Below are positions 1 to 64,000 of a stretch of 64,000 nucleotides of DNA, piece by piece. The DNA comes from Jiangella asiatica (GTDB lineage Bacteria; Actinomycetota; Actinomycetes; Jiangellales; Jiangellaceae), in NCBI RefSeq assembly GCF_004349065.1, contig NZ_SMKZ01000009.1, positions 62,001 to 126,000 of the forward strand, given 5' to 3'. A program made the translations under genes and the position numbers. Every line of letters starts with the position of its first letter. Position 1 is the first letter of the stretch. The notes under the pieces were generated by a model. That model had not been told where the DNA came from. It saw only the letters and a list, made by a program, of their open reading frames with translations, and made no database searches.

Positions 1-268
1 CGGCGGTCTGCTCGGGTTCGGCTTGGGGTGGTCGTGGAACGGCCTGTTCGCGTTCGCCGTCGTGCTCAACAGCCAGGGGTCGCCGGCGCTGGCCACCGGC
101 ATCGTGCAGGCCGGCATGGGCACCGGCGCCGCGGCCGGGCCGCTGGCCTTCGGCCTGGCGATCGAGGCGTGGTCGTACTCCGTGGCGTGGCTCGGGACGG
201 CGGTGCTGCTGCTGGCCGCGGCCGCCGCCGTCGTCGTCGCACGACGGATGATCGCCCGGCACCGCTGA
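1..268 (+). CDS. MFS transporter, C-terminal end (partial)
   Basis: The gene enters from the left edge; the last 88 or so residues are present in frame from base 2. Two hydrophobic stretches are visible (an LLGFGLGWSWNGLFAF segment and a VAWLGTAVLLLAAAAAVVVA segment) joined by a glycine-rich loop, IVQAGMGTGAAAGPLAFGLA. The protein ends in a basic RRMIARHR tail. This is the usual look of the last helices and cytoplasmic tail of a major facilitator superfamily permease in the inner membrane. The substrate cannot be read from this fragment. It is convergent with the hydrolase that follows, with a 10-base gap. Confidence 0.7.
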   Translation, partial: GGLLGFGLGWSWNGLFAFAVVLNSQGSPALATGIVQAGMGTGAAAGPLAFGLAIEAWSYSVAWLGTAVLLLAAAAAVVVARRMIARHR

Positions 269-278
269 GCCGCGGGCG

Positions 279-1052
279 TCATGGCAGCGAGCGCAGGAAG
301 TCCCCCAGGAGCGGCACGAACAGGTCCGGGCGCTCCAGCGGCCCCATGTGCGGGGCGCCGGGCATGATGTGCAGGCGGGCGCCGGGGATCGCGTCGGCCA
401 ACTCCCGCGACATCGCCGGTGGGGTGGCGACGTCCGCGTCGCCGGTCGTGACCAGCGTCGGCACCCGCACCGAGCGCAGCCGGTCGAACGTGTTGTGCTC
501 GGCGATGGCCCGGAACGTGGCCGCCCAGCCGCCGACGTCGTCGGCCAGCAGGCGCTCCCGGACCCGCGTCACCATCGGCGCGTCCATGAAGCCGGCGGTG
601 AACCAGCGGTCGATCGCCGCAACGGTGACGGCCGCCATGCCGCCGCGCTCCGCCGTCGTAGCCCGGCCGAGGAAGATCTCACGCTCGGCCGGGGAGGTGG
701 TGCACGACGTGCCGGACAGCACGAGTGAGCGCACGTCGCCGGGATGGTCCAGCACGAGGGCCTGCGCGACGAGCCCGCCGAAGGACTGGCCGACCAGGTG
801 CACCGGCCCGACGCGAAGCGAGTCCAGCAGCAGGTGGACGTCGTCGGCGATGTCGGACATGCGCCACGGCGACCCGGTGTGCGGCGAGCGGCCGTGCCCG
901 CGCAGGTCCACCCGGACCACGCGGTACTCCGGGGCCAGCGCTCCGGCGACGGCCTCCCAGAACGTCAGGTCCAGCCCGACCGAGTGCAGCAGCAGGACCG
1001 GCTCGCCGTCGCCGTCGACCCGGTGGTGCAGGGTGCGGTCAGGCTGGGACAT
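279..1052 (-). CDS. alpha/beta hydrolase (PcaD-like)
   Basis: A 257-residue single-domain hydrolase of the 3-oxoadipate enol-lactonase/haloperoxidase type. The nucleophile elbow GQSFGG puts the catalytic Ser at about residue 90; the acid is in GDAD (205-207) and the base is His235 in GAPHMG. An LLHSVGLD oxyanion-hole segment lies near residue 22. It is the last gene of a leftward operon, and its start overlaps the end of the cyclase-family gene by 14 bp. The operon context suggests hydrolysis of an ester, lactone or ring-cleavage product in an organic-acid degradation route. True enol-lactone activity is only one possibility, because the family is catalytically broad. Confidence 0.85.
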   Translation of the reverse strand: MSQPDRTLHHRVDGDGEPVLLLHSVGLDLTFWEAVAGALAPEYRVVRVDLRGHGRSPHTGSPWRMSDIADDVHLLLDSLRVGPVHLVGQSFGGLVAQALVLDHPGDVRSLVLSGTSCTTSPAEREIFLGRATTAERGGMAAVTVAAIDRWFTAGFMDAPMVTRVRERLLADDVGGWAATFRAIAEHNTFDRLRSVRVPTLVTTGDADVATPPAMSRELADAIPGARLHIMPGAPHMGPLERPDLFVPLLGDFLRSLP

Positions 1053-1692
1053 CGAGCACCATCCGGACGTGGCCGGCGTCTCCGCCCCGGACGATCAGCG
1101 GGAACGCGCTCACGTGCACCCGCCTCCCGGCCGCGGGCGCCAGGCTGGCCAGGTTCTCGGCGATGAGGATCTCGCGACCCAGCAGGGTGTGGTGCACCGG
1201 GAAGCCGAACCCCTCCGGGCGGCGCGGCAGCGGCAGATCCGGTGTCACGACGTCGACGCCGACCAGCCCGACGCCGCGCTCCACCAGCCACTCGGCGAGG
1301 TCCGGGTGCAGGCTGGGGTGGTCGTGGTAGTCGTCGGTGCCGAACTTGGCCGCCCAGCCGGTGTCCAGCAGCAGCATGTCGCCGTCCCGGAGCTCCGGCC
1401 CGCCGTCCAGGACGTCCTGGACGCCGATGGTCTCGCCCGGCGCGCGCCGCACGGAGACCACCACGCCCGGGCCTGTGAAGCGCTCCAGCGGAATCTGGTC
1501 GATCGTCTTCGCGCCCGGCAGCACGTGCGACGGCGCGTCGATGTGCGTGCCGGCGTGTGACGGGATGGTCAGCTGCGTGACCTCGACCGGCTCGCCGTCG
1601 GCCAGCCGGCGCAGCGGCGTGATCGACACGTCGGGCAGGGTCAGCGCCTTCGGCATGCCGCCGTACAGCGGCTGGGTCACGTCGACGAGCAT
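1039..1692 (-). CDS. cyclase-family (kynurenine formamidase-like) metal hydrolase
   Basis: A 217-residue protein of the cyclase family (PF04199). The signature HAGTHIDAPSH at residues 46-56 supplies the metal-binding His and Asp residues. The family includes kynurenine formamidases and isatin hydrolases, metal-dependent amidohydrolases acting on small ring or formyl amides. The start is ATG, preceded by AAGGAG 9 bases upstream. It is co-directional with the hydrolases on both sides and shares the operon. No other kynurenine-pathway enzyme is nearby, so hydrolysis of a cyclic or acylated intermediate of the local pathway is more likely than kynurenine formation. Confidence 0.85.
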   Translation of the reverse strand: MLVDVTQPLYGGMPKALTLPDVSITPLRRLADGEPVEVTQLTIPSHAGTHIDAPSHVLPGAKTIDQIPLERFTGPGVVVSVRRAPGETIGVQDVLDGGPELRDGDMLLLDTGWAAKFGTDDYHDHPSLHPDLAEWLVERGVGLVGVDVVTPDLPLPRRPEGFGFPVHHTLLGREILIAENLASLAPAAGRRVHVSAFPLIVRGGDAGHVRMVLDVPA

Positions 1693-1754
1693 CGGTGCCG
1701 GCTCCTTGCGGTGAGAGGGACGGGGACGGGGGCGCGGCCAGGTCTCAGCCTGTC

Positions 1755-2456
1755 TCAGCCGACCCGGGCCAGGTGTTCCATGACGGTCGCGCGGAACGCC
1801 GCTGGTTCCTCCAGCATGGCCAGGTGCGGCCCGTCGACCTGGACCAGCCGCGCGTCCGGCAGCCCGGCGGCCAGCGCGGCCACCACGTCCGGCGGCGTCG
1901 ACACGTCGTACCGGCCGGCCACGCAGGTGGTCGGCACGGTGATCTCGGCCAGCCGATCGGTGACGTCGTGGCCGGCGAGGGCCCGCCAGACGGCGGCGAG
2001 CGCCGTCGTGTCGATGGTCTCCAGACAGGACCGGGCGTAGGCGACGGGCTCGGCGGGCTCACCGCTCAGCGCGGCGGCGGTGAACCACCGTCGCATGGTG
2101 GTCCGGATGGTCTCGGCGCGCGGATCGGCTTCGGTGGCCGCGGCCCGGTCCAGCAGGACCTGGGTGGGTGTGCCGGCGGTGGTGCAGGCCAGCACGAGTG
2201 AGCGGACGAGGTCCGGGTGCGCCAGCGCCAGCTGCTGCGCGACCATCCCGCCCATGGACAGCCCGACGACGTGCGCCGGCTCCGGTAGCCAGCCGGCCAC
2301 CTCGTCGACCATGTCGGCGAGGCTGAGGTCCGGACGGGGCCGGCCGCGCCGGCCGTGCCCGGGCAGCGTCGGGCCGAGGACCGTCGCGGGCAGGTCCAGG
2401 TAGCGGGCGGACCGGCCGTCCAGGCCGGCCGAGTGCAGCAGGAGGACGGGCGTCAC
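1755..2456 (-). CDS. alpha/beta hydrolase, second paralogue
   Basis: A 233-residue hydrolase with GLSMGG (Ser67), GRYD (Asp184) and a GPHLAM base (His211), paralogous to the hydrolase at 279-1052. The start chosen is GTG at 2454-2456. It shares the GTGA quadruplet with the stop of the upstream HMGL-like gene, which indicates translational coupling. The same frame stays open much further upstream, but that stretch only mirrors the HMGL gene. The residues SLADMVDEVAGWL before the elbow match the PcaD/MhpC pattern. The role is probably to cleave an intermediate of the local degradation pathway; the substrate is unknown. Confidence 0.85.
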   Translation of the reverse strand: MTPVLLLHSAGLDGRSARYLDLPATVLGPTLPGHGRRGRPRPDLSLADMVDEVAGWLPEPAHVVGLSMGGMVAQQLALAHPDLVRSLVLACTTAGTPTQVLLDRAAATEADPRAETIRTTMRRWFTAAALSGEPAEPVAYARSCLETIDTTALAAVWRALAGHDVTDRLAEITVPTTCVAGRYDVSTPPDVVAALAAGLPDARLVQVDGPHLAMLEEPAAFRATVMEHLARVG

Positions 2457-3601
2457 GGCAGCCGGTCCCGGGCCGGCGAGACGATGGGCTCCGGCCACGG
2501 TGACATCGCGCCGCGGTGGGCCTCGGGACCGAGTCGGAAGTGCTGCGCCTGGTCGAGCGTCTCGATGAACGGCAGGTCCATCGGGTAGAGGCGCTCCCCC
2601 CGGGGCCGGCCGCCGGCCTTGGAGACGTGACCGTACAGGCGGTGGCCGACGATCCGTTCGGCGAGCACGACGGTCTCGATCAGCGCGTCGAGGTCGACGC
2701 CGGTGTCGTAGCCGAGCTCCTCGAGCAGGTACACGAGGTCCTCGGTCGGCATCAGGGTCGCGGCGCGGCCGTTGCCGCAGTACGGGCAGCCGGCCATCCC
2801 GCCGATGCTGGCGTCGAGCATGAGCGTGTGCCGCTGGTCGAGCGTTCGCAGCGCGGAGTAGACGGAGATCGGCGCGACGCCCCGGGTGTTGTGCAGGTGC
2901 AGGTGGAACGTGCGGACCGACGGCCAGCGCCGCAACATCGCCTTCAGGTCCTGTTCGACCTGGTCCGGCAGGTGCCAGCCCATCGGGTCGGCCAGCAACA
3001 CCCGCGTGACCTCCACGCCGGCGTCCTCCCAGAGCCGGACCTGCTGGTCCAGCAGCTCCATGCGCCGCTCGTGGGTGAACTCGCCCAGCCAGTTGGAGCC
3101 CCAGGTCGCGCCCAGCCCGACCTGCGCCCGCGTCGCCCCGTCCGCGACGGCCCGCTCGACGGTCGCCGGCCAGGACGCGATCTCCTGCTCCTGCGACCGG
3201 TTGGTGTTGCGGCGCGCGAACACGTCGCAGACGTGCGCGGACGTGGCCGGCAGCGTGCCGTCCAGGGAGAGGGGCGGTACATGCTGGGCGCGGCGCTCGA
3301 CCCCCTTCGCGTTGAGTGCCAGCGCCGTGTAGACGACACCGTCGCGCGGGGTGAAGCCGGCGACGACCTGGTCGATGTGAGCCATCTGAGGCGTCCACTT
3401 CGGGCTGACGAAGCTGCCGACGACGATGCGGCGCAGTCCGGTGCCGGACAGTGCGTCCAGCAGCTCGATCCGGTCCGCCACCGAGATGGCGGCGTCCTCG
3501 ATCTGCAACCCTTCGCGCATGCCCTCCTCGACGATGACGACGCTCGGCCAGCCGGCCGGGCCGGCGGCCGCGTCGGGGAGCGTCGCAGCTGGCTCGCTCA
3601 T
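2453..3601 (-). CDS. HMG-CoA lyase-like (HMGL) aldolase
   Basis: A 382-residue member of the HMGL/DRE-TIM metallolyase family, which cleaves or forms C-C bonds of 3-hydroxyacyl-CoA-type substrates. The N-terminal motif reads EEGMREGLQ (about 25-33) where classic HMG-CoA lyase has RDGLQ. The metal-binding pair lies in the HLHLHNTRG segment, and the cysteine loop reads AGCPYCGNG followed by AATLMPTEDLV. The protein is 50-80 residues longer than typical HMG-CoA lyase, with a Pro/Ala-rich N-terminus and a C-terminal extension, so it belongs to a divergent branch. Between enoyl-CoA hydratase and the hydrolases it is a good candidate for the cleavage step of the pathway. Confidence 0.8.
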   Translation of the reverse strand: MSEPAATLPDAAAGPAGWPSVVIVEEGMREGLQIEDAAISVADRIELLDALSGTGLRRIVVGSFVSPKWTPQMAHIDQVVAGFTPRDGVVYTALALNAKGVERRAQHVPPLSLDGTLPATSAHVCDVFARRNTNRSQEQEIASWPATVERAVADGATRAQVGLGATWGSNWLGEFTHERRMELLDQQVRLWEDAGVEVTRVLLADPMGWHLPDQVEQDLKAMLRRWPSVRTFHLHLHNTRGVAPISVYSALRTLDQRHTLMLDASIGGMAGCPYCGNGRAATLMPTEDLVYLLEELGYDTGVDLDALIETVVLAERIVGHRLYGHVSKAGGRPRGERLYPMDLPFIETLDQAQHFRLGPEAHRGAMSPWPEPIVSPARDRLP

Positions 3602-3602
3602 C

Positions 3603-4388
3603 TCAGCGACCCTTCCACTCGGGCGTCCGCTGCTCCAGGAAGGCCCGGACGCCTTCCGCGCGGTCCTCGCTCAGGTACGGGTTCGGGCCGGCGTTCAGCC
3701 GCAGCGCCGCGTGCACCGACAGCTCCCACCCCTTGGTGGCCATCTCCTTGCAGCGGCGCAGGGTGAGCGGGGCGTTGGCGACGATGGAGCGCACCAGCTT
3801 CTCGCTCTCCGCGGCCAGCTCGGCGGCCGGCACCACCCGGTTGTAGAGACCCCACCGCAGCGCCTCGTCGGCCGGGATCGGGTCGCCGGTGTACAGCATC
3901 TCGAGAGCGACCGCGCGGGGGAGCAGCCGCGGCAGGAGCACGGTGGCGAAGTTGGCGCCCATGCCTCGCTTGGCCTCAGGCATGCCCATGAAGGAGTGGT
4001 CCGCGGCGATGCGCAGGTCGCAGGCAAGCGCCAACTCGCAGCCGCCGGCGACCGCCGGGCCGTTGAGGATCGCGATGGTCGGCTTGTACGTCTCGAGCAC
4101 GACCTCGTAGAGGTTGCGTCCCGCGCCGGTCATGGGCACCGGGATCTGCCGGCCCTGGCGAGCCAGCTCGTCGAACTCCTTGAGGTCGCCGCCGGCGCAG
4201 AACGCGCGGTCGCCGGCTCCGGTCAGCGCCACCGCCCACACGTCGGGGTCCTGGTCCGCGGTGCTGAACGCGTCGACGAGCGCCGTCATCACCGACTGGC
4301 TCAGCGCGTTGCGTCGCTCCGGGCGGTTGATGGTCACGTACATCACGCGCTCGCGGACCTCGACGAGCACGTCCTGTTCTGGAGTCAC
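3603..4388 (-). CDS. enoyl-CoA hydratase/isomerase family protein
   Basis: A 261-residue crotonase-fold enzyme. The start is GTG (MTPEQDVLVEV), with a strong AAGGAGG 9 bases upstream; a longer frame exists but its extra residues are not crotonase-like. The oxyanion-hole segments FCAGGDLKEF and NGPAVAGGCELALACD are intact, and both catalytic glutamates of true hydratases are present (GGCELA and GMPEAKRG). It would hydrate an unsaturated acyl-CoA made by the acyl-CoA dehydrogenase encoded across the divergent promoter. It lies one base from the HMGL-like gene, consistent with a hydration-then-cleavage order. Confidence 0.9.
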   Translation of the reverse strand: MTPEQDVLVEVRERVMYVTINRPERRNALSQSVMTALVDAFSTADQDPDVWAVALTGAGDRAFCAGGDLKEFDELARQGRQIPVPMTGAGRNLYEVVLETYKPTIAILNGPAVAGGCELALACDLRIAADHSFMGMPEAKRGMGANFATVLLPRLLPRAVALEMLYTGDPIPADEALRWGLYNRVVPAAELAAESEKLVRSIVANAPLTLRRCKEMATKGWELSVHAALRLNAGPNPYLSEDRAEGVRAFLEQRTPEWKGR

Positions 4389-4458
4389 GGGAGCGGGCCT
4401 CCTTCCGTGGTGGGATGTAACGCACCATACAACGGACACACTGTTCACTCTGTGAGAC

Positions 4459-5490
4459 TTACCTCACGGGCCGTGTCAAGGCCGCCCACGCCCGGTCCCA
4501 CCCGTCGCCGGACGGGCGCGGGTCGAGCGGCTGGTGCGGTGCCACCCGGTCCAGCAGGCCCTGATAGCGCTCGCGCAGCGTCGCGCCGACCTCGTCCGGC
4601 GCGGCCTCGACGGCGAACTGGCCGAGCATCTCGTCGGTGACCAGGCCGGGCAGGTCGTCCCAGCGGCCGTCGCGGGCGAGCTGGGTGAGCGCCGCGCCGG
4701 CCGACTCCCAGCCGTGCACCTCCAGCACGGTGCGGTAGCTCGGCGTGGAGGCGTAGAAGGCCAGCCGCTCACGGACGGCCCGGCGGGCGCGGTCGCGCTC
4801 GGCGGCGTCCGTGCCGGTGACGACGAACGTGCTGGCGGAGACGGCGACGGCGGACGGCCCGCGGCCGGCCGCCGCGGCGCCCCGGGCGAGGTTCGGCATG
4901 GTGACCTCGCGCAGGTAGGCGGTGCTGTGGAACGGGTGGACGTGGAAGCCGTCGCAGAGCTCGCCGGCCACCGCCGTCAGGCCCGGGTTCACCCCCGCGA
5001 TCGATACCGGGATGTCCGGATGGTCGATCGGGCCCGGGTCGAACGCCGGCGTGAGCAGGGTGTGCGCGTAGAACTCGCCGTCGTGGCGCAGCCGCGTCCC
5101 GTCCTGGAACGACCGCCAGATCGCGCGCAGTGCCGTCACGTAGTCGCGCATCCGGGCGGCCGGCCGGCCCCACGGCATCGCGAAGCGCCTGGTGACGTGC
5201 GCCTTGACCTGTGTGCCCAGTCCCAGCAGGAACCGGCCGCCGGACATCCGTTGCAGGTCCCAGGCCAGCTGCGCGACCACCATCGGCGACCGTGAGAACG
5301 CGATGGCCACCGACGTGCCGACCCGCAGGCGGGTGGTCGCCGCGGCCGCGTAGGCGAGCGGCAGGAACGCGTCGTGCTTGTTCTCGCTGCTCCACAGGGC
5401 GTCCAGGCCGAGCCGTTCCGCGCGCCGGGCGACGTCCTGGACGTCGGCCGGCGTGAGTGCCTCCGGCGGGAGTCGTGCGTCGAGTTCCAT
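4459..5490 (-). CDS. LLM-class F420-dependent oxidoreductase
   Basis: A 343-residue luciferase-like TIM-barrel oxidoreductase, first gene of the leftward operon. The segments RVGTSVAIAFSRSPMVVAQ and SGGRFLLGLGTQVKAH are characteristic of the actinobacterial F420-using subfamily. It starts MELDARLPPE at the divergent promoter region facing the acyl-CoA dehydrogenase. It probably carries out a hydride transfer with coenzyme F420 on the pathway substrate. The family assignment is firm; the cofactor is inferred from family and phylum. Stop is TAA, and a short inverted repeat, GTGAG-N6-CTCAC, lies at 4452-4467 across the stop. Confidence 0.88.
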   Translation of the reverse strand: MELDARLPPEALTPADVQDVARRAERLGLDALWSSENKHDAFLPLAYAAAATTRLRVGTSVAIAFSRSPMVVAQLAWDLQRMSGGRFLLGLGTQVKAHVTRRFAMPWGRPAARMRDYVTALRAIWRSFQDGTRLRHDGEFYAHTLLTPAFDPGPIDHPDIPVSIAGVNPGLTAVAGELCDGFHVHPFHSTAYLREVTMPNLARGAAAAGRGPSAVAVSASTFVVTGTDAAERDRARRAVRERLAFYASTPSYRTVLEVHGWESAGAALTQLARDGRWDDLPGLVTDEMLGQFAVEAAPDEVGATLRERYQGLLDRVAPHQPLDPRPSGDGWDRAWAALTRPVR

Positions 5491-5680
5491 GCGACCTCCG
5501 GCGTTGTTACGGACCGGTATCTAGACAGTGAAGGTACCGTGTGGTGAACTGAACGTCCATTACACGGGACGATGCCCGGCGCGTCCGCTCCGCACGGCGG
5601 TGACCCCGCCGCGGTGCGCCTCGGTTCGCATCCGATCCCGCGTCTTCCGCACCGCCGCGAGGTTCAGGAAGGGGCCGACC
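5491..5680. promoter_or_regulatory. divergent promoter region of the catabolic island
   Basis: A 190-base intergenic stretch between the leftward operon headed by the F420 oxidoreductase and the rightward acyl-CoA dehydrogenase/transporter operon. It contains a small imperfect palindrome, CGTCC-N8-GGACG, near 5559-5576, which could be an operator. An AGGAAGGGG ribosome-binding site precedes the ATG at 5681. The IclR regulator at 14228 is the obvious candidate to act here, but nothing in the sequence proves it. Confidence 0.45.
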
Positions 5681-6835
5681 ATGGATTTCGAACTCTCCGA
5701 GGAGCGTGCGGAGATCCGGCAGACGGTGCGCCAGCTGTGCGCGAAGTTCCCGGACTCCTACTGGAGAGAGCTCGACCAGAAGCGCGCCTACCCGGAGGAG
5801 TTCCTGCGCACGATGTTGGACTCGGGATGGCTGGGCGTGCTCATCCCGACCGAGTACGGCGGCAAGGGCATGGGCATGACCGAGGCCGCCATCATCATCG
5901 AGGAGATCAGCCGCTCCGGCGGCAACGCCATCTCCTGCCACGCGCAGATCTACAACGTGGCCATGCTGATGCGGCACGCCTCGGAGGAGCAGAAGCGCCG
6001 TTACCTGCCCAGGATCGCCGCCGGCGAGCTGCGGTTCCTGGCCTTCGGGCTCACCGAGCACAACGCCGGGCAGAACACCACGCGGCTCGAGACGAGCGCC
6101 GTCCGCGACGGCGACCACTACGTCGTCAACGGCAGCAAGAACTGGCTGTCCCGGATCCAGCACTCCGACCTGCTGCTCCTCATCGCCCGCACCACGCCGT
6201 TCGAGCAGGCGGCCCGGAAGACCGAGGGCATCACGGCGTTCCTGGTCGAGCTGCCGGTCGAGGGCATCCACGTCACCCCGGTGCCGCTGATGATGAACAT
6301 CGAGACCAACGAGGTGACCTTCGACGACGTGCGCATCCCCGCCAGCAGCATGGTCGGCGAGGAGGGCAAGGCGTTCCGCTACATCCTCGACGGCGTCAAC
6401 GGCGACCGCATCGCCGCGGCGTCGGCGGCCATCGGCGACGCCCGCTGGTTTGTCGACAAGGCCCGCGACTACGCCAACGAGCGGGTCGTCTTCGACCAGC
6501 CGATCGGCAAGAACCAGGCCGTCCAGTTCCCCATCGCGCGCGCCTACGCCAACACCGAGGCCGCCAGCCTGATGAGGTTCAAGGCCGCGACGCTCTACGA
6601 CGCCGGCCGGCCGTGCGGGCCGGAGTCCAACATGGCCAAGCTGTTCGCGTCCGAGGCGTCCTGGGGCGCGGCGGAGGCGGCCATGTCGACCTACGGCGGC
6701 TACGCCTTCGCCGCCTCCCGCGACATCGAGCGCAAGTTCCGCGAGACGCGGCTGTTCCTCAACGCTCCCGGCTCGAACAACCTGATCCTGTCGTACCTGG
6801 GACAGCACGTGCTGGGCATGCCGAGGAGCTTCTGA
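5681..6835 (+). CDS. acyl-CoA dehydrogenase family protein
   Basis: A 384-residue flavin enzyme of the acyl-CoA dehydrogenase fold. The start is ATG (MDFELSEERAEIRQ) with AGGAAGGGG upstream. FAD/substrate segments LAFGLTEHNAGQN and YVVNGSKNWLSRI occupy the usual places, and the C-terminal TYGGYAFAASRDIERKFRETRLF is typical. The following stretch, where medium-chain enzymes carry the catalytic base in YEGTSE, reads LNAPGSNN instead, so the usual Glu is absent there. The base may sit elsewhere, as in isovaleryl-CoA dehydrogenase, or the reaction may differ. It heads the operon with the TctCBA transporter and a CoA transferase. Confidence 0.88.
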   Translation: MDFELSEERAEIRQTVRQLCAKFPDSYWRELDQKRAYPEEFLRTMLDSGWLGVLIPTEYGGKGMGMTEAAIIIEEISRSGGNAISCHAQIYNVAMLMRHASEEQKRRYLPRIAAGELRFLAFGLTEHNAGQNTTRLETSAVRDGDHYVVNGSKNWLSRIQHSDLLLLIARTTPFEQAARKTEGITAFLVELPVEGIHVTPVPLMMNIETNEVTFDDVRIPASSMVGEEGKAFRYILDGVNGDRIAAASAAIGDARWFVDKARDYANERVVFDQPIGKNQAVQFPIARAYANTEAASLMRFKAATLYDAGRPCGPESNMAKLFASEASWGAAEAAMSTYGGYAFAASRDIERKFRETRLFLNAPGSNNLILSYLGQHVLGMPRSF

Positions 6836-6874
6836 GGCCGCCGGGTCACCGGACAGCAGGAGAGGAGTTCACCG

Positions 6875-7876
6875 ATGGCGGTGAACCGCAGTGCGGTACG
6901 AGTGCGGCTGGCCGCGGCCGCGGCCGGTCTCGCGGTCCTGGCGTCGTGCACCGCGCAGAACAGCGTGAGCGCCGAGAACTACCCCCGCAGCGCCGTGCGC
7001 CTGGTCGCGCCGGCCGCGGCCGGCGGCGGCTACGACACGACCGCCCGGACCATTCTCGAGGTGGTGAAGGACGACGACCTCGTCGAGGTGCCGATGACCG
7101 TCGAGAACCGCGACGGCGCCGACGGGTCGGTGTGGATGGCCGAGATGTCGTCGAGCTTCGAAGGCGCCGACAACGTGATCTCAGTCGGCGGCACCGCGTC
7201 GATGTACAACGACGTGCGCGGCGAGACCGAGGCCACCTTTCACGACGTCACCCCGATCGCGGCGCTGATCACCGAGTACTACGTGCTGGTCGTGCCGGCG
7301 GACTCGCCGTACGACTCGCTGGACGACGTGCTCCAGGCCGTGCTCGACGACCCGCAGTCGGTGCCGGTCGGAGGCGGCAGCCTCGACCGGGCGGTGTTCG
7401 ACCTCCTGGTCCTGGCGGCCGGTGGCGACCCGTCGCAGACCAACTTCGTCGTCTATCCCACCGGTGCGGAGCAGGTCGTCGGCCTGCTCAACGGCGACCT
7501 GGCCGTCGGGGTGTCCGGGACACCGGAGTTCGCCGGGCAGATCGCCTCCGGTGACCTGCAGGCCCTGGCCGTGACCAGCGACGAGCGACTGAGCGGCGAG
7601 CCGTACGACGACGTGCCGTCGGTGACCGAGCTCGGCTACGAGGTCTCCCTGGCGAACTGGCGGTGCGTCTACGGACCGGCCGGCATGCCCGACTACGCGG
7701 TCCGCTACTGGCGCGGCGTGCTGGAGGAGATGGTCGGCACCGACGCCTGGGGCGCAGCCGCCGAGCGCAACCAGTGGGAGACCACGTTCACGACCGGCCC
7801 GGACCTGACCGAGCTGATCGACACCACGTACCAGGAGATCGAGGACGCGTACCGCGCCGCCGGCGTCATCGACTGA
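6875..7876 (+). CDS. tctC: tripartite tricarboxylate transporter substrate-binding lipoprotein
   Basis: A 333-residue extracytoplasmic solute-binding protein of the TctC (Bug) family. The N-terminal signal ends in an LASC lipobox with Cys25 as the lipidated residue. The mature part has VRLVAPAAAGGGYDTTAR, the conserved carboxylate-binding beginning of this family, and VVYPTGAEQVVGLLNGDLAVG later. It presents a carboxylate to the TctAB membrane channel encoded directly downstream. An AGGAGAGGAG-like ribosome-binding site precedes the ATG. The ligand is not deducible, but the surrounding CoA-pathway genes suggest it is the acid degraded here. Confidence 0.92.
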   Translation: MAVNRSAVRVRLAAAAAGLAVLASCTAQNSVSAENYPRSAVRLVAPAAAGGGYDTTARTILEVVKDDDLVEVPMTVENRDGADGSVWMAEMSSSFEGADNVISVGGTASMYNDVRGETEATFHDVTPIAALITEYYVLVVPADSPYDSLDDVLQAVLDDPQSVPVGGGSLDRAVFDLLVLAAGGDPSQTNFVVYPTGAEQVVGLLNGDLAVGVSGTPEFAGQIASGDLQALAVTSDERLSGEPYDDVPSVTELGYEVSLANWRCVYGPAGMPDYAVRYWRGVLEEMVGTDAWGAAAERNQWETTFTTGPDLTELIDTTYQEIEDAYRAAGVID

Positions 7877-7889
7877 GAGGAGGATCGGC

Positions 7890-8492
7890 ATGACCGGGAT
7901 CGAGTCGAGAGAATCCCCCAGGCTGCCGCTGCTGCGGGGGAACGCGGATGCCGTCGCCGGGTTGGTGGTGGCCGCCTTCGGCGTCTTCTTCGCCGTGGCC
8001 GCCGTGAACGTCGAGGCCAGTCCGTTCGCCAACACCGTTCTGGAACCCGGCGACCTGCCGCTGGTCGTCGCCGTGGGGTTGATCGTCGCCGGGCTGGCGC
8101 TGACGGTGCAGAGCGTGGTGCGTGCTCGGCGGCGGGCCGTGGACGTCGTGGGCGCCGCCGCGGGCCGTGCGGCCCGGGCCGACCCGGCCGCGAGCGACCC
8201 GGCCGGGAGCGGCGTAGCCGGGAGCGGCGGAGCCGAGCCGCGTCCGCGGCCGGACCGGCGCGACCTGCTGGTCTACGGCGCGCTGCTGGTCGGCTACGTG
8301 TTGACCCTCATTCCGCTCGGCTACATCGCGTCGACGTTCGTGTTCATCCTCGTCGGCTCCATGTACCACGACCGCCTGCACCTCGTCCGTAACGTCGTCT
8401 ACGCCGTGGTCTTCTCCATGGGCGTCTTCGTGGTGTTCAACTACGCGCTGGGAGTCATCCTGCCCCCGGGAGTCATGGGGTTCATGCCATGA
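7890..8492 (+). CDS. tctB: tripartite tricarboxylate transporter small membrane subunit
   Basis: A 200-residue membrane protein with four predicted helices: VAGLVVAAFGVFFAVAAV, LPLVVAVGLIVAGLALTV, LLVYGALLVGYVLTLIPLGYI and VVYAVVFSMGVFVVFNYAL. Between helices 2 and 3 is a low-complexity Ala/Pro/Gly/Arg linker. Position between tctC and tctA, size and helix pattern identify it as TctB. The end overlaps the ATG of tctA by four bases (ATGA), indicating coupled translation of the two membrane subunits. Confidence 0.88.
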   Translation: MTGIESRESPRLPLLRGNADAVAGLVVAAFGVFFAVAAVNVEASPFANTVLEPGDLPLVVAVGLIVAGLALTVQSVVRARRRAVDVVGAAAGRAARADPAASDPAGSGVAGSGGAEPRPRPDRRDLLVYGALLVGYVLTLIPLGYIASTFVFILVGSMYHDRLHLVRNVVYAVVFSMGVFVVFNYALGVILPPGVMGFMP

Positions 8493-10036
8493 CCGACATC
8501 CTCGGAGATCTGGCGACCGGCTTCGGGCACGCACTCACGCCGGCCAACATCGGCTGGGTCCTGCTGGGCGTGCTGGTCGGGACGGTCGTGGGCGTGCTGC
8601 CCGGTCTCGGCTCCATCACGGCGATCGCGCTGCTGATCCCGGTGGCGTTCGGGCTGGACCCGCTCAGCGGGCTGATCATGCTCTGCGGTGTGTACTTCGG
8701 CTCGCAGTACGGCAGCTCCACCACCGCGATCCTGGTGCAGACACCGGGCGACATGGGGTCCGTGGTCACGACCATCGACGGTCACGAGATGGCCAAGGGG
8801 GGCCGGGCGGGACCGGCGCTGGCCACCGCCGCCATCGGCTCGTTCCTGGCCGGAACGCTCTCCGTGGTCGCGCTGACCTTCTTGTCCCCGTGGCTGGCCG
8901 ACGCCGCCCTCCAACTCGGCGCGGCGGAGTACTTCCTGCTCATGCTCCTGGCTCTGCTCCTGGTGTCGACGCTGACCACCGGCTCGTCGCTGAAGGCCGT
9001 CATCTCCGCGCTGATCGGCCTGGCACTGGCGACGGTGGGCATCAACCCCGGCAGCGGGGTGCCGCGGCTGACGTTCGGCTCCTTGGAGCTCAGCAGCGGT
9101 TTCGACTTCGCGCTGGTCGCGATCTCGATCTTCGCGGTCGCGGAGGCGGCGCGGGTGCTGTCGGTACGGGGACGGTCCGCCGAGAAGCGTGAGGTCGGCC
9201 GGATCTGGATGTCGAAGGAGGACTGGCGGCGCTCGGCCGGGCCGTGGGGCCGCGGCTCGGTGGTCGGCTTCGTCATCGGCGTGATGCCGGGAATCGGGCC
9301 GTCGCTGGCGTCGTACGTCTCGTACATCCTGGAGAAGACGGTCAACCGAAAGCACCGCCGCGAGTTCGGCAAGGGCGCCATCGAGGGCGTCGCCGGGCCG
9401 GAGGCGGCCAACAACGCCGGTGTCGGCGGCGCCTTGGTGCCGATGTTCACCCTCGGCATCCCCGGCTCGTCGACCACGGCGCTGCTGCTGTTCGTGTTCA
9501 CCATGTACGGCCTGCAGCCGGGACCGCAGCTGCTGGAGACCAACTCGACGCTGGTCTTCGGGATCATCGCCAGCCTGTACATCGGCAACGTGGCTCTGCT
9601 GGCTCTGAACCTGCCGCTGGTGGGGCTGTTCGCGCAGTTGCTGCGCATCCCGACGCCGCACCTCTACCTCGGGGTCACCGCGTTCGCCGTGCTCGGCGTC
9701 TACGTGCTGAAGTTCTCCCAGTTCGACCTGTACGTGATGATCGCGTTCGGGGTGCTCGGCTTCCTCATCGCGCGGTACGGGTTCTCCGCGGCCACGCTGG
9801 TGCTCGGCATGGTCCTCGGGCCCTTGCTCGAACAGAACCTGGAGCGGGCGCTGAACATCTCCGGCGGCGACCCGGCGGTGTTCGTGGAACGGCCCATCTC
9901 GCGGGTGCTGGTGGTCCTGATCGTGGTCGTGCTGCTGGTGCCGCTGCTGAGCCTGCTCGCCCGGCGGCGCCGGGACCGCCGTCCGCTCGTGGACGCCGCG
10001 GCGCCGGGCTCGGAGCGTGCCGAGAAGAAGGAGTGA
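8489..10036 (+). CDS. tctA: tripartite tricarboxylate transporter large permease
   Basis: A 515-residue, highly hydrophobic permease of the TctA family, about 12 helices. Characteristic conserved segments are VVGVLPGLGSITAIALLIPVAF, YGGS-type YGSSTTAILV, and the repeat-like second half EAANNAGVGGALVPMFTLGIPGSSTTALLL. It forms the sodium- or proton-driven uptake channel with TctB. Its stop codon overlaps the ATG of the CoA transferase (TGATG), so transport and CoA activation of the substrate are co-translated. Confidence 0.93.
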   Translation: MTDILGDLATGFGHALTPANIGWVLLGVLVGTVVGVLPGLGSITAIALLIPVAFGLDPLSGLIMLCGVYFGSQYGSSTTAILVQTPGDMGSVVTTIDGHEMAKGGRAGPALATAAIGSFLAGTLSVVALTFLSPWLADAALQLGAAEYFLLMLLALLLVSTLTTGSSLKAVISALIGLALATVGINPGSGVPRLTFGSLELSSGFDFALVAISIFAVAEAARVLSVRGRSAEKREVGRIWMSKEDWRRSAGPWGRGSVVGFVIGVMPGIGPSLASYVSYILEKTVNRKHRREFGKGAIEGVAGPEAANNAGVGGALVPMFTLGIPGSSTTALLLFVFTMYGLQPGPQLLETNSTLVFGIIASLYIGNVALLALNLPLVGLFAQLLRIPTPHLYLGVTAFAVLGVYVLKFSQFDLYVMIAFGVLGFLIARYGFSAATLVLGMVLGPLLEQNLERALNISGGDPAVFVERPISRVLVVLIVVVLLVPLLSLLARRRRDRRPLVDAAAPGSERAEKKE

Positions 10037-11229
10037 TGCGCGTGCCCGCTCTGGACCGGGTGAAGGTGCTGGACGTCACGCAGGTGCTGGCCGGCCCGTT
10101 CTGCGGTCAGCTCCTGGCGGACATGGGAGCCGACGTCACGAAGATCGAGCCGCCCGGCACCGGCGACCAGTCCCGCACCGCGCTCGGGTTCACCATGAAG
10201 GGCGACGACACCGCCGCCTTCCTGGCGATCAACCGTGGCAAACGGAGCGTGACGCTCAACCTCAAGGAGGACGCCGGGCGGGAGATCTTCCACGCGCTGG
10301 CGCGCGACGCCGACGTCGTCATCGAGAACTTCCGGCCCGGAGTCGCCCGCCGGCTCGGCATCGACTACGAGACGCTCGGCGCCGTCAACCCCCGGATCAT
10401 CTGCGCCAGCATCTCCGGCTACGGCCAGACCGGGCCGTACGCGAACCGGCCGGCGCACGACCTCATCGCCCAGGGCATGACCGGCCTGATGAGCGTGACC
10501 GGCGAGCCGGGCGGTCCGCCGGCGAAGGTCGGCATCTCCATCGCCGACCTCTCGGCCGGGCTGTTCTGCGCGTTCGGCATCCTCTGCGCCTACGTCGCGC
10601 GGGAGCGGACCGGCCGCGGCCAGTACGTCGACACGTCCATCTTCGAGGCGCCGCTGGCGCTGTCGGTGTTCGAGTCGAGCGAGCTGTGGGGGCTGGGCCG
10701 GGTACCGCGGCCGCTGGGGTCCACCAACCGCACCGCGGCGCCGAACCAGGCGTTCCGGGCCCGCGACGGGTACCTCAACATCTGCGCGGCCAACCAGCGG
10801 CTCTGGGCGCGGCTGTGCGCCGTCCTCGGCCGGGACGACCTCGTCGGCGACCCCCGCTTCGCCACCAACGACCTGCGCATGACCAACCGCGCGGAGCTGG
10901 AGACGGAGCTCGAGGCGACGCTCGCCGACCGCGACGCCGACGAGTGGGTCCGGCTCATCCTCGACGCGGGCGTCCCGGCCGGGCCGATCCTCGACTACGG
11001 CCAGGTCTTCGACGACCCGCACACCCACGCGCGGGACATGGTGGTCGAGATCGAGCACCCGGTGGAAGGGCTGCTGCGCGGGCTCGGCATCCCGGTGAAA
11101 CTCAGCGACACGCCTGGTGCGGTCCAGCGTCCCGCGCCGCTGCTCGGCGAGCACACCGACGAGGTCCTGCGCGGGCTCGGCTACTCCGACGCCGACGTGG
11201 CCCGGCTGCGGGAGAACGGGGTGGTCTGA
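10036..11229 (+). CDS. CaiB/BaiF family (class III) CoA transferase
   Basis: A 397-residue class III CoA transferase. The N-terminal KVLDVTQVLAGPFCGQLLADMGADVTKIE is the family hallmark. The catalytic aspartate region is NRPAHDLIAQGMTG (formyl-CoA transferase Asp169 equivalent) and the RTGRGQYVDTSIFEA segment is intact. The start is ATG at 10036, overlapping the tctA stop; the same frame is open for hundreds of bases upstream but there it only mirrors tctA. It would move CoA from a donor, often succinyl-CoA, to the imported acid, making the substrate for the acyl-CoA dehydrogenase. Confidence 0.92.
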   Translation: MRVPALDRVKVLDVTQVLAGPFCGQLLADMGADVTKIEPPGTGDQSRTALGFTMKGDDTAAFLAINRGKRSVTLNLKEDAGREIFHALARDADVVIENFRPGVARRLGIDYETLGAVNPRIICASISGYGQTGPYANRPAHDLIAQGMTGLMSVTGEPGGPPAKVGISIADLSAGLFCAFGILCAYVARERTGRGQYVDTSIFEAPLALSVFESSELWGLGRVPRPLGSTNRTAAPNQAFRARDGYLNICAANQRLWARLCAVLGRDDLVGDPRFATNDLRMTNRAELETELEATLADRDADEWVRLILDAGVPAGPILDYGQVFDDPHTHARDMVVEIEHPVEGLLRGLGIPVKLSDTPGAVQRPAPLLGEHTDEVLRGLGYSDADVARLRENGVV

Positions 11230-11245
11230 CGGGCCACCGCCGGCA

Positions 11246-12241
11246 TCACCGGCCGGGCTCGACGACCACCTTGAGCGACTCGCCGGAGCGGGCCAGGTCG
11301 AGCGCCTCGGCGTACCGCGACAGCGGCACGGCGGTCCCCACGATCATGGAGGTGTCGACGGCGCCGGCCACGAGCGTGCGCACCGCCCGGGCGAACGTGT
11401 CGCGGGTGGTCATGCTGCCCCGGATCGTCAGCTCGCCGGCGAACACCTCGTACGGCGACAGCGGCACCTCCGTCGTCGGCGCGGCCACCCCGATCTGCAC
11501 GAACGTGCCGCCGCGCCGCAGCCGCCGCAGCCCGTCGCCGATGGCCGGACCGGCTCCGCTGGCGTCGAGGACCAGCGGCCACGCGTCGACGGCGGACTCG
11601 CGCGCGTCCGGCAGCGCCTCGTCCGCGCCGGCCTTGCGTGCGCCCGGCAGCCGCGACTCGTTCGGGTCGACGACGGTGACACGGTCGGCGCCGAGCCGGC
11701 GCGCCATCTGGGCGGTCAGCAGGCCGACTGTGCCGGCGCCGTACACCAGCACCTCGGCGGCCGCCGGCGACGGCGCCAGGTCGAACGCGTGCAGGACGCA
11801 GGCCAGCGGCTCGGTCAGCACCGCCGTCCGGTCGTCGACGGCGGGGTCGACGACGTGGCAGTTGATCGCCGGCACGGCCACCAGCTCGGCCGCGCCGCCC
11901 GGCAGCGAGACGCCGATGGCCAGCCGGTTCGCGCACAGGTTGAGGCGGCCCTCGCGGCACCACGCGCAGGCGCGGCACGGCACGCCGGGGTCGACGACGA
12001 CGCGGTCGCCCGGTCGTGGGCCGGTGACGCCGGGACCGGCCTCGACGACGGACCCGGTGACCTCGTGCCCTGGCGTCACCGGGAAGCGCGCGGTGGCGAA
12101 CTCGCCGTCGAGGATGTGCAGGTCGGTGCCGCAGATGCCGGTCAGCGCGACCTCCACGGTCACCTCACCGGGCCCGGGCCGGGGGTCGTCGGCCGGTCCG
12201 ACGCGCACGGACCCGGGCTCTGTCATGACGGCAGCTCGCAT
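11246..12241 (-). CDS. zinc-dependent alcohol dehydrogenase (MDR family)
   Basis: A 331-residue medium-chain dehydrogenase. The catalytic zinc site is visible in GICGTD and PGHEVTG, and the structural zinc loop as CRACAWCREGRLNLC. A nucleotide-binding YGAGTVGLL follows near residue 170. It resembles sorbitol/threonine dehydrogenase-type enzymes that oxidise a secondary alcohol with NAD(P). It is transcribed leftward toward the CoA transferase and divergent from a second MDR dehydrogenase at 12336, the two sharing a 94-base promoter region. Substrate unknown. Confidence 0.88.
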   Translation of the reverse strand: MRAAVMTEPGSVRVGPADDPRPGPGEVTVEVALTGICGTDLHILDGEFATARFPVTPGHEVTGSVVEAGPGVTGPRPGDRVVVDPGVPCRACAWCREGRLNLCANRLAIGVSLPGGAAELVAVPAINCHVVDPAVDDRTAVLTEPLACVLHAFDLAPSPAAAEVLVYGAGTVGLLTAQMARRLGADRVTVVDPNESRLPGARKAGADEALPDARESAVDAWPLVLDASGAGPAIGDGLRRLRRGGTFVQIGVAAPTTEVPLSPYEVFAGELTIRGSMTTRDTFARAVRTLVAGAVDTSMIVGTAVPLSRYAEALDLARSGESLKVVVEPGR

Positions 12242-12335
12242 GGGCGATCGTCTCCAGTCTCAGGCCGCTGTGGGGCTGGACATCCATCTGTCCGCGTGGT
12301 GGACTAATTGTCCGTTCAGTAGGAAGGTACGCGTT
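12242..12335. promoter_or_regulatory. divergent dehydrogenase promoter with candidate operator
   Basis: Short intergenic region between the two divergent MDR dehydrogenases. It carries GGAC-TAATT-GTCC at 12301-12313, immediately preceded by an overlapping GTCC-N7-GGAC arrangement, so GTCC/GGAC half-sites occur three times in about 25 bases. This could be a dimeric regulator site, for instance for the IclR protein encoded at 14228. An AGGAAGG ribosome-binding site at 12321-12327 serves the rightward gene. Confidence 0.4.
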
Positions 12336-13385
12336 ATGGAGGCGGTCGTCTACACCGGTCCGGGTGAACTGTCCGTGGCCGACCGCCCGGCGCCGCGGCC
12401 CGGCCCCGGCGAGGTCGTCGTCGACGTGTCGCACGTCGGGATCTGCGGATCCGACCTGCTGATCTGGGCCGGCGGACTGGACCGGGTCCGGCCGCCGGTC
12501 GTCCTGGGACACGAATTCAGCGGGGTGGTCACCGACCCGAACGGCTGCCCCGGCGTCGCCGCGGGTGACCGGGTGGTGGTCGAGCCCCTGCTCGCCTGCG
12601 GCGAGTGTGGCGCCTGTCAGGCCGGCCAGCGGCACGTGTGCCGGCGGCTGCGGTTGATCGGCATCGACGTGGACGGCGCGGCGGCCGCATACGTGGCGGT
12701 GCCGGCGGCCCGGCTGCACCGGGTCCCCGACCGACTGAGCCTGCGCGACGCCGCGCTGGCCGAGCCGACGGCCGTCGCCGTCCACATGGTGCGCCGGGCG
12801 GGCGTGGGCGTGGCCGACCGGGTGCTCGTCGTCGGCGGCGGCCCGATCGGCGCCCTGGTGGCGGCGGTGTGCCGGGTGGCCGGCGCCGCCACGCTGGTGG
12901 TGAGCGAGCCGAACACGTACCGCCGGGAGTTCCTGGCCGACCTCGGGTTCTGCACCCACGACCCGGCCGCGCAGCCGGGCGGCGCTGACCTCGCGGCGCT
13001 GGCCGGCGGCGACGGTGACGGCCGGGATGCCGCCGGGCGCGCCGTCGACGGGTTCGACGTCGCGTTCGAGCTCACCGGCGTGCCGGCCGGGCTCGCCGCG
13101 GCCGTCGGGGCCACGGCCACGCACGGCACCGTCCTGCTGGGCGGCCTGCCGCACGGGCCGGTACCGGTGCAGGTGGCGGAGGCGGTGTTCAAGGAGCTCT
13201 CGCTGGTCGGCTCGCGCGTCTACACCTCGGCCGACATGGCCGACGCGGTCGGCCTCATCGCCTCCGGAGCGGTACCCGCCGGGCGCCTGGTGACCCGCGA
13301 GGTCGCGCTACCCGACGCCGTCGACGGCGCCTACGAGTCGCTGCGGGCGGGCCGCGACGACATGAAGATCCTCATCACGCCCTAG
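12336..13385 (+). CDS. zinc-dependent alcohol dehydrogenase (threonine dehydrogenase-like)
   Basis: A 349-residue medium-chain dehydrogenase. ATG start with AGGAAGG upstream. Zinc motifs are GICGSD, LGHEFSG and the four-cysteine loop CGECGACQAGQRHVC. The dinucleotide-binding VVGGGPIGALVAA lies near residue 170. An unusual low-complexity stretch (GGADLAALAGGDGDGRDAAGRA) interrupts the coenzyme domain near residues 216-238. It is followed after 10 bases by an SDR dehydrogenase and then an IclR regulator. It probably oxidises a hydroxy compound in the same pathway. Confidence 0.88.
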   Translation: MEAVVYTGPGELSVADRPAPRPGPGEVVVDVSHVGICGSDLLIWAGGLDRVRPPVVLGHEFSGVVTDPNGCPGVAAGDRVVVEPLLACGECGACQAGQRHVCRRLRLIGIDVDGAAAAYVAVPAARLHRVPDRLSLRDAALAEPTAVAVHMVRRAGVGVADRVLVVGGGPIGALVAAVCRVAGAATLVVSEPNTYRREFLADLGFCTHDPAAQPGGADLAALAGGDGDGRDAAGRAVDGFDVAFELTGVPAGLAAAVGATATHGTVLLGGLPHGPVPVQVAEAVFKELSLVGSRVYTSADMADAVGLIASGAVPAGRLVTREVALPDAVDGAYESLRAGRDDMKILITP

Positions 13386-13395
13386 CGGAGGCAGG

Positions 13396-14223
13396 ATGCA
13401 CAGCACACCCGAACGCAGGCTCGGCAGCATGGCCGGCCGGGTCGCCCTGGTCACCGGTGCCAGTAGCGGCATCGGCGCGGCGATCGCCCGCGAGTTCGTC
13501 GCGGCCGGCGCCCGGGTCCACGGCGCCGCCCGCCGGGCCGACGCGATCGTCGAGCAGGTCGGCGCCGACGCCGTCGCCCGCGAACGGTGTGTGCCCCACG
13601 CCCTGGACGTCGGCGACCCGGTGGCCGTCGACGACCTCGCCGCCCGGCTGCACGCGGAGGACCCCGTCGACACGCTGGTCTGCGCCGCCGGGTTCAACGT
13701 CACCGACCGCCGGCTGGCGCAGCTGACGAACGAGGCCTGGGACGAGCTGGTCCGGGTCAACCTCAGCGGGACCTTCTACGTCCTGCGTGCCGTGCTCGAC
13801 CAGCTGCGCGAGCGGCAGGGCGACCTCGTGGTCATCTCCAGCGTGGCGGGATCGTGGCCGGACCACAGCGGGCCCGGCTACGGCGCCACCAAGTCCGGGC
13901 TGCTGGGCCTCGCCCGCGGCGCCGGCATCGACGAGCACGCCAACGGCGTTCGCGTGTCGACCATCCTGCCCGGCATCGTCAACACACCGATCCTCGACGA
14001 TCGCCCGGTGCCTCCATCGCCGGAGCTGCGCGAGTGGTGCGTCCAGCCCGAGGACGTCGCCGCCGCCTGCCTGTGCGCGGTGACCCTGCCGGCGCGGGCC
14101 AACATCGCGGAGATGACCATCGTCGCCACCCGGCTGCAGTCCCTCGGAAAGACACAGAACGCCAACCCACAGCTTCCCGAAGAGGTCTCGCCACACGGCA
14201 CGGGTGTCCGGCAGATAGGATGA
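13396..14223 (+). CDS. short-chain dehydrogenase/reductase (SDR)
   Basis: A 275-residue SDR. The cofactor loop is TGASSGIG near residue 20, the structural motif is CAAG (variant of NNAG), and the catalytic Ser and YGATK (Tyr-X-X-X-Lys) are present (ISSVAGSWPDHSGPGYGATKSG). The N-terminus MHSTPERRLGSMAGR has two possible ATGs; the first is taken because TAGCGGAGGCAGG lies just upstream. The last 30 residues after the Rossmann fold are hydrophilic and not conserved-looking. It is the middle gene of an MDR-SDR-IclR set. Confidence 0.88.
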   Translation: MHSTPERRLGSMAGRVALVTGASSGIGAAIAREFVAAGARVHGAARRADAIVEQVGADAVARERCVPHALDVGDPVAVDDLAARLHAEDPVDTLVCAAGFNVTDRRLAQLTNEAWDELVRVNLSGTFYVLRAVLDQLRERQGDLVVISSVAGSWPDHSGPGYGATKSGLLGLARGAGIDEHANGVRVSTILPGIVNTPILDDRPVPPSPELREWCVQPEDVAAACLCAVTLPARANIAEMTIVATRLQSLGKTQNANPQLPEEVSPHGTGVRQIG

Positions 14224-14227
14224 TGGA

Positions 14228-14998
14228 ATGGCGGGTGAAGGTGGGTTGCGGCTGGTGCGCAAGGCCGTGGAAGTGCTCGACCTGCTGGGGGAGGGCCGCG
14301 AGCTGACCATCGCTCAGCTGGCCGAACGCAGCGGCGAGCCGCGCAGCTCCCTCTACCGGCTGCTCGGAACCCTCGAGCAGCTGGAGATGGTGGAGCCCAC
14401 CGAGCGGCGCGGCTACTTCCGCCTCGGCGTCCACGTCATGCGGCTCGGCATCGCCAGCGTCGAGGGACGGGGCCTGCGCGAATGCGCGCGGCCCGCCCTG
14501 GAACGGCTGCGCACCGAGACCGGCGGCCTGACCGCCTACCTCGTCGTGCGCCGCGACCGCGAGGCCGTCTGCATCGAACGGGTCGAGGGCACCCGGGTCG
14601 CGTCCATGGCGCTGAAGCTCGGCGGCGCGCTCCCGCTGCACGCCGGCGCCGCGCCTCGGGCGCTGCTCGCGTTCTCCGCCGAGGATCAGTGGCGCGAGTA
14701 CACCGACGGAGGCGAGCTGCGCCGGCTCACCGACAACACCCCGGCCGAACCCGAACGGCTCTACGAGGTCCTCGCCCAGGAACGGGCCGAAGGCATCTGC
14801 GTCAGCGACGGCGACGTCACGGTCGGCATCGCCGCCATCGGTGCGCCGATCTTCGACCACGACGGCGCCGTCGTCGCCGCCATGTCGGTCAGCGGCCTGC
14901 GCGACGAGGTCGTCGGCCCCAACGCCGCGAAGGTCAAGGACCTGGTCGCCGAATGCGCCGCCGACGTCTCCCGCGCCCTCGGCCACCGCACCAGCTGA
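14228..14998 (+). CDS. IclR-family transcriptional regulator
   Basis: A 256-residue regulator. The N-terminal winged helix-turn-helix covers LTIAQLAERSGEPRSSLYRL, and the C-terminal effector domain contains the usual VASMALKLGGALPLHAGAAPRALLA and ISVSD-type GICVSDGDVTVGIAAIGAPIF segments. IclR proteins bind palindromes near catabolic operons and respond to pathway metabolites. Placed at the end of the catabolic island, only 4 bases after the SDR, it is the likely regulator of the TctCBA/CoA-pathway operons. Confidence 0.92.
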   Translation: MAGEGGLRLVRKAVEVLDLLGEGRELTIAQLAERSGEPRSSLYRLLGTLEQLEMVEPTERRGYFRLGVHVMRLGIASVEGRGLRECARPALERLRTETGGLTAYLVVRRDREAVCIERVEGTRVASMALKLGGALPLHAGAAPRALLAFSAEDQWREYTDGGELRRLTDNTPAEPERLYEVLAQERAEGICVSDGDVTVGIAAIGAPIFDHDGAVVAAMSVSGLRDEVVGPNAAKVKDLVAECAADVSRALGHRTS

Positions 14999-15171
14999 CC
15001 GGCCGCCCGCTGCTCCGACCTTCGGGGGCAGCGACCAGGGGGACGGCAGAGGTATCACGAGGATCGTGTGTGCTTCACCATGCTTGGAACCCTGGTGAGG
15101 CGCGGGAACGCCTGGTGACGTGGGGGCCGGACGGGGGCGGGCGCCCGCCGGCGGTCCGCCTACGTCGAGGA

Positions 15172-15212
15172 CGGTCGCCCGCGGCTGTAGGGGGGCCAGT
15201 CGCGGGCGACCG
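15172..15212. terminator. bidirectional terminator hairpin
   Basis: A perfect 12-bp inverted repeat, CGGTCGCCCGCG and its complement, separated by a 17-base loop. It lies in the 245-base convergent gap between the IclR gene and the amidase gene. There is no T-tract, as is normal for terminators in very GC-rich actinomycetes. The rest of the gap (14999-15171) shows no credible gene. Confidence 0.6.
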
Positions 15213-15243
15213 CCAGGGCTCCGGGGTGCCCTCGCCGGAGAGC

Positions 15244-16785
15244 TCAGGTGGTGGAGCTGATCCGGACGGCGTCGGCCTCGATGGAGCCGGCGGTGGAGGT
15301 CCAGCGGCTGACGCCGACCACCTGGCGGTTGCCGGCCGCCAACGAGAACGTTCCGATGAGGACCCAGCGCCCCCCGTTGGCGCGCTGGTCCACGTACACC
15401 GTCTGATTGCCACCCGAGGCGGCGACGATGTACGGAGTGCGGGAGTTGTTGGCCGGGTCCTGCGGGTACCAGACCTCGACCCGGTAGCTGCCTGCGGCCG
15501 GGATGTCGGCGCTGAACCAGGCCGGGTCGCTGGAGAGCACGGGCTGGGCGTGCCGGTGGTTGCTGCCGTACTGTCCAGGTGCCGATGCCGTCGCCCAGTT
15601 GCCGCTGGCGGTGAAGGCGCCGCCGTTGTCGACGATGACGCTCCACGAGGGATCGCCGCCGTCGCCGCGCACGTAGTCCATGTAGCGGGTCCAGTCCCAG
15701 TGCGGGCCGGGGTCGGTGTGCGTGGCGCCGGGAGCCTCGCTGTGGGCGATGATGTGCGTGCGGTCCAGGGGGATGCCGTAGCGGTCGCAGACGTGGCGGG
15801 TGAGGGTCGCGGAGGAGCGGTACATCGCCTCGGTGTACCAGGACGCGTCGTCCACCCAGCCCTCGTGCTCGATGCCGATCGAGCGGTTGTTCGTGTTGCC
15901 GACGTGCCAGGCGACGTCCTTGTTGCGCACCATCTGTGTCACTTCGCCGTCGGAGGAGCGGATGACGTAGTGGGCCGAGACGTTGGCGCTCGGGTTCTGG
16001 AACCACGAGATGCAACCGGCGTAGGAGCCCTGGACGGTGTGGATGACTACCCGATCGATCGCGTAGTCATTGGGACGGTTCGCGACCCGGTAGTTGCCCG
16101 AGTTGGCCGCCACCCACCGCGCCGGCGGGTAGTCCTCGGTCATCGTCTCGAACCGCTGCGCGACGGTTGGCACGTCGGCGAACGCGCCCAGCTGGGGCCG
16201 GACCGTCCGGGCGTCGACGGTGAATGTCTCGCCGCCGGCGTGCAGCGACAGCCCGCGGGCCAGCGCCTGGTAGACGGCGTCGGCCTCGAGCCGGGCGACC
16301 GAGGCGTCGGAGAACGCCGAGTATCGCGCGACCGGCTCGTACCAGGCGTCGACATCGGCACGGTCGGCGGCGCCGAGCCCCGCGGCGTCGGCCAGCGAAC
16401 GCAGCAGCGCGGCGGCGCCGTCGACGTTCGCCGCCACGTCGGTGCGCAGCGCGGCGGCGGAGTGACCGCTCAGTCGCGCGGCGGTGGCCAGCGTGTTCGT
16501 CGTGTGGTTGCTGGCCAGGTGCATGACGCCGTAGCCGCCGGCGGCGCTGGGCTGTCCGGCGTGGTCATTGATGCGGGTGACGGTGTACGACAGCGCGACC
16601 AGCACGTCGCGGGGGACGCCGTAGCGCTTCGAGGCGGCGGTGAACGCGGCGCGCAGCCCGGCCACCGGCCGGACCGGGGAGCCGGCCGCCTGGGCGGACA
16701 CGGTGACGACGGGGGTCACGACGAGCGCGGCGCCGAGGGCGATGACCGCGCGGCGAGTGGGTTGACTGGTCACGGTGGTTCCCAT
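15244..16785 (-). CDS. secreted N-acetylmuramoyl-L-alanine amidase with Golvesin-like C-terminal domain
   Basis: A 513-residue exported peptidoglycan hydrolase. The start taken, MGTTVTSQPTRRAVIALG, gives a Tat-like signal ending near AQAAG. Residues 45-100 look like a transglycosylase (SLT) domain, but the position of the catalytic Glu is Val69 (SYTVTR instead of SYxESR). The central amidase_2/PGRP domain has RVVIHTVQG, SIGIEHEGW and AHSEAPGATHTDPGPHWDW, carrying the zinc histidines. The C-terminal 130 residues (WSVIVDNGGAF to IEADAVRIS) match the Golvesin/carbohydrate-binding fold. It acts outside the membrane on the cell wall. Confidence 0.88.
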   Translation of the reverse strand: MGTTVTSQPTRRAVIALGAALVVTPVVTVSAQAAGSPVRPVAGLRAAFTAASKRYGVPRDVLVALSYTVTRINDHAGQPSAAGGYGVMHLASNHTTNTLATAARLSGHSAAALRTDVAANVDGAAALLRSLADAAGLGAADRADVDAWYEPVARYSAFSDASVARLEADAVYQALARGLSLHAGGETFTVDARTVRPQLGAFADVPTVAQRFETMTEDYPPARWVAANSGNYRVANRPNDYAIDRVVIHTVQGSYAGCISWFQNPSANVSAHYVIRSSDGEVTQMVRNKDVAWHVGNTNNRSIGIEHEGWVDDASWYTEAMYRSSATLTRHVCDRYGIPLDRTHIIAHSEAPGATHTDPGPHWDWTRYMDYVRGDGGDPSWSVIVDNGGAFTASGNWATASAPGQYGSNHRHAQPVLSSDPAWFSADIPAAGSYRVEVWYPQDPANNSRTPYIVAASGGNQTVYVDQRANGGRWVLIGTFSLAAGNRQVVGVSRWTSTAGSIEADAVRISSTT

Positions 16786-16841
16786 CTGTCGCCCGGGGAC
16801 GGTCGCCGGTTGCGGTGGAGGCGAGTAACAGCAGAACCTAC

Positions 16842-16881
16842 CGACAGTTTGTCGTTGTGTCACCACATTCTGGGAGAATGT
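16842..16881. promoter_or_regulatory. paired small palindromes upstream of the amidase
   Basis: Two perfect inverted repeats lie side by side in the 100-base gap: CGACA-GTT-TGTCG at 16842-16854 and ACATTCT-GGG-AGAATGT at 16865-16881. They sit upstream of the amidase and immediately downstream of the stop codon of the ScfR-type regulator gene at 16886. They could be operators of the amidase promoter or, for the second, part of a transcription end. This is AT-richer than the surrounding DNA. Confidence 0.4.
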
Positions 16882-16885
16882 CCGG

Positions 16886-18328
16886 TTAACCCGCTCCGGC
16901 GCCGGAGTGTCGCTCGAGGAAGGTATACACGTCGGTGACGTCGACACCGGGAAACGTGCCTGGCGGCAACGCGGCCAGCAGGTGCGAGTGCACCCGCGCG
17001 CTGGGCCATGCGCGGTGCCCCCAACGCGAGGCCAGCGGCGCCGGCGGGCGGCGGCAACACGACGGGTCGGGGCAGCCAGAGCTGGCTCGCACGGTCGTCT
17101 CGCGACCCTGGAACCACTTCGAGTGCGCGTAGGGCACGCCGACGTCGACCGCGAAGTCGCCTTCGGGGGTGCTCTCGACGTGGGTGGTGCACCAGTAGGT
17201 GCCGCGGCCCATGTCGGTGTACTGGTGGTGGGTGGCGTAGCGGTCCGGTGCGGCGAACACCGCGCGGGCGGCCCAGTAGCGGCAAACCATCTGGCCCTCG
17301 ATGGCCCCGGTGACGTCGGTCGGGAACGTGACGTCGTCGTTCTCGTAGGCCTTGTAGATGACGCCGTCCTCGCCGACTCGCATGAAGTGCACCGGCAGCC
17401 CCAGATGGTGGGTGGCCAGGTTGGTGAAGCGGTGCGCCGCGGTCTCGTACGAGACCGCGAACACGTCGCGGAGGTCGTCGATGGCCAGCTCGCGCCGAGC
17501 CTTGGCCCGTTGCAGGAAGTCGGCGGCGGCGGCCTCGGGCATGAGCAGCGCGGCGGCGAAGTAGTTGGTCTCGACGCGCTGGCGAAGGAAGTCGGCGTAG
17601 TCGGCGGGCTCGCGGTGGCCCAGGGCGAAATGGCCGAGGGTCTGCAGCACGATGGTGCGCGGGTCGTGCCCGCCGCGGCCGGCCGTCGGCAGGTAGATGC
17701 GCCGCTCCTCCAGGTCCGTGATCGACCGCGTCGCCCGCGGGAGATCGGCGGTCCGGTGCAGGGTGAAGCCGAGGTGGGCGGTCAGCTCACCGATGCCGCG
17801 CTCGGTCAGCGGGCCGCCGGCGTGCCCGACCGCGCGCGAGATGCCGGCCGCCACCTGCTCGATCTCGGCGAAGTAGTTGCCCCGCTCGCGCATCCGAAGG
17901 CGCAGCTCGGCATTCGCGCGCCGCGCCTCCTCCGGCGTGGCGGCCTGCTCGGTCGCGCGGCGCTGCAGCTCGCGATGAAGGCCGACCAGTGACTCCAGCA
18001 CGTCGGTGGGCAGCTTGCCGCTGACCCCCACCTGCGGCAGCCCGAGCGAGGAGTACAGCGGCTCGGCCTGCGCGTGCTGCAGGGCGATCTCCAGCGCCGC
18101 CCGGTGCGACGGCGGCTCGGGCTTCAACAGGTCCGCGACCTCGACGCCGAGCGCCGTCGCGATGGCCTGCAACAGGGTGAGCCGCGGCTCACGGCGGCCG
18201 TTCTCGATCTGGGAGAGCAGCGACGGTGCCCGGTCGACGGCCGCGGCCAGATCGCTGAGCGTCAGCCCGGCGGCCTTGCGTGTGTGCCGGATGCGCCGCC
18301 CCAGCGTGACGATGTCGAGATCAGCCAT
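16886..18328 (-). CDS. ramB: ScfR/RamB-type regulator (XRE HTH plus IrrE-like domain)
   Basis: A 480-residue regulator of the short-chain fatty acyl-CoA regulator (ScfR, RamB) family. The start taken is MADLDIVTLGRRIR, preceded by AGGCGAGAAG. Order of domains: XRE helix-turn-helix (SDLAAAVDRAPSLLSQIENGRREP), an ImmA/IrrE-like region with a degenerate LGHFALGHRE motif and a C-terminal acyl-binding region with Cys pairs (SSGCPDPSCCRRP). RamB regulates acetate and glyoxylate-cycle genes in Corynebacterium and Mycobacterium. Its divergent neighbour here is isocitrate lyase, which supports the same role. Confidence 0.9.
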   Translation of the reverse strand: MADLDIVTLGRRIRHTRKAAGLTLSDLAAAVDRAPSLLSQIENGRREPRLTLLQAIATALGVEVADLLKPEPPSHRAALEIALQHAQAEPLYSSLGLPQVGVSGKLPTDVLESLVGLHRELQRRATEQAATPEEARRANAELRLRMRERGNYFAEIEQVAAGISRAVGHAGGPLTERGIGELTAHLGFTLHRTADLPRATRSITDLEERRIYLPTAGRGGHDPRTIVLQTLGHFALGHREPADYADFLRQRVETNYFAAALLMPEAAAADFLQRAKARRELAIDDLRDVFAVSYETAAHRFTNLATHHLGLPVHFMRVGEDGVIYKAYENDDVTFPTDVTGAIEGQMVCRYWAARAVFAAPDRYATHHQYTDMGRGTYWCTTHVESTPEGDFAVDVGVPYAHSKWFQGRETTVRASSGCPDPSCCRRPPAPLASRWGHRAWPSARVHSHLLAALPPGTFPGVDVTDVYTFLERHSGAGAG

Positions 18329-18450
18329 CACTTCTCGCCTTGTGAAAGTCCGTCGAATTTCACCCATCGTAGCGGTGGTACGCCGCCACGAGCGGTCGTC
18401 ACGGTGTTGTTGTCCGAGTTTTCACTCACCACGACACAAAAGGAGCGAAC
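18329..18450. promoter_or_regulatory. ramB-aceA divergent promoter with GTGAAA half-sites
   Basis: 122-base divergent region. An inverted repeat GTGAAA-N10-TTTCAC lies at 18342-18363, close to the regulator start, and a third half-site, TTTTCAC, lies at 18419-18425, close to aceA. The arrangement suggests autoregulation and aceA control by the ScfR protein. The motif does not match the Corynebacterium RamB box as I remember it, so the link is inference. AAAAGGAG just before the aceA ATG is the ribosome-binding site. Confidence 0.45.
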
Positions 18451-19785
18451 ATGACGGCGACACTCGACGCCCAGGGCAAGGAGTCGCAAGCGACGGCGCC
18501 GACGGTGGGCGACCGGCAGGCAGCCGAGGCGGCCGACCTGGCCCGGGAGTGGGCCACCGACCCACGCTGGGCCGGGGTCAGCCGCACCTACACGGCCGAG
18601 GACGTGGTGCGGCTGCGCGGCACGGTCCGGGAGGAACACACGCTGGCCCGTCGCGGTGCGGAGCGGCTGTGGCACCTGCTAGGGCGGGACCAGCACGTCG
18701 CGGCGTTGGGAGCCATCACCGGCAACCAGGCCGTGCAGATGGTGCGGGCCGGGCTCGAGGCGATCTACCTGTCCGGCTGGCAGGTCGCCGCCGACGGCAA
18801 CACGTCCGGCAACACCTACCCCGACCAGAGCCTCTACCCGGTGAACTCGGTGCCGACCGTCGTCCGCCGGATCAACAACGCGCTGCTGCGTGCCGACGAG
18901 ATCACCTACGCCGAGCAGGCGGACCCCGGCTTCGACTGGCTGGCGCCCATCGTCGCCGACGCCGAGGCCGGGTTCGGCGGTCCGCTCAACGCGTTCGAGC
19001 TGGCCAAGGCTCTGATCGCGGCCGGTGCCGCGGGCATCCACTACGAGGACCAGCTCGCCTCGGAGAAGAAGTGCGGCCACCTCGGCGGCAAGGTCCTGGT
19101 TCCCACGTCGCAGCACGTCCGGACGCTCAACGCGGCACGATTGGCCGCCGATGTCGCAGGCGTGCCGACCATCGTCGTCGCCCGCACCGACTCGCTGGCC
19201 GCCGAGCTCATCACCAGCGACGTCGACCCGATCGACCGGCCGTTCCTGACCGGAGAGCGGACGGCGGAGGGCTTCCACCGGGTGCGCTCCGGCATCGAGC
19301 CGGTCATCGCCCGGGCGCTGGCGTACGCGCCCTACTGCGACCTGATCTGGGTGGAGACCGGCACGCCCGACCTCGGCCTGGCCCGCCAGGTGGCCGAGGC
19401 CGTGCATGAGCGGTTCCCCGGCAAGCTGCTGGCCTACAACTGCTCGCCGTCCTTCAACTGGAAGGCCCACCTGGACGACGCGCAGATCGAGACGTTCCAG
19501 CGCGAGCTGGCCGCGCTCGGCTACCGCTTCCAGTTCATCACCCTGGCCGGGTTCCACCAGCTCAACTACGGCATGTTCGACCTGGCCCGCCGCTACGCCG
19601 AGGCCGGCATGACCGCTTACGTCGACCTGCAGCAGCGCGAGTTCGCCGCGGAACAACTCGGCTACACCGCCACCCGGCATCAACGCGAGGTCGGCACCGG
19701 CTACTTCGACATGGTCTCCACCGCGCTCAACCCCGACAGCGACACCCTCGCGCTGAAGGGCTCGACGGAGGAAGCCCAGTTCTGA
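18451..19785 (+). CDS. aceA: isocitrate lyase
   Basis: A 444-residue isocitrate lyase, which splits isocitrate to glyoxylate and succinate in the glyoxylate bypass. The active-site cysteine loop is [17 protein letters not shown], and the substrate-binding [22 protein letters not shown]-type segment, [10 protein letters not shown] and the [10 protein letters not shown] metal-binding region are all recognisable. Length matches the class common in actinobacteria (about 430). Malate synthase is not in the window. Expression is probably controlled by the divergent ScfR/RamB regulator. Confidence 0.96.
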
Positions 19786-19808
19786 CACTGTCCGCGCGGG
19801 CCGCCTCC

Positions 19809-20060
19809 TCAGAACTCCCCGTGGGAGCGGGCGGCGGCGACCAGGACGTCCTGGCGCTGCCGTCGGGTGTGCCGGCCGGCGTCGACCCACCGTTGCGAGA
19901 CCTGGTCGACCCGCCGGACCACGCCGGAGCGGACGGTGCGGAAGACGACCTCCGGCTCAACCCGCTCGGTCCAGGGATGAGGCTCGTCGTCCGACCGCTG
20001 ACGCCCATCACCAGGGGGTAGAGCACCAGAAGTCCTGGTGGTGTCGCCGATCGTTGATGA
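19809..20060 (-). pseudogene. possible decayed small coding remnant
   Basis: This 350-base gap between aceA and dhaM has no intact gene. On the minus strand one frame ending with TGA at 19809-19811 reads coherently for about 65 codons, with strong G/C at third positions (DDEPHPWTERVEPEVVF, then QRWVDAGRHTRRQRQ, ending RSHGEF). It has no ATG, GTG, TTG or CTG start, and the frame closes at 20061-20063, inside a half copy of the TGATGATCA palindrome family at 20050-20064. I read it as the 3' part of a gene whose 5' end was lost. Family not recognised. Confidence 0.35.
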
Positions 20061-20064
20061 TCAC
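20050..20064. repeat. half copy of the intergenic palindrome family
   Basis: The sequence ATCGTTGATGATCAC is identical to part of one arm of the palindrome at 55212-55275, but the other arm is missing here. It marks the 5' limit of the decayed frame on the minus strand, suggesting a past deletion with an end in the repeat. Confidence 0.5.
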
Positions 20065-20137
20065 CGCGGGGCGCCGCACAGTCTGCTGAGTCGTGCCGGG
20101 CCAATGCAACGCGGCGGCGGCGGCGAGACCCCGGCAA

Positions 20138-20536
20138 TCAGAGCTTGCGCATCGACCAGGCGCCTTCGGCGGAGTCGACGACGGCGTCGAGGTCCTGCCC
20201 GGTGGAGGCCAGGACCGCGGCCGCCACCGCGCCCTCGGTGAACGGGGCGTCGGCGAGGCGGACGCGGGGCGGGTCGTCCTCGTCCTCGAGGTCGACGAGG
20301 AGCGTCTTCGCGGTGAGGACGGAGCTTCCCATGTCCATGATCACGCACACTCCGTCGCCGCTTTCGGCCGAGCGGACGGCCGCGGCGATGAGCTCGATGC
20401 TGGTGCCGAACCGCCCGTCGTCGGTGCCGCCGGCGGGGCGGACGGCGACCTCGGGCCCGGCCAGCTCGCCGGCGAGCTCCGCGACGGCGCCGGCCAGGGC
20501 CGAGCTGTGCGAGACGAGGACAATGCCCACCGTCAC
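20138..20536 (-). CDS. dhaM: dihydroxyacetone kinase phosphotransfer subunit DhaM
   Basis: A 132-residue EIIA-man-like protein. GTG start with GGAGG upstream; the GTGA overlaps the dhaL stop. The motif GIVLVSHSSALA places the phospho-accepting His at residue 10, equivalent to His9 of E. coli DhaM. It takes phosphate from PEP via EI and HPr and passes it to the ADP bound by DhaL. Only the first domain of the E. coli three-domain DhaM is present, the short form usual in Gram-positives. EI and HPr genes are not in the window. Confidence 0.92.
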   Translation of the reverse strand: MTVGIVLVSHSSALAGAVAELAGELAGPEVAVRPAGGTDDGRFGTSIELIAAAVRSAESGDGVCVIMDMGSSVLTAKTLLVDLEDEDDPPRVRLADAPFTEGAVAAAVLASTGQDLDAVVDSAEGAWSMRKL

Positions 20537-21162
20537 GCCGTGACCTCCGCCAACGCGCGGAGCAGCAGCGCCGTCGACGCCGCGCCGGGGTCCTCGTGGC
20601 CGACACTGCGCGGGCCGAGGTAGCTGGCGCGGCCCTTGCGTGCCTGCAGCGGAATGGTGGCCGCCAGCCCGGCCTCGGCCGCATCGGCCGCCGCGAGCGC
20701 GGCGGCCGGCAGCGAGGCGCCGTCGGCGGCCAGGTCGTTGAAGGCTCGCACGGCAGGACCGAGCGCATCGACCATCGTCTTGTCGCCCTCGGCCGCGCTG
20801 CCCAGCTCGACGATGGCGGTCAGCATCGCCTCCAGCGCGGCGCCGAGCTGCACGGCGTCGGCGTCGGTGGTGTCGCCGAGGGCCTTGCCGGCCCGGCGCA
20901 GCGCGCTGCCGTACAGCGGCCCCGAGGCGCCGCCGGTCTTGGCGACGATGCCGCGCCCGGCGACCACCAGCACCTCGCCCGGAGTGCTGGGCTCCTTCTC
21001 CGCGATCCCGGCCACGGCGGCAGTCAGGCCACGCACCAGGTTGGCGCCGTGGTCGCCGTCGCCGATGGCCGCGTCCAGCGCGGTGAGCCGGGCCTCGTCG
21101 GCCTTGACCACCGTCGCGGCCGTGTCGATCCAGGCGACGGCGGTCTCGGTGTCGAATCCCAT
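20533..21162 (-). CDS. dhaL: dihydroxyacetone kinase ADP-binding subunit DhaL
   Basis: A 209-residue all-helical subunit. The nucleotide/magnesium motif is LDAAIGDGDHGANLVRG, and GGASGPLYGSALRRAGK and LQARKGRASYLGPRSVGHEDPGA complete the ADP pocket. Start is ATG (MGFDTETAVAWID) two bases after the dhaK stop; a longer frame reaches further upstream but runs into dhaK. It works with DhaK and DhaM in the PEP-dependent phosphorylation of dihydroxyacetone. Confidence 0.94.
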   Translation of the reverse strand: MGFDTETAVAWIDTAATVVKADEARLTALDAAIGDGDHGANLVRGLTAAVAGIAEKEPSTPGEVLVVAGRGIVAKTGGASGPLYGSALRRAGKALGDTTDADAVQLGAALEAMLTAIVELGSAAEGDKTMVDALGPAVRAFNDLAADGASLPAAALAAADAAEAGLAATIPLQARKGRASYLGPRSVGHEDPGAASTALLLRALAEVTA

Positions 21163-21164
21163 GC

Positions 21165-22157
21165 TCACCGTCCCCAGCGCAGCGCGGGCGTGGACACCGG
21201 CGCATCCCACAGCCGCAACAGTTCGTCGTCGAGCTGGGTGAGCGTGACCGAGAAACCGGACTGGTCGAGGCTGGTGATGTAGTTGCCGACCAGGCTGCGG
21301 GCGACCGTCGCACCGTGGCCCTCGATCCAGGCTGTGGCCTCAGCGAACGCGCCGTACAGCTCGATCAGCGGGGTGGCGCCCTGACCGTTCAGCATGACCA
21401 GCAGGTTGCCCGAGACCGGCAGGTCGGCGTGGATGACGTCGAGCGCATAGGCGATCAGCTCGTTCATCGGCGCCATCGAGCCGCGCTCGCGGCCGGGCTC
21501 GCCGTGGATGCCGACGCCCAGCTCGACCTCGTTCTCCTCCAGCGCGAAGCCGGGCTTGCCGGCCGCCGGAACGGTGCCGGCGTGCAGGGCGATGGCGAAG
21601 GACCGGGTGCGCTCGTTGACGCGCGTGGCGACGGCGGCGACGGCGTCGAGGTCGGCGCCCCCCTCGGCGGCGGCACCGGCGATCTTCTCCACGAACACGG
21701 TGCCGCCGACGCCGCGCCGACCGGCTGTGTAGGTGGAGTCCTCGACCGCGGCGTCGTCGTTGGTGACGACGCTGACCACGCGGATGTCCTCGTCCTCGGC
21801 CAGTTCCGCTGCCATCCGGAAGTTGAGCACGTCGCCGGTGTAGTTCTTGACGATGTGGAGCACACCCGCTCCGGCGTCCGCGCGCTGCGTGGCCAGCAGG
21901 ATCTGATCGGGAACCGGTGAGGTGTAGACCTCGCCCGGCGCGGCGGCGTCGAGCATGCCGTAGCCGACGTAGCCGCCGTGCAGCGGCTCGTGGCCGGAAC
22001 CTCCACCGGAGACCAGGCCGACCTTGCCCTGCCGTGGACCGCCCGCCAGCGAGATGACCCTGTTCTCGACGTCGACCTCGAGCGAGGGGTGTGCGGCGGC
22101 CAGGCCGCGCAGTGCGTCGGTGACGACCGTGTCGGGCGAGTTGATCAGCTTCTTCAT
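21165..22157 (-). CDS. dhaK: dihydroxyacetone kinase substrate-binding subunit DhaK
   Basis: A 330-residue subunit starting MKKLINSPDTVV. The substrate is held covalently by the His in GVGIHGEPG, which falls at residue 218, the same number as in E. coli DhaK. GGGSGHEPLHGGYVG at about 51-65 binds the triose. It is the first gene of dhaKLM, transcribed away from an IclR-type regulator, and phosphorylates dihydroxyacetone to DHAP in the cytoplasm. Confidence 0.95.
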   Translation of the reverse strand: MKKLINSPDTVVTDALRGLAAAHPSLEVDVENRVISLAGGPRQGKVGLVSGGGSGHEPLHGGYVGYGMLDAAAPGEVYTSPVPDQILLATQRADAGAGVLHIVKNYTGDVLNFRMAAELAEDEDIRVVSVVTNDDAAVEDSTYTAGRRGVGGTVFVEKIAGAAAEGGADLDAVAAVATRVNERTRSFAIALHAGTVPAAGKPGFALEENEVELGVGIHGEPGRERGSMAPMNELIAYALDVIHADLPVSGNLLVMLNGQGATPLIELYGAFAEATAWIEGHGATVARSLVGNYITSLDQSGFSVTLTQLDDELLRLWDAPVSTPALRWGR

Positions 22158-22261
22158 CGACGGACCGACCTTTCCACGAGGCACGGATGACATCTGCGAG
22201 CCACAGTACGCGCGAATGCGGCCGCTGAGGTCGCGCGCCGGGAAGCTCTATGGTTGGGCCC

Positions 22262-22906
22262 GTGGTGGAGATCTCGCAGACCCTCGATCGCGGCCTGCGC
22301 CTGCTCGAGGTCCTGGCCGGGTCCAGCAGCGGTCTCACCGTCGCCGAGGCTTCGGGTGTGCTCGGCGTCAACCGCACCATCGTCTACCGGCTCCTCGCGA
22401 CGCTGGAGCAGCACGGCCTCGTGCGCCGGGTCGCCGGCGGCCGGTTCTGCGTCGGCTTCGCGGCACTGACGCTGGCCAGCAGCGTGCACCCGCTGCTGCG
22501 GCAGGTGGCCCAGCCGGTGCTGCGCTCGCTCGCCGAGGACGTCGGCGCCACCGCTCACCTCACCATCGCCGACGGGGTCGAGGCGCTGGCCGTCGCGGTG
22601 GTCGAGCCGACGCGGACCGACTACCACGTGGCGTACCGGGTCGGCACCCGTCATCCGCTCGAGCGAGGTGCGGCCGGGCGGGCCATCCTCGCCGGCCGGT
22701 CAGGCGACGTCCGGGCCGAGGCGCCGGGCTTCGTCGCCACCACCGGTGAGCTCCAGACGGGGGCCAGCGGCGTGGCGGCCCCGGTGCCGGCCGTGGCCGG
22801 AGTCGAGGCGAGCGTCGGTGTCATCGCCCTCGGCGAGCTGGACGCCGAGTCCATCGGGCCGCGGACGGTGCGCGCGGCGGTCGAGCTGGCGCGCCGGCTC
22901 GGCTGA
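22262..22906 (+). CDS. IclR-family transcriptional regulator, divergent from dhaKLM
   Basis: A short IclR regulator of 214 residues: helix-turn-helix LTVAEASGVLGVNRTIVYRL, then a compact effector domain. The start taken is GTG at 22262 (VVEISQTLDRG), because TATGGT at 22249-22254 lies exactly 7 bases before it, the pattern of leaderless actinomycete promoters; an ATG inside that box (22250) would be the alternative. Divergent position makes it the probable regulator of dhaKLM. Confidence 0.85.
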   Translation: MVEISQTLDRGLRLLEVLAGSSSGLTVAEASGVLGVNRTIVYRLLATLEQHGLVRRVAGGRFCVGFAALTLASSVHPLLRQVAQPVLRSLAEDVGATAHLTIADGVEALAVAVVEPTRTDYHVAYRVGTRHPLERGAAGRAILAGRSGDVRAEAPGFVATTGELQTGASGVAAPVPAVAGVEASVGVIALGELDAESIGPRTVRAAVELARRLG

Positions 22907-22934
22907 CGCGCGGTGGCGTCGCTTCGTGATGGCG

Positions 22935-23408
22935 TCACTCCGCGACGGTGATCTCGACCTCATTGGAGACGCGGCTCTCGTCGTCCACCTGGACCACCCG
23001 GTAGCTGTTGGGGCCCAGCTGTTCCGGCGAGACGAAGCCGCCGAACGTGCCGTCGGCGCGGGAGACGGGCGCGATGGGGGTGTCGGCGTTGGGGAAGTCG
23101 GTCCACTCGCCCTCGCCGACCCGGTGCTGGAGCTTGACCTGGATGCCGGCCTCGGCGGGTGCGATGGTGCCGGAGAACGTGACGATCCCGCGCGGCGGGA
23201 GCGTGGTGGGGTCGGCGGCCAGGGTGATGCCGCTGTCGGGCGGTTCTTCGCCACCGGTGGAGGCGTCATCAGGCGCGCCGGTGCGGCTGGAGCCGTCGGG
23301 TGCGGCGTCACCACCCTGGGAGCCGATGACCGCGCCACCCGCGAAGCCGACGACGGCGGCCGCGGCGAGGCAGGCGGCGAAGGCGCGGCGGGTGGCTTCA
23401 GTGGGCAT
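22935..23408 (-). CDS. secreted or membrane-anchored protein, tandem paralogue 1
   Basis: A 157-residue protein with an N-terminal hydrophobic segment (FAACLAAAAVVGFAGGAVIG), a Gly/Ser/Asp-rich linker and an 80-residue beta-rich domain (ADPTTLPPRGIVTFSGTI, LQHRVGEGEWTDFPNADT, NSYRVVQVDDESRVSNEVEITV). The domain resembles an Ig/fibronectin-like fold. The C-terminal domain is closely similar to that of the next gene upstream, so the pair is a tandem duplication. No function known; probably displayed outside the membrane. Confidence 0.75.
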   Translation of the reverse strand: MPTEATRRAFAACLAAAAVVGFAGGAVIGSQGGDAAPDGSSRTGAPDDASTGGEEPPDSGITLAADPTTLPPRGIVTFSGTIAPAEAGIQVKLQHRVGEGEWTDFPNADTPIAPVSRADGTFGGFVSPEQLGPNSYRVVQVDDESRVSNEVEITVAE

Positions 23409-23445
23409 CGGCGCCTATTCAAACATTCGCCGCTGACACCCCGCG

Positions 23446-23931
23446 TCAGCCGATGGTGACTTCGACCGCGTTCGAGACCACCGAGTCGTCGTCCACCCGG
23501 ACCACGCGGAAGCTGTTGACGCCTTCGCGCTGCGAGTTGAGCCGCGACGTGCCCTGGCCGTTGGCGTCGGTGGTGATGAGGTTGACGTTCGGGAAGTTCT
23601 CCCACTCGCCGCCGTCGACGCTGCGCTGGATCTGCAGCTCGACACCTTCCTCCGCCGGCTCGATCGACACCGCGAGGCTGATGTCCTCGTTGGGGGCGAC
23701 GGACGTGGGATCGGCGGAGAGGGTGACGCCGGCGGTCGCCTCCTCGGTCGGCGTTGCGGGGGTCTCGCCGACCGGCGTGGTGCTTTCGGGTGGCGTGGAA
23801 GCGGAGGAGCCCGGCTCCTCGCCGCCTTGCTGGCCGCCGACGTAGGCACCGCCGGCGAAGCCGACGATGGCGGCGGTGATCAGGCTCGCGGCGAGCGCGC
23901 CGCCGGAGGCTCGACTGGACATCGAACCCAT
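23446..23931 (-). CDS. secreted or membrane-anchored protein, tandem paralogue 2
   Basis: A 161-residue paralogue of the preceding protein with the same layout: hydrophobic segment (LITAAIVGFAGGAYVGG), Thr/Pro/Glu-rich linker, and the domain SADPTSVAPNEDISLAVSI to VRVDDDSVVSNAVEVTIG. The matching WEN/WTDFPN and VV.VDD.S.VSN.VE(I/V)T blocks show common origin. The start could be the ATG at 23931 or the ATG 9 bases later. Function unknown. Confidence 0.75.
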   Translation of the reverse strand: MGSMSSRASGGALAASLITAAIVGFAGGAYVGGQQGGEEPGSSASTPPESTTPVGETPATPTEEATAGVTLSADPTSVAPNEDISLAVSIEPAEEGVELQIQRSVDGGEWENFPNVNLITTDANGQGTSRLNSQREGVNSFRVVRVDDDSVVSNAVEVTIG

Positions 23932-24067
23932 TCAATCGCGACACCCGGGGTCCGAGGCAAGTCGGCGTCCGCGCGACGGTCGCCGTGACCTGGGGTGACG
24001 TCGAGTGTGAAGGGTGCCACGCGTAGATCGGCACCGTCGGCGGGTACGGTGCCGCAAGGAGGTAACG

Positions 24068-25543
<1,476 letters not shown>

Positions 25544-25616
25544 GTCACCCGGGTCGCATCGACCGCGCCCTCTCTCCCCGGCCCGCACCGCTCGCGTTGA
25601 TCTTGGGGTGGGGCGC

Positions 25617-26081
25617 TCAGGTGGACGCCGCGGACTCGACCAGCGGCAGGATGCGCGGCGCCACGACGGTCGAGAGGGCGATCAACGTCGAGGTCCGGAC
25701 GATGTCGTCGTCGCCGACGAGGTCGTCGATCACCCGCTGCAGGTCGTCGTTGTCGCGAGCGACGATGCGGCACAGCAGGTCGCCCTGGCCGGTGATGGTG
25801 TGCACCTCGAGCACCTCGGGGATGCGGCCGAGGTGGGCAGCCACCGACTCGCGGGCGCCCTGCCGGATGTCCAGGGACGCGAACGCGGTCACCCGGAAGC
25901 CGAGCGCGGCTGGATCGACCGTCGGGGCGAAGCTCGCGATGACGCCGGTGTCGCGCAGCTTGTCCAGCCGGGCCTGCACCGTGCCGCGGGCGACCTGGAG
26001 CCGTCGCGACGCCTCGAGCACGCCGATGCGCGGCTCGCGGGTGAACAGCTCGAGGATGCGGGCGTCCAGCTCGTCGATCAT
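25617..26081 (-). CDS. Lrp/AsnC-family regulator
   Basis: A 154-residue regulator with an N-terminal helix-turn-helix (IGVLEASRRLQVARGTVQARLDKL) and a C-terminal RAM ligand domain (VTAFASLDIRQG to LIALSTVVAPRILP). Lrp proteins in actinomycetes often sense an aromatic or branched amino acid. It is divergent from 4-hydroxyphenylpyruvate dioxygenase and is the likely regulator of tyrosine catabolism here. Confidence 0.92.
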   Translation of the reverse strand: MIDELDARILELFTREPRIGVLEASRRLQVARGTVQARLDKLRDTGVIASFAPTVDPAALGFRVTAFASLDIRQGARESVAAHLGRIPEVLEVHTITGQGDLLCRIVARDNDDLQRVIDDLVGDDDIVRTSTLIALSTVVAPRILPLVESAAST

Positions 26082-26091
26082 GGGCTTGTAG

Positions 26092-27423
<1,332 letters not shown>

Positions 27424-27480
27424 CCTCTGTGGTCCGCCCCAACCAGCTGGCCAACACGTGACCAGGTGTGCGGTACCCGG

Positions 27481-28575
27481 CTAGTTGGCTGTATGTGGTG
27501 GCGGAGCGGGCAGCTCAACGGCGACATGGAGTCCGCCAGCGGGGCGGGAGGTGAGGGTGAGGGTTCCGTCGTGCGCTTGGACGATGCTTCTGACGATTGC
27601 CAGGCCGAGGCCGACACCCGCGTGGTCGGTGCGTATGCGTGCGGTACCGCGCTGAAACGGTTCGGTGAATGTCGAGACCAGCTGTGGGCTGAGCATGTCG
27701 CCGGTGTTCTCGACGGTGAGCGTGACGGACCCTGGACCGGTGGCGGTGTCGACCTGCACGGTGCCGTGTTGGGGAAGGTTGTGGACGATGGCGTTGTGCA
27801 GGAGGTTCGTGGTCATCTGCAGCAGGAGCGCATGTGAGCCGAAGGCGGGGGTGATGTCCCCGGAGGTCTCGATGGCGACGCCGTGCTGTTCCGCGAGGGG
27901 GAGGAGTGTCTCGGCGGCTTCTTCCGCTATGAGGGACAGGTCGACGGGTACTGGGGTGAATGACCGTTGGTCGGCGCGGCTGAGCAGGAGCAACGCCTCA
28001 GTGAGGTCGATCGCTCGAGCGTTGACGAAGTGGAGGCGTTCGACGAGTTCGCCGTTGTCGCGGTTCGGATCCTTGCGGGCGACGTCGAGAAGTGTCTGTG
28101 TGATCGCCAGCGGGGTGCGTAGTTCGTGTGAGGCGTTGGCCGCGAATCTCTGCTGCTCGGCAACGTGTGCTTCGAGCTGCTCGAGCATGGCGTCGAAGGC
28201 GTCGGCGAGTTCGCGGAACTCGTCTTTGCGGCCTTCCAACTCGATCCGGTGGGAGAGCGACCCGTTCGCGGCCCTGCGGGTGGCGTTGGTGATGCGCGTC
28301 AAGGGAGCGAGCATCCGTCCGGCGAGGAACCATCCCCCGACGAGCCCGAAGACGAGCAGGAACGCCAGCGCCTGGGTCGCTCTCGGGACGAAGGCGCGCT
28401 CGAGGTCGGAGCGGCTGGGCATCGGTAACCGGTTGGGGCTGTAGATCGCGTCGGGTACGTAACGCAGCAGGAACACCCACACGACGGCGAGCAGCAAGGC
28501 ACCCGCGAGCATGAGGAACCCGGCATAGCTGAGGGTGAGCTTGAGACGGACGCTCAACCCTGGCCGCCTATCCAT
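27481..28575 (-). CDS. vanS: VanS-type sensor histidine kinase
   Basis: A 364-residue membrane kinase starting MDRRPGLSVRLK (GAGGA 8 bases upstream; a GTG 15 bases earlier is possible). Two membrane helices (about 15-39 and 69-90) bracket a short external loop of some 30 residues, as in Streptomyces VanS. A HAMP segment follows, then FAANASHELRTPLAIT with phospho-His150, an N-box MTTNLLHNAIVHNLP and the G-box GVGLGLAIVRSIV. It senses glycopeptides or their effect and phosphorylates VanR. It overlaps vanR by 8 bases. Confidence 0.9.
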   Translation of the reverse strand: MDRRPGLSVRLKLTLSYAGFLMLAGALLLAVVWVFLLRYVPDAIYSPNRLPMPSRSDLERAFVPRATQALAFLLVFGLVGGWFLAGRMLAPLTRITNATRRAANGSLSHRIELEGRKDEFRELADAFDAMLEQLEAHVAEQQRFAANASHELRTPLAITQTLLDVARKDPNRDNGELVERLHFVNARAIDLTEALLLLSRADQRSFTPVPVDLSLIAEEAAETLLPLAEQHGVAIETSGDITPAFGSHALLLQMTTNLLHNAIVHNLPQHGTVQVDTATGPGSVTLTVENTGDMLSPQLVSTFTEPFQRGTARIRTDHAGVGLGLAIVRSIVQAHDGTLTLTSRPAGGLHVAVELPAPPPHTAN

Positions 28576-29251
28576 GGTTTGGTTCCTCACGTTCGGCGTC
28601 GATGCGGTATCCGACGCCGGGCACCGTGGCGATCAGCCAGGGCTCGCCGAGCCGTTTGCGCAGGGCTGAGACGGTGATGCGCACGGCATTGGTGAACGGG
28701 TCGGCGTTCTCGTCCCACGCCCGTTCCAGGAGCTCTTCGGCGCTGATGACACCGCCTTCGGCGGTGACGAGGACTTCGAGCACGGCGAACTGCTTGCGGG
28801 TGAGCGCGACGTAGCGGCCGTCGCGGTAGACCTCGCGACGGAACGGGTCCAGCCGCAGGCCCGCGATCTCCCGCACGGGTGGCCTGTTGTGGGCGCGCCT
28901 GCGATCGAGTGCTCTGAGACGGAGCACGAGCTCTCGGAGGTCGAAGGGCTTCGTCAGGTAGTCGTCGGCACCGAGCTCGAACCCGGAGGCCTTGTCGTCG
29001 AGCCGGTCGGCAGCGGTGAGCATGAGGATCGGCATGCCGCTGCCGGAGGCGACGATGCGTTTGGCGATCTCGTCGCCGGTGGGGCCGGGGATGTCGCGGT
29101 CGAGGACGGCGATGTCGTAGGCGTTGATGCTGAGCAGTTCCAGAGCGGTGTCGCCGTCACCGGCGATGTCGGCGGCGATCGCTTCCAGGCGTAGGCCATC
29201 ACGAATGGCCTCTGCCAGGAAGGGTTCGTCCTCGACGATCAACACACGCAT
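28568..29251 (-). CDS. vanR: VanR-type response regulator (OmpR family)
   Basis: A 227-residue response regulator starting MRVLIVEDEPFLAEAI. The phospho-acceptor is Asp51 (IAVLDRDIPG), the conserved Lys is Lys101 (LTKPFD), and the C-terminal winged helix ends with TNAVRITVSALRKRLG and VPGVGYRI. It would activate vanH-A-X, vanY and vanK from the two copies of its divergent promoter. Its first codons are repeated, broken, at 33016. Confidence 0.93.
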   Translation of the reverse strand: MRVLIVEDEPFLAEAIRDGLRLEAIAADIAGDGDTALELLSINAYDIAVLDRDIPGPTGDEIAKRIVASGSGMPILMLTAADRLDDKASGFELGADDYLTKPFDLRELVLRLRALDRRRAHNRPPVREIAGLRLDPFRREVYRDGRYVALTRKQFAVLEVLVTAEGGVISAEELLERAWDENADPFTNAVRITVSALRKRLGEPWLIATVPGVGYRIDAEREEPNHG

Positions 29252-29380
29252 GTTCTCGATGCTACGAGCCGGAACATATCGTCGGCATACCGAAAACGAC
29301 ATACGCGCTGGCAACACCCGGCTGCCTTGACTGCAGGCATGAGCTACAGCCGATCAGCACGAACCACGGCCCGCCGAACC
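29221..29380. repeat. vanR-vanY divergent promoter, inverted repeat copy 1
   Basis: This 160-base block covers the first codons of vanR, the whole 87-base intergenic region and the first codons of vanY. It is repeated in inverted orientation at 32886-33046. The central 125 bases (29221-29345 against 32922-33046) align without gaps at 107 of 125 positions by my count. The core keeps TATG blocks at regular spacing (cGTATG..ATATG, read on the minus strand), which are candidate VanR sites. Confidence 0.85.
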
Positions 29381-30025
29381 CGATCGACCACCCTCGCCGC
29401 CCTCGTCGTCATCAGCGCGGCGCTCACCGGCGTCCTCGTCTACCAGTCGCGGGCGGCCTCGTCCTCCTCGGTCGAACCACCCTCCCCGGCGCCACCACCA
29501 TCCTCGGCGGCCTCGCCGCCATCGGCCGCATCGCCTGACGACACTCGTCACCGCCACCGCGATGGTGCACTCGGCGAGGCCGATGGTGCCGTCCCCGACG
29601 GCGTGACGGTCTTCGACGACGACATTCCGGCACTGGCCAACCTCGACCCCGACCTGCTCGATGCCCTGCGCCGAGCTGCCGCTGATGCCGCGGACCACGG
29701 GGTCGAGTTCATCGTCAACAGTGGCTGGCGAACCCCTGCGTACCAGGAGCGACTACTCCGTGAGGCGGTTGCGAAGTACGGCTCGGAAGAGGAGGCCGCC
29801 CGATGGGTGGCCACCCCCGACACCTCTCCCCACGTGGCGGGGCACGCGATCGACATCGGGCCCTCCGATGCCACGGCGTGGCTGTCCGAGCACGGCGCCG
29901 ACTACGGGTTGTGCCAGATCTACAGAAACGAACCCTGGCACTACGAACTGCGCCCCGAAGCGATCGATCACGGCTGCCCGCCCATGTATGCCGACCCTAC
30001 GCACGATCCGAGGATGCAGCAGTGA
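29339..30025 (+). CDS. vanY: VanY-type D,D-carboxypeptidase (M15B)
   Basis: A 228-residue membrane-anchored zinc peptidase. The N-terminal helix LAALVVISAALTGVLVYQ is followed by a Ser/Pro-rich spacer and the M15B domain. Zinc and catalytic residues are His165 and Asp172 in SPHVAGHAID, and Glu198 and His201 in NEPWHYE; the substrate Arg is in SGWRTPAYQ. It removes the terminal D-Ala of remaining pentapeptide precursors outside the membrane. It is transcribed from the promoter shared with vanR. Confidence 0.9.
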   Translation: MSYSRSARTTARRTRSTTLAALVVISAALTGVLVYQSRAASSSSVEPPSPAPPPSSAASPPSAASPDDTRHRHRDGALGEADGAVPDGVTVFDDDIPALANLDPDLLDALRRAAADAADHGVEFIVNSGWRTPAYQERLLREAVAKYGSEEEAARWVATPDTSPHVAGHAIDIGPSDATAWLSEHGADYGLCQIYRNEPWHYELRPEAIDHGCPPMYADPTHDPRMQQ

Positions 30026-30059
30026 CCAGCACGCTCGGGATGCGGGCGAGCGCCATCCA

Positions 30060-30109
30060 TGATCATCAACCGGTGGCGACACCATGACGTCGCCACCGGT
30101 TGATGATCA
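30060..30109. terminator. perfect hairpin between vanY and vanX
   Basis: Perfect inverted repeat with 21-bp arms and an 8-base loop (loop ACCATGAC, 30081-30088). The arms start with TGATCATCAAC, as in the intergenic palindromes at 36402, 37461 and 55212, but the rest of the stem (CGGTGGCGAC) is different. It lies between convergent vanY and vanX, so it can serve as a bidirectional terminator. The 100 bases after it show nothing else. Confidence 0.65.
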
Positions 30110-30208
30110 GGGCCAGACACGACTCCACCGGCGAGGCACACCTCACTAACCTCAGCACCTGCACGCCGGTCGCCCGTAGCGCCGCGGCCGCTTCCTCGGC
30201 CGGCTCGT

Positions 30209-30817
30209 CTAGGTGATGGCAAAATCGAAATAGGTGTCTGGATAGGGTTCGTCCTTCAGTGTGTAATGCCACCACTCGTGGTCGTACCGATCAAAACCGC
30301 AGGCCTCCATGACAGAACAAAGGTGTTGGCGGTTTCTCGCTTCGGCCGGCGTGATCCCCCTTGCTCCATGATGTGAGATCGAATCCATCAGATCATGGTC
30401 GCCGCCCATGGGTGCGAGCTCACCGGTAGCCAGGTGATAGAGCGTCAAGTCGACGGTGCTGCCCCGACTGTGGCCCGACTCAGTGGCCACATATCCTTTT
30501 TCGAACATCTCGGCCCGGTCGATGTTCGGATAGTGTCGTAGCTTCGTCCGGCCGTCCTCCGGCTGCTTCGACCAGCGCAGAAACCGATCGACGGCGCGTC
30601 GAGGGCGATAACCATCCCAGAGAACCAAGCCGAAGCCGAGGGATTCGGCCTCTTCTCGCGCGCTCTCCAGGGCTGCGCACAGAGCCCTCGTGCCGACGAT
30701 TCGATTTGCCTGGTACCCGTCCACCGGTGTTCCGGTGAAGTTGTCCCACGTCGCGTACTTGGCATCCCAGCGTATTCCGGGTACGAACTCGTCCACAAAG
30801 ACGAAATCAGCGTTCAT
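30209..30817 (-). CDS. vanX: D-Ala-D-Ala dipeptidase VanX
   Basis: A 202-residue zinc dipeptidase that destroys D-Ala-D-Ala so that only D-Ala-D-Lac is built into the wall. All key residues fall at the enterococcal positions: Arg71 (DGYRPR), His116 and Asp123 (SGHSRGSTVD), Glu181 and His184 (EWWHY). The length equals that of enterococcal VanX (202). It overlaps the end of vanA by 11 bases. GC is low: 32 of 60 bases at 30241-30300 are G or C, against 46 of 60 at 56041-56100. Confidence 0.97.
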   Translation of the reverse strand: MNADFVFVDEFVPGIRWDAKYATWDNFTGTPVDGYQANRIVGTRALCAALESAREEAESLGFGLVLWDGYRPRRAVDRFLRWSKQPEDGRTKLRHYPNIDRAEMFEKGYVATESGHSRGSTVDLTLYHLATGELAPMGGDHDLMDSISHHGARGITPAEARNRQHLCSVMEACGFDRYDHEWWHYTLKDEPYPDTYFDFAIT

Positions 30818-31853
30818 CGTCTTTTCCGTCCAATGCGAACGACACCATCCGGTCGATCACGTCGGCAAGCTGCAACCCCGCGGCTGCCATCATTCTCGGG
30901 TAACGGCTGTACGAGGTCATGCCAGGCAGAGTATTGACCTCGTTGAGGACTACGGTTCCGTCCTCCGTGAGGAACATGTCCACCCGCGACAACCCCCGGC
31001 AACCCAGGGCGCGGTACACGACCTTCGCCGTCTCCTGGACGAGCGAGCGTGCCTCTGCCGAGATGTCCGCGGGGACGATTGGTGTCGAGTTTTCGGAACC
31101 GCTTTCGGGCTCACTTTCCTGATGAATTCTGAAAAAGCCATGAGACAGAGCAATTCGATCTACCTCGCCCGCGGTCAGCTCCAGATCGTTTCCCAGGACG
31201 GCACATCCGACCTCGCTGCCGACGACAGCCTCTTCGATCAACACCTTCGCGTCATACTGGCGTGCGGTGTCCACCGCACTCAGCAATTCTTCCTTTTGGG
31301 ATACCTTGCTGACGCCGAACGACGACCCCGAACGGGCCGGCTTCACGAAGACGGGATAGGAAAGCCGGTCGGGGTCGATGTCTTCGTTCGACGTGACGGT
31401 CCAGAAGTTCGGTGTGGCGATTCCCGCACTTCGAGCGACCATGTACGCAAGGGATTTGTCCATGCACAGGGCAGAACTCTGGACATCGCAGCCTACGTAG
31501 GGGATGCCGGAGAGCTCGAGCAGACCCTGGATCGCACCATCCTCGCCGAGCTTGCCGTGCAGGACGGGCAGCACCAGGTCCAGGCTGATCGTCTCGTATT
31601 TCCCGTGTTCCAGAACAAGCAATCCGGGTGCGCTTCTGTCCGGCGACAGGACGGCTGGACGGCAACTGCCGTTCTCCCAGTTCGTGTCGGGGCCGTCACA
31701 GAGCTTCCAGGCTCCGCTCTTCGTGATCCCGATGTAGAACGGTTCGTACTTGTCGCTGTCGAGGTTCTTTGCGACCTCTTGCGCGGATTTGACGGAGATG
31801 GGATGCTCTTCGGAGCAGCCGCCGAATATGACTGCGATTCTCAACCTATCCAT
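30807..31853 (-). CDS. vanA: D-alanine-D-lactate ligase (VanA family)
   Basis: A 348-residue ATP-grasp ligase starting MDRLRIAVIFGGCSEEHPIS. The omega-loop reads EVDRIALSHGFFRIHQ with His244, the residue that selects D-lactate in VanA; normal Ddl enzymes have a Tyr-based loop there. ATP-grasp Lys171 (VFVKPARSGSS) and metal ligands in VDMFLTEDG and VLNEVNTLPG are intact. It makes D-Ala-D-Lac, which vancomycin-type drugs bind poorly. Start overlaps vanH by 8 bases. Confidence 0.97.
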   Translation of the reverse strand: MDRLRIAVIFGGCSEEHPISVKSAQEVAKNLDSDKYEPFYIGITKSGAWKLCDGPDTNWENGSCRPAVLSPDRSAPGLLVLEHGKYETISLDLVLPVLHGKLGEDGAIQGLLELSGIPYVGCDVQSSALCMDKSLAYMVARSAGIATPNFWTVTSNEDIDPDRLSYPVFVKPARSGSSFGVSKVSQKEELLSAVDTARQYDAKVLIEEAVVGSEVGCAVLGNDLELTAGEVDRIALSHGFFRIHQESEPESGSENSTPIVPADISAEARSLVQETAKVVYRALGCRGLSRVDMFLTEDGTVVLNEVNTLPGMTSYSRYPRMMAAAGLQLADVIDRMVSFALDGKDDER

Positions 31854-32805
31854 GCTGATTTCCGCTTTCGAAGGTAAGGCAATTGAGGATGGAGTTTTCA
31901 ACAGCGTCGCTCAGGGCATGGTCCGTGTAATAGGCGGTGTGTGGGCTGATGAGCACATTCGGCAGGTCTTGCAGCCGCAACAGCTGCTTGCTTCCGATGG
32001 GTTTGTTCCTGCAGTCGGCGTAGAATATCCCTTCCTCACCCTCGAGGACATCCAACGCCGCACCGCCCAGTCGGCCGCTTTCCAACGCCGGAACGAGGGC
32101 CTCGGTGTCGAGAAGCGAACCGCGTCCGGTATTGATGATGAACGCGCCGTTCTTCAGCTGCCCGATGCGTCGACGATTCAAGAGATGGTGAGTGTCCGCG
32201 TTGAGCGGCGTGTGGAGCGTTACAATATCGCTTCGCCGTAGCAATTCATCGAGGGTAACGTAATCGGCCGAAGTCGTGGGTCGTTTGTCATAAGCCAACA
32301 TGCGGCAGCCGAAAGCCCGCAATCTGTCCATGACCGCTGCGCCGATGCGCCCTGTTCCGATGACCCCGATGGTCAGATCGCGCAATTCCCGCCCGGGTGC
32401 GTCATTCAACCTGTAATCATGAACGTCCGCTCGGCGGATGACCGATTTTGCATTCCGGACCGCCATCAGCATCAGCATCAGTGTGTAGTCAGCCACGCTG
32501 TCGGGCGAATAGGCGACGTTCTCGACCGAGATGCCGACACTCTCTGCGTATTTCACATCGATATGGTTGTAGCCGATGCTTCTCGTGGAGACATACGCTA
32601 CGCCGGCCCGGCCGAGCGCAAGAAGTGTGGAATTCGTGATCCGAGTCTTGTGGCCGACGCTGATGCAGCGGTTTCCGGACGCCAGGTCGATATTGGCTTC
32701 GGATACCGCTGCATCTGTGATGGTTGGAACGACGTCGAAGCGAGGTGCCATCTCCCGGAACAGGACGGCCTCGTCCTGCCCGCATCCATAGATGGTGATT
32801 CTCAT
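31846..32805 (-). CDS. vanH: D-lactate dehydrogenase VanH
   Basis: A 319-residue D-2-hydroxyacid dehydrogenase that reduces pyruvate to D-lactate for the ligase. NAD motif GVIGTGRIG at 147-155, catalytic Arg228 (NTGRG) and His289 (SPHTAYYTDHA). The start is ATG (MRITIYGCGQD) at 32803-32805. The open frame continues upstream through a broken vanY N-terminus (VSYSEQARTASRR), so a fused longer product is formally possible, but homologues begin at MRIT. GC is low (31 of 60 at 32521-32580). Confidence 0.95.
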   Translation of the reverse strand: MRITIYGCGQDEAVLFREMAPRFDVVPTITDAAVSEANIDLASGNRCISVGHKTRITNSTLLALGRAGVAYVSTRSIGYNHIDVKYAESVGISVENVAYSPDSVADYTLMLMLMAVRNAKSVIRRADVHDYRLNDAPGRELRDLTIGVIGTGRIGAAVMDRLRAFGCRMLAYDKRPTTSADYVTLDELLRRSDIVTLHTPLNADTHHLLNRRRIGQLKNGAFIINTGRGSLLDTEALVPALESGRLGGAALDVLEGEEGIFYADCRNKPIGSKQLLRLQDLPNVLISPHTAYYTDHALSDAVENSILNCLTFESGNQHG

Positions 32806-32927
32806 TCTTGGCGCGGCGCCGGCTGCCGCGCGATGTTCGCCATGGTGGTCGGATGCGGCCGAGGAGGACGAGGACACCAGCGGCCGGTTCCGGCGCGACG
32901 CTGTTCGTGCTTGCTCGCTGTAGCTCA
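32806..32927 (-). pseudogene. vanY 5' remnant fused in frame to vanH
   Basis: Directly upstream of vanH and in the same frame the DNA encodes VSYSEQARTASRRNRP and then a run of serines. This matches MSYSRSARTTARRTRS, the start of VanY at 29339. The ATG of vanY is GTG in this copy. There is no stop before vanH, so vanY sequence reads through into vanH. It is the coding part of the inverted duplication and is unlikely to be functional as VanY. Confidence 0.75.
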
Positions 32928-33046
32928 CGCCTGCAGTCAAGGCTGCCTGGTGTTGTCGGCACGTATGCGGTTTTCGATATGCCGACGATATGTCCCGGCT
33001 CGGAACATCGAGCGCATGCTCGTGTTGATCGTCGGCGACGAACCCT
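32886..33046. repeat. vanR-vanY divergent promoter, inverted repeat copy 2
   Basis: Second copy of the promoter block at 29221-29380, in the opposite orientation. It lies between vanH (leftward) and vanK (rightward). The core is 125 bases without gaps, 18 mismatches to copy 1. The conserved intergenic core means VanR could activate vanHAX and vanK from here. Direct evidence for binding is lacking. Confidence 0.85.
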
Positions 33047-33147
33047 CTTCCGCGCCACCTCCCCGACCCACAGGAGGAGCTGCGTACGCGGCCGAACGGG
33101 ATCACCTGGCCGGACGCCGTGATGCGCTGGCCGGTCGACCGGCGTGA
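33016..33147 (+). pseudogene. vanR 5' remnant
   Basis: Starting with ATG at 33016 the frame reads MLVLIVGDEPSS, matching MRVLIVEDEPFL of VanR for the first ten codons, then diverges into unrelated sequence and stops at 33147. The bases before it match the vanR upstream region. The unrelated stretch 33047-33149 has another frame with HLPDPQEELRTRPNG and WPDAVMRWPVDRREHGFSG, which I cannot assign; it may be the end of a lost gene. Confidence 0.7.
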
Positions 33148-33149
33148 GC

Positions 33150-34346
33150 ATGGCTTTTCGGGTTCGGACCATCACGGCGAGTGAGCACGTCGCGTTCAAC
33201 GCGACCCAACCCTCGGTGAGCTTCCTGCAGACCCCGGCCTGGGCCGCGGTGAAGAATGAGTGGGGATCGGAGTCGCTGGGCTGGTTCGACGGCCACGACC
33301 GGCTGGTCGGCGCGGGCCTCGTGCTGTATCGCTGGCTGCCCAAGATCAAGAAGGCGCTGGCCTACCTGCCCGAGGGACCGACGATCGACTGGGCCTCGAA
33401 CGATCTGGCCGGCTGGCTCGAACCGATGGTGATGCACCTGAAGCGCTCCGGTGCCTTCGCCGTACGCATCGGGACGCCGGCGGTGGCCCGCACCTGGAGC
33501 GCTGCGACGATCAAGTCCGCGATCGCCGACCCGACAGTCACCAAGCTCAGCGACCTACCACCGGACACGCTGAACCGCGCCGCCACCCGGGCACACAACC
33601 AGCTCCGGTACCTGGGGTGGCGTCCGCCGAAAGACGACGACGAAGGATTCTCCGCCGGGCAGCCGCGCTGGGTCTTCCAGCTCCCGCTGGCCGGCAAGGG
33701 CGAAGAGCAACTCCTCCAGGGGATGAACCAGCTCTGGCGGCGCAACATCAAGAAGGCCACCAGGGCGGGCGTCATCGTGACCAAGGGCGGCGTCGAGGAC
33801 CTACCCGACTTCCATCGGATCTACGTCGAGACCGCGAAACGTGATCACTTCACCCCGCGGCCGTTGCGCTACTTCCAGACCATGTTCGAGGCGCTGCTGG
33901 CCGAGGACGAGGACCGGATCCGGCTCTACCTCGCCCACCACGACGGTGACCTCGTCGCCGCCACGACCTGGGTCCGGGTCGGAGTACACGCCTGGTACAG
34001 CTACGGCGCCTCCACCACTGCCAAGCGGGAGGTACGCGGATCCAACGCCGTGCAGTGGAAGATGATCACTGACGCACTGGCCGCCGGCTGCGCGGTCTAC
34101 AACCTGCGCGGTATCACCACCACCGTGGACGAGAACGACCCGCACCTCGGCCTGATCCAGTTCAAGGTCGGCACCGGCGGTCACGCCGTGGAGTACCTCG
34201 GCGAATGGGACCTGCCGCTGAATCGCCTGCTCTACAAGGCATTCGACGTCTACATGTCGCGTCGAGGCCGAGGCAGTGTGTCGGCGGTCTGCACCAGCCC
34301 GTACACGAAGCGCGCCAGCCGCGGTTCGCCGCCGGGCGCGGTGTAG
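33150..34346 (+). CDS. vanK: VanK-type Fem-family aminoacyltransferase, extended C-terminus
   Basis: A 398-residue FemX/FemAB-fold protein. VanK of Streptomyces adds the Gly branch to precursors ending in D-Lac and is essential for resistance there. The two GNAT-like halves are visible: LPKIKKALAYLPEGPTIDW and ELDYQGLV-free second half with YNLRGITTTVDENDPHLGL and EYLGEWDLPLNRLLYKAF. Known members end soon after a YMSRR-like sequence. Here the frame runs on for about 28 codons (GRGSVSAVCTSPYTKRASRG...) that are only the antisense of the next gene, so the native stop appears lost at about 34262. GTG at 33144 is an alternative start. Confidence 0.85.
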   Translation: MAFRVRTITASEHVAFNATQPSVSFLQTPAWAAVKNEWGSESLGWFDGHDRLVGAGLVLYRWLPKIKKALAYLPEGPTIDWASNDLAGWLEPMVMHLKRSGAFAVRIGTPAVARTWSAATIKSAIADPTVTKLSDLPPDTLNRAATRAHNQLRYLGWRPPKDDDEGFSAGQPRWVFQLPLAGKGEEQLLQGMNQLWRRNIKKATRAGVIVTKGGVEDLPDFHRIYVETAKRDHFTPRPLRYFQTMFEALLAEDEDRIRLYLAHHDGDLVAATTWVRVGVHAWYSYGASTTAKREVRGSNAVQWKMITDALAAGCAVYNLRGITTTVDENDPHLGLIQFKVGTGGHAVEYLGEWDLPLNRLLYKAFDVYMSRRGRGSVSAVCTSPYTKRASRGSPPGAV

Positions 34347-34831
34347 GCGACGAGCCACCGGCTGGGCGCGTCGCCCTCGAGGTGCCGGATGTCCGCGTAC
34401 GTCTGCTCGACGTCACCGACGACGCACGACCACGGCTCCAGCTGCCCGTCCGCGGGCAGCTGGGGCACGGCACCGCCGCGCTCCCTGGCCAGCCAGCCGT
34501 TCACGACGCTTCCGTTCGCGCCGGTCAGCACCTCCCAGCGCAGGTCCGGCCAGAGCGGCAGGTACCAGTGGAACAGCCGGCACGGCAGGTCACCGATCAG
34601 CACCTCGCTCTCGCCCACCGGCTCACCCAGAACGAGGCGGTAGCGCCGTAGGCCGCGGGGCACCCGGCGCGACCGCTCGACCGACTGCCAGAACGCGTTC
34701 GCCTGCCGCTGTTCGGTGCGGGTGACACCCAGTCGCTCGCGCGCCTGCTCGACGAGCTCCGGCTGGTAGTCCTGCATCCGCCGGAGCAGGACCAGCTGGA
34801 ACTCCGTCACGCCGAACCCGCTCATCGCCAT
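34250..34831 (-). CDS. hypothetical protein at the island edge
   Basis: A 193-residue protein starting MAMSGFGVTEFQLVLLRRM. It has a helical N-terminal third (QDYQPELVEQARERLGVTRTEQ) and a mixed remainder with LVLGEPVGESEVLIGDLPC and SRWLVAYTAPGGEPRLARF. No family recognised; it looks cytoplasmic. The last residues (LPRPRRDM, stop TAG) lie inside the vanK coding frame, so the C-terminus may have been altered when the van island joined here. Confidence 0.6.
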   Translation of the reverse strand: MAMSGFGVTEFQLVLLRRMQDYQPELVEQARERLGVTRTEQRQANAFWQSVERSRRVPRGLRRYRLVLGEPVGESEVLIGDLPCRLFHWYLPLWPDLRWEVLTGANGSVVNGWLARERGGAVPQLPADGQLEPWSCVVGDVEQTYADIRHLEGDAPSRWLVAYTAPGGEPRLARFVYGLVQTADTLPRPRRDM

Positions 34832-35003
34832 CCGGCCAGTGTTCCAGTGGGTCTCGCCTTCAGCTCCGGATGGGGTTCGACCCGTTCGGCCTCGTGCACC
34901 CAGGTCGCCGAGTTGGCCGGCGGCGCCGCGTCCGGCCAGGCGACGCCGGCGCTCTGAGCGGGGCTGCTCGGCAGACATCGGCGGCACGCGCTATCATCGG
35001 CGT

Positions 35004-35447
35004 ATGACGATGAATCGGACGTCCGTCGACGCCGCCGCCGTCCAGCTGTTCCACAGCCTGGCCGACCCGGCGCGGCTGGCCATCGTGCGGCTCCTCGGCG
35101 ACGGCGAGCGGCGTGTCGTCGACCTCACCGCGGAGCTGGGGCTGGCGCAGTCGACGGTCTCCGGTCACCTGTCGTCGCTGCGCAACGCCGGGCTGGTGGA
35201 GCCGCACCCGCACGGGCGCTCGACCTTCTACGCCCTCACGAGGCCGGAATTGTGGCGGCTGATGGCCGCAGCCGAGGACGTCCTGGCCGCCGACGGGGTC
35301 CCGGCGCGGCTGTGTCCCGAGCGGCACCGTCCGGAGGCGACGTCGCCAGCAGACGCCGGGCACGGTGACGCGGCACATGCCGAGTCCGGGCACCGCGCCC
35401 GGCCGGACGTCGACGCGCCCGCCACCCGTCCGGGCAGGCCGCACTGA
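35004..35447 (+). CDS. ArsR-family metalloregulator
   Basis: A 147-residue winged-helix repressor. HTH region VDLTAELGLAQSTVSGHLSSLRNAGLV, followed by a His/Asp-rich tail (PERHRPEATSPADAGHGDAAHAESGHR) that could bind metal. A TATCAT box at 34992-34997 is 7 bases before the ATG, so the transcript is probably leaderless. The stop overlaps the ATG of the CDF exporter (TGATG). It likely represses this operon until Zn, Cd, Ni or Co binds. Confidence 0.9.
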   Translation: MTMNRTSVDAAAVQLFHSLADPARLAIVRLLGDGERRVVDLTAELGLAQSTVSGHLSSLRNAGLVEPHPHGRSTFYALTRPELWRLMAAAEDVLAADGVPARLCPERHRPEATSPADAGHGDAAHAESGHRARPDVDAPATRPGRPH

Positions 35448-36370
35448 TGGGCCACGGTCACGGGCACGGCATGCCGCGGGGCACCGCGTCGTACGCCCAC
35501 CGTCGCCGGATGGTCGCCGTCCTGGCCATCCTGGTGGTCATCATGGCCGTCGAGGTGGTCGGCGCGCTGATCTCCGGCTCGCTCGCGCTGTTCGCCGACG
35601 CCGGCCACATGCTGGCCGACGGGCTCGGCGTCGCGCTGGCGCTGCTCGCCACCACCGTCGCGGCCCGGCCGGCGAGCACCGCGCGAACGTTCGGCTGGCA
35701 GCGCGCGGAGATCCTGGCGGCGCTGACCAACGGCGTCGTGGTGGCGGTCATCGGGGTGCTGGCCATCGTCGTCGGCGTGCGCCGGCTGGCCGACCCCGGC
35801 GAGATCGAGACCGGCATCATGCTGGCCGTCGCCGTGGTCGGCCTGGCCGGCAACCTCGGCGGGCTGCTGCTCCTGCGCTCGGGCCAGCGGCACAGCCTCA
35901 ACGTGCGCGGCGCCTATCTGGAGGTCCTGGGCGACACTCTCGGCTCGGTCGCCGTCGTGGGCGCCGCCGTGGTCATCATGACCACCGGCTGGGTCCGCGC
36001 CGACGCGGCGGCCTCGGTGCTGATCGGGCTGATGATCCTGCCGCGGGCGTGGCTGCTGCTACGCGACGTGCTGGACGTGCTGCTGGAGGCGACGCCCAAG
36101 GGCGTCGACCTCGAGGACGTCCGCCGGCACATGCTGGAAGCCCCCGGCGTCGTCGACGTCCACGACCTGCACGCGTGGACCATCACCAGCGGCGTCCCGG
36201 TGCTGTCGGCGCACGTCGTCATCGCCGAGTCCGCCGAGCCCGGGTGCGGCGCCGACTCCGTCCTCGACGGCCTGCACCGCTGCCTCGCCGGCCATTTCGA
36301 CATCGAGCACAGCACGTTCCAGATCGAGCCCATGGGCCACGTCGAGCACGAGCACGCCGCCCACCCATAA
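35447..36370 (+). CDS. cation diffusion facilitator (CzcD-type) metal exporter
   Basis: A 307-residue CDF protein with six helices. Metal sites: LFADAGHMLADGLGVAL (HxxxD in helix 2) and GDTLGSVAVVGAAVVI (D in helix 5 region, with D only two residues after G). His-rich termini (MGHGHGHGMPRG and HVEHEHAAHP) and cytoplasmic domain VVDVHDLHAWTITSG agree with zinc/cadmium export by proton antiport. Co-translated with the ArsR regulator. Confidence 0.93.
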   Translation: MGHGHGHGMPRGTASYAHRRRMVAVLAILVVIMAVEVVGALISGSLALFADAGHMLADGLGVALALLATTVAARPASTARTFGWQRAEILAALTNGVVVAVIGVLAIVVGVRRLADPGEIETGIMLAVAVVGLAGNLGGLLLLRSGQRHSLNVRGAYLEVLGDTLGSVAVVGAAVVIMTTGWVRADAAASVLIGLMILPRAWLLLRDVLDVLLEATPKGVDLEDVRRHMLEAPGVVDVHDLHAWTITSGVPVLSAHVVIAESAEPGCGADSVLDGLHRCLAGHFDIEHSTFQIEPMGHVEHEHAAHP

Positions 36371-36401
36371 CCCCGCGGCCCACCGCGCACCCGCCCACCG
36401 C

Positions 36402-36459
36402 CCCATGATCATCAACGATCTCGGGTGCTATGACCCCCGAGATCGTTGATGATCATGGG
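36402..36459. repeat. intergenic palindrome, copy A
   Basis: Perfect inverted repeat, 24-bp arms with a 10-base loop (TGCTATGACC). Arms contain TGATCATCAACGATCTCGGG. It lies between the convergent CDF exporter and AbiEi-like gene and contains the stop codon of the latter (36453-36455). It is 56 of 58 identical to copy B and, reversed, to copy C at 55212. Stable hairpin in RNA from either side. Confidence 0.85.
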
Positions 36460-37400
36460 AAGGAGGAGGCGACGCACGTGGGGCCGCACGGGCGCCGGGT
36501 CCCGGTCCAGCCGCGGGTTCGGAGCACCGCCGCCTGCTCGAGCGCGACGCCGCACGGGTCGCCGAACACGTCGGCGTGACCGTAGCGAAGCGTCGCGTGG
36601 CCCTGGACGGTGGCGCGATTGTCGCGTCGGCGGTCGCGGAACCGTCCATCGCCGGCATGGCCGACGCGGCCGTCGAGCTCGACGCGGACCGAGTACGGCT
36701 CGTAGTCGACGTCGATCCAGATCGCGCGGCCGCCGGCGACACGCCGTTGCCGGGTGCCCACGGGCAGTCCGTGCGCCCTTTCGACCCGGCGCAGGTGACG
36801 CAGCTCCAATGGCGACTGGGCACCGGAGGCGACATCGGTGAGCATCGCCTCCAGCATCGGTCGCCCGCGGATCTTCTTTCGCCGTCCAAGCGCGTCGGCC
36901 AGCCGCTCCGGTGTCGTGGTCCGGCGCTGGCCGGCCGAGGTCACCCAGCCCTCGGCCTCACGCGGATGGGGTGCGGAGTCGACGAGGTCCAAAACGGTCT
37001 CTTCCACACGAGTTCGCGGTGGGAGCCTCGTGGGATGCCGGGTGACCGGGAGCCGGTGGGCGTAGTGCACGCGAACGACCTGGACCTTGCTGCGCACATG
37101 GCGGTCCGCGGGAGCGGTGACGTGCACGGTTGGGCCGGGATCGTCGCAGATGCCGTCGAGATAGGCGGCGGTCCGGTGGCTGGCGACGGCGCCACGGCCA
37201 GCCCGCAGGATCGCCGCCCACACCTGTGCCTCGAACGTCAGCGGACCGGTGACGGTGGCGTAGACGGCTGTGTGAACGCGATTCCAGCGGCCAGACTCGA
37301 CGAGCCACTTCAGCGCGTCGTCCGTCAGGCCGTGCTCCAGCGCCTGGGCGCGGCTGACGATGCCGTGCTGCCGTGCCGCGAGGTCGTCGAGCGAGGACAT
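36453..37400 (-). CDS. AbiEi-family antitoxin-like protein with DUF559-like C-terminus
   Basis: A 315-residue protein. The N-terminal LAARQHGIVSRAQALEHGLTDDALKWLV is the winged-helix AbiEi antitoxin domain; AILRAGRGAVASHRTAAYLDGI follows as usual. The C-terminal third (YSVRVELDGRVGHAG, RDRRRDNRAT) resembles the DUF559 endonuclease-like region seen in many solitary actinobacterial relatives. No AbiEii toxin lies next to it. Palindromes A and B flank it, and its TGA stop is inside palindrome A. Confidence 0.8.
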   Translation of the reverse strand: MSSLDDLAARQHGIVSRAQALEHGLTDDALKWLVESGRWNRVHTAVYATVTGPLTFEAQVWAAILRAGRGAVASHRTAAYLDGICDDPGPTVHVTAPADRHVRSKVQVVRVHYAHRLPVTRHPTRLPPRTRVEETVLDLVDSAPHPREAEGWVTSAGQRRTTTPERLADALGRRKKIRGRPMLEAMLTDVASGAQSPLELRHLRRVERAHGLPVGTRQRRVAGGRAIWIDVDYEPYSVRVELDGRVGHAGDGRFRDRRRDNRATVQGHATLRYGHADVFGDPCGVALEQAAVLRTRGWTGTRRPCGPTCVASSFP

Positions 37401-37460
37401 GCCGTCGAGCGTGACCGACGCCGCGGCGGAGCGCCAGCACCAATCTTCGCCCTGTGGATA

Positions 37461-37518
37461 CCCATGATCATCAACGATTTCGGGTGCTATGACCCCCGAG
37501 ATCGTTAATGATCATGGG
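37461..37518. repeat. intergenic palindrome, copy B
   Basis: Same element as copy A in the same orientation, 24-bp arms with two mispairs and the identical loop TGCTATGACC. One of the two changes (GTTGATG to GTTAATG) creates the TAA stop codon of the fumarylacetoacetase gene at 37505-37507. Together with copy A it brackets the AbiEi-like gene as a unit of about 1.1 kb. Confidence 0.85.
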
Positions 37519-38728
37519 AGCGGGGCGGGGTGATCTGGCCCGTCACAGCGCCGAGGTGGATGCGGGTGTCGTCGGGGCCGGCGGCGGTGGCGCTGATGGT
37601 CACGGTGTCGCCGTCCTCGAGGAACGAGCGGCTCGAGCCGTCGGCCAGGGCGACCGGCTCGGCGCCGTTCCAGGTCAGCTCCAGAAAGCAGCCGCTGCCG
37701 CCGGGACGCGGCCCGCTGACGGTGCCGGAGGCGAACAGGTCGCCGGTGCGGACCGAGGCGCCGTTGGCGGTCAGGTGCGCGAGCTGCTGCGCGGGCGTCC
37801 AGTACATGCCGGCGAACGGGGGCCGCGACACGACCGTGTCGTTCCAGGTCACGGTGAACTCCAAATCCAGGCCCCACGGATCGGCGTCGCGCAGGTACGC
37901 CGCCGGTTCCGGGTCGCGCGGCGGCGGGTCGACCCGTGCGTGCGAGAGGGCGTCCAGGGGCACCACCCACGGTGAGATGGACGTCGCGAACGACTTGCCC
38001 AGGAACGGGCCGAGCGGCACGTACTCGAAGGCCTGGATGTCGCGTGCGGACCAGTCGTTGACCAGCACCATCCCGAAGACGTGCTCGGTGAAGTCGGCGA
38101 CGGGGACCGGTGCACCCAGCCGCGACGGCGTGCCGACGACGAAGCCGGCCTCGACCTCGATGTCCAGCCGCAGCGACGGTCCGTGCTCGACCCGTCCGTC
38201 GGCCGGCGGTCCTATGCGGCGAAGTCCGGACGGGCGGGTCACCGGGGTCCCGGAGACGACGACGGTGCCGGCGCGGCCGTGGTAGCCGATGGGCAGGTGC
38301 CGCCACGCCGCGGGCAGCCCGGGAGAGTTGGGGCGGAAGAGCTGCCCGACGTTCTCGGCGTGCGTCTGCGAGGCGTAGAAGTCGACGTAGTCGCCGACGT
38401 CGAAGGGCCGGCGCAGCTTCACGTCGCGCACGGGTACGAGATGCGGCTCGACGAGGTCGCGGTGCGGCTCGCCGGTGACCAGCTCGAGCAGCCAGCCGCG
38501 CACGGCGTCCCAGGCGCGCCGGCCGGCGGCCAGGAACGGGTTGAGGGTGGGCTGGGCGAACAGGTGTGCCCCGTCCAGGCCCCCGGTCGCGGCCAGCGGC
38601 GCCAGGTCGAGCACGTGGTCGCCGACGGCGACGCCGACCCGGGGCTCCTCACCGGGCGTGGAGAAGATGCCGTACGGCAGGGTCCAGGCGTCGAACGCGG
38701 CGCCGTCGGGGAGGTCCAGCCAGGTCAC
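37505..38728 (-). CDS. fahA: fumarylacetoacetase
   Basis: A 407-residue fumarylacetoacetate hydrolase, last step of tyrosine degradation, giving fumarate and acetoacetate. Recognisable parts: N-terminal LPYGIFSTPGEEPRVGVAVGDHVLDL, DFYASQTHAENVG, YHGRAGTVVVSGTPV, LDIEVEAGFVVG (metal Glu) and VNDWSARDIQAFEYVPLGPFLGK (metal Asp, catalytic site). GTG start overlaps the stop of the upstream partner gene by 4 bases (GTGA). The C-terminal SHDH and the stop come from palindrome B. Confidence 0.94.
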   Translation of the reverse strand: MTWLDLPDGAAFDAWTLPYGIFSTPGEEPRVGVAVGDHVLDLAPLAATGGLDGAHLFAQPTLNPFLAAGRRAWDAVRGWLLELVTGEPHRDLVEPHLVPVRDVKLRRPFDVGDYVDFYASQTHAENVGQLFRPNSPGLPAAWRHLPIGYHGRAGTVVVSGTPVTRPSGLRRIGPPADGRVEHGPSLRLDIEVEAGFVVGTPSRLGAPVPVADFTEHVFGMVLVNDWSARDIQAFEYVPLGPFLGKSFATSISPWVVPLDALSHARVDPPPRDPEPAAYLRDADPWGLDLEFTVTWNDTVVSRPPFAGMYWTPAQQLAHLTANGASVRTGDLFASGTVSGPRPGGSGCFLELTWNGAEPVALADGSSRSFLEDGDTVTISATAAGPDDTRIHLGAVTGQITPPRSHDH

Positions 38729-39597
38729 CGCGTGACCTTATCGGGTCCGGCGAGCAGCCCGAGGGCGATCAGGTCGCCCAGCGGTTCGGCGATGCTGCAC
38801 GAGCCGTATGAGGCGAACCACCGCCGCGCGGAAGCGGCTCGTACGGCGTCGAGGTCGCCCACCGCGGCGGCGAGCCGGGCGCCGTCGTCGACCGAGAGCG
38901 CTGCCTCGACGTCGCGGGGCTCGCCGCCATCCAGCGCCGTGGCGACGCCCAGCAGCACGTTGAGGAATCCGTGCTCGACGACGCCGCCGGCGCGCGGTCC
39001 GCGGACCGCGTGGTGGAGCCCGGCGGTGAACTTCATGGCGATGCCGCGGTCGAGGCAGGCCAGCACGAACGCGGTGACCTCGGCCGGCGACGGGACGGCG
39101 TCGGGTTCGGCGCCGCCGGTGCGCAGCTTGGCCCGGTAGCCGGACTCGGCGATGACGTCCAAGGCGTTCTCCCACCCGGGCTCGCGGGGCACCTCGACGT
39201 AGGCGGGCTCGTCGTCGTCCGGGCCGCCGAGGGCGGCGTCGAGGGCGGCGACGGTGCGCCGCGCCGTCTCGCCCGGCGGCGACCCGCGCAGCGGCACCTC
39301 GACCCCGCGCAGCACCAGCTGGCCGTCGTGCGCGACGGTGTCGACCGCCTCCAGGATGCCGCCGGTCCCGGCGTCGACGACGACGGCGACGCCGAGCGGT
39401 TCCGGCTGGTCGCGCACCAGGGCGCCCAGCTCGTCGAGAGCCGATGACGGGCACAGCAGCGGCCCGACGAGTCCCGCGTACCACGCCGTGCGGTGGCCAC
39501 CATGAGCGGCGACGGCGTCGGGCAGCGGCAGGTTGCCCGGCGGGAAGACGGCGGCGTCGTCGACGAGCCGGTCGAAGATCGCGGGGATCGTCTCCAT
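38725..39597 (-). CDS. uncharacterised partner of fumarylacetoacetase
   Basis: A 290-residue cytoplasmic protein, first gene of a two-gene operon with fumarylacetoacetase and divergent from homogentisate dioxygenase. Start ATG (METIPAIFDRLVDDAAVFPPGN). Alternating strands and helices, with SGYRAKLRTGG and AMKFTAGLHHAVRGP as apparent catalytic-loop-like segments and EHGFLNVLLG after them. No known family recognised. The window has no maleylacetoacetate isomerase, so this protein could fill that role or a related one; this is inference from position only. Confidence 0.8.
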   Translation of the reverse strand: METIPAIFDRLVDDAAVFPPGNLPLPDAVAAHGGHRTAWYAGLVGPLLCPSSALDELGALVRDQPEPLGVAVVVDAGTGGILEAVDTVAHDGQLVLRGVEVPLRGSPPGETARRTVAALDAALGGPDDDEPAYVEVPREPGWENALDVIAESGYRAKLRTGGAEPDAVPSPAEVTAFVLACLDRGIAMKFTAGLHHAVRGPRAGGVVEHGFLNVLLGVATALDGGEPRDVEAALSVDDGARLAAAVGDLDAVRAASARRWFASYGSCSIAEPLGDLIALGLLAGPDKVTR

Positions 39598-39768
39598 GTG
39601 CGCATCCTCTCCTGCGCGGCGCCAGCGCCGGCCGGTGGTCCCGACCGTCCTTGACACCACTGCGTTCATCCTCGACGCTGGTCGATATGCGGGCAAGTGT
39701 GTCCGATAATCGGCACATGCCAGCGAACCGCGAACCAGCACCAGCTCACCAGAGAAGGTGAACGGCAG
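39598..39768. promoter_or_regulatory. homogentisate operon divergent promoter
   Basis: 171-base divergent region. A palindrome CCGAT-A-ATCGG lies at 39703-39713, and a TTGACA box at 39651-39656 points to the dioxygenase. AGAAGG 10 bases before the ATG at 39769 is the ribosome-binding site. No regulator gene is adjacent; the Lrp protein at 25617 or an unlinked factor may act here. Confidence 0.4.
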
Positions 39769-40971
39769 ATGTTCTATCGCAGTGTGGGCGAGATCCCGCC
39801 GAAGCGGCACACCCAGTTCCGCCGGCCCGACGGCGGTCTGTACCGGGAGGAGCTGATGGGCGAGGAGGGGTTCTCGTCGGATTCCTCCCTGCTCTATCAC
39901 GTGGGTGTGCCGTCGGCCATCGTGGACTCGCGGGTCTGGGAGCTGCCCGACGCGCGCACCGTGCCCAACCATCCGCTCAAGCCGATGCATCTGAGGCCGC
40001 ACGAGTTGTTCCCCGGCAACGACTGGAAGGCCGCCGACGTGGTGACCGGGCGGCGGCTGCTGCTGGGCAACGGCGATGTGCGCATCGCCTACGTGGCCGC
40101 GGGGGAGTCCTCGCCGCTGTATCGCAACGCGATCGGCGACGAGTGCGTCTATGTCGAGGACGGTGAGGCGAGGCTGGAGACGATGTTCGGGCTGCTCCAC
40201 GTGCGCCAGGGTGATTACGCGATCATCCCGCGGGCCACCGTGCACCGGTGGGTGCCCACCGGGGACGGGCCGCTGCGGGCCTACGTGGTGGAGGCCAACT
40301 CGCACATCGCGCCGCCGAAGCGGTACCTGTCGCGGTATGGGCAGTTCCTCGAGCACGCGCCGTACTGCGAGCGCGACCTGACCGCGCCGGCCGAGCCGCA
40401 CCTGGTGGAGCAGGCCGATGTCGAGGTGTTCACCAAGCATCGCGGGCACGGCCCGTCCGGGCTGGTGGGCAGTGTCGTCACCTACCCGACGCACCCGTTC
40501 GACGTGGTCGGCTGGGACGGGTGCCTGTACCCGTACACGTTCAACGTCGCCGACTTCGAGCCGATCACCGGGCGGATCCATCAGCCGCCGCCGGTGCACC
40601 AGGTGTTCGAGGGCTACAACTTCGTCATCTGCAACTTCGTGCCGCGCAAGGTCGACTACCACCCGCTGGCGGTGCCGGTGCCGTACTTCCACTCCAACGT
40701 CGACTCCGACGAGGTCATGTTCTACTGCGGCGGGGACTACGAGGCGCGCAAGGGCTCGGGGATCGGGCAGGGCTCGATCACGCTGCATCCGGGCGGGCAC
40801 TCGCACGGCCCGCAGCCGGCCGCGGTCGAGCGGTCGCTGGGCAAGGACTACTTCGACGAGCTCGCGGTCATGGTCGACACGTTCCGGCCGCTGGAGATCG
40901 GCGAGGCCGGCCAGACCAGCGACGACGGCGCCTACGCCTGGACCTGGAGCGGCCGCGGCCCGCAGAGTTGA
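39769..40971 (+). CDS. hmgA: homogentisate 1,2-dioxygenase
   Basis: A 400-residue non-haem iron dioxygenase, start MFYRSVGEIPPKRHTQFRRP. It opens the homogentisate ring to maleylacetoacetate. Cupin segments GDYAIIPRATVHRWVP, YFHSNVDSDEVMFYCGGDYEA and GSITLHPGGHSHGPQP contain the iron ligands. Slightly shorter than the human enzyme, typical of the actinobacterial form. It is divergent from the partner gene and fumarylacetoacetase. Confidence 0.95.
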   Translation: MFYRSVGEIPPKRHTQFRRPDGGLYREELMGEEGFSSDSSLLYHVGVPSAIVDSRVWELPDARTVPNHPLKPMHLRPHELFPGNDWKAADVVTGRRLLLGNGDVRIAYVAAGESSPLYRNAIGDECVYVEDGEARLETMFGLLHVRQGDYAIIPRATVHRWVPTGDGPLRAYVVEANSHIAPPKRYLSRYGQFLEHAPYCERDLTAPAEPHLVEQADVEVFTKHRGHGPSGLVGSVVTYPTHPFDVVGWDGCLYPYTFNVADFEPITGRIHQPPPVHQVFEGYNFVICNFVPRKVDYHPLAVPVPYFHSNVDSDEVMFYCGGDYEARKGSGIGQGSITLHPGGHSHGPQPAAVERSLGKDYFDELAVMVDTFRPLEIGEAGQTSDDGAYAWTWSGRGPQS

Positions 40972-41042
40972 AAAAGTCTCCGCATCGCTCCGACAGGGTC
41001 AGGATCATCTCCGTCCGGCGGCTGCCTTCTCGCTCACCTGAG

Positions 41043-41084
41043 CATCGGCGATCGACCCCGCGATCACGGGGCCGATTGCCGATG
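41043..41084. terminator. terminator hairpin between hmgA and ABC permease
   Basis: Imperfect inverted repeat: CATCGGC-GATCG-ACCCCG pairs with CGGGG-CCGAT-TGCCGATG around CGATCA. It sits between convergent genes, and its right arm runs into GATGATCA, reminiscent of the palindrome family. Confidence 0.55.
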
Positions 41085-41098
41085 ATCAAGCAGCAGCG

Positions 41099-42034
41099 TC
41101 AGGCGACGTCTCGGCGCCTCATGAGGACGGCGGCGACGACAACGAACGCCACCAGGTAGGCGGCCGTGAGCAGCGCGGCCGGTCCGCCGTCGAGCACGGT
41201 CAGCACCCCGGGCGTACCGTCGCCGTCGGGCTCGTTCGCGGCGCCGAGTGCACCGGCCAGCGACCCGCTTGCGGTGCCCGGCAGCACGTTCGTGACGTAC
41301 TCGACGCCGCTGAGCAGGTTGCCGACGCCGCGCAGCAGGTTCTCGACCACCAGCGACCACACCAGGCCCAGGCCCACCGCGAGCGCCGGGCTGCGGGTCA
41401 GCACCCCGACCAGGACACCGCCGGCCGCCCACATGCCGCTGATGAGCAGGCCGGCGCCGACCGACTCGGCGAGGGCGCCCAGCGACGGCCACACGATCGA
41501 CTGCCCCTCTGCGGACGCGATGAGCACGGAGGCGGCGACGTCGATGGCGAGCGTCGCGGCGACCACCCCGGTCACAATCGTGGCCACCGCGGCCAGCGTC
41601 CCGCCGAATGCGGCCAGCCGGCCCGGCCCCTGCGTCAGCACGGTCTTCCAAGTGCCCCAGCCGAAGCCGCTGCCGGTGGCCAGCGCGCCGAGGATGAACA
41701 TGATCGCGCCGCCGAACATCGGCATCCCGCCAGTGAAGATCTGCGGGATCGCCGACGGCATCAGCTCAGCCAGCAGGCTGTCCGACGCCACGCCCTCGGT
41801 GGCGAAGCTGGTCGAGCCGGTCGCGTAGGCGACGTAGTTGAACACATAGGTGAAGGTGAGGTTCAGTAGCAGCCAGACGCTCACCATGACCCACACCGCG
41901 GGCCACGCACGCAGCCGCAGCAGCTCCGCGCGAGCGCTCGCGGCCATGCCGGCGAGCGGTCCGGGGACGGTCCGTCGTCCGGTCCTGCCTGGTGCGGTCG
42001 TCACGGCCGCCACCTCCGTCGTCGTCGTGCTCAT
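41099..42034 (-). CDS. ABC transporter permease
   Basis: A 311-residue membrane protein with about six helices, including VWVMVSVWLLLNLTFTYVF, AIMFILGALATGSGFGW, ATIVTGVVAATLAIDVA, GLLISGMWAAGGVLVGVL and ALLTAAYLVAFVVVAAVLM. A long external loop with FATEGVASDSLLAELMP follows helix 1. This is the ABC-2 type layout of drug or peptide exporters. Start overlaps the end of the ATPase gene by 4 bases. Confidence 0.88.
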   Translation of the reverse strand: MSTTTTEVAAVTTAPGRTGRRTVPGPLAGMAASARAELLRLRAWPAVWVMVSVWLLLNLTFTYVFNYVAYATGSTSFATEGVASDSLLAELMPSAIPQIFTGGMPMFGGAIMFILGALATGSGFGWGTWKTVLTQGPGRLAAFGGTLAAVATIVTGVVAATLAIDVAASVLIASAEGQSIVWPSLGALAESVGAGLLISGMWAAGGVLVGVLTRSPALAVGLGLVWSLVVENLLRGVGNLLSGVEYVTNVLPGTASGSLAGALGAANEPDGDGTPGVLTVLDGGPAALLTAAYLVAFVVVAAVLMRRRDVA

Positions 42035-42969
42035 CGTTCCTCCTCCACGGGCGCCGCGGCGCCCACACCGGGTCCGGCGGCGTCGCCGGTCATCTCGAAG
42101 AAGACGTCCTCCAGCGACCGCTCGGACGGCCGGATCTCACGGATGTCGACGCCGGCACCGACCAGCGCCCGGGCCAGCTCCGGTGCCCAGTCCTCGCCGA
42201 GCTCGAGGCTCAGACCGTCGTCGAGCAGCTGGACCGCGTCGTCACCGGCCACCCGCATCGCCACGGCCAGGGCCTGGTCGACGGGATCCGCGCGGACCAG
42301 CAGGGTGCTGCCGCCACGCAGGTCGGCGACGGTGCTCTCGGCGAGCAGTCGCCCGCCGGCGATCACACCGACCCGGTCGCAGATCTCCTGGACCTCGCTG
42401 AGCAGGTGGCTGGACAGCATCACCGTCTGGCCCTGACCGGCCAGGTCGACGATGAGCCGGCGCATGTCGGCCATGCCGCCGGGGTCCAGGCCGTTGGTGG
42501 GCTCGTCGAGCACCAGCAGGTCCGGCTCGCCAAGCAGCGCCGACGCGACGCCCAGCCGCTGCTTCATGCCCAGTGAGTAGGACTTGAACGCGTCGTCGCC
42601 ACGCTCGGCCAGGTCGACCCGCTGCAGGGCCGACTCCACCGCGCGGTCCGGCACCCGCTGGTAGCGGGCCATCACGCGCAGGTTGTCGCGCCCGGAGAGG
42701 TACGGGTAGAAGCCGGGTCCTTCGATCAGCGCGCCCGTGCGGGCGACGGCGCCCGGCTCGCCCGGCCCGTGGCCGAGGACGGTCGCGCTCCCACTGGTGG
42801 GACGGACCAGGCCGAGCAGCATGCGCAGCGTGGTCGTCTTGCCGGCTCCGTTCGGTCCGAGGAAGCCGTACACCTCGCCGCTGCGGACGGTGAGGCTCAC
42901 GTCGCTCACGGCGAGCCGTTCGCCGTAGCGCTTGGTCAACCTGTCGGTGACCACGATGGTGTTCGTCAT
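42031..42969 (-). CDS. ABC transporter ATP-binding protein
   Basis: A 312-residue ATPase: Walker A GPNGAGKTT, Q-loop, signature SLGMKQRLG, Walker B LLVLDEPTNGLD and the switch His in VMLSSHLLSE. The C-terminal 90 residues form the extension found in DrrA/BcrA-type drug-export ATPases. It works with the downstream permease. The adjacent divergent histidine kinase and response regulator probably control the pair. Confidence 0.94.
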   Translation of the reverse strand: MTNTIVVTDRLTKRYGERLAVSDVSLTVRSGEVYGFLGPNGAGKTTTLRMLLGLVRPTSGSATVLGHGPGEPGAVARTGALIEGPGFYPYLSGRDNLRVMARYQRVPDRAVESALQRVDLAERGDDAFKSYSLGMKQRLGVASALLGEPDLLVLDEPTNGLDPGGMADMRRLIVDLAGQGQTVMLSSHLLSEVQEICDRVGVIAGGRLLAESTVADLRGGSTLLVRADPVDQALAVAMRVAGDDAVQLLDDGLSLELGEDWAPELARALVGAGVDIREIRPSERSLEDVFFEMTGDAAGPGVGAAAPVEEER

Positions 42970-43101
42970 GGCTCAACGCTCTCGCCGGCCGGCCGTCGCC
43001 CGCGTCGTGCCGGGAGCGGCATCGCGTGTACGCAGATCGACGTACGCGGTTACGCCCGAGGATCGATGCCTGGCACGCCGCCGGCGCCTATGGTCGGAGG
43101 C

Positions 43102-44307
43102 GTGAAGTGGACCGACCGTGTCAACGTGTGGGCGCAGGATGCCGCGCTCGCGCTGCTGTTGCTGTTCGTGGGCATCGGCGGGACGCACGCGGCCACCGAG
43201 GGACAGGAGTGGAGCCGCGACCCGGAGCCGTTCACCTACGTGCTCGTGGTGATCGCGACGGTGTCGCTGGCGTGGCGGCGGCGCTATCCGCGCGGGGTGC
43301 TCGTCGTCAGCGGGGCGGCCGTGCTGACCTACCTGGTGGTGGGCTACGCCTACGGCCCGATCATGTTCACCATCGTCGTCGTCTGTTACACGGCCGGCTC
43401 GTCGCTGCCGCTGCGGGAGGCGCTGCGGTGGGTCGGCGGCTACTACGTGCTGATGTTCGCCGTGTCGATGGTGCGGATCGTCGACGAGTCCGGCTCCGAC
43501 CTGTGGCGGCAGGTGACGGGCTGGGGGATCGCCTCCATGGCCGCGTTCGCCGCACCGGTCGCCGTCGGCGCCGCGCTGCGGACCCGGCGCGAGTCGCAGG
43601 AGGACGTGCGGGCGGCGCTGGCGCGGCGCGCGGTGTCGGAGGAGCGGCTGCGCATGGCCCAAGAGCTGCACGACTCCGTCGGGCACGGGCTCGCCGTCAT
43701 CGCCATGCAGGCCGGCGTCGCGCTGCACGTGCTCGACCGCAACCCGACGAAGGTCCGCGAGGCGCTGGAGGCCATCCGCGACACCAGCCGCGCCTCGCTC
43801 GACGGCCTGCGCGCGGAGCTGCAGGAGCTGCGCAGCCCGGTCAGCGACGAGGCGCCGCGCCGGCCGGTGCCCGGGCTGGCCGAGGTCGAGGTGCTGCTCG
43901 AACGCATCCGGGCCGGCGGCGTCGAGGTGTCCGCGCGGCTGCCCGATCCGGCCGAGGACGGCGCCGAGCTGCCGCCGGAGATCGACGTCGCGGCGTACCG
44001 GATCGTGCAGGAGTCGCTGACCAACGTGCTGCGGCACGCCGGTGCGACCCGGGCCGAGGTGCACGTCCGCCGCGCTGGCGACGAGCTGCTGCTCGACGTC
44101 ACCGACAACGGCGCGGGCGCGGAGGCCGGGACGTCGTCGCCGGCGGTCGGGTCCGGTACCGGGATCGCCGGCATGCGGGCCCGCGCGGAGGCGCTGGGGG
44201 GCCGGCTGCAGGCCGGGCCACGCACCGGCGGCGGGTTCGCCGTCCACGCCCGGCTACCCCTGGCGCGCGCGGACCGAGAGCCGGACATGTCAGGATCGAC
44301 GTCATGA
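43102..44307 (+). CDS. NarL-type sensor histidine kinase
   Basis: A 401-residue kinase with four to five N-terminal helices (ALALLLLFVGIG, YVLVVIATVSLAW, VLTYLVVGYAYGPIMFTIVVV, MAAFAAPVAVGAAL) and no large sensor domain. HisKA_3 motif RMAQELHDSVGHGLAVIAMQ and HATPase motif VQESLTNVLRHAGATRA follow. GTG at 43102 is taken as start because TATGGT lies 7 bases upstream (leaderless); ATG at 43090 is in that box. It partners the regulator that overlaps by 4 bases. Confidence 0.9.
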   Translation: MKWTDRVNVWAQDAALALLLLFVGIGGTHAATEGQEWSRDPEPFTYVLVVIATVSLAWRRRYPRGVLVVSGAAVLTYLVVGYAYGPIMFTIVVVCYTAGSSLPLREALRWVGGYYVLMFAVSMVRIVDESGSDLWRQVTGWGIASMAAFAAPVAVGAALRTRRESQEDVRAALARRAVSEERLRMAQELHDSVGHGLAVIAMQAGVALHVLDRNPTKVREALEAIRDTSRASLDGLRAELQELRSPVSDEAPRRPVPGLAEVEVLLERIRAGGVEVSARLPDPAEDGAELPPEIDVAAYRIVQESLTNVLRHAGATRAEVHVRRAGDELLLDVTDNGAGAEAGTSSPAVGSGTGIAGMRARAEALGGRLQAGPRTGGGFAVHARLPLARADREPDMSGSTS

Positions 44308-44975
44308 GTGACGGCACGATCAGGGTCGCGGTGGTGGACGACCAAGCATTGGTCCGGATGGGTTTGCGCACCCTGCTGGAGACCGAGGACGACACCGAGC
44401 TGGCCGGCGAGGCCAGCGACGGGCGCAGCGGCGTCGACGTCGTGCGCCGCACCCGGCCCGACATCGTGCTCATGGACATCCGGATGCCGGTGATGGACGG
44501 ACTGGCGGCGCTGCGCGAGATAACCACCGATCCCGGCCTCGCCGACGTCAAGGTCATCGTGCTCACCACGTTCGAACTCGACGAGTACGTCTTCGAGGCG
44601 CTGCGCGGCGGGGCCAGCGGGTTCGTCCTCAAGGACTCACCGCCCGACGAGCTGCTGCACGCCATCCGGGTGGTCGCCGACGGCGCCTCGCTGCTGTCGC
44701 CGTCGGTCACCCGGCGGGTCATCGAGAAGTTCAGCGCCCGCGAGGCGCCGGCCAGCGCGCCGCACCCGGAGCTGGACCGGCTCACCGAGCGAGAGCGCGA
44801 GATCGTCGCCTGGGTCGCCACTGGGCGGTCCAACGACGAGATCGCCGCCGAGCTGGTCGTCAGCCCTGCCACGGTGCGCACGCACGTCAGCCGGGCCATG
44901 GTGAAGCTGCACGCCCGCGACCGCGCCCAGCTGGTCGTGTTCGCGGTCCAGTCCGGTCTGACGCTTCCGGGATGA
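44304..44975 (+). CDS. NarL/LuxR-family response regulator
   Basis: A 223-residue regulator. Receiver domain with phospho-Asp in PDIVLMDIRMPVMDG and Lys in LKDSPPDEL; C-terminal LuxR helix-turn-helix LTEREREIVAWVATGRSNDEIAAELVVSPATVRTHVSRAMVKL. ATGA overlap with the kinase gene upstream and with the HAD gene downstream, so the three are one transcript. It probably controls the divergent ABC exporter. Confidence 0.95.
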   Translation: MSDGTIRVAVVDDQALVRMGLRTLLETEDDTELAGEASDGRSGVDVVRRTRPDIVLMDIRMPVMDGLAALREITTDPGLADVKVIVLTTFELDEYVFEALRGGASGFVLKDSPPDELLHAIRVVADGASLLSPSVTRRVIEKFSAREAPASAPHPELDRLTEREREIVAWVATGRSNDEIAAELVVSPATVRTHVSRAMVKLHARDRAQLVVFAVQSGLTLPG

Positions 44976-45802
44976 GCATGCGGGTGGAGACGTCGCCGTC
45001 CACGCGGGGGTCGGCGCGGCCGAAGGTAGTGGCGACCGACCTCGACGGCACCCTGCTGCGCAGCGACGGCACCGTGTCCGACCGCACCCGCGCGGCCCTG
45101 GCCCGGGCCGAGGACGCCGGTGCCACCGTGGTGTTCGTGTCCGGGCGGCCGCCGCGGTGGATCGACGAGCTGTCCGACGCCGTCGGCGCGCACGGCCTGG
45201 CCATCTGCGCGAACGGCGCCCTGGTCTACGACGTGCGCCGGCGCGAGGTGGTCGAGGAGCACGGTCTGCCCGGCGACATCGCGCTGCAGGTGGCGCAGGC
45301 CATCCGCGAGAGCGTCCCGGGCTCGACGTTCGCCATCGAGCGGCGGATGCGCTTCGGCCACGAGCCCACCTTCCGCGGCCGCTGGCCCGCGCCGCACGAC
45401 ACGCTGGTGGCCGATCTGGACGAGCTGCTCGCCGAGCCGGTGTCGAAGCTGCTGGTGAGGCACCCGGAGCTAGACGCGCGCGAGTTCGTGTCCCGGGCCG
45501 CCGCGGTGGTCGGCTCGCTGGCGACGTCCACGTACTCCGGCACCGACGCCGTGCTGGAGATCAGCGCGTCCGGCGTCTCGAAGGCGTCCACGCTGGCGAC
45601 GCTCTGCGCCGAGCTGGGCGCGGACGCCCACGACGTCGTGGCCTTCGGCGACATGCCCAACGACGTGCCGATGCTCACGTGGGCCGGCACGTCCTACGCC
45701 GTCGCCGACGCGCACCCCGACGCCGTCGCGGCGGCCACCCACCGATGCGGGAGCAACGACGCCGACGGCGTCGCCGAGGTTTTGGAGCGCCTGTTCTCCT
45801 GA
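44972..45802 (+). CDS. HAD-superfamily (Cof-type) hydrolase
   Basis: A 276-residue phosphatase of the Cof/YbiV class. Motif I VVATDLDGTLLRSDG, motif II VVFVSGRP, motif III Lys in GVSKASTL and motif IV VVAFGDMPNDVPML are intact; the large C2-type cap lies between motifs II and III. It removes phosphate from a sugar phosphate or nucleotide-like compound. Start overlaps the regulator stop by 4 bases. Confidence 0.92.
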   Translation: MSMRVETSPSTRGSARPKVVATDLDGTLLRSDGTVSDRTRAALARAEDAGATVVFVSGRPPRWIDELSDAVGAHGLAICANGALVYDVRRREVVEEHGLPGDIALQVAQAIRESVPGSTFAIERRMRFGHEPTFRGRWPAPHDTLVADLDELLAEPVSKLLVRHPELDAREFVSRAAAVVGSLATSTYSGTDAVLEISASGVSKASTLATLCAELGADAHDVVAFGDMPNDVPMLTWAGTSYAVADAHPDAVAAATHRCGSNDADGVAEVLERLFS

Positions 45803-45810
45803 CGTAAACC

Positions 45811-45917
45811 GGAAATGATCACGTTCAGCACGAAATCTCGTGTCGCACCATGCAGGTGATCCTGGTGACGCACGGGTGATCCTGGTGACGCACGGGTGAA
45901 CGTGATCATCATTTCCG
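45811..45917. repeat. imperfect inverted repeat enclosing a 20-bp tandem duplication
   Basis: The outer arms, GGAAATGATCACGTTCA and its complement with an extra 3 bases (TGATCATCATTTCC), face each other at both ends. Inside are two exact tandem copies of GGTGATCCTGGTGACGCACG (45855-45874 and 45875-45894). It fills the gap between the HAD gene and the convergent ATP-binding gene and probably folds into a hairpin that ends both transcripts. Confidence 0.7.
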
Positions 45918-45923
45918 GCGACG

Positions 45924-46484
45924 TCAGCGGAGGACGGCGTCGAGCTGGCCGGCCAGCGGGAGCGCGTCGCGCCGGTTGTCGATCTCGTGGTGCGGCACCG
46001 GCGGCGGCACGCCGGGTTGCGTCGCGGCGACGAACTCGTCGAAGTTGGCCAGCTTCTGCCCGTCCCGGTCGTGCCCGCGGCCGAGAATGCGTTCGCGCAG
46101 CGTGTCGCCGTTCGACCGGACCCAGAGCAGGTGAACGGGGTCGCCGCCGAGCCGCTTGACGTAGGCCGCCCAGGCGTCCGGGTCGCGGATCTGGCCGGTG
46201 AACGGCGCGACCAGGACCACGGGGCAGCCGGCCGAACGGATCTCGGCCGCGGTGTCGGCCAGGCCGGCGTACTCGTGCACCTTGATGTGCTGGTCGTACC
46301 AGGGGCCCTCGCGCTCGCCGAAGGGCCGGCCGTGCGCCTCGAGCGTCGCCACCACGAAGTGCGCGTAGACGGTGTCCTTGTCCAGCAGCGCCGGCACCGG
46401 GTCGAGCCGGGCGGCGAGCTCGCGCGCGACCGTGGTCTTCCCGGCGCCGGGCGCTCCGGCGATCATCCAAACGGCGGCTCTCAC
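45924..46484 (-). CDS. P-loop ATP-binding protein (kinase-like)
   Basis: A 186-residue P-loop protein, start GTG at 46484 ([24 protein letters not shown]), with TAGGGT 8 bases upstream as a leaderless promoter. Walker A is GAPGAGKTT; a segment LLDKDTVY follows, then [14 protein letters not shown] and [23 protein letters not shown], with Arg-rich lid. This matches the gluconate kinase/AAA_33 type of small-molecule kinases. Substrate unknown. Confidence 0.82.
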
Positions 46485-46590
46485 GACGCCCGACCCTACC
46501 GGCCGGGCGGCCTCACACCCGCTCCAGGACCAGGTGAAGCCGGTGGTGACGGGGTTGCTCGATCTCGTCCAGCTGCCGGGGCCGCACCGG

Positions 46591-46716
46591 CATGTCGAGT
46601 ACACTCTGACGCCGCTCGGGCTCAGCATGATCGGCGTGCTCGATGCGCTGTGCGCCTGGGGCGAGGAGCACTGGGACGACCTGCTCGAAGCCCGCGATCC
46701 CTCGGCCGCCCCCTAA
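46591..46716 (+). pseudogene. C-terminal fragment of an HxlR-type regulator
   Basis: The 41 codons here read [26 protein letters not shown] and a short acidic tail, the standard C-terminus of HxlR-family winged-helix regulators (VEYSLTPLG...). The N-terminal DNA-binding half is missing: the upstream DNA belongs to the ATP-binding gene on the other strand. It overlaps the nicotinamidase end by 4 bases. A decayed gene. Confidence 0.65.
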
Positions 46717-47309
46717 GCCCGCACCACCGGCTGGCCCTCGAGCTGGACGCCGGCCGCGCGCAGCTCGTCCAACGCCCGGGCGGTGCTGTCGGCGGCGACC
46801 CCGGCAGTCATGTCCAGCAGCACCGTCGTCTCCAGGCCGGTGCGGGCCGCGTCGAGCGCCGTCGCGCGCACGCAGTGGTCGGTGGCGATGCCGACGACGT
46901 CGACGGCGTTCACCTCGTGGGTGCGAAGCCAGTCCGCGAGCGGGACGTCGTCGTGGGAGCGGCCCTCGAAGCCGGAGTAGGCCGCGGTGTACTCGCCCTT
47001 GTCGAAGACCGCGTCGAACGGCTGCGGGTCGAGGTTGGGGTGGAAGGCGACGCCGTCGGTGCCGGCGACGCAGTGCCGCGGCCAGCTGGTGACGTAGTCG
47101 GGGGAGTCGGAGAAGTGGTCGCCGGGGTCGATGTGGTGGTCGCGGGTGGCGACGACGTAGTCGTAGCGGCGTTCCCAGGGGTCGCTGTCGGTCCAGCGTT
47201 TGAGCACCTCGGAGATGGCGAAGGCGACGTCGGCGCCCCCGCCGACCGCGAGGCTGCCGCCCTCGCAGAAGTCGTTCTGCACGTCGACGACGATCAGTGC
47301 ACGCTTCAT
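46713..47309 (-). CDS. pncA: nicotinamidase (isochorismatase-like)
   Basis: A 198-residue hydrolase. Catalytic triad: Asp9 (VVDVQNDFC), Lys in DKGEYTAAYSGF, and the nucleophile Cys in GIATDHCVRATAL. Metal-binding ATRDHHIDPGDHFS. It converts nicotinamide to nicotinate, the substrate of the gene upstream. Start overlaps the phosphoribosyltransferase stop by 4 bases, so salvage enzymes are coupled. Confidence 0.95.
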   Translation of the reverse strand: MKRALIVVDVQNDFCEGGSLAVGGGADVAFAISEVLKRWTDSDPWERRYDYVVATRDHHIDPGDHFSDSPDYVTSWPRHCVAGTDGVAFHPNLDPQPFDAVFDKGEYTAAYSGFEGRSHDDVPLADWLRTHEVNAVDVVGIATDHCVRATALDAARTGLETTVLLDMTAGVAADSTARALDELRAAGVQLEGQPVVRA

Positions 47310-48613
47310 GTCCGCTCCTCCCAGCGGGTGGGGATGGCTGGCTCACCGCGAGAGAGCTGCAGCGCGGTGGGTGGAAGCTCTTCGCGGGCGCGGCGATGCC
47401 GGTCGCGGGCGGCCGACAGGGGCTCACGGCCGACGACCTCGCCGTCGCGGATCAGCGGCATGAGCAGCGGGCGGTCGGTGGCGCCGCGGCTGTCGTCGGC
47501 GGGAGCGTGTTCGACGCCGATGACCTCGGCCTCCGCGACACCCCGGGCACCGAGCCGGCGCAGCGCGTACTTGCGGCCGCCGTGGCTGACCTTGCCGGCG
47601 CTCCTCTTCTCGACCGCGACCAGGTCGCCGTCGTCGTCCTCGCGGGCGACCAGCTTGTAGACCAGGCCCGCGGTGGGCGTGCCCGCGCCGGTGACCAATG
47701 CCGTCCCCACGCCGTAGGCGTCGACGGGGGCGGCGGCCAGCGCGGCGATGGCGTGTTCGTCGAGGTCGCTGGTGACGACGATGCGCGTCTCGGTCGCGCC
47801 GAGGTCGTCCAGCTGCCGGCGTACCTCACCGGCCAGCGAGAGCAGGTCGCCGGAGTCGAGCCGGACCGCGCCCAGCGATGTCCCGGCGATCTCGACGCCC
47901 AGCCGGACCGCCTCGGCGACGTCGTAGGTGTCGACCAGCAGTGTGGTGCCCTTGCCGAGGGAGTCGACCTGCGCGGTGAACGCGTCGCGCTCGCTGTCGT
48001 GCAGCAGCGTGAACGAGTGGGCGCTGGTGCCGCGGGTGGGCACGCCGTGGGTGCGGCCGGCCTCCAGGTTGCTGGTGGAGGCGAAGCCGGCGATGTAGGC
48101 GGCGCGCGCCGCGGCGACGGCGGCCCACTCGTGCGCGCGCCGCGACCCCATCTCGATGCAGGGCCGCTGTCCGGCCGCCGTCGTCATCCGGGACGCGGCC
48201 GTGGCCACCGCGGAGTCGTAGTTCAGCACCGACAGCGCCAGCGTCTCGAGCAGGACCGCCTCGGCGAAGCTGGACTCGACCACGAGCAGTGGTGAGTTGG
48301 GGAAGTAAGCCTCGCCCTCGCCATACCCCCACACGTCGCCGCTGAAGCGGTAGCCGGCCAGCCAGTCCAGGGTGCGCCCGTCGACGACGCAGGTGCGCTC
48401 CAGGTAGGCGAGGGCGTCGTCGTCGAACCGGAACGCCTCGATGGCCTCCAGCAGCCGGCCCGTGCCGCCGACCACGCCGTAGCGCCGGCCGCCGGGCAAA
48501 CGACGCCCGAACACCTCGAAGACCGAGCGTCGCCCCGCGGTGCCCCTGGCCAGTGCGGCCTGGAGCATCGTCAGCTCGTAATGGTCGGTGAGCAGGGCTG
48601 TCGTAGCCGACAC
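47306..48613 (-). CDS. pncB: nicotinate phosphoribosyltransferase
   Basis: A 435-residue enzyme making nicotinate mononucleotide from nicotinate and PRPP. GTG start (VSATTALLTDHYELTML) with TACTCT 7 bases upstream, a leaderless arrangement; upstream frame is not conserved-looking. Signature parts: TDHYELTMLQAALARG, EMGSRRAHEWAAV, TSNLEAGRTHGVPTRGTSAHSF in consecutive stretches and VRLDSGDLLSLA. First gene of the NAD-salvage operon with nicotinamidase. Confidence 0.95.
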   Translation of the reverse strand: MSATTALLTDHYELTMLQAALARGTAGRRSVFEVFGRRLPGGRRYGVVGGTGRLLEAIEAFRFDDDALAYLERTCVVDGRTLDWLAGYRFSGDVWGYGEGEAYFPNSPLLVVESSFAEAVLLETLALSVLNYDSAVATAASRMTTAAGQRPCIEMGSRRAHEWAAVAAARAAYIAGFASTSNLEAGRTHGVPTRGTSAHSFTLLHDSERDAFTAQVDSLGKGTTLLVDTYDVAEAVRLGVEIAGTSLGAVRLDSGDLLSLAGEVRRQLDDLGATETRIVVTSDLDEHAIAALAAAPVDAYGVGTALVTGAGTPTAGLVYKLVAREDDDGDLVAVEKRSAGKVSHGGRKYALRRLGARGVAEAEVIGVEHAPADDSRGATDRPLLMPLIRDGEVVGREPLSAARDRHRRAREELPPTALQLSRGEPAIPTRWEERT

Positions 48614-48840
48614 AAGCTCCAGAGTATGCGGCGGTACCGCGAATGGCCCGGGTTTCCGGGCGTTGTCGGCGTGGTCATGGCCGGAATCGCCTAGATAAGG
48701 GCCAGACTGGCGAAGCCGTAGTGTGAGGTGGATGATGAGATGTCGGAGCCGGGGGGAATGACCCGGGTCCGGCGCTGTGTTGCGCTTGTCAGCCAGTGGC
48801 GCGGGGTGATGGCCGGAAGATGACACCATTGGGGGCCATG

Positions 48841-49137
48841 ATGACCGCACCAGTAGAGATCGAGCGTCCGGAGGCTGCGGAGGTACCGCAGGCCGACGTG
48901 CCCTGGGTCACGGTGGTGTGGAACGATCCGGTGAACCTGATGTCGTACGTCACGTACGTCTTTCAGACATACTTCGCCTATCCGAAGGTCAAGGCCGAGA
49001 AGCTCATGCTCGACGTCCACGAGAAGGGCAAAGCCATCGTGTCCTCGGGCACGCGCGAGGAGATGGAGCGGGACGTGGAGGCCATGCATTCGTATGGTCT
49101 GTGGGCCACGCTGCAGAAGGCGGGGGACCGAGTCTGA
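48841..49137 (+). CDS. clpS: ATP-dependent Clp protease adaptor ClpS
   Basis: A 98-residue adaptor. Core [22 protein letters not shown], then [19 protein letters not shown] and [20 protein letters not shown], carrying the N-degron pocket (Asn-Asp, Met, His). It delivers N-end-rule substrates to ClpC-ClpP. Two ATGs in a row; the second (48841) is 5 bases after GGGGG. The 227 bases upstream hold no gene. Confidence 0.95.
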
Positions 49138-49736
49138 GCACCGCTTTCCGTCGAGCTCGCGGAGGCGTCGTCGCCGCGTCGTTCCACGTCGTCGAGGTCG
49201 AGCTGCTGCGCTCCCTGGTCGGGCAGCTGCTCGAGTTGGTGCGCGACGAGCGCGCCGACACCAAAGCCGGCGACGTGTGGGCGGCTGAGCTGGGGCTGGG
49301 CGACGACGCGCAGTCGCGGCCCACCGACCCGGTGCTGCTGCGGCTGTTCCCCGACGCGTATCGCGAGGACGACGAGGCAGCGTCGGATTTCCGCCGGTTC
49401 ACCGAGCGCGGGCTGCGCGACCGCAAGGCCGCCTCCGCCGCCACCGTGCTGGCGTCGCTGGCCACCGCCGACGGCGCCGCGGCGTCGGCCCGCTCGGCGA
49501 AGTCGCGCGAGAAGTTGCGCATCGAGCTCGACACCGACCAGGCAGAGGCGTGGCTGCGCACCCTCACCGACCTCCGGCTGGCACTTGGCACCCGCCTCGG
49601 CGTGGCGGAGGACGACGAGGACGACTGGCTGGCCCTGGACGAGAACGACCCCCGCCGGCACGTGCACGACGTCTACGACTGGCTCGGCTGGGTCCAGGAG
49701 ACCCTGGTCCGCACCCTCTCCGCCGCCATGGAGTAG
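49134..49736 (+). CDS. DUF2017 family protein
   Basis: A 200-residue protein found next to ClpS throughout actinobacteria; function unknown. Sequence: [21 protein letters not shown] at the N-terminus, [19 protein letters not shown], then a helical C-terminus with [15 protein letters not shown] and [13 protein letters not shown]. No ATG, GTG or TTG lies near the conserved start. CTG at 49134, overlapping the clpS stop (CTGA) and preceded by a GGGGGA site, is the best candidate. GTG at 49101 is the alternative. Confidence 0.85.
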
Positions 49737-49777
49737 GTCCTCGCCGACGCGGGCTGAGCGTGGGCATCTCGCGGCGG

Positions 49778-50431
49778 TCAGGCCTCGCCACGCAGTGCCG
49801 TGGCCAGCCGCTCGGCGGCCTCCACGATGTGCCGGCGGGTGAGCGCCGTCGCCCGCTCCACGTCCCGCGCGGTGACGGCGTCGACGATCGCCACGTGCTC
49901 GGAGTGTGCCAGCTGCCGGTAGCCGCCGACCCGATGGATGGTCTGGTACCGGAACGTCCGGTGCATCAGCGACACCGTCATCTCCAGCAGCCGGGGCAGC
50001 CCGCACGGCTCGATCACGGCGGTGTGTAGCCGGACGTTCAGGCGGGGGAACTCGGCCTCCTCGTCGGCGATCTCCATCTCGGTCAGGATCTCGCGCATCG
50101 CGGCGACCGACCGCTCGTCGTGGCGTGGGATGGCCGCCTCGATGGCGGCGGTCTCCAGCGCGGCGCGGATCACCGCCGTCTCGACGACCTCCGCGGGTGA
50201 CAGCACGGGCACGACGGGTCCGGCGTGCGGCCGGTTCTCCAGCCAGCCCTCGCCGAGCAGCCGGGTGACCGCCTCGCGTACCGGGACCTTGCTGATGCCG
50301 AGATCGGCAGCGACCTGGTCGAGGACCAGGCGCTCGCCGGGTGCCGGCTGTCCGGCGAGGATGCGTTCGCGAAGGTGCTCGTAGACCAGCTCGGTCTTCG
50401 TGCGGTAGGGCAGCTGGTGGCTCGGTGCCAT
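49778..50431 (-). CDS. GntR-family (FCD) regulator
   Basis: A 217-residue regulator. N-terminal winged helix LVLDQVAADLGISKVPVREAVTRLLGEGWL, then an all-helical FCD domain with metal-type residues (RAALETAAIEAAIPRHDE, RLHTAVIEPCGL, HRFRYQ-like FRYQTIHRVG, HVAIVDAVTARD). It is divergent from the aminotransferase-like gene and the antiporter and likely controls them. TATCGGATCTGATCGA repeats in the 109-base gap could be its site. Confidence 0.92.
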   Translation of the reverse strand: MAPSHQLPYRTKTELVYEHLRERILAGQPAPGERLVLDQVAADLGISKVPVREAVTRLLGEGWLENRPHAGPVVPVLSPAEVVETAVIRAALETAAIEAAIPRHDERSVAAMREILTEMEIADEEAEFPRLNVRLHTAVIEPCGLPRLLEMTVSLMHRTFRYQTIHRVGGYRQLAHSEHVAIVDAVTARDVERATALTRRHIVEAAERLATALRGEA

Positions 50432-50461
50432 TGCCGCATCCTTTCATGCCCGCCCGAACAT

Positions 50462-50535
50462 CGTCGATCAGATCCGATCCTCTTGACTGACCGTCGATGG
50501 CAGGACAAGATATCGGATCTGATCGACGATGAGGA
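50462..50535. promoter_or_regulatory. GntR operator candidate (repeated GATCAGATC)
   Basis: The gap between the GntR gene and the aminotransferase-like gene holds TCGTCGATCAGATCCGATCC (50462-50481) and GGATCTGATCGACGA (50516-50530). They are inverted copies of TCGTCGATCAGATC, about 35 bases apart. Such paired inverted sites are typical for looping or dimer-of-dimer binding by GntR repressors. Confidence 0.55.
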
Positions 50536-50540
50536 GAAGC

Positions 50541-51419
50541 ATGGGTCAGCCGCTGATGGTGTATGTCGACGGGTCGATCGTCCCGGCCGAGTCCGCGTCC
50601 GTGTCGGTGTTCGACGCCGGGTTCCAGTCCGGGGACGCCGTCTGGGAGGGGTTGCGGGTCTACGACGGCACCGTGCTCCGGCTCGCCGACCACCTGGACC
50701 GGCTGGAGCATTCGGCGCGTGCGCTGCGCATCGCGCTGCCCGGGACCCGCGCGCAGATCGCCGCCGCCGTCGCCGCGACGCTCGAGGCCAACGGCTTCCG
50801 CCACGACGTCCACGTGCGGCTCATGGTGACCCGCGGCACCCGCTCGACCTCCGGGATGGACCCGCGCAACGCACCGCCGCGCGGCACGCTCGTGGTCGTC
50901 GCCGAACACAAGCCCGTGCCCGAGGTTCCCACGCCGCAGCGGCTGCGCACCGCGAGCATCCGCCGCCCGAGCCCCCAGGTGCTCGACCCCGGCATCCACC
51001 ACGCCAACCAGCTCAACTCCATCGTCGCCCGGCTGGAGGTCTGGGACGACGGTGTCGACGCCGCCCTCATGCTGGACACCGACGGCTTCGTCGCCGAGGT
51101 TGACACCGCCAACATCTTCTGCGTGGCCGACGGCGTCGTGCGCACGCCGTTCGCGACCGCCTGCCTGCACGGCATCACCCGGGCCACCGTCATGGAGCAG
51201 GCGCGCGGTGCCGGGCTCGCGGTCCGGGAGGCACGGCTGTCGTTGTTCGACTTCTACGCCGCCGACGAGGTCTTCGTCACCGGGACCGTGTGCGAGCTCG
51301 TCCCGGTGGTCGAGATCGACGGACGGCGCATCGGCACCGGAGAGCCCGGTCCGATCTGGCGCCAGCTGCTCGACGCCTACCGTGCCCGGGTCTCGCAGGA
51401 GACCGCGGGCCCCCTCTGA
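50541..51419 (+). CDS. class IV aminotransferase-like protein lacking the PLP lysine
   Basis: A 292-residue protein of the branched-chain/D-amino-acid aminotransferase fold. GAGGAG precedes the ATG. The phosphate-binding HGITRATV (210-217), acid Glu186 (FVAEVDTANIF) and GTVCELVPV are present. The segment aligned with the lysine region (xKSLNYLN in homologues) reads IHHANQLN, with His153 at the lysine position; the only Lys in the whole protein is Lys124. Either the chemistry differs or PLP is not bound as Schiff base. First gene of an operon with NhaC. Confidence 0.82.
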   Translation: MGQPLMVYVDGSIVPAESASVSVFDAGFQSGDAVWEGLRVYDGTVLRLADHLDRLEHSARALRIALPGTRAQIAAAVAATLEANGFRHDVHVRLMVTRGTRSTSGMDPRNAPPRGTLVVVAEHKPVPEVPTPQRLRTASIRRPSPQVLDPGIHHANQLNSIVARLEVWDDGVDAALMLDTDGFVAEVDTANIFCVADGVVRTPFATACLHGITRATVMEQARGAGLAVREARLSLFDFYAADEVFVTGTVCELVPVVEIDGRRIGTGEPGPIWRQLLDAYRARVSQETAGPL

Positions 51420-51443
51420 TCCGTACGTCCGAAGGAGTGCGGC

Positions 51444-52889
51444 ATGCAGCCGAACGAGACTGAACAGGAGCGGGTGGCCGGCCCGGCCGGGATCGGATAC
51501 GCGTTGCTCGCGCTGGCGACCGTGGTCGCCGTGCTCGTGCTGGGGCTGGTCGTCGCCGACGCGCCGCTGCCGTTGATGATGGCGGCAGGATTCCTGACGG
51601 CGATCCCGTTCGCCGTCGCCCGCGGCGTTGCCTACGACGAGGTCGAGCGGATCAGCCTCGACATGGTGCGCCGCGGGTTGCAGCCGGTACTGATCTTCGT
51701 CGCCGTGGGTGCGCTGATCTCGTCGTGGATCCTGTCCGGGACGGTTCCCACCATGATCGACCTCGGGCTGCGCATCATCACGCCCAGCCTGTTCCTGCCG
51801 ACGGCGATCATCCTGTGCACCCTGGCCTCTCTGGTCAACGGCACCAACTTCGGCACCGTCGCCACCGTGGGGCTGGCGCTCATGGGGGTGGCGAGCGCCC
51901 TCGACGTGCCGGCGGGGGTCGCCGCTGGCGCCATCATCTGCGGTGCGGTCTTCGGCGACAAGATGTCGCCGCTGTCGGACACGACGGTGATGGCACCGGC
52001 GCTGGCCGGCGCCGGGCTGATCCCGCATATCAGGCACATGATGTGGACCACGGTGCCAGCCATCCTGGTCACCACGGCGATCTTCACCGTGATGGGGCTG
52101 GGCTACGACGACGGGGACGGCGCCACGCAGCAGGTGGAGGAGGTCAGCGCCGCACTGGGTGAGGCCTTCTCGCTCGGCCTGATCCCGCTGCTGCCGCCGC
52201 TGCTGGTCGTGGCGCTGCTGGTCACCCGGCGCCCGGCGTTCCCGTCGATCGCGCTCGGCGCGGTGGCCGGCGCCGTCGTCGCCGTCCTCTATCAGGGGGC
52301 CGGGCTCACGCAGACGCTGGAGGCGATGTGGAACGGCTACACCCCGCCGGAGTCGATGGGCGAGATCGCCGGGCTGCTGTCCGGTGGCGAGACCGGCGGC
52401 GCGCTGAAGATGCTGGGGCTGGCCTCGATCGTGGTGTTCGCGCTGGGCATCGCCGGTGCGCTGCAGGCCGCCGGGGTCCTGCAGGCGTTGCTCGACGCGC
52501 TCACGCCGCGACTGGACACGCCGCGGCGGCTGGTGCCGGCGACGCTCGGAATCACCTTCGTGCTCAACCTGATCGGCGGGGCGGTCAACTTCGCCGTCGC
52601 CATGGGCACCACGCTGCTGCGCCCGATCTACGAGCGCGTCGGTGTGGAGGCGAAGAACCTCTCGCGGGCGACCGAGGACGCCGGCACCACGACCGGGCCG
52701 ATGATCCCGTGGAACGCGACGGCCGTGTTCAGCGCCGGTGCGCTCGGCGTCTCGGTGTCGACCTACCTGCCGTACCTGTACTTCTGCTTCCTGACGCCGC
52801 TGATCTCCCTGTTCTACGGCCTGACGGGGTTCACGATCACGCGCCGGCGGCACCCGTATCCTGAGAACCGTGCTGCGCATCCGTCGTGA
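51444..52889 (+). CDS. NhaC-family Na+/H+ antiporter-like transporter
   Basis: A 481-residue membrane protein with about 11 helices. Family segments: GALISSWILSGTVPTMIDLG, TLASLVNGTNFGTVATVGLAL, GAVFGDKMSPLSDTTVMAPA (conserved GDK.SPLSDTT) and TEDAGTTTGPMIPWNATAVF. NhaC homologues exchange Na+/H+ or amino-acid-like solutes such as malate or lactate. Transcribed with the aminotransferase-like gene and next to a GntR regulator, so it may carry the substrate of that protein. Confidence 0.88.
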   Translation: MQPNETEQERVAGPAGIGYALLALATVVAVLVLGLVVADAPLPLMMAAGFLTAIPFAVARGVAYDEVERISLDMVRRGLQPVLIFVAVGALISSWILSGTVPTMIDLGLRIITPSLFLPTAIILCTLASLVNGTNFGTVATVGLALMGVASALDVPAGVAAGAIICGAVFGDKMSPLSDTTVMAPALAGAGLIPHIRHMMWTTVPAILVTTAIFTVMGLGYDDGDGATQQVEEVSAALGEAFSLGLIPLLPPLLVVALLVTRRPAFPSIALGAVAGAVVAVLYQGAGLTQTLEAMWNGYTPPESMGEIAGLLSGGETGGALKMLGLASIVVFALGIAGALQAAGVLQALLDALTPRLDTPRRLVPATLGITFVLNLIGGAVNFAVAMGTTLLRPIYERVGVEAKNLSRATEDAGTTTGPMIPWNATAVFSAGALGVSVSTYLPYLYFCFLTPLISLFYGLTGFTITRRRHPYPENRAAHPS

Positions 52890-53283
52890 CCTCGTCGACG
52901 CCATCCTGGCCCACGCCCGCCGCGACCACCCCGACGAGGCCTGCGGCGTCATCGCCGGACCCGCCGGCAGCGACCGGCCGGAGCGGTTCATCGCCATGCT
53001 CAACGCGGCCCGGTCGCCCACGTTCTACGAGTTCGACTCCATGGACCTGCTGCGGCTGTACAAGGAGATGGACGCCAACGACGAGGAACCGGTCGTCATC
53101 TACCACTCCCACACCGCGACCGAGGCCTACCCGTCGCGCACCGACATCTCCTACGCGAACGAGCCCGGCGCGCACTACGTCCTCGTGTCCACCCGGGACG
53201 GAGCCGACGGCGAGTTCCGGTCGTTCCGCATCGTGGACGGCGAGGTGACCGAGGAGGAGGTCTCCGTCCTGGATGGGGAATGA
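52870..53283 (+). CDS. mec: Mec-type JAMM metalloprotease (CysO-cysteine hydrolase)
   Basis: A 137-residue JAMM protease. Catalytic residues: Glu23, His79 and His81 (YHSHT), Ser89 and Asp92 (PSRTD). GTG start 7 bases after TATCCT, so probably leaderless, overlapping the antiporter end by 20 bases. In mycobacteria Mec+ releases cysteine from the CysO-cysteine adduct made by CysM. Order mec-cysO-cysM is the same here. It may also trim the CysO tail. Confidence 0.93.
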   Translation: MLRIRRDLVDAILAHARRDHPDEACGVIAGPAGSDRPERFIAMLNAARSPTFYEFDSMDLLRLYKEMDANDEEPVVIYHSHTATEAYPSRTDISYANEPGAHYVLVSTRDGADGEFRSFRIVDGEVTEEEVSVLDGE

Positions 53284-53343
53284 TGGACCTGGTCGCCGTG
53301 GTTGCGGTGATGACCGTCCCTATTCACCTTCTGGAGAACGTCG

Positions 53344-54572
<1,229 letters not shown>

Positions 54573-54579
54573 GGGTGCG

Positions 54580-55152
54580 TCACTCCGGGACGATCCTCGT
54601 CACCAGGGCGGCGACTACGTCCTCGATGGGCTCCTCGCCGAGCACCCCCGGCAGCGTCAGGTGCTCCAGCAGCAGCCCGCTCATCGCCACGTAGAGCAGC
54701 ACGGCCGTGGTGCGGTCGCCGGGGAAGCCGCCCTCGACGTGTGAGTGCACGATCTGGTCCAGGTTGGCGCGGAACTGCTGGGCGAAGGCCTCGCGCAGCT
54801 GCGGCCGCCGCACCGCCTCCAGCCGCAGCTCGAACAGCGCGAGGTATCCCGCCCGGTCGGCCTCGGCGTGGCGCAGCAGGGTCTGCATGAGGACTCGTTC
54901 CTGGTCGCGGTCGTGCGGCCCGGCCAGCATCTCCGCGGCGGCCTCCGGCGACGGCGTGAGGCGCACGAACACGTACTCGCCGGCCTGGCGCAGCAGCTCG
55001 TCGCGGCTGGGAAAGTAGTTCGACGTGGTGCCGACCGGCACGCTTGCCTGGTCGTCGACGGCGCGGAAGGTCAGTCCGCGCGCGCCCTGGGCTGCGAGCA
55101 CGTCGATCGCCGCGTCGAGCAGGGCCGTGCGCCGCTCCGGGTTCCGGACCAT
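54580..55152 (-). CDS. TetR-family regulator
   Basis: A 190-residue regulator. N-terminal HTH: ALLDAAIDVLAAQGARGLTFRAVDDQASVPVGTTSNYFPSRDELL. The C-terminal ligand domain is helical (LRHAEADRAGYLALFELRLEAVRR and DRTTAVLLYVAMSGLLLEHL). GGAGGCGGGG precedes the ATG. No divergent partner beyond the MurI gene 190 bases away; target not evident. Confidence 0.92.
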   Translation of the reverse strand: MVRNPERRTALLDAAIDVLAAQGARGLTFRAVDDQASVPVGTTSNYFPSRDELLRQAGEYVFVRLTPSPEAAAEMLAGPHDRDQERVLMQTLLRHAEADRAGYLALFELRLEAVRRPQLREAFAQQFRANLDQIVHSHVEGGFPGDRTTAVLLYVAMSGLLLEHLTLPGVLGEEPIEDVVAALVTRIVPE

Positions 55153-55211
55153 CCCCGCCTCCGAACCGATACAGATGAAGTACTTGGCCTGTCGTAGGTT
55201 ACATCACCCCG

Positions 55212-55275
55212 TTCCCCATGATCATCAACGATCTCGGGGGTCATAGCACCCGAAATCGTTGATGATCACGGGGAA
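55212..55275. repeat. intergenic palindrome, copy C
   Basis: Same element as copies A and B but in the opposite orientation: TTCCCC arms outside, TGATCATCAACGAT inside, loop GGTCATAGCA (the complement of TGCTATGACC). Two mispairs. It sits between the TetR gene and murI, where both genes start, so it is not acting as a terminator of convergent genes here. Confidence 0.85.
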
Positions 55276-55343
55276 TGGGGCGGGCGTGTCGTTCGACACG
55301 TCCGGGCGTCAGGGCCCCGACGGCGGCGTACGCTCTTGCTCCG

Positions 55344-56177
55344 ATGAGCGACGCACCGATCGGAATCTTCGACAGCGGCGTGGGCGGACTGACGGTCGCC
55401 CGCGCCGTGCTCGACCAGCTCCCGCACGAGCCCGTCCTCTACGTCGGCGACACCTCCCGCGGCCCGTACGGCCCGCGACCGATCGCGCAGGTGCGCGAGT
55501 ACGCCCTCGACGTCATGGACACGCTCGTCGCCGAAGGAGTGAAGCTGCTGGTCATCGCGTGCAACTCGGCCAGCAGCGCGGTCCTGCGCGACGCCCGAGA
55601 GCGCTACGACGTCCCCGTCGTCGAGGTCATCCAGCCGGCCGTGCGCCGCGCAGTCGCCGCCACGCGCAACGGGCACGTCGGCGTCATCGGCACCCGCGCC
55701 ACCGTCACATCGCGAGCCTACGAGGACTCCTTCGCCGCGGCGCCGCAGTTGCGCATCACCACCCGGGCCTGCCCGCGGTTCGTCGAGTTCGTCGAGGCCG
55801 GCGTCACGCATGGCGGCGAGCTGGAGCAGGCCGCGCGCGAGTACCTCGACCCCGTCCGGGCCGCCGGCGTCGACACTCTGGTGCTCGGGTGCACGCACTA
55901 CCCGCTGCTCACCGGCGTCATCTCCTACGTGATGGGCGAGAACGTCACACTGGTCAGCAGCGCGGAGGAGACCGCGAAGGACGTCTACCGGGTGCTGGCC
56001 GCCAACCGGCTCATGCGCGCCGACACCCTGCCGCCGCCGCGGCACCACTTCCGCTCCACCGGCGACTCGCGGCCGTTCCGCGAGCTCGGGCGGCGCTTCC
56101 TCGGCCCGGAGGTCGCGTCGGTCGAGGAGACGACGGAGCTGCCGGTCGTTCGCCACGACGAGGCGGTCACGCCTTGA
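55344..56177 (+). CDS. murI: glutamate racemase
   Basis: A 277-residue racemase supplying D-glutamate for peptidoglycan. Start [26 protein letters not shown] 9 bases upstream. Catalytic Cys73 (IACNSASSA) and Cys183 with His185 (LGCTHYPLL). Conserved [14 protein letters not shown] overlap with the MBL gene. Confidence 0.96.
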
Positions 56178-56926
56178 GGCTCACCGTCCTGGGCTGCTCC
56201 GGGTCCGTGCCGGGGCCGGACTCGCCCGCGTCCGGCTATCTCGTGGAGGCCGACGGCGCCCGGCTCGTCGTCGACCTCGGCAACGGAGCGCTCGGACCAC
56301 TGCAGCGTCAGGTCGGCCTGGACGGGCTCGCCGAGCTGGACGGCGTCGTCCTGAGCCACCTGCACCCCGACCACTGCATGGACCTGTGCGGGCTGTACGT
56401 CGCGCTGCGCTACGGCGTGACGTCGCCGCGGCGCATCCCGGTGTACGGGCCGGTCGGGACGGGGGCGCGGATGGCCGCGGCATACGGCAAGGAGCCGCAG
56501 CCCGGGCTGTCCGGCGAGTTCGACTTCCTCCCCTTCCCCGCCGGGACCTTCCGCGTCGGGCCGTTCGACGTGCGGGTGACGCCGGTGCCGCATCCGGTGC
56601 CGGCCTACGCCATCCGTGTCACCCACGACGGGCGGAGCCTGGTCTACTCCGGCGACACCGCACCCAGCGACGCCCTCGTGGAGCTGGCCGACGGCGCCGA
56701 CCTGCTGCTGTGCGAGGCGGCCTACGGCGACGGCGACGACAACCCGCCCGGCGTCCACCTGACCGGACGGCAGGCCGGCGAGCACGCGGCCGCCGCCGGG
56801 GTCCGTCGACTTGTCGTCACGCACGTGCCACCATGGGGCGATCCGCAGCGCGCCGTGGCCAGCGCCGGAGCGGTGTTCGACGGCCCGGTGGAGCTGGCCT
56901 CACCGGACGGCTGGTGGGAGGTCTGA
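56174..56926 (+). CDS. MBL-fold metal-dependent hydrolase (RNase Z/lactonase type)
   Basis: A 250-residue metallo-beta-lactamase-fold protein starting with TTG within the murI stop overlap ([20 protein letters not shown]). Metal motif [10 protein letters not shown], later His in [10 protein letters not shown], Asp in [10 protein letters not shown] and the last His in VTHVPPW. Genes of this type next to murI and rph are common in actinobacteria; the protein probably acts as a phosphodiesterase or tRNA 3' processing-like enzyme. Substrate unknown. Confidence 0.9.
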
Positions 56927-56928
56927 CA

Positions 56929-57678
56929 ATGACGGAGCACGTGGTCGCGCCCGAGCCGATCGAGCCGCTGCCCGAGGACTGGGAGCGCGGCCTGGTCATC
57001 GCCGCCCATCCCGACGACGTCGAGTACGGCGCCGCGGCCGCCATCGCGCGCTGGACCGGCCAGGGCAAGACCATCGTGTACTGCATGGTCACCAGCGGCG
57101 AGGCCGGCATCGACGCCATGCCGCCGGAACAGACCGGACCCTTGCGCGAGAAGGAGGAGCGCGAAGCCGCCCGCGTCGTCGGCGTCGACGAGGTCGAGTT
57201 CCTCGGCTACCCCGACGGCGTGGTCGAGTACGGCCTGCCGCTGCGCCGCGACCTGGCCCGGGTGATCCGGCGGCACCGGCCCAACATCGTCATCACCGGC
57301 AACTTCCGCGAGACCTTCGGCGGCGTCATGCTCAACCAGGCCGACCACATCGCCGTCGGGCGGGCCGTCCTCGACGCCGCGCGCGACGCCGGCAACCGCT
57401 GGGTCTTCCGCGAGCTGCTCGACGAGGGCCACGAGCCGTGGAACAAGGTGCGCGCCATCTGGGCCGGCGGCTCGCCGGAGGCTCGGCACGGCGTCGACAC
57501 CACCGCGACCTTCCAGCTGGGGGTCCAGTCGCTGGAGGCGCACGCGGGGTACCTCGGCGCGCTCGAAGGGCACCCGGAGCCGGCGGAGTTCCTCGAGGGC
57601 CTCGCCCGCGCCGACGGCACCCGTCTCGGGACCCGCTTCGCCACCTCGTTCGAGGTCTACCCGCTGATGCTGTTCTGA
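56929..57678 (+). CDS. PIG-L family deacetylase (MshB-like)
   Basis: A 249-residue zinc deacetylase of the LmbE/PIG-L family. Metal motif VIAAHPDDVEYGAAA with AHPDD near residue 24, and later NQADHIAVGRAV as the third ligand His. Relatives deacetylate N-acetylglucosaminyl compounds, including mycothiol and bacillithiol precursors. Start overlaps nothing; it follows the MBL gene by 2 bases in the same operon. Confidence 0.88.
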   Translation: MTEHVVAPEPIEPLPEDWERGLVIAAHPDDVEYGAAAAIARWTGQGKTIVYCMVTSGEAGIDAMPPEQTGPLREKEEREAARVVGVDEVEFLGYPDGVVEYGLPLRRDLARVIRRHRPNIVITGNFRETFGGVMLNQADHIAVGRAVLDAARDAGNRWVFRELLDEGHEPWNKVRAIWAGGSPEARHGVDTTATFQLGVQSLEAHAGYLGALEGHPEPAEFLEGLARADGTRLGTRFATSFEVYPLMLF

Positions 57679-57784
57679 CCGCGGTCGACCAGCGCCTGGC
57701 GAAGCTGTCCGCCGTCCGCGTCGATCGGGACGTGTCGCGCGGTGAGGGGCAAGCCGATCGTGGGCGACGACCGCGGGACGAGCC

Positions 57785-58543
57785 TCAGCCGGCGGCGCGG
57801 TGCTCCTCGGCACTGACCAGCACGCCGGTCGCGTACATCCGCTTCTCCGAGCCAAGCCGCGGCCAGCAGGTGGTCAGGGTGATCCGGGCCTCGGTGGGAT
57901 CGGCGTCGGCCGGCTCGCCCGGCACCGGGTCGACCACCCACAGCTCGGTGGGCTTGATGACGTTGCCGTCGCTGTCGCCGTCGGGAGCGTCGTCCAGCTC
58001 GTAGCGGTACACGCCGTCGATGGTCTCGATCTCGACGACGTCGCCTTCGCGCAGCTCCGGGAACGGGGCGAACGGCGAGCCGTGGCCGGAGCGGTGCGCG
58101 GCGATCGAGACGTTGCCGAGCTGCCCCGGGTCGGCGCTGTCGACGTAGTGACCGGGCCCGTTCTCCAGGTCGTCCGGCTCGGTGCCCTCGACGACGATGC
58201 GCTCCCAGCCGTCGCCGAACCGCGGGATCCGCAGGATGCCGTACGCGTCGCCGAGCTCCAGCGGCGCGGGCTCGGCGTCCTCGTTGTCGTCGGGAGCGTC
58301 GTCGGTCTGGCCGGAGTCGCGGTCCAGCACGTGTTGCTCGAACTGGTCGCGCAGGTCGTCCTGGGCCGCTGCGGTCTGCAGACCGGTGCCCCACAGGGTG
58401 TAGACGGCGAACAGCAGCACCAGCACGCCGGCGGTGAGCAGCAGCTCCGCGGCGACCCCGGCGGTGACGGCGAGCGCGCCACGCCGCCCGGACACCCGCC
58501 GCAGGGGCGCCCGGCGATGCCTCGGCGCCGCCCTGCGCTGCAT
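57785..58543 (-). CDS. class E sortase
   Basis: A 252-residue sortase. N-terminal basic region and membrane helix ([18 protein letters not shown]), an acidic linker, then the catalytic core: His150 ([11 protein letters not shown]), Cys226 (LTTCWP) and Arg235 (KRMYATG). TAGCGT 7 bases before the ATG suggests a leaderless transcript. Class E enzymes anchor LAXTG proteins to the wall. No sorting-signal protein is seen nearby. Confidence 0.93.
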
Positions 58544-58653
58544 GGCGACGACGCTACGTGACCGCCACGGCCGATGCAGGCGAAACCCGCACATCGCGGT
58601 GCGGACCCCGCCACCGGCACGCGCCGCGGCGCCGGACCGATAGTTTGGGACGC

Positions 58654-59382
58654 ATGACGCGTTCCGACGGCCGCAGCGCCGATCAGCTCCGCACCATCCG
58701 CCTGGCCCGCGGGTGGCTCGACCACGCCGAGGGCTCCGTGCTCGTCGAGTTCGGCCGCACCCGCGTGCTCTGTGCCGCGTCGGTCACCGAGGGCGTCCCG
58801 CGCTGGCGCAAGGGATCGGGCCTGGGCTGGGTGACCGCCGAGTACGCGATGCTCCCGCGCTCCACCAACACCCGCTCCGACCGCGAGTCGGTGAAGGGCC
58901 GCATCGGCGGTCGCACGCACGAGATCTCCCGGCTCATCGGCCGGTCTCTGCGCGGCATCATCGACACCTCCGCGCTGGGTGAGAACACGCTCGTCGTCGA
59001 CTGCGACGTCCTCCAGGCCGACGGCGGCACCCGCACGGCCGCCATCACCGGCGCGTACGTGGCGCTGAGCGACGCCATCGCCTGGATGCGCGGCCAGGGC
59101 ATGCTGGCCAGCGGCGAAGTGCTGACCGACTCGGTGTCGGCGGTCTCCGTCGGCGTCGTCGACGGCGTCGCGCTGCTCGACCTGTGCTACGAGGAGGACG
59201 TGCGCGCCGAGACCGACATGAACGTCGTCATGACCGGTGACGGCCGGTTCATCGAGGTCCAGGGCACCGCCGAAGGGGCGCCGTTCGACCGGCAGGAGCT
59301 CGACTCCCTGCTGGCCCTGGCCGGCGACGGCTGCCGCGAGCTGACCGAGTTCCAGCGCGCCGCCCTGGCCTCGGCTCGGTGA
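58654..59382 (+). CDS. rph: ribonuclease PH
   Basis: A 242-residue phosphorolytic exonuclease trimming tRNA 3' ends. Start [22 protein letters not shown] 7 bases upstream, leaderless. Family segments [52 protein letters not shown] and [19 protein letters not shown] overlap with rdgB. Confidence 0.97.
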
Positions 59383-59993
59383 CGGGCGCGCCCCGGGTGG
59401 TCCTGGCCACCCGCAACGCGCACAAGGTGCCGGAGATCCGACGCATCCTCGAGTCCGCCGGGTCGGCGGTCGACCTGGTCGCGGTCACCGAGTTCCCCGG
59501 CGTCGAGGACGTCGCCGAGACCGGCCTGACATTCGCGGAGAACGCGCTGCTCAAAGCGCATGCGGTGGCCGCGGCGACCGGCCTGCCCGCCCTGGCCGAC
59601 GATTCCGGGCTCAGCGTCGCCGCGCTGGGCGGCATGCCGGGGGTCTTCTCCGCTCGCTGGGCCGGCCGGCACGGCGACGACGACGCCAATCTGCGGCTGG
59701 TCCTGGCCCAGCTGGAGAGCGTCCCGGACTCCCACCGCCACGCCGCGTTCGTCTGCGTGGCCGCCCTGGCGCTGCCCGACGGCTCGTCCTTCACCGAAGA
59801 GGGCCGCGTCGACGGGGTCGTCGTCCGCGCCCCGCGTGGCCAGAACGGGTTCGGCTACGACCCGATCTTCGTCCCCGACGGCGACACCCGCACCACCGCC
59901 GAGCTTTCACCGGCCGAGAAGGACGCAATCAGCCACCGCGGCCGCGCCTTCCGCGCCATCGCCCCGCACCTCGCCGCCCTCACCCTCACCTGA
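59379..59993 (+). CDS. rdgB: non-canonical purine NTP pyrophosphatase (RdgB/HAM1)
   Basis: A 204-residue pyrophosphatase hydrolysing ITP and XTP. GTG start overlapping rph. Signature [60 protein letters not shown] and NGFGYDPIF. In the actinobacterial murI-rph-rdgB neighbourhood. Confidence 0.96.
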
Positions 59994-60130
59994 TCCGCAC
60001 TCGGAAGGCGCTTCCAGCCGTGATCAACGCGGTGATGTCAGGTGGTGGGGGCGGTTCTCGATTCTGAACAAACGCTGACGATCAAGGTCGAGCCGTGGGC
60101 GGGAGCGGTCCGCGGGAGGATGATCGGAGG

Positions 60131-61717
60131 GTGACCGATTCCGTGACGGCCGCCGAGCCGGGCACGTCGCCGTCGGCGTCGCGGCGGCCGTGGTGGCCGC
60201 CGGCGCTGGCGGGGGTGCTGGCGCTCGCGCTGGGGCTCGCGGTCGCCGAGGTGATCGCCGGTGCGCTGGGCCGGGCGGAGACGCCGGTGGTGGCGGTCGG
60301 TGAGGAGTTCATCGACCTGACGCCGAGCTGGCTGAAGGACCTGGCGATCGACCTGTTCGGCACGAACGACAAGACCGCGCTGCTGGTGGGCATGGCCGTC
60401 GTGCTGGTCGCGCTGGGTGCGGCGATCGGCGTGCTGACCGCTCGGCGCCGGACTGCCGGTATCGCCGCGGCCGCGGCCTTGCTGGGCGTCGCCGCGCTGG
60501 CGGTGTGGAGCCGGCCCGACTCCACCGGTGCCGACCTGGTGCCCACGATCGCGGCGGGGGTCGTCGCGCTGCCGGTGTTGAGCTGGCTGGTCGGAAAGGC
60601 GGCCCAGCCGCCCACCGTCGACGACGCGCAGCCTGCGCCACGGCTCACCGGCCCCAGCCGGCGCTCGTTCCTCACCGCGGCCGGCGTGACCGCTGGGCTG
60701 GCCGCGGCCGGCGGGCTGATCGGGCGGGCGCTCGGGGCGCGGCGGCTCGGGGTGGAGGAGTCGCGCGACGATCTCGCCGCCAGCATCGACCTGCCGCGGC
60801 CGGACGTGCCGAGCGGCGTGGACCTCGTGGTCGACGGTGCGCAGCCGTGGCGGACGCCCACCCAGGACTTCTATCGCATCGACACCGCGCTGTCCGTCCC
60901 GCTGGTCCGGGCCGAGGACTGGTCGCTGCGGGTGCACGGCATGGTCGAGAACGAGGTCGAGCTGGACTACCAGGGCCTGGTCGACCTGGGCCTGGTGGAT
61001 CGCTGGCTGACGTTGAACTGCGTGTCGAACGAGGTCGGCGGCAACCTCATCGGGAACGCGCTGTGGACCGGCGTGCCGATCGCCGACGTGCTCGCGCTGG
61101 CCGTCCCGGCTGCCGACGCCGACGCGGTCCTGTCGCGCTCGCAGGACGGCTGGACCGCCGGCACGCCGCTCGACGTCCTGACCGACGGGCGCGACGCGCT
61201 CTTCGCGCTGGGCATGAACGGCGGCCCGCTCCCCGTCGAGCACGGGTTCCCGGTCCGCATGATCGTGCCCGGGCTGTACGGCTACGTCAGCGCCACGAAA
61301 TGGGTGGTCGAGCTCGAGGTGAGCCGCTTCGACGACTTCGAGGCGTACTGGACGACGCGCGGCTGGGCCGAGCGCGGGCCGGTCAAGGTCGCCTCGCGCA
61401 TCGACGTCCCGCGCGGCAGCGCCGACGTCGAGGCCGGGACGGTCGCCGTCGCCGGCGTCGCGTGGGCGCAGCACCGGGGCATCGCTGCCGTGCAGGTCCG
61501 GGTCGACGACGGCGACTGGGCCGACGCCCGCCTCGCCGACGTGCCCAGCTCCGACACCTGGCGGCAGTGGGTCTGGGACTGGGACGCCGAGCCCGGTGAG
61601 CACCGCCTGCAAGTCCGCGCCGTCACCGCCGACGGCGAGGTCCAGACGGGTGACGAGGCGCAGCCCGTGCCGGACGGCGCGACCGGCTGGCACACCGTCA
61701 CCGTCGACGTGGGCTGA
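60131..61717 (+). CDS. membrane-anchored molybdopterin-dependent oxidoreductase
   Basis: A 528-residue protein. GTG start (VTDSVTAAEPG). Four helices in the first 155 residues, then an internal twin-arginine stretch SRRSFLTAAG at about 176-185 with a fifth hydrophobic helix. The molybdopterin domain follows: WLTLNCVSNEVGGNLIG with the Mo-ligand Cys297, GHPVR-type GFPVRMIVPGLYGYVSATKWV, and a Mo-co dimerisation domain (AWAQHRGIAAVQVRVDDGDW). This is the sulfite-oxidase/YedY-like class found in actinobacteria. Substrate unknown. Confidence 0.9.
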   Translation: MTDSVTAAEPGTSPSASRRPWWPPALAGVLALALGLAVAEVIAGALGRAETPVVAVGEEFIDLTPSWLKDLAIDLFGTNDKTALLVGMAVVLVALGAAIGVLTARRRTAGIAAAAALLGVAALAVWSRPDSTGADLVPTIAAGVVALPVLSWLVGKAAQPPTVDDAQPAPRLTGPSRRSFLTAAGVTAGLAAAGGLIGRALGARRLGVEESRDDLAASIDLPRPDVPSGVDLVVDGAQPWRTPTQDFYRIDTALSVPLVRAEDWSLRVHGMVENEVELDYQGLVDLGLVDRWLTLNCVSNEVGGNLIGNALWTGVPIADVLALAVPAADADAVLSRSQDGWTAGTPLDVLTDGRDALFALGMNGGPLPVEHGFPVRMIVPGLYGYVSATKWVVELEVSRFDDFEAYWTTRGWAERGPVKVASRIDVPRGSADVEAGTVAVAGVAWAQHRGIAAVQVRVDDGDWADARLADVPSSDTWRQWVWDWDAEPGEHRLQVRAVTADGEVQTGDEAQPVPDGATGWHTVTVDVG

Positions 61718-61762
61718 CCCGTCCCCGCGACGGCGGCCCCATGCGTCCGCCCACGCCTTCGC

Positions 61763-61793
61763 TCCGTTACGATACTGGCCGTAACGTAACGGA
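61763..61793. promoter_or_regulatory. palindromic operator before the imine-reductase-like gene
   Basis: Two overlapping inverted repeats: CGTTACG-N8-CGTAACG (61765-61771 and 61780-61786) and TCCGTTAC with GTAACGGA (61763-61770 and 61786-61793). It covers the probable -10 box (GATACT) and ends at the GGAGG of the downstream gene. It looks like a repressor operator, but no regulator gene is adjacent. Confidence 0.6.
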
Positions 61794-61800
61794 GGTCCAG

Positions 61801-62667
61801 ATGGACGTGAGCGTGCTCGGACTCGGCGCGATGGGTTCCGCCCTCGCGGGCGCCCTGCTACGCGCCGGGCACTCGACGACGGTGTGGAACCGGTCGCCCG
61901 GCAAGACCGGAACGCTGGCCGGCGACGGCGCCAGGGGCGCGGAGACGGCCCGGCAGGCGGTCGCCGCGAGTGACCTCGTGGTCGTCTGCGTCACCGACTA
62001 CGCCGCAGCGAACGACGTGCTGGACGCCGCCGGCGACACGCTTCGCGGGCGTACGGTCGTGAACCTGACCACCGGGACTCCGGACGAGGCGCACGATGTC
62101 GCCACCATGCTGCGTACCCGCGGCGCCGGCTACCTCGACGGCGTCGCCCACGCCCAGCCGGAGCAGGTGGGCACCGCGTCGGCGACCCTGCTCTACGGCG
62201 GCGACCCCGAGCTGTTCCAGGCGCACGCCGCCACGCTGCGCGCCCTGGGCGACGCCGTCCACGTCGGCGCCGATCCCCGGCAGGCCGGGCTCTACGACCT
62301 CGCGCTGATGGGGCTCTGGTACGAGGCCGAGCTGGCCTTCCTCAACGCCCTGGCTCTGGTCGGTTCCTCCGGCGTCGACGCCGAGACGTTCGTGCCGTTC
62401 GGCCGCACCCAGCTGGGCTACGTCGTCGACGCCCTGCCCGACGTGGCCGCGCAGGTGCGCGACCGCAGCTACCCGCGCGGCCCGGCAACGCTCGAGGAGC
62501 ACGCCCGAGTGCTGGCCCAGCTGGGCGAGCTGCGAGCGTCGCGCGGCATGAACTCCGACCACCTCGCGCATGTCGACCGCGTCGTCCGCCGGCTGATCGG
62601 CGCCGGTCACGGCGGGGAGGGCTTCACCCGAGTCGTCGAGGAGCTCGCGCTCCCGCTCACGGACTGA
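61801..62667 (+). CDS. NAD(P)-dependent oxidoreductase (beta-hydroxyacid dehydrogenase/imine reductase-like)
   Basis: A 288-residue protein starting MDVSVLGLGAMGSALAGALL; Rossmann motif GLGAMG at 7-12 and a WNRSPGKT stretch selecting NADPH. The C-terminal helical domain (LYDLALMGLWYEAELAFLNALAL) lacks the catalytic Lys of 6-phosphogluconate-type enzymes at its usual place and fits imine reductases better. GGAGG upstream; expression probably controlled through the palindrome before it. Confidence 0.85.
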   Translation: MDVSVLGLGAMGSALAGALLRAGHSTTVWNRSPGKTGTLAGDGARGAETARQAVAASDLVVVCVTDYAAANDVLDAAGDTLRGRTVVNLTTGTPDEAHDVATMLRTRGAGYLDGVAHAQPEQVGTASATLLYGGDPELFQAHAATLRALGDAVHVGADPRQAGLYDLALMGLWYEAELAFLNALALVGSSGVDAETFVPFGRTQLGYVVDALPDVAAQVRDRSYPRGPATLEEHARVLAQLGELRASRGMNSDHLAHVDRVVRRLIGAGHGGEGFTRVVEELALPLTD

Positions 62668-63682
62668 CCGGAACCGACGCGCGCGGACCGTCGAGCACCG
62701 GCCGGTCGCCCTCCCAGGTGAGCTCGGTGAGCCACATCGTGCGGCCGGGCACGGCCGAGCCGATGGCGTCCGGCGGCCAGGCATGATGCACCATCCAGGT
62801 GCGCCCGTCCTTCTCGATCAGCACGCAGTGGCCGGGCCCGGCGGCGTCGTCGGTCGAGGCCAGCACCGGTGACGACGTCGGCTTGGTGCACGGCCCGAGC
62901 GGTCCGTCGCAGACGGCGTACCCGACGGCGTACGCGTCGGAGCCGTAGTCGTTGGCCGAGTAGAACAGGTAGTACGTGCCGTCGCGCAGCCACAGGAACG
63001 GCGCCTCGACCAGGTTGCCCTCCCACGCCTGGTCCTGCTTGACCAGCCGCACCGCTTCCCCGGTCAGCGCCAACCCGTCCGGCGTCAGCGGCTGGGCGTA
63101 GATCCAGGTGTCGACGCCGATCGCGTTGCCGTCGTTCTTCCACAGCAGGTAGCGGGCGCCGTCGATGTCGGTGAACGGGCTGGCGTCGATCGAGCCGCCC
63201 TCGTCGAGCTGGCAGATCATCGGCTCGGCGGAGTCGTCGACGAACGGACCCTCGGGCGACGTGGCCACGGCCCGGCCGACGCACTGGCGCTGACCCGCGG
63301 TGCTCAGCGCGGTGTAGTAGAGCACGTAGCGGTCCGGAGCGTGGACGGCGACCTCCGGCGCCCAGGTGCGCCCGCCGGTGACCCAGGGCGCGAGCGCCGG
63401 CATCGCGTCGCCGACCGGCTCCCACGTCACCAGATCGGTCGAGCGCAGCGTCGGCAGGTTGCCCAGCTGCGAGTTCGTCGCGTACGCGTAGTACACGCCG
63501 TCCACCTCGATGACGGCGGGGTCGGGGAAGTCGCGGTCGTGGACGGGGTTGGTGAATCCCATGGTGGCCGGCTGCTCCTGGGTAGGCGACGATGCGGGCG
63601 GGTCCGACGGCGACGAGGACGGGGCCGAGCCGACGCACGCTCCCAGCAGGAGCAGCGCCAGCCCGGCCACGAGCGATCTCAT
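62657..63682 (-). CDS. GH43-type glycoside hydrolase, lipoprotein
   Basis: A 341-residue secreted enzyme. Signal LVAGLALLLLGAC ends in a lipobox with the lipidated Cys at about residue 16. Five-bladed propeller features of family 43: DRDFPDPAVIEVDGVYYAYAT (catalytic base Asp), GGRTWAPEVAVH, GGSIDASPFTDIDGARYL (pKa-modulating Asp), EGNLVEAPFLWLRDGTYYLFY (catalytic Glu). Acts on arabinan or xylan-type polysaccharide. It overlaps the end of the upstream gene by 4 bases. Confidence 0.88.
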   Translation of the reverse strand: MRSLVAGLALLLLGACVGSAPSSSPSDPPASSPTQEQPATMGFTNPVHDRDFPDPAVIEVDGVYYAYATNSQLGNLPTLRSTDLVTWEPVGDAMPALAPWVTGGRTWAPEVAVHAPDRYVLYYTALSTAGQRQCVGRAVATSPEGPFVDDSAEPMICQLDEGGSIDASPFTDIDGARYLLWKNDGNAIGVDTWIYAQPLTPDGLALTGEAVRLVKQDQAWEGNLVEAPFLWLRDGTYYLFYSANDYGSDAYAVGYAVCDGPLGPCTKPTSSPVLASTDDAAGPGHCVLIEKDGRTWMVHHAWPPDAIGSAVPGRTMWLTELTWEGDRPVLDGPRASVPVSP

Positions 63683-64000
63683 CGAACCTCGTACAGGCGG
63701 AACCAGTCGAATGCCGCGACGGTGGCGGGGGTGGCGCCGCCGCCCGCGTAGAGACCGATGGACGGTTCGGTGTGCGCCGGCAGGGTCCACGTCGCGCCCC
63801 ACCGCCAGCTCACCCCGTCGCGCGACGACGCCGACCGGTACCGGTGCTCGCCGGTTGCTGGGTCGATGGTGTGCATGATGCGCAGCCACATCGTCTCCGC
63901 GACCGGGCCGCCCAGGTGCGCGCCCCAGCGCAGTGCGCCGTTCTCGTCCAGCTCCTTGCCGAACTCCACCTGGCGCGTGCCCCAGATCGCCACGTCGCCC
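63679..64000 (-). CDS. beta-sandwich glycosidase-associated protein, 3' part only (partial)
   Basis: The gene continues beyond the right edge; the last 107 residues are present. They read TRQVEFGKELDENGALRWGAH, METMWLR-like AETMWLRIMHTIDPATGEHRYRS, GVSWRWGATWTL and SIGLYAGGG, then DWFRLYEVR. This is the concanavalin-like domain (DUF1349/GH43 C-terminal type) that follows GH43 catalytic domains. It is probably the end of another xylosidase/arabinofuranosidase in the same operon. Confidence 0.65.
   Translation of the reverse strand, partial: GDVAIWGTRQVEFGKELDENGALRWGAHLGGPVAETMWLRIMHTIDPATGEHRYRSASSRDGVSWRWGATWTLPAHTEPSIGLYAGGGATPATVAAFDWFRLYEVR

Follow-up and report, generated by a model that had tools for sequence, protein, structure and literature searches.

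The window that we analysed, a 64,000-nucleotide stretch of a Jiangella asiatica contig (NZ_SMKZ01000009.1), contains a compact three-gene cassette. Its central open reading frame (positions 50541 to 51419, plus strand) is translated into a class IV aminotransferase-like protein of 292 amino acids that carries the sequence IHHANQLN and in which His153 replaces the catalytic lysine, as judged from the translation, the Pfam match, the alignment and a structure model. A ribosome-site-like stretch (GAGGAG; positions 50531 to 50536) is found directly before its ATG at position 50541. Divergently oriented to the enzyme gene is that of a GntR/FCD transcription factor (positions 49778 to 50431, minus strand; Pfam FCD, 6.7e-23; GntR, 8.6e-13), and 24 bp past the enzyme gene starts that of an NhaC-family transporter (positions 51444 to 52889, plus strand), whose score against TIGR00931 (385.1 bits) exceeds the cut-off of 370. 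The NhaC protein had no match among PDB sequences at E <= 0.01, and neither it nor the enzyme was matched by PADLOC. Between the regulatory gene and the enzyme gene we found a perfect inverted repeat with arms of 20 bp (positions 50459 to 50478 and 50512 to 50531) separated by 33 nt; in 500 shuffles of this 109-bp region, the longest perfect repeat measured 12 bp. The repeat is a likely operator. Its right arm ends where the ribosome-site-like stretch starts, and this arm could act on the mRNA instead.

On one side the cassette is flanked by an open reading frame (positions 48796 to 49137), which is probably ClpS, and by a DUF2017 gene, and on the other by JAB and ThiS genes. The counterpart of the first open reading frame, DUF2017 and JAB are kept in this order in 10 of the 11 other genomes of the genus, the stretch from the eleventh (L183) being too short to show JAB; ThiS is present in nine of these 10, and the stretch from the remaining one (L179) stops before it. 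DUF2017 and JAB are spaced 26-1007 bp apart in the 10 genomes vs. 3133 bp here. When the regulator, the enzyme and the transporter were compared by tblastn with the 11 stretches from the genus, no match was obtained, and none of the 11 genomes contains a match to the enzyme at E <= 1e-45. In each of the 10 other genomes of the genus that show both borders, the site lacks the cassette. Since neither the stretches nor the genomes yielded matches, the three genes make up a discrete unit that either this species acquired or the others lost; its G+C content does not clearly mark it as foreign. As a separate observation, the length of the gap in question (positions 49736 to 52870, with counterparts in L176-L182 and L184-L186) varies among the other genomes as if this were an insertion-prone site. 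A small regulated uptake cassette, consisting of the divergent GntR gene and the NhaC gene downstream of the enzyme, had been proposed in the preliminary description; the empty site and the inverted repeat bear this proposal out, and the role of the cassette would be a catabolic one.

The enzyme matches Pfam PF01063 (Aminotran_4) at 5.4e-50 with 170.8 bits, above the gathering cut-off of 28.5. Its best NCBIfam score is that for NF006185 (branched-chain aminotransferase; BCAT), with 267.1 bits below the cut-off of 363; because proteins of this kind score best as branched-chain aminotransferases, a name taken from family models may be wrong. The AlphaFold2 model (mean pLDDT 87.6; 40-row alignment) superimposes on 5e25_B over 283 residues (Z 35.0, rmsd 1.8), as a fold type IV structure should. 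VIA-align gave Z values of 33-35 against branched-chain aminotransferases and of 34.7 against 7z79_F, and Foldseek pairs the model with fold type IV enzymes along its length. A working transaminase has its catalytic lysine where the large-domain helix begins; in the model this place is taken by His153, which opens the helix formed by residues 153-168.

A search of genome contigs with the single protein yielded no relative; relatives were found by an alignment-based search, and the best 80 of 587 were used. By their record titles, these 80 come from Bacteroidota, Pseudomonadota, Planctomycetota, Acidobacteriota, Verrucomicrobiota, Chloroflexota, Bacillota and other phyla. Our alignment comprises 147 rows with one protein per locus, the window protein included; L001, L038-L057, L138 and L139 were omitted as longer stretches or duplicates, and L004 and L005 contributed no row. 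L005 (G000:C68:185451-185603), a locus in the same genome as the window, is a 51-residue class IV aminotransferase match that lacks the rest of the protein and is possibly a gene remnant. Rows were selected either by their likeness to the window protein or by the patterns GDAVWEGL and K[YIV]TSGM[DS]P[RA], so that the conservation of W35, K101, T103, S104 and M106 is partly due to this selection; positions H91, E122, K124, D149, H153 and E186 lie outside the search patterns. Thirty of the 37 lysine-containing rows (36 distinct ones, since L031 and L143 are one gene) stem from the NF006185 search and lean toward BCAT-like proteins.

From R141-R142 to N156 the window protein aligns without a gap to lysine-type relatives such as L031 (IKSLNYLNNIL), and His153 (codon at positions 50997 to 50999, plus strand) falls on the column of the catalytic lysine. 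Among the 147 rows, which include the best 80 of the 587 contig relatives, this column holds His in 93, Asn in 17 and Lys in 37. A second signature accompanies the change: E122 and K124, encoded with H123 at positions 50904 to 50912 (plus strand), are present in each of the 93 His rows and 17 Asn rows (110/110 lysine-less rows among the matches listed), whereas the lysine-type rows have E122 in 0/37 and K124 in 5/37 cases. The window protein, with both of these residues and no lysine at position 153, belongs to the lysine-less clade. W35 (110/110), H91 (109/110) and D149 (110/110) likewise set the lysine-less rows apart from the 37 lysine rows.

The seat of the cofactor is largely kept. According to Table 2 of PMC8320979, R59, I220-T221, T257 and E193 are the phosphate and N1 ligands of the Escherichia coli BCAT; they correspond by alignment to R54, I212-T213, T249 and E186 of the window protein, and R40 of the BCAT corresponds to R39. 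The His rows retain R54 in 93/93, T213 in 92/93 (one Ser) and T249 in 86/93 cases (seven Ser). The pyridine-N acid, Glu186 of the window protein (codon at positions 51096 to 51098, plus strand), is Glu in 93/93 His rows, and the lysine rows have Glu in 29/37 and Asp in 8/37. Q157, the counterpart of BCAT Y164, which contacts O3' of PLP, as well as W35 (F36 in BCAT) and S30 (Y31) suggest that binding of the cofactor may be altered. A cofactor seat that is largely kept, combined with a lysine and a substrate side that were rebuilt and then held constant, suggests from the sequences that the window protein is a working enzyme. The earlier claims of an aminotransferase-like fold that has lost its PLP lysine, of retained PLP phosphate motifs and acidic residue, and of Lys124 as the sole lysine of the translated protein all stand. 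The preliminary description had also asked whether the HHANQLN-type change recurs elsewhere; His occupies the column in most rows and in several phyla, and, as this column lies outside the search patterns, chance is excluded. Within the Asn-type group (L013-L029), the pyridine-N acid is lost as well, with Thr at position 186 in 17/17 rows; judging by these residues, this group may have left PLP chemistry altogether.

A tree was calculated from 59 of the 147 rows, hand-chosen for spread and rooted at the midpoint; 7z79 is not among the rows. All lysine-less rows fall on one side of a branch with a support of 100/96. The Asn type forms a group supported by 100/100, and the His type one supported by 93/81, which is therefore less sure. 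The window protein, L058 and L059 share a branch (100/99), and the remaining His-type rows form its neighbor (100/98). Warnings of long branches were given for L002, L003 and L148, which are on the lysine side. This topology fits a single loss of the lysine, with His and Asn as its two outcomes. In one genome (G308), we observed two copies of an IHSCN-type lysine-less protein (L010 and L033).

Counting the window's own genome, a match to the window protein at E <= 1e-60 was obtained in 28 of 396 genomes from the phylum, and one at E <= 1e-70 in five of 393 genomes from the class, the other four proteins being 48-50% identical to it. Two proteins from Bacillota MAGs (L058 and L059) are closer, with 64% identity, and among 43 genomes from the phylum of G495, the genome that carries L058, a cut-off of E <= 1e-85 returned just these two. 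Between L058 and L059, dN/dS is 0.085 over 277 codons; this pair is under purifying selection, a statement that holds for the pair and not for the window gene.

The surroundings of these two relatives bear on the substrate. In L058, the genes after that of the enzyme encode a binding protein (SBP_bac_3), a permease and an ABC ATPase, and a GntR/FCD gene is divergent; judged by eye, L059 has the same gene order. L058 also contains, after the GntR gene, a weak GH43-like match (0.00067, below the cut-off). A phmmer comparison (1e-8) of the 100 stretches L038-L137 found, among the matches listed, relatives of the GntR protein solely in L038, L058 and L059, and of NhaC solely in L038, the window's own stretch. 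The NhaC pairing has thus been seen once, and the link to a transporter rests on three loci (the window, L058 and L059). Enzyme and regulator are constant among them and the transporter is swapped, NhaC in the window vs. an ABC importer in L058 and L059. As the ABC importer that takes the place of NhaC next to this enzyme and regulator is of the amino-acid type, the exchange speaks for uptake of an amino compound. The NhaC-family proteins MetT and LysW have been linked to methionine and lysine (PMC3228920, PMC5584792), and the latter paper mentions in addition that a role in pH has been suggested for LysW. Because Na+/H+ exchange gave the NhaC family its name and LysW may act in pH control, the link to a substrate rests largely on L058 and L059.

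Most other lysine-less genes have a different partner. At 65 of the 80 loci (the best 80 of 587), a Sulfotransfer_5 gene (PF19798; identity profile-checked for three representatives) is no more than 200 bp away from the enzyme gene and on its strand; in two it is further off, and in 13 it was not seen. These 13 include L058 and L059, as well as L061, L090 and L100, in which the contig ends within ~850 bp upstream. A looser cluster count of 73/80 takes in antisense shadow frames, and 65/80 is the stricter figure. Sulfotransfer_5 adjoins the enzyme gene in 17 of 20 further stretches, the exceptions being the window, the lysine-type L053 and L048 (contig end). Among eight whole genomes, PF19798 was found in 5/5 comparison genomes and in 0/3 of the window branch (two of them MAGs; completeness of the window's own genome, 99.99%), and 0/14 well-known control genomes had a match. 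Designed repeat proteins that phmmer returned as matches to the sulfotransferase-like protein were dismissed as chance matches, because just ~26 residues were covered. In plants, "branched-chain-amino-acid aminotransferase-like" proteins fuse a sulfotransferase-like to an aminotransferase-like part. Our literature search found no function for the aminotransferase-like/sulfotransferase pair.

The reading that we favor, and to which we give close to even chances, is that the window protein is a lysine-independent PLP/PMP enzyme that acts on an imported amino compound in a manner comparable to ColD/E1. The three genes would then constitute a substrate-induced module for uptake and conversion, in which the GntR/FCD protein would repress the divergent enzyme-NhaC operon via the inverted repeat, NhaC would bring in an amino acid or a compound like it, which the enzyme would convert. 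R54, I212-T213, T249 and E186 would seat PLP or PMP non-covalently. As position 153 lacks a lysine, the usual internal aldimine would not form, and the substrate (or PMP that arises from an amino donor) would react directly with the cofactor. His153, aided by H91, E122 and K124, would provide the acid-base chemistry. Lack of the internal aldimine and such a role for His153 would favor a one-way reaction (deamination, elimination/dehydration or half-transamination, as in ColD/E1) over ping-pong transamination.

We consider it unlikely, though worth weighing seriously, that the protein is non-catalytic or does not use PLP, the fold having taken on a new role as a sensor that binds a ligand or as a partner subunit. 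The protein has neither the lysine nor the O3' contact, the Asn-type group lacks the N1 acid too, and the pairing of most collected lysine-less genes with Sulfotransfer_5 is what one might see for a partner subunit. However, E122, K124, E186 and R54 are invariant in the 93 His-type rows, and the lack of a PF19798 match in 3/3 window-branch genomes indicates that the protein is more than a partner of that sulfotransferase-like protein. Since the His type keeps the N1 acid and the phosphate ligands, a non-PLP role looks less likely for it on the grounds of residue conservation.

Also unlikely, and in our view a little less probable, is that the lysine has been relocated, such that PLP is bound as a Schiff base to Lys124 in an ordinary transaminase. 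Lys124 is the only lysine of the window protein and occurs in 110/110 lysine-less rows; it maps, with an alignment uncertainty of ~2 residues, to where the interdomain loop begins (E. coli BCAT, PWGAYLG), a loop that lines the active site in BCATs (PMC8320979, Table 2). Yet E122 is equally invariant and could form a salt bridge with K124, five of the 37 lysine-type rows have Lys in this column too, and the same lysine is found in 7z79, whose depositors made the variant N174K, with a lysine at the old site. Moreover, the interdomain loop is out of the active site in one DAAT (PMC8401098). A decaying or misread gene, that is, a pseudo-enzyme drifting after loss of the lysine or a sequencing error, can be dismissed as barely credible: the lack of matches in the 11 other genomes of the genus would agree with it, but the frame is open behind a ribosome-site-like stretch, the cassette and the inverted repeat are intact, a conserved clade from several phyla with His in 93/147 rows contradicts it, and the sister pair L058/L059 has the low dN/dS given above.

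A wider picture can also be put forward, which we rate at somewhat under even chances. The lysine-less proteins would form an ancient lineage of fold type IV enzymes, spread over several phyla, that dropped the lysine for good and uses His together with a new Glu-x-Lys motif for PLP/PMP chemistry convergent with that of ColD/E1; the window branch would break down an imported amino compound, and the main branch would work with a sulfotransferase, e.g., by eliminating a sulfated hydroxyl. According to general teaching, PLP enzymes require a lysine in the active site, and the natural His-for-Lys exceptions that can be cited are sugar dehydratases of another fold. A His (or Asn) clade present in several phyla makes lysine-free PLP/PMP chemistry directly testable in fold type IV, and the window protein with its single lysine offers a clean test object. 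That relatives across phyla share the swap speaks for a chemistry that is old, functional and as yet unexplored, and against a defective gene; the Sulfotransfer_5 gene next to most collected members suggests a two-enzyme pathway, likewise unexplored.

Of the known systems, the aminotransferase-like protein of Variovorax paradoxus (PDB 7z79; 40-42% identity) has the same fold, has also lost the catalytic lysine and is the only solved lysine-less relative that we found; 9j32 is its deposited N174K variant. E141-H142-K143 of 7z79, counted on the alignment, correspond to E122-H123-K124 of the window protein, but 7z79 has Asn174 at the lysine site, where the window protein has His, and Ser at the position of the N1 acid, where the window protein has Glu. 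A lysine-less fold type IV protein is therefore already known to structural biologists. Our literature search, whose coverage excluded most subscription journals, found no paper on 7z79 or the lysine-less fold type IV clade, no substrate, product or cofactor binding for any member, and no description of the His-type clade, the E-x-K signature, the Sulfotransfer_5 pairing or the transporter-linked branch. The Sulfotransfer_5-linked proteins (most of L039-L052, L054-L057 and L060-L137) share H153 or N153, E122, K124 and one side of the tree with the window protein, and differ from it in that PF19798 adjoins them, which has no match in the three window-branch genomes. BCATs (E. coli IlvE; the archaeal 5e25 and 5mqz; NF006185) resemble the window protein in fold, phosphate ligands and N1 acid, whereas their catalytic Lys, Y164, F36, Y31 and Y95 are replaced in it by H153, Q157, W35, S30 and H91. 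ColD, E1 and SpnQ belong to fold type I and the window enzyme to fold type IV, so that it is not an enzyme of the ColD/E1 type by fold. These three are aminotransferase-related PLP/PMP sugar 3-dehydratases in which a His in place of the catalytic lysine serves as acid and base (PMC8987622). The window protein shares this replacement through H153; in contrast to it, ColD, E1 and SpnQ act on nucleotide-sugar substrates, and E1 and SpnQ hold an iron-sulfur cluster (PMC8987622).
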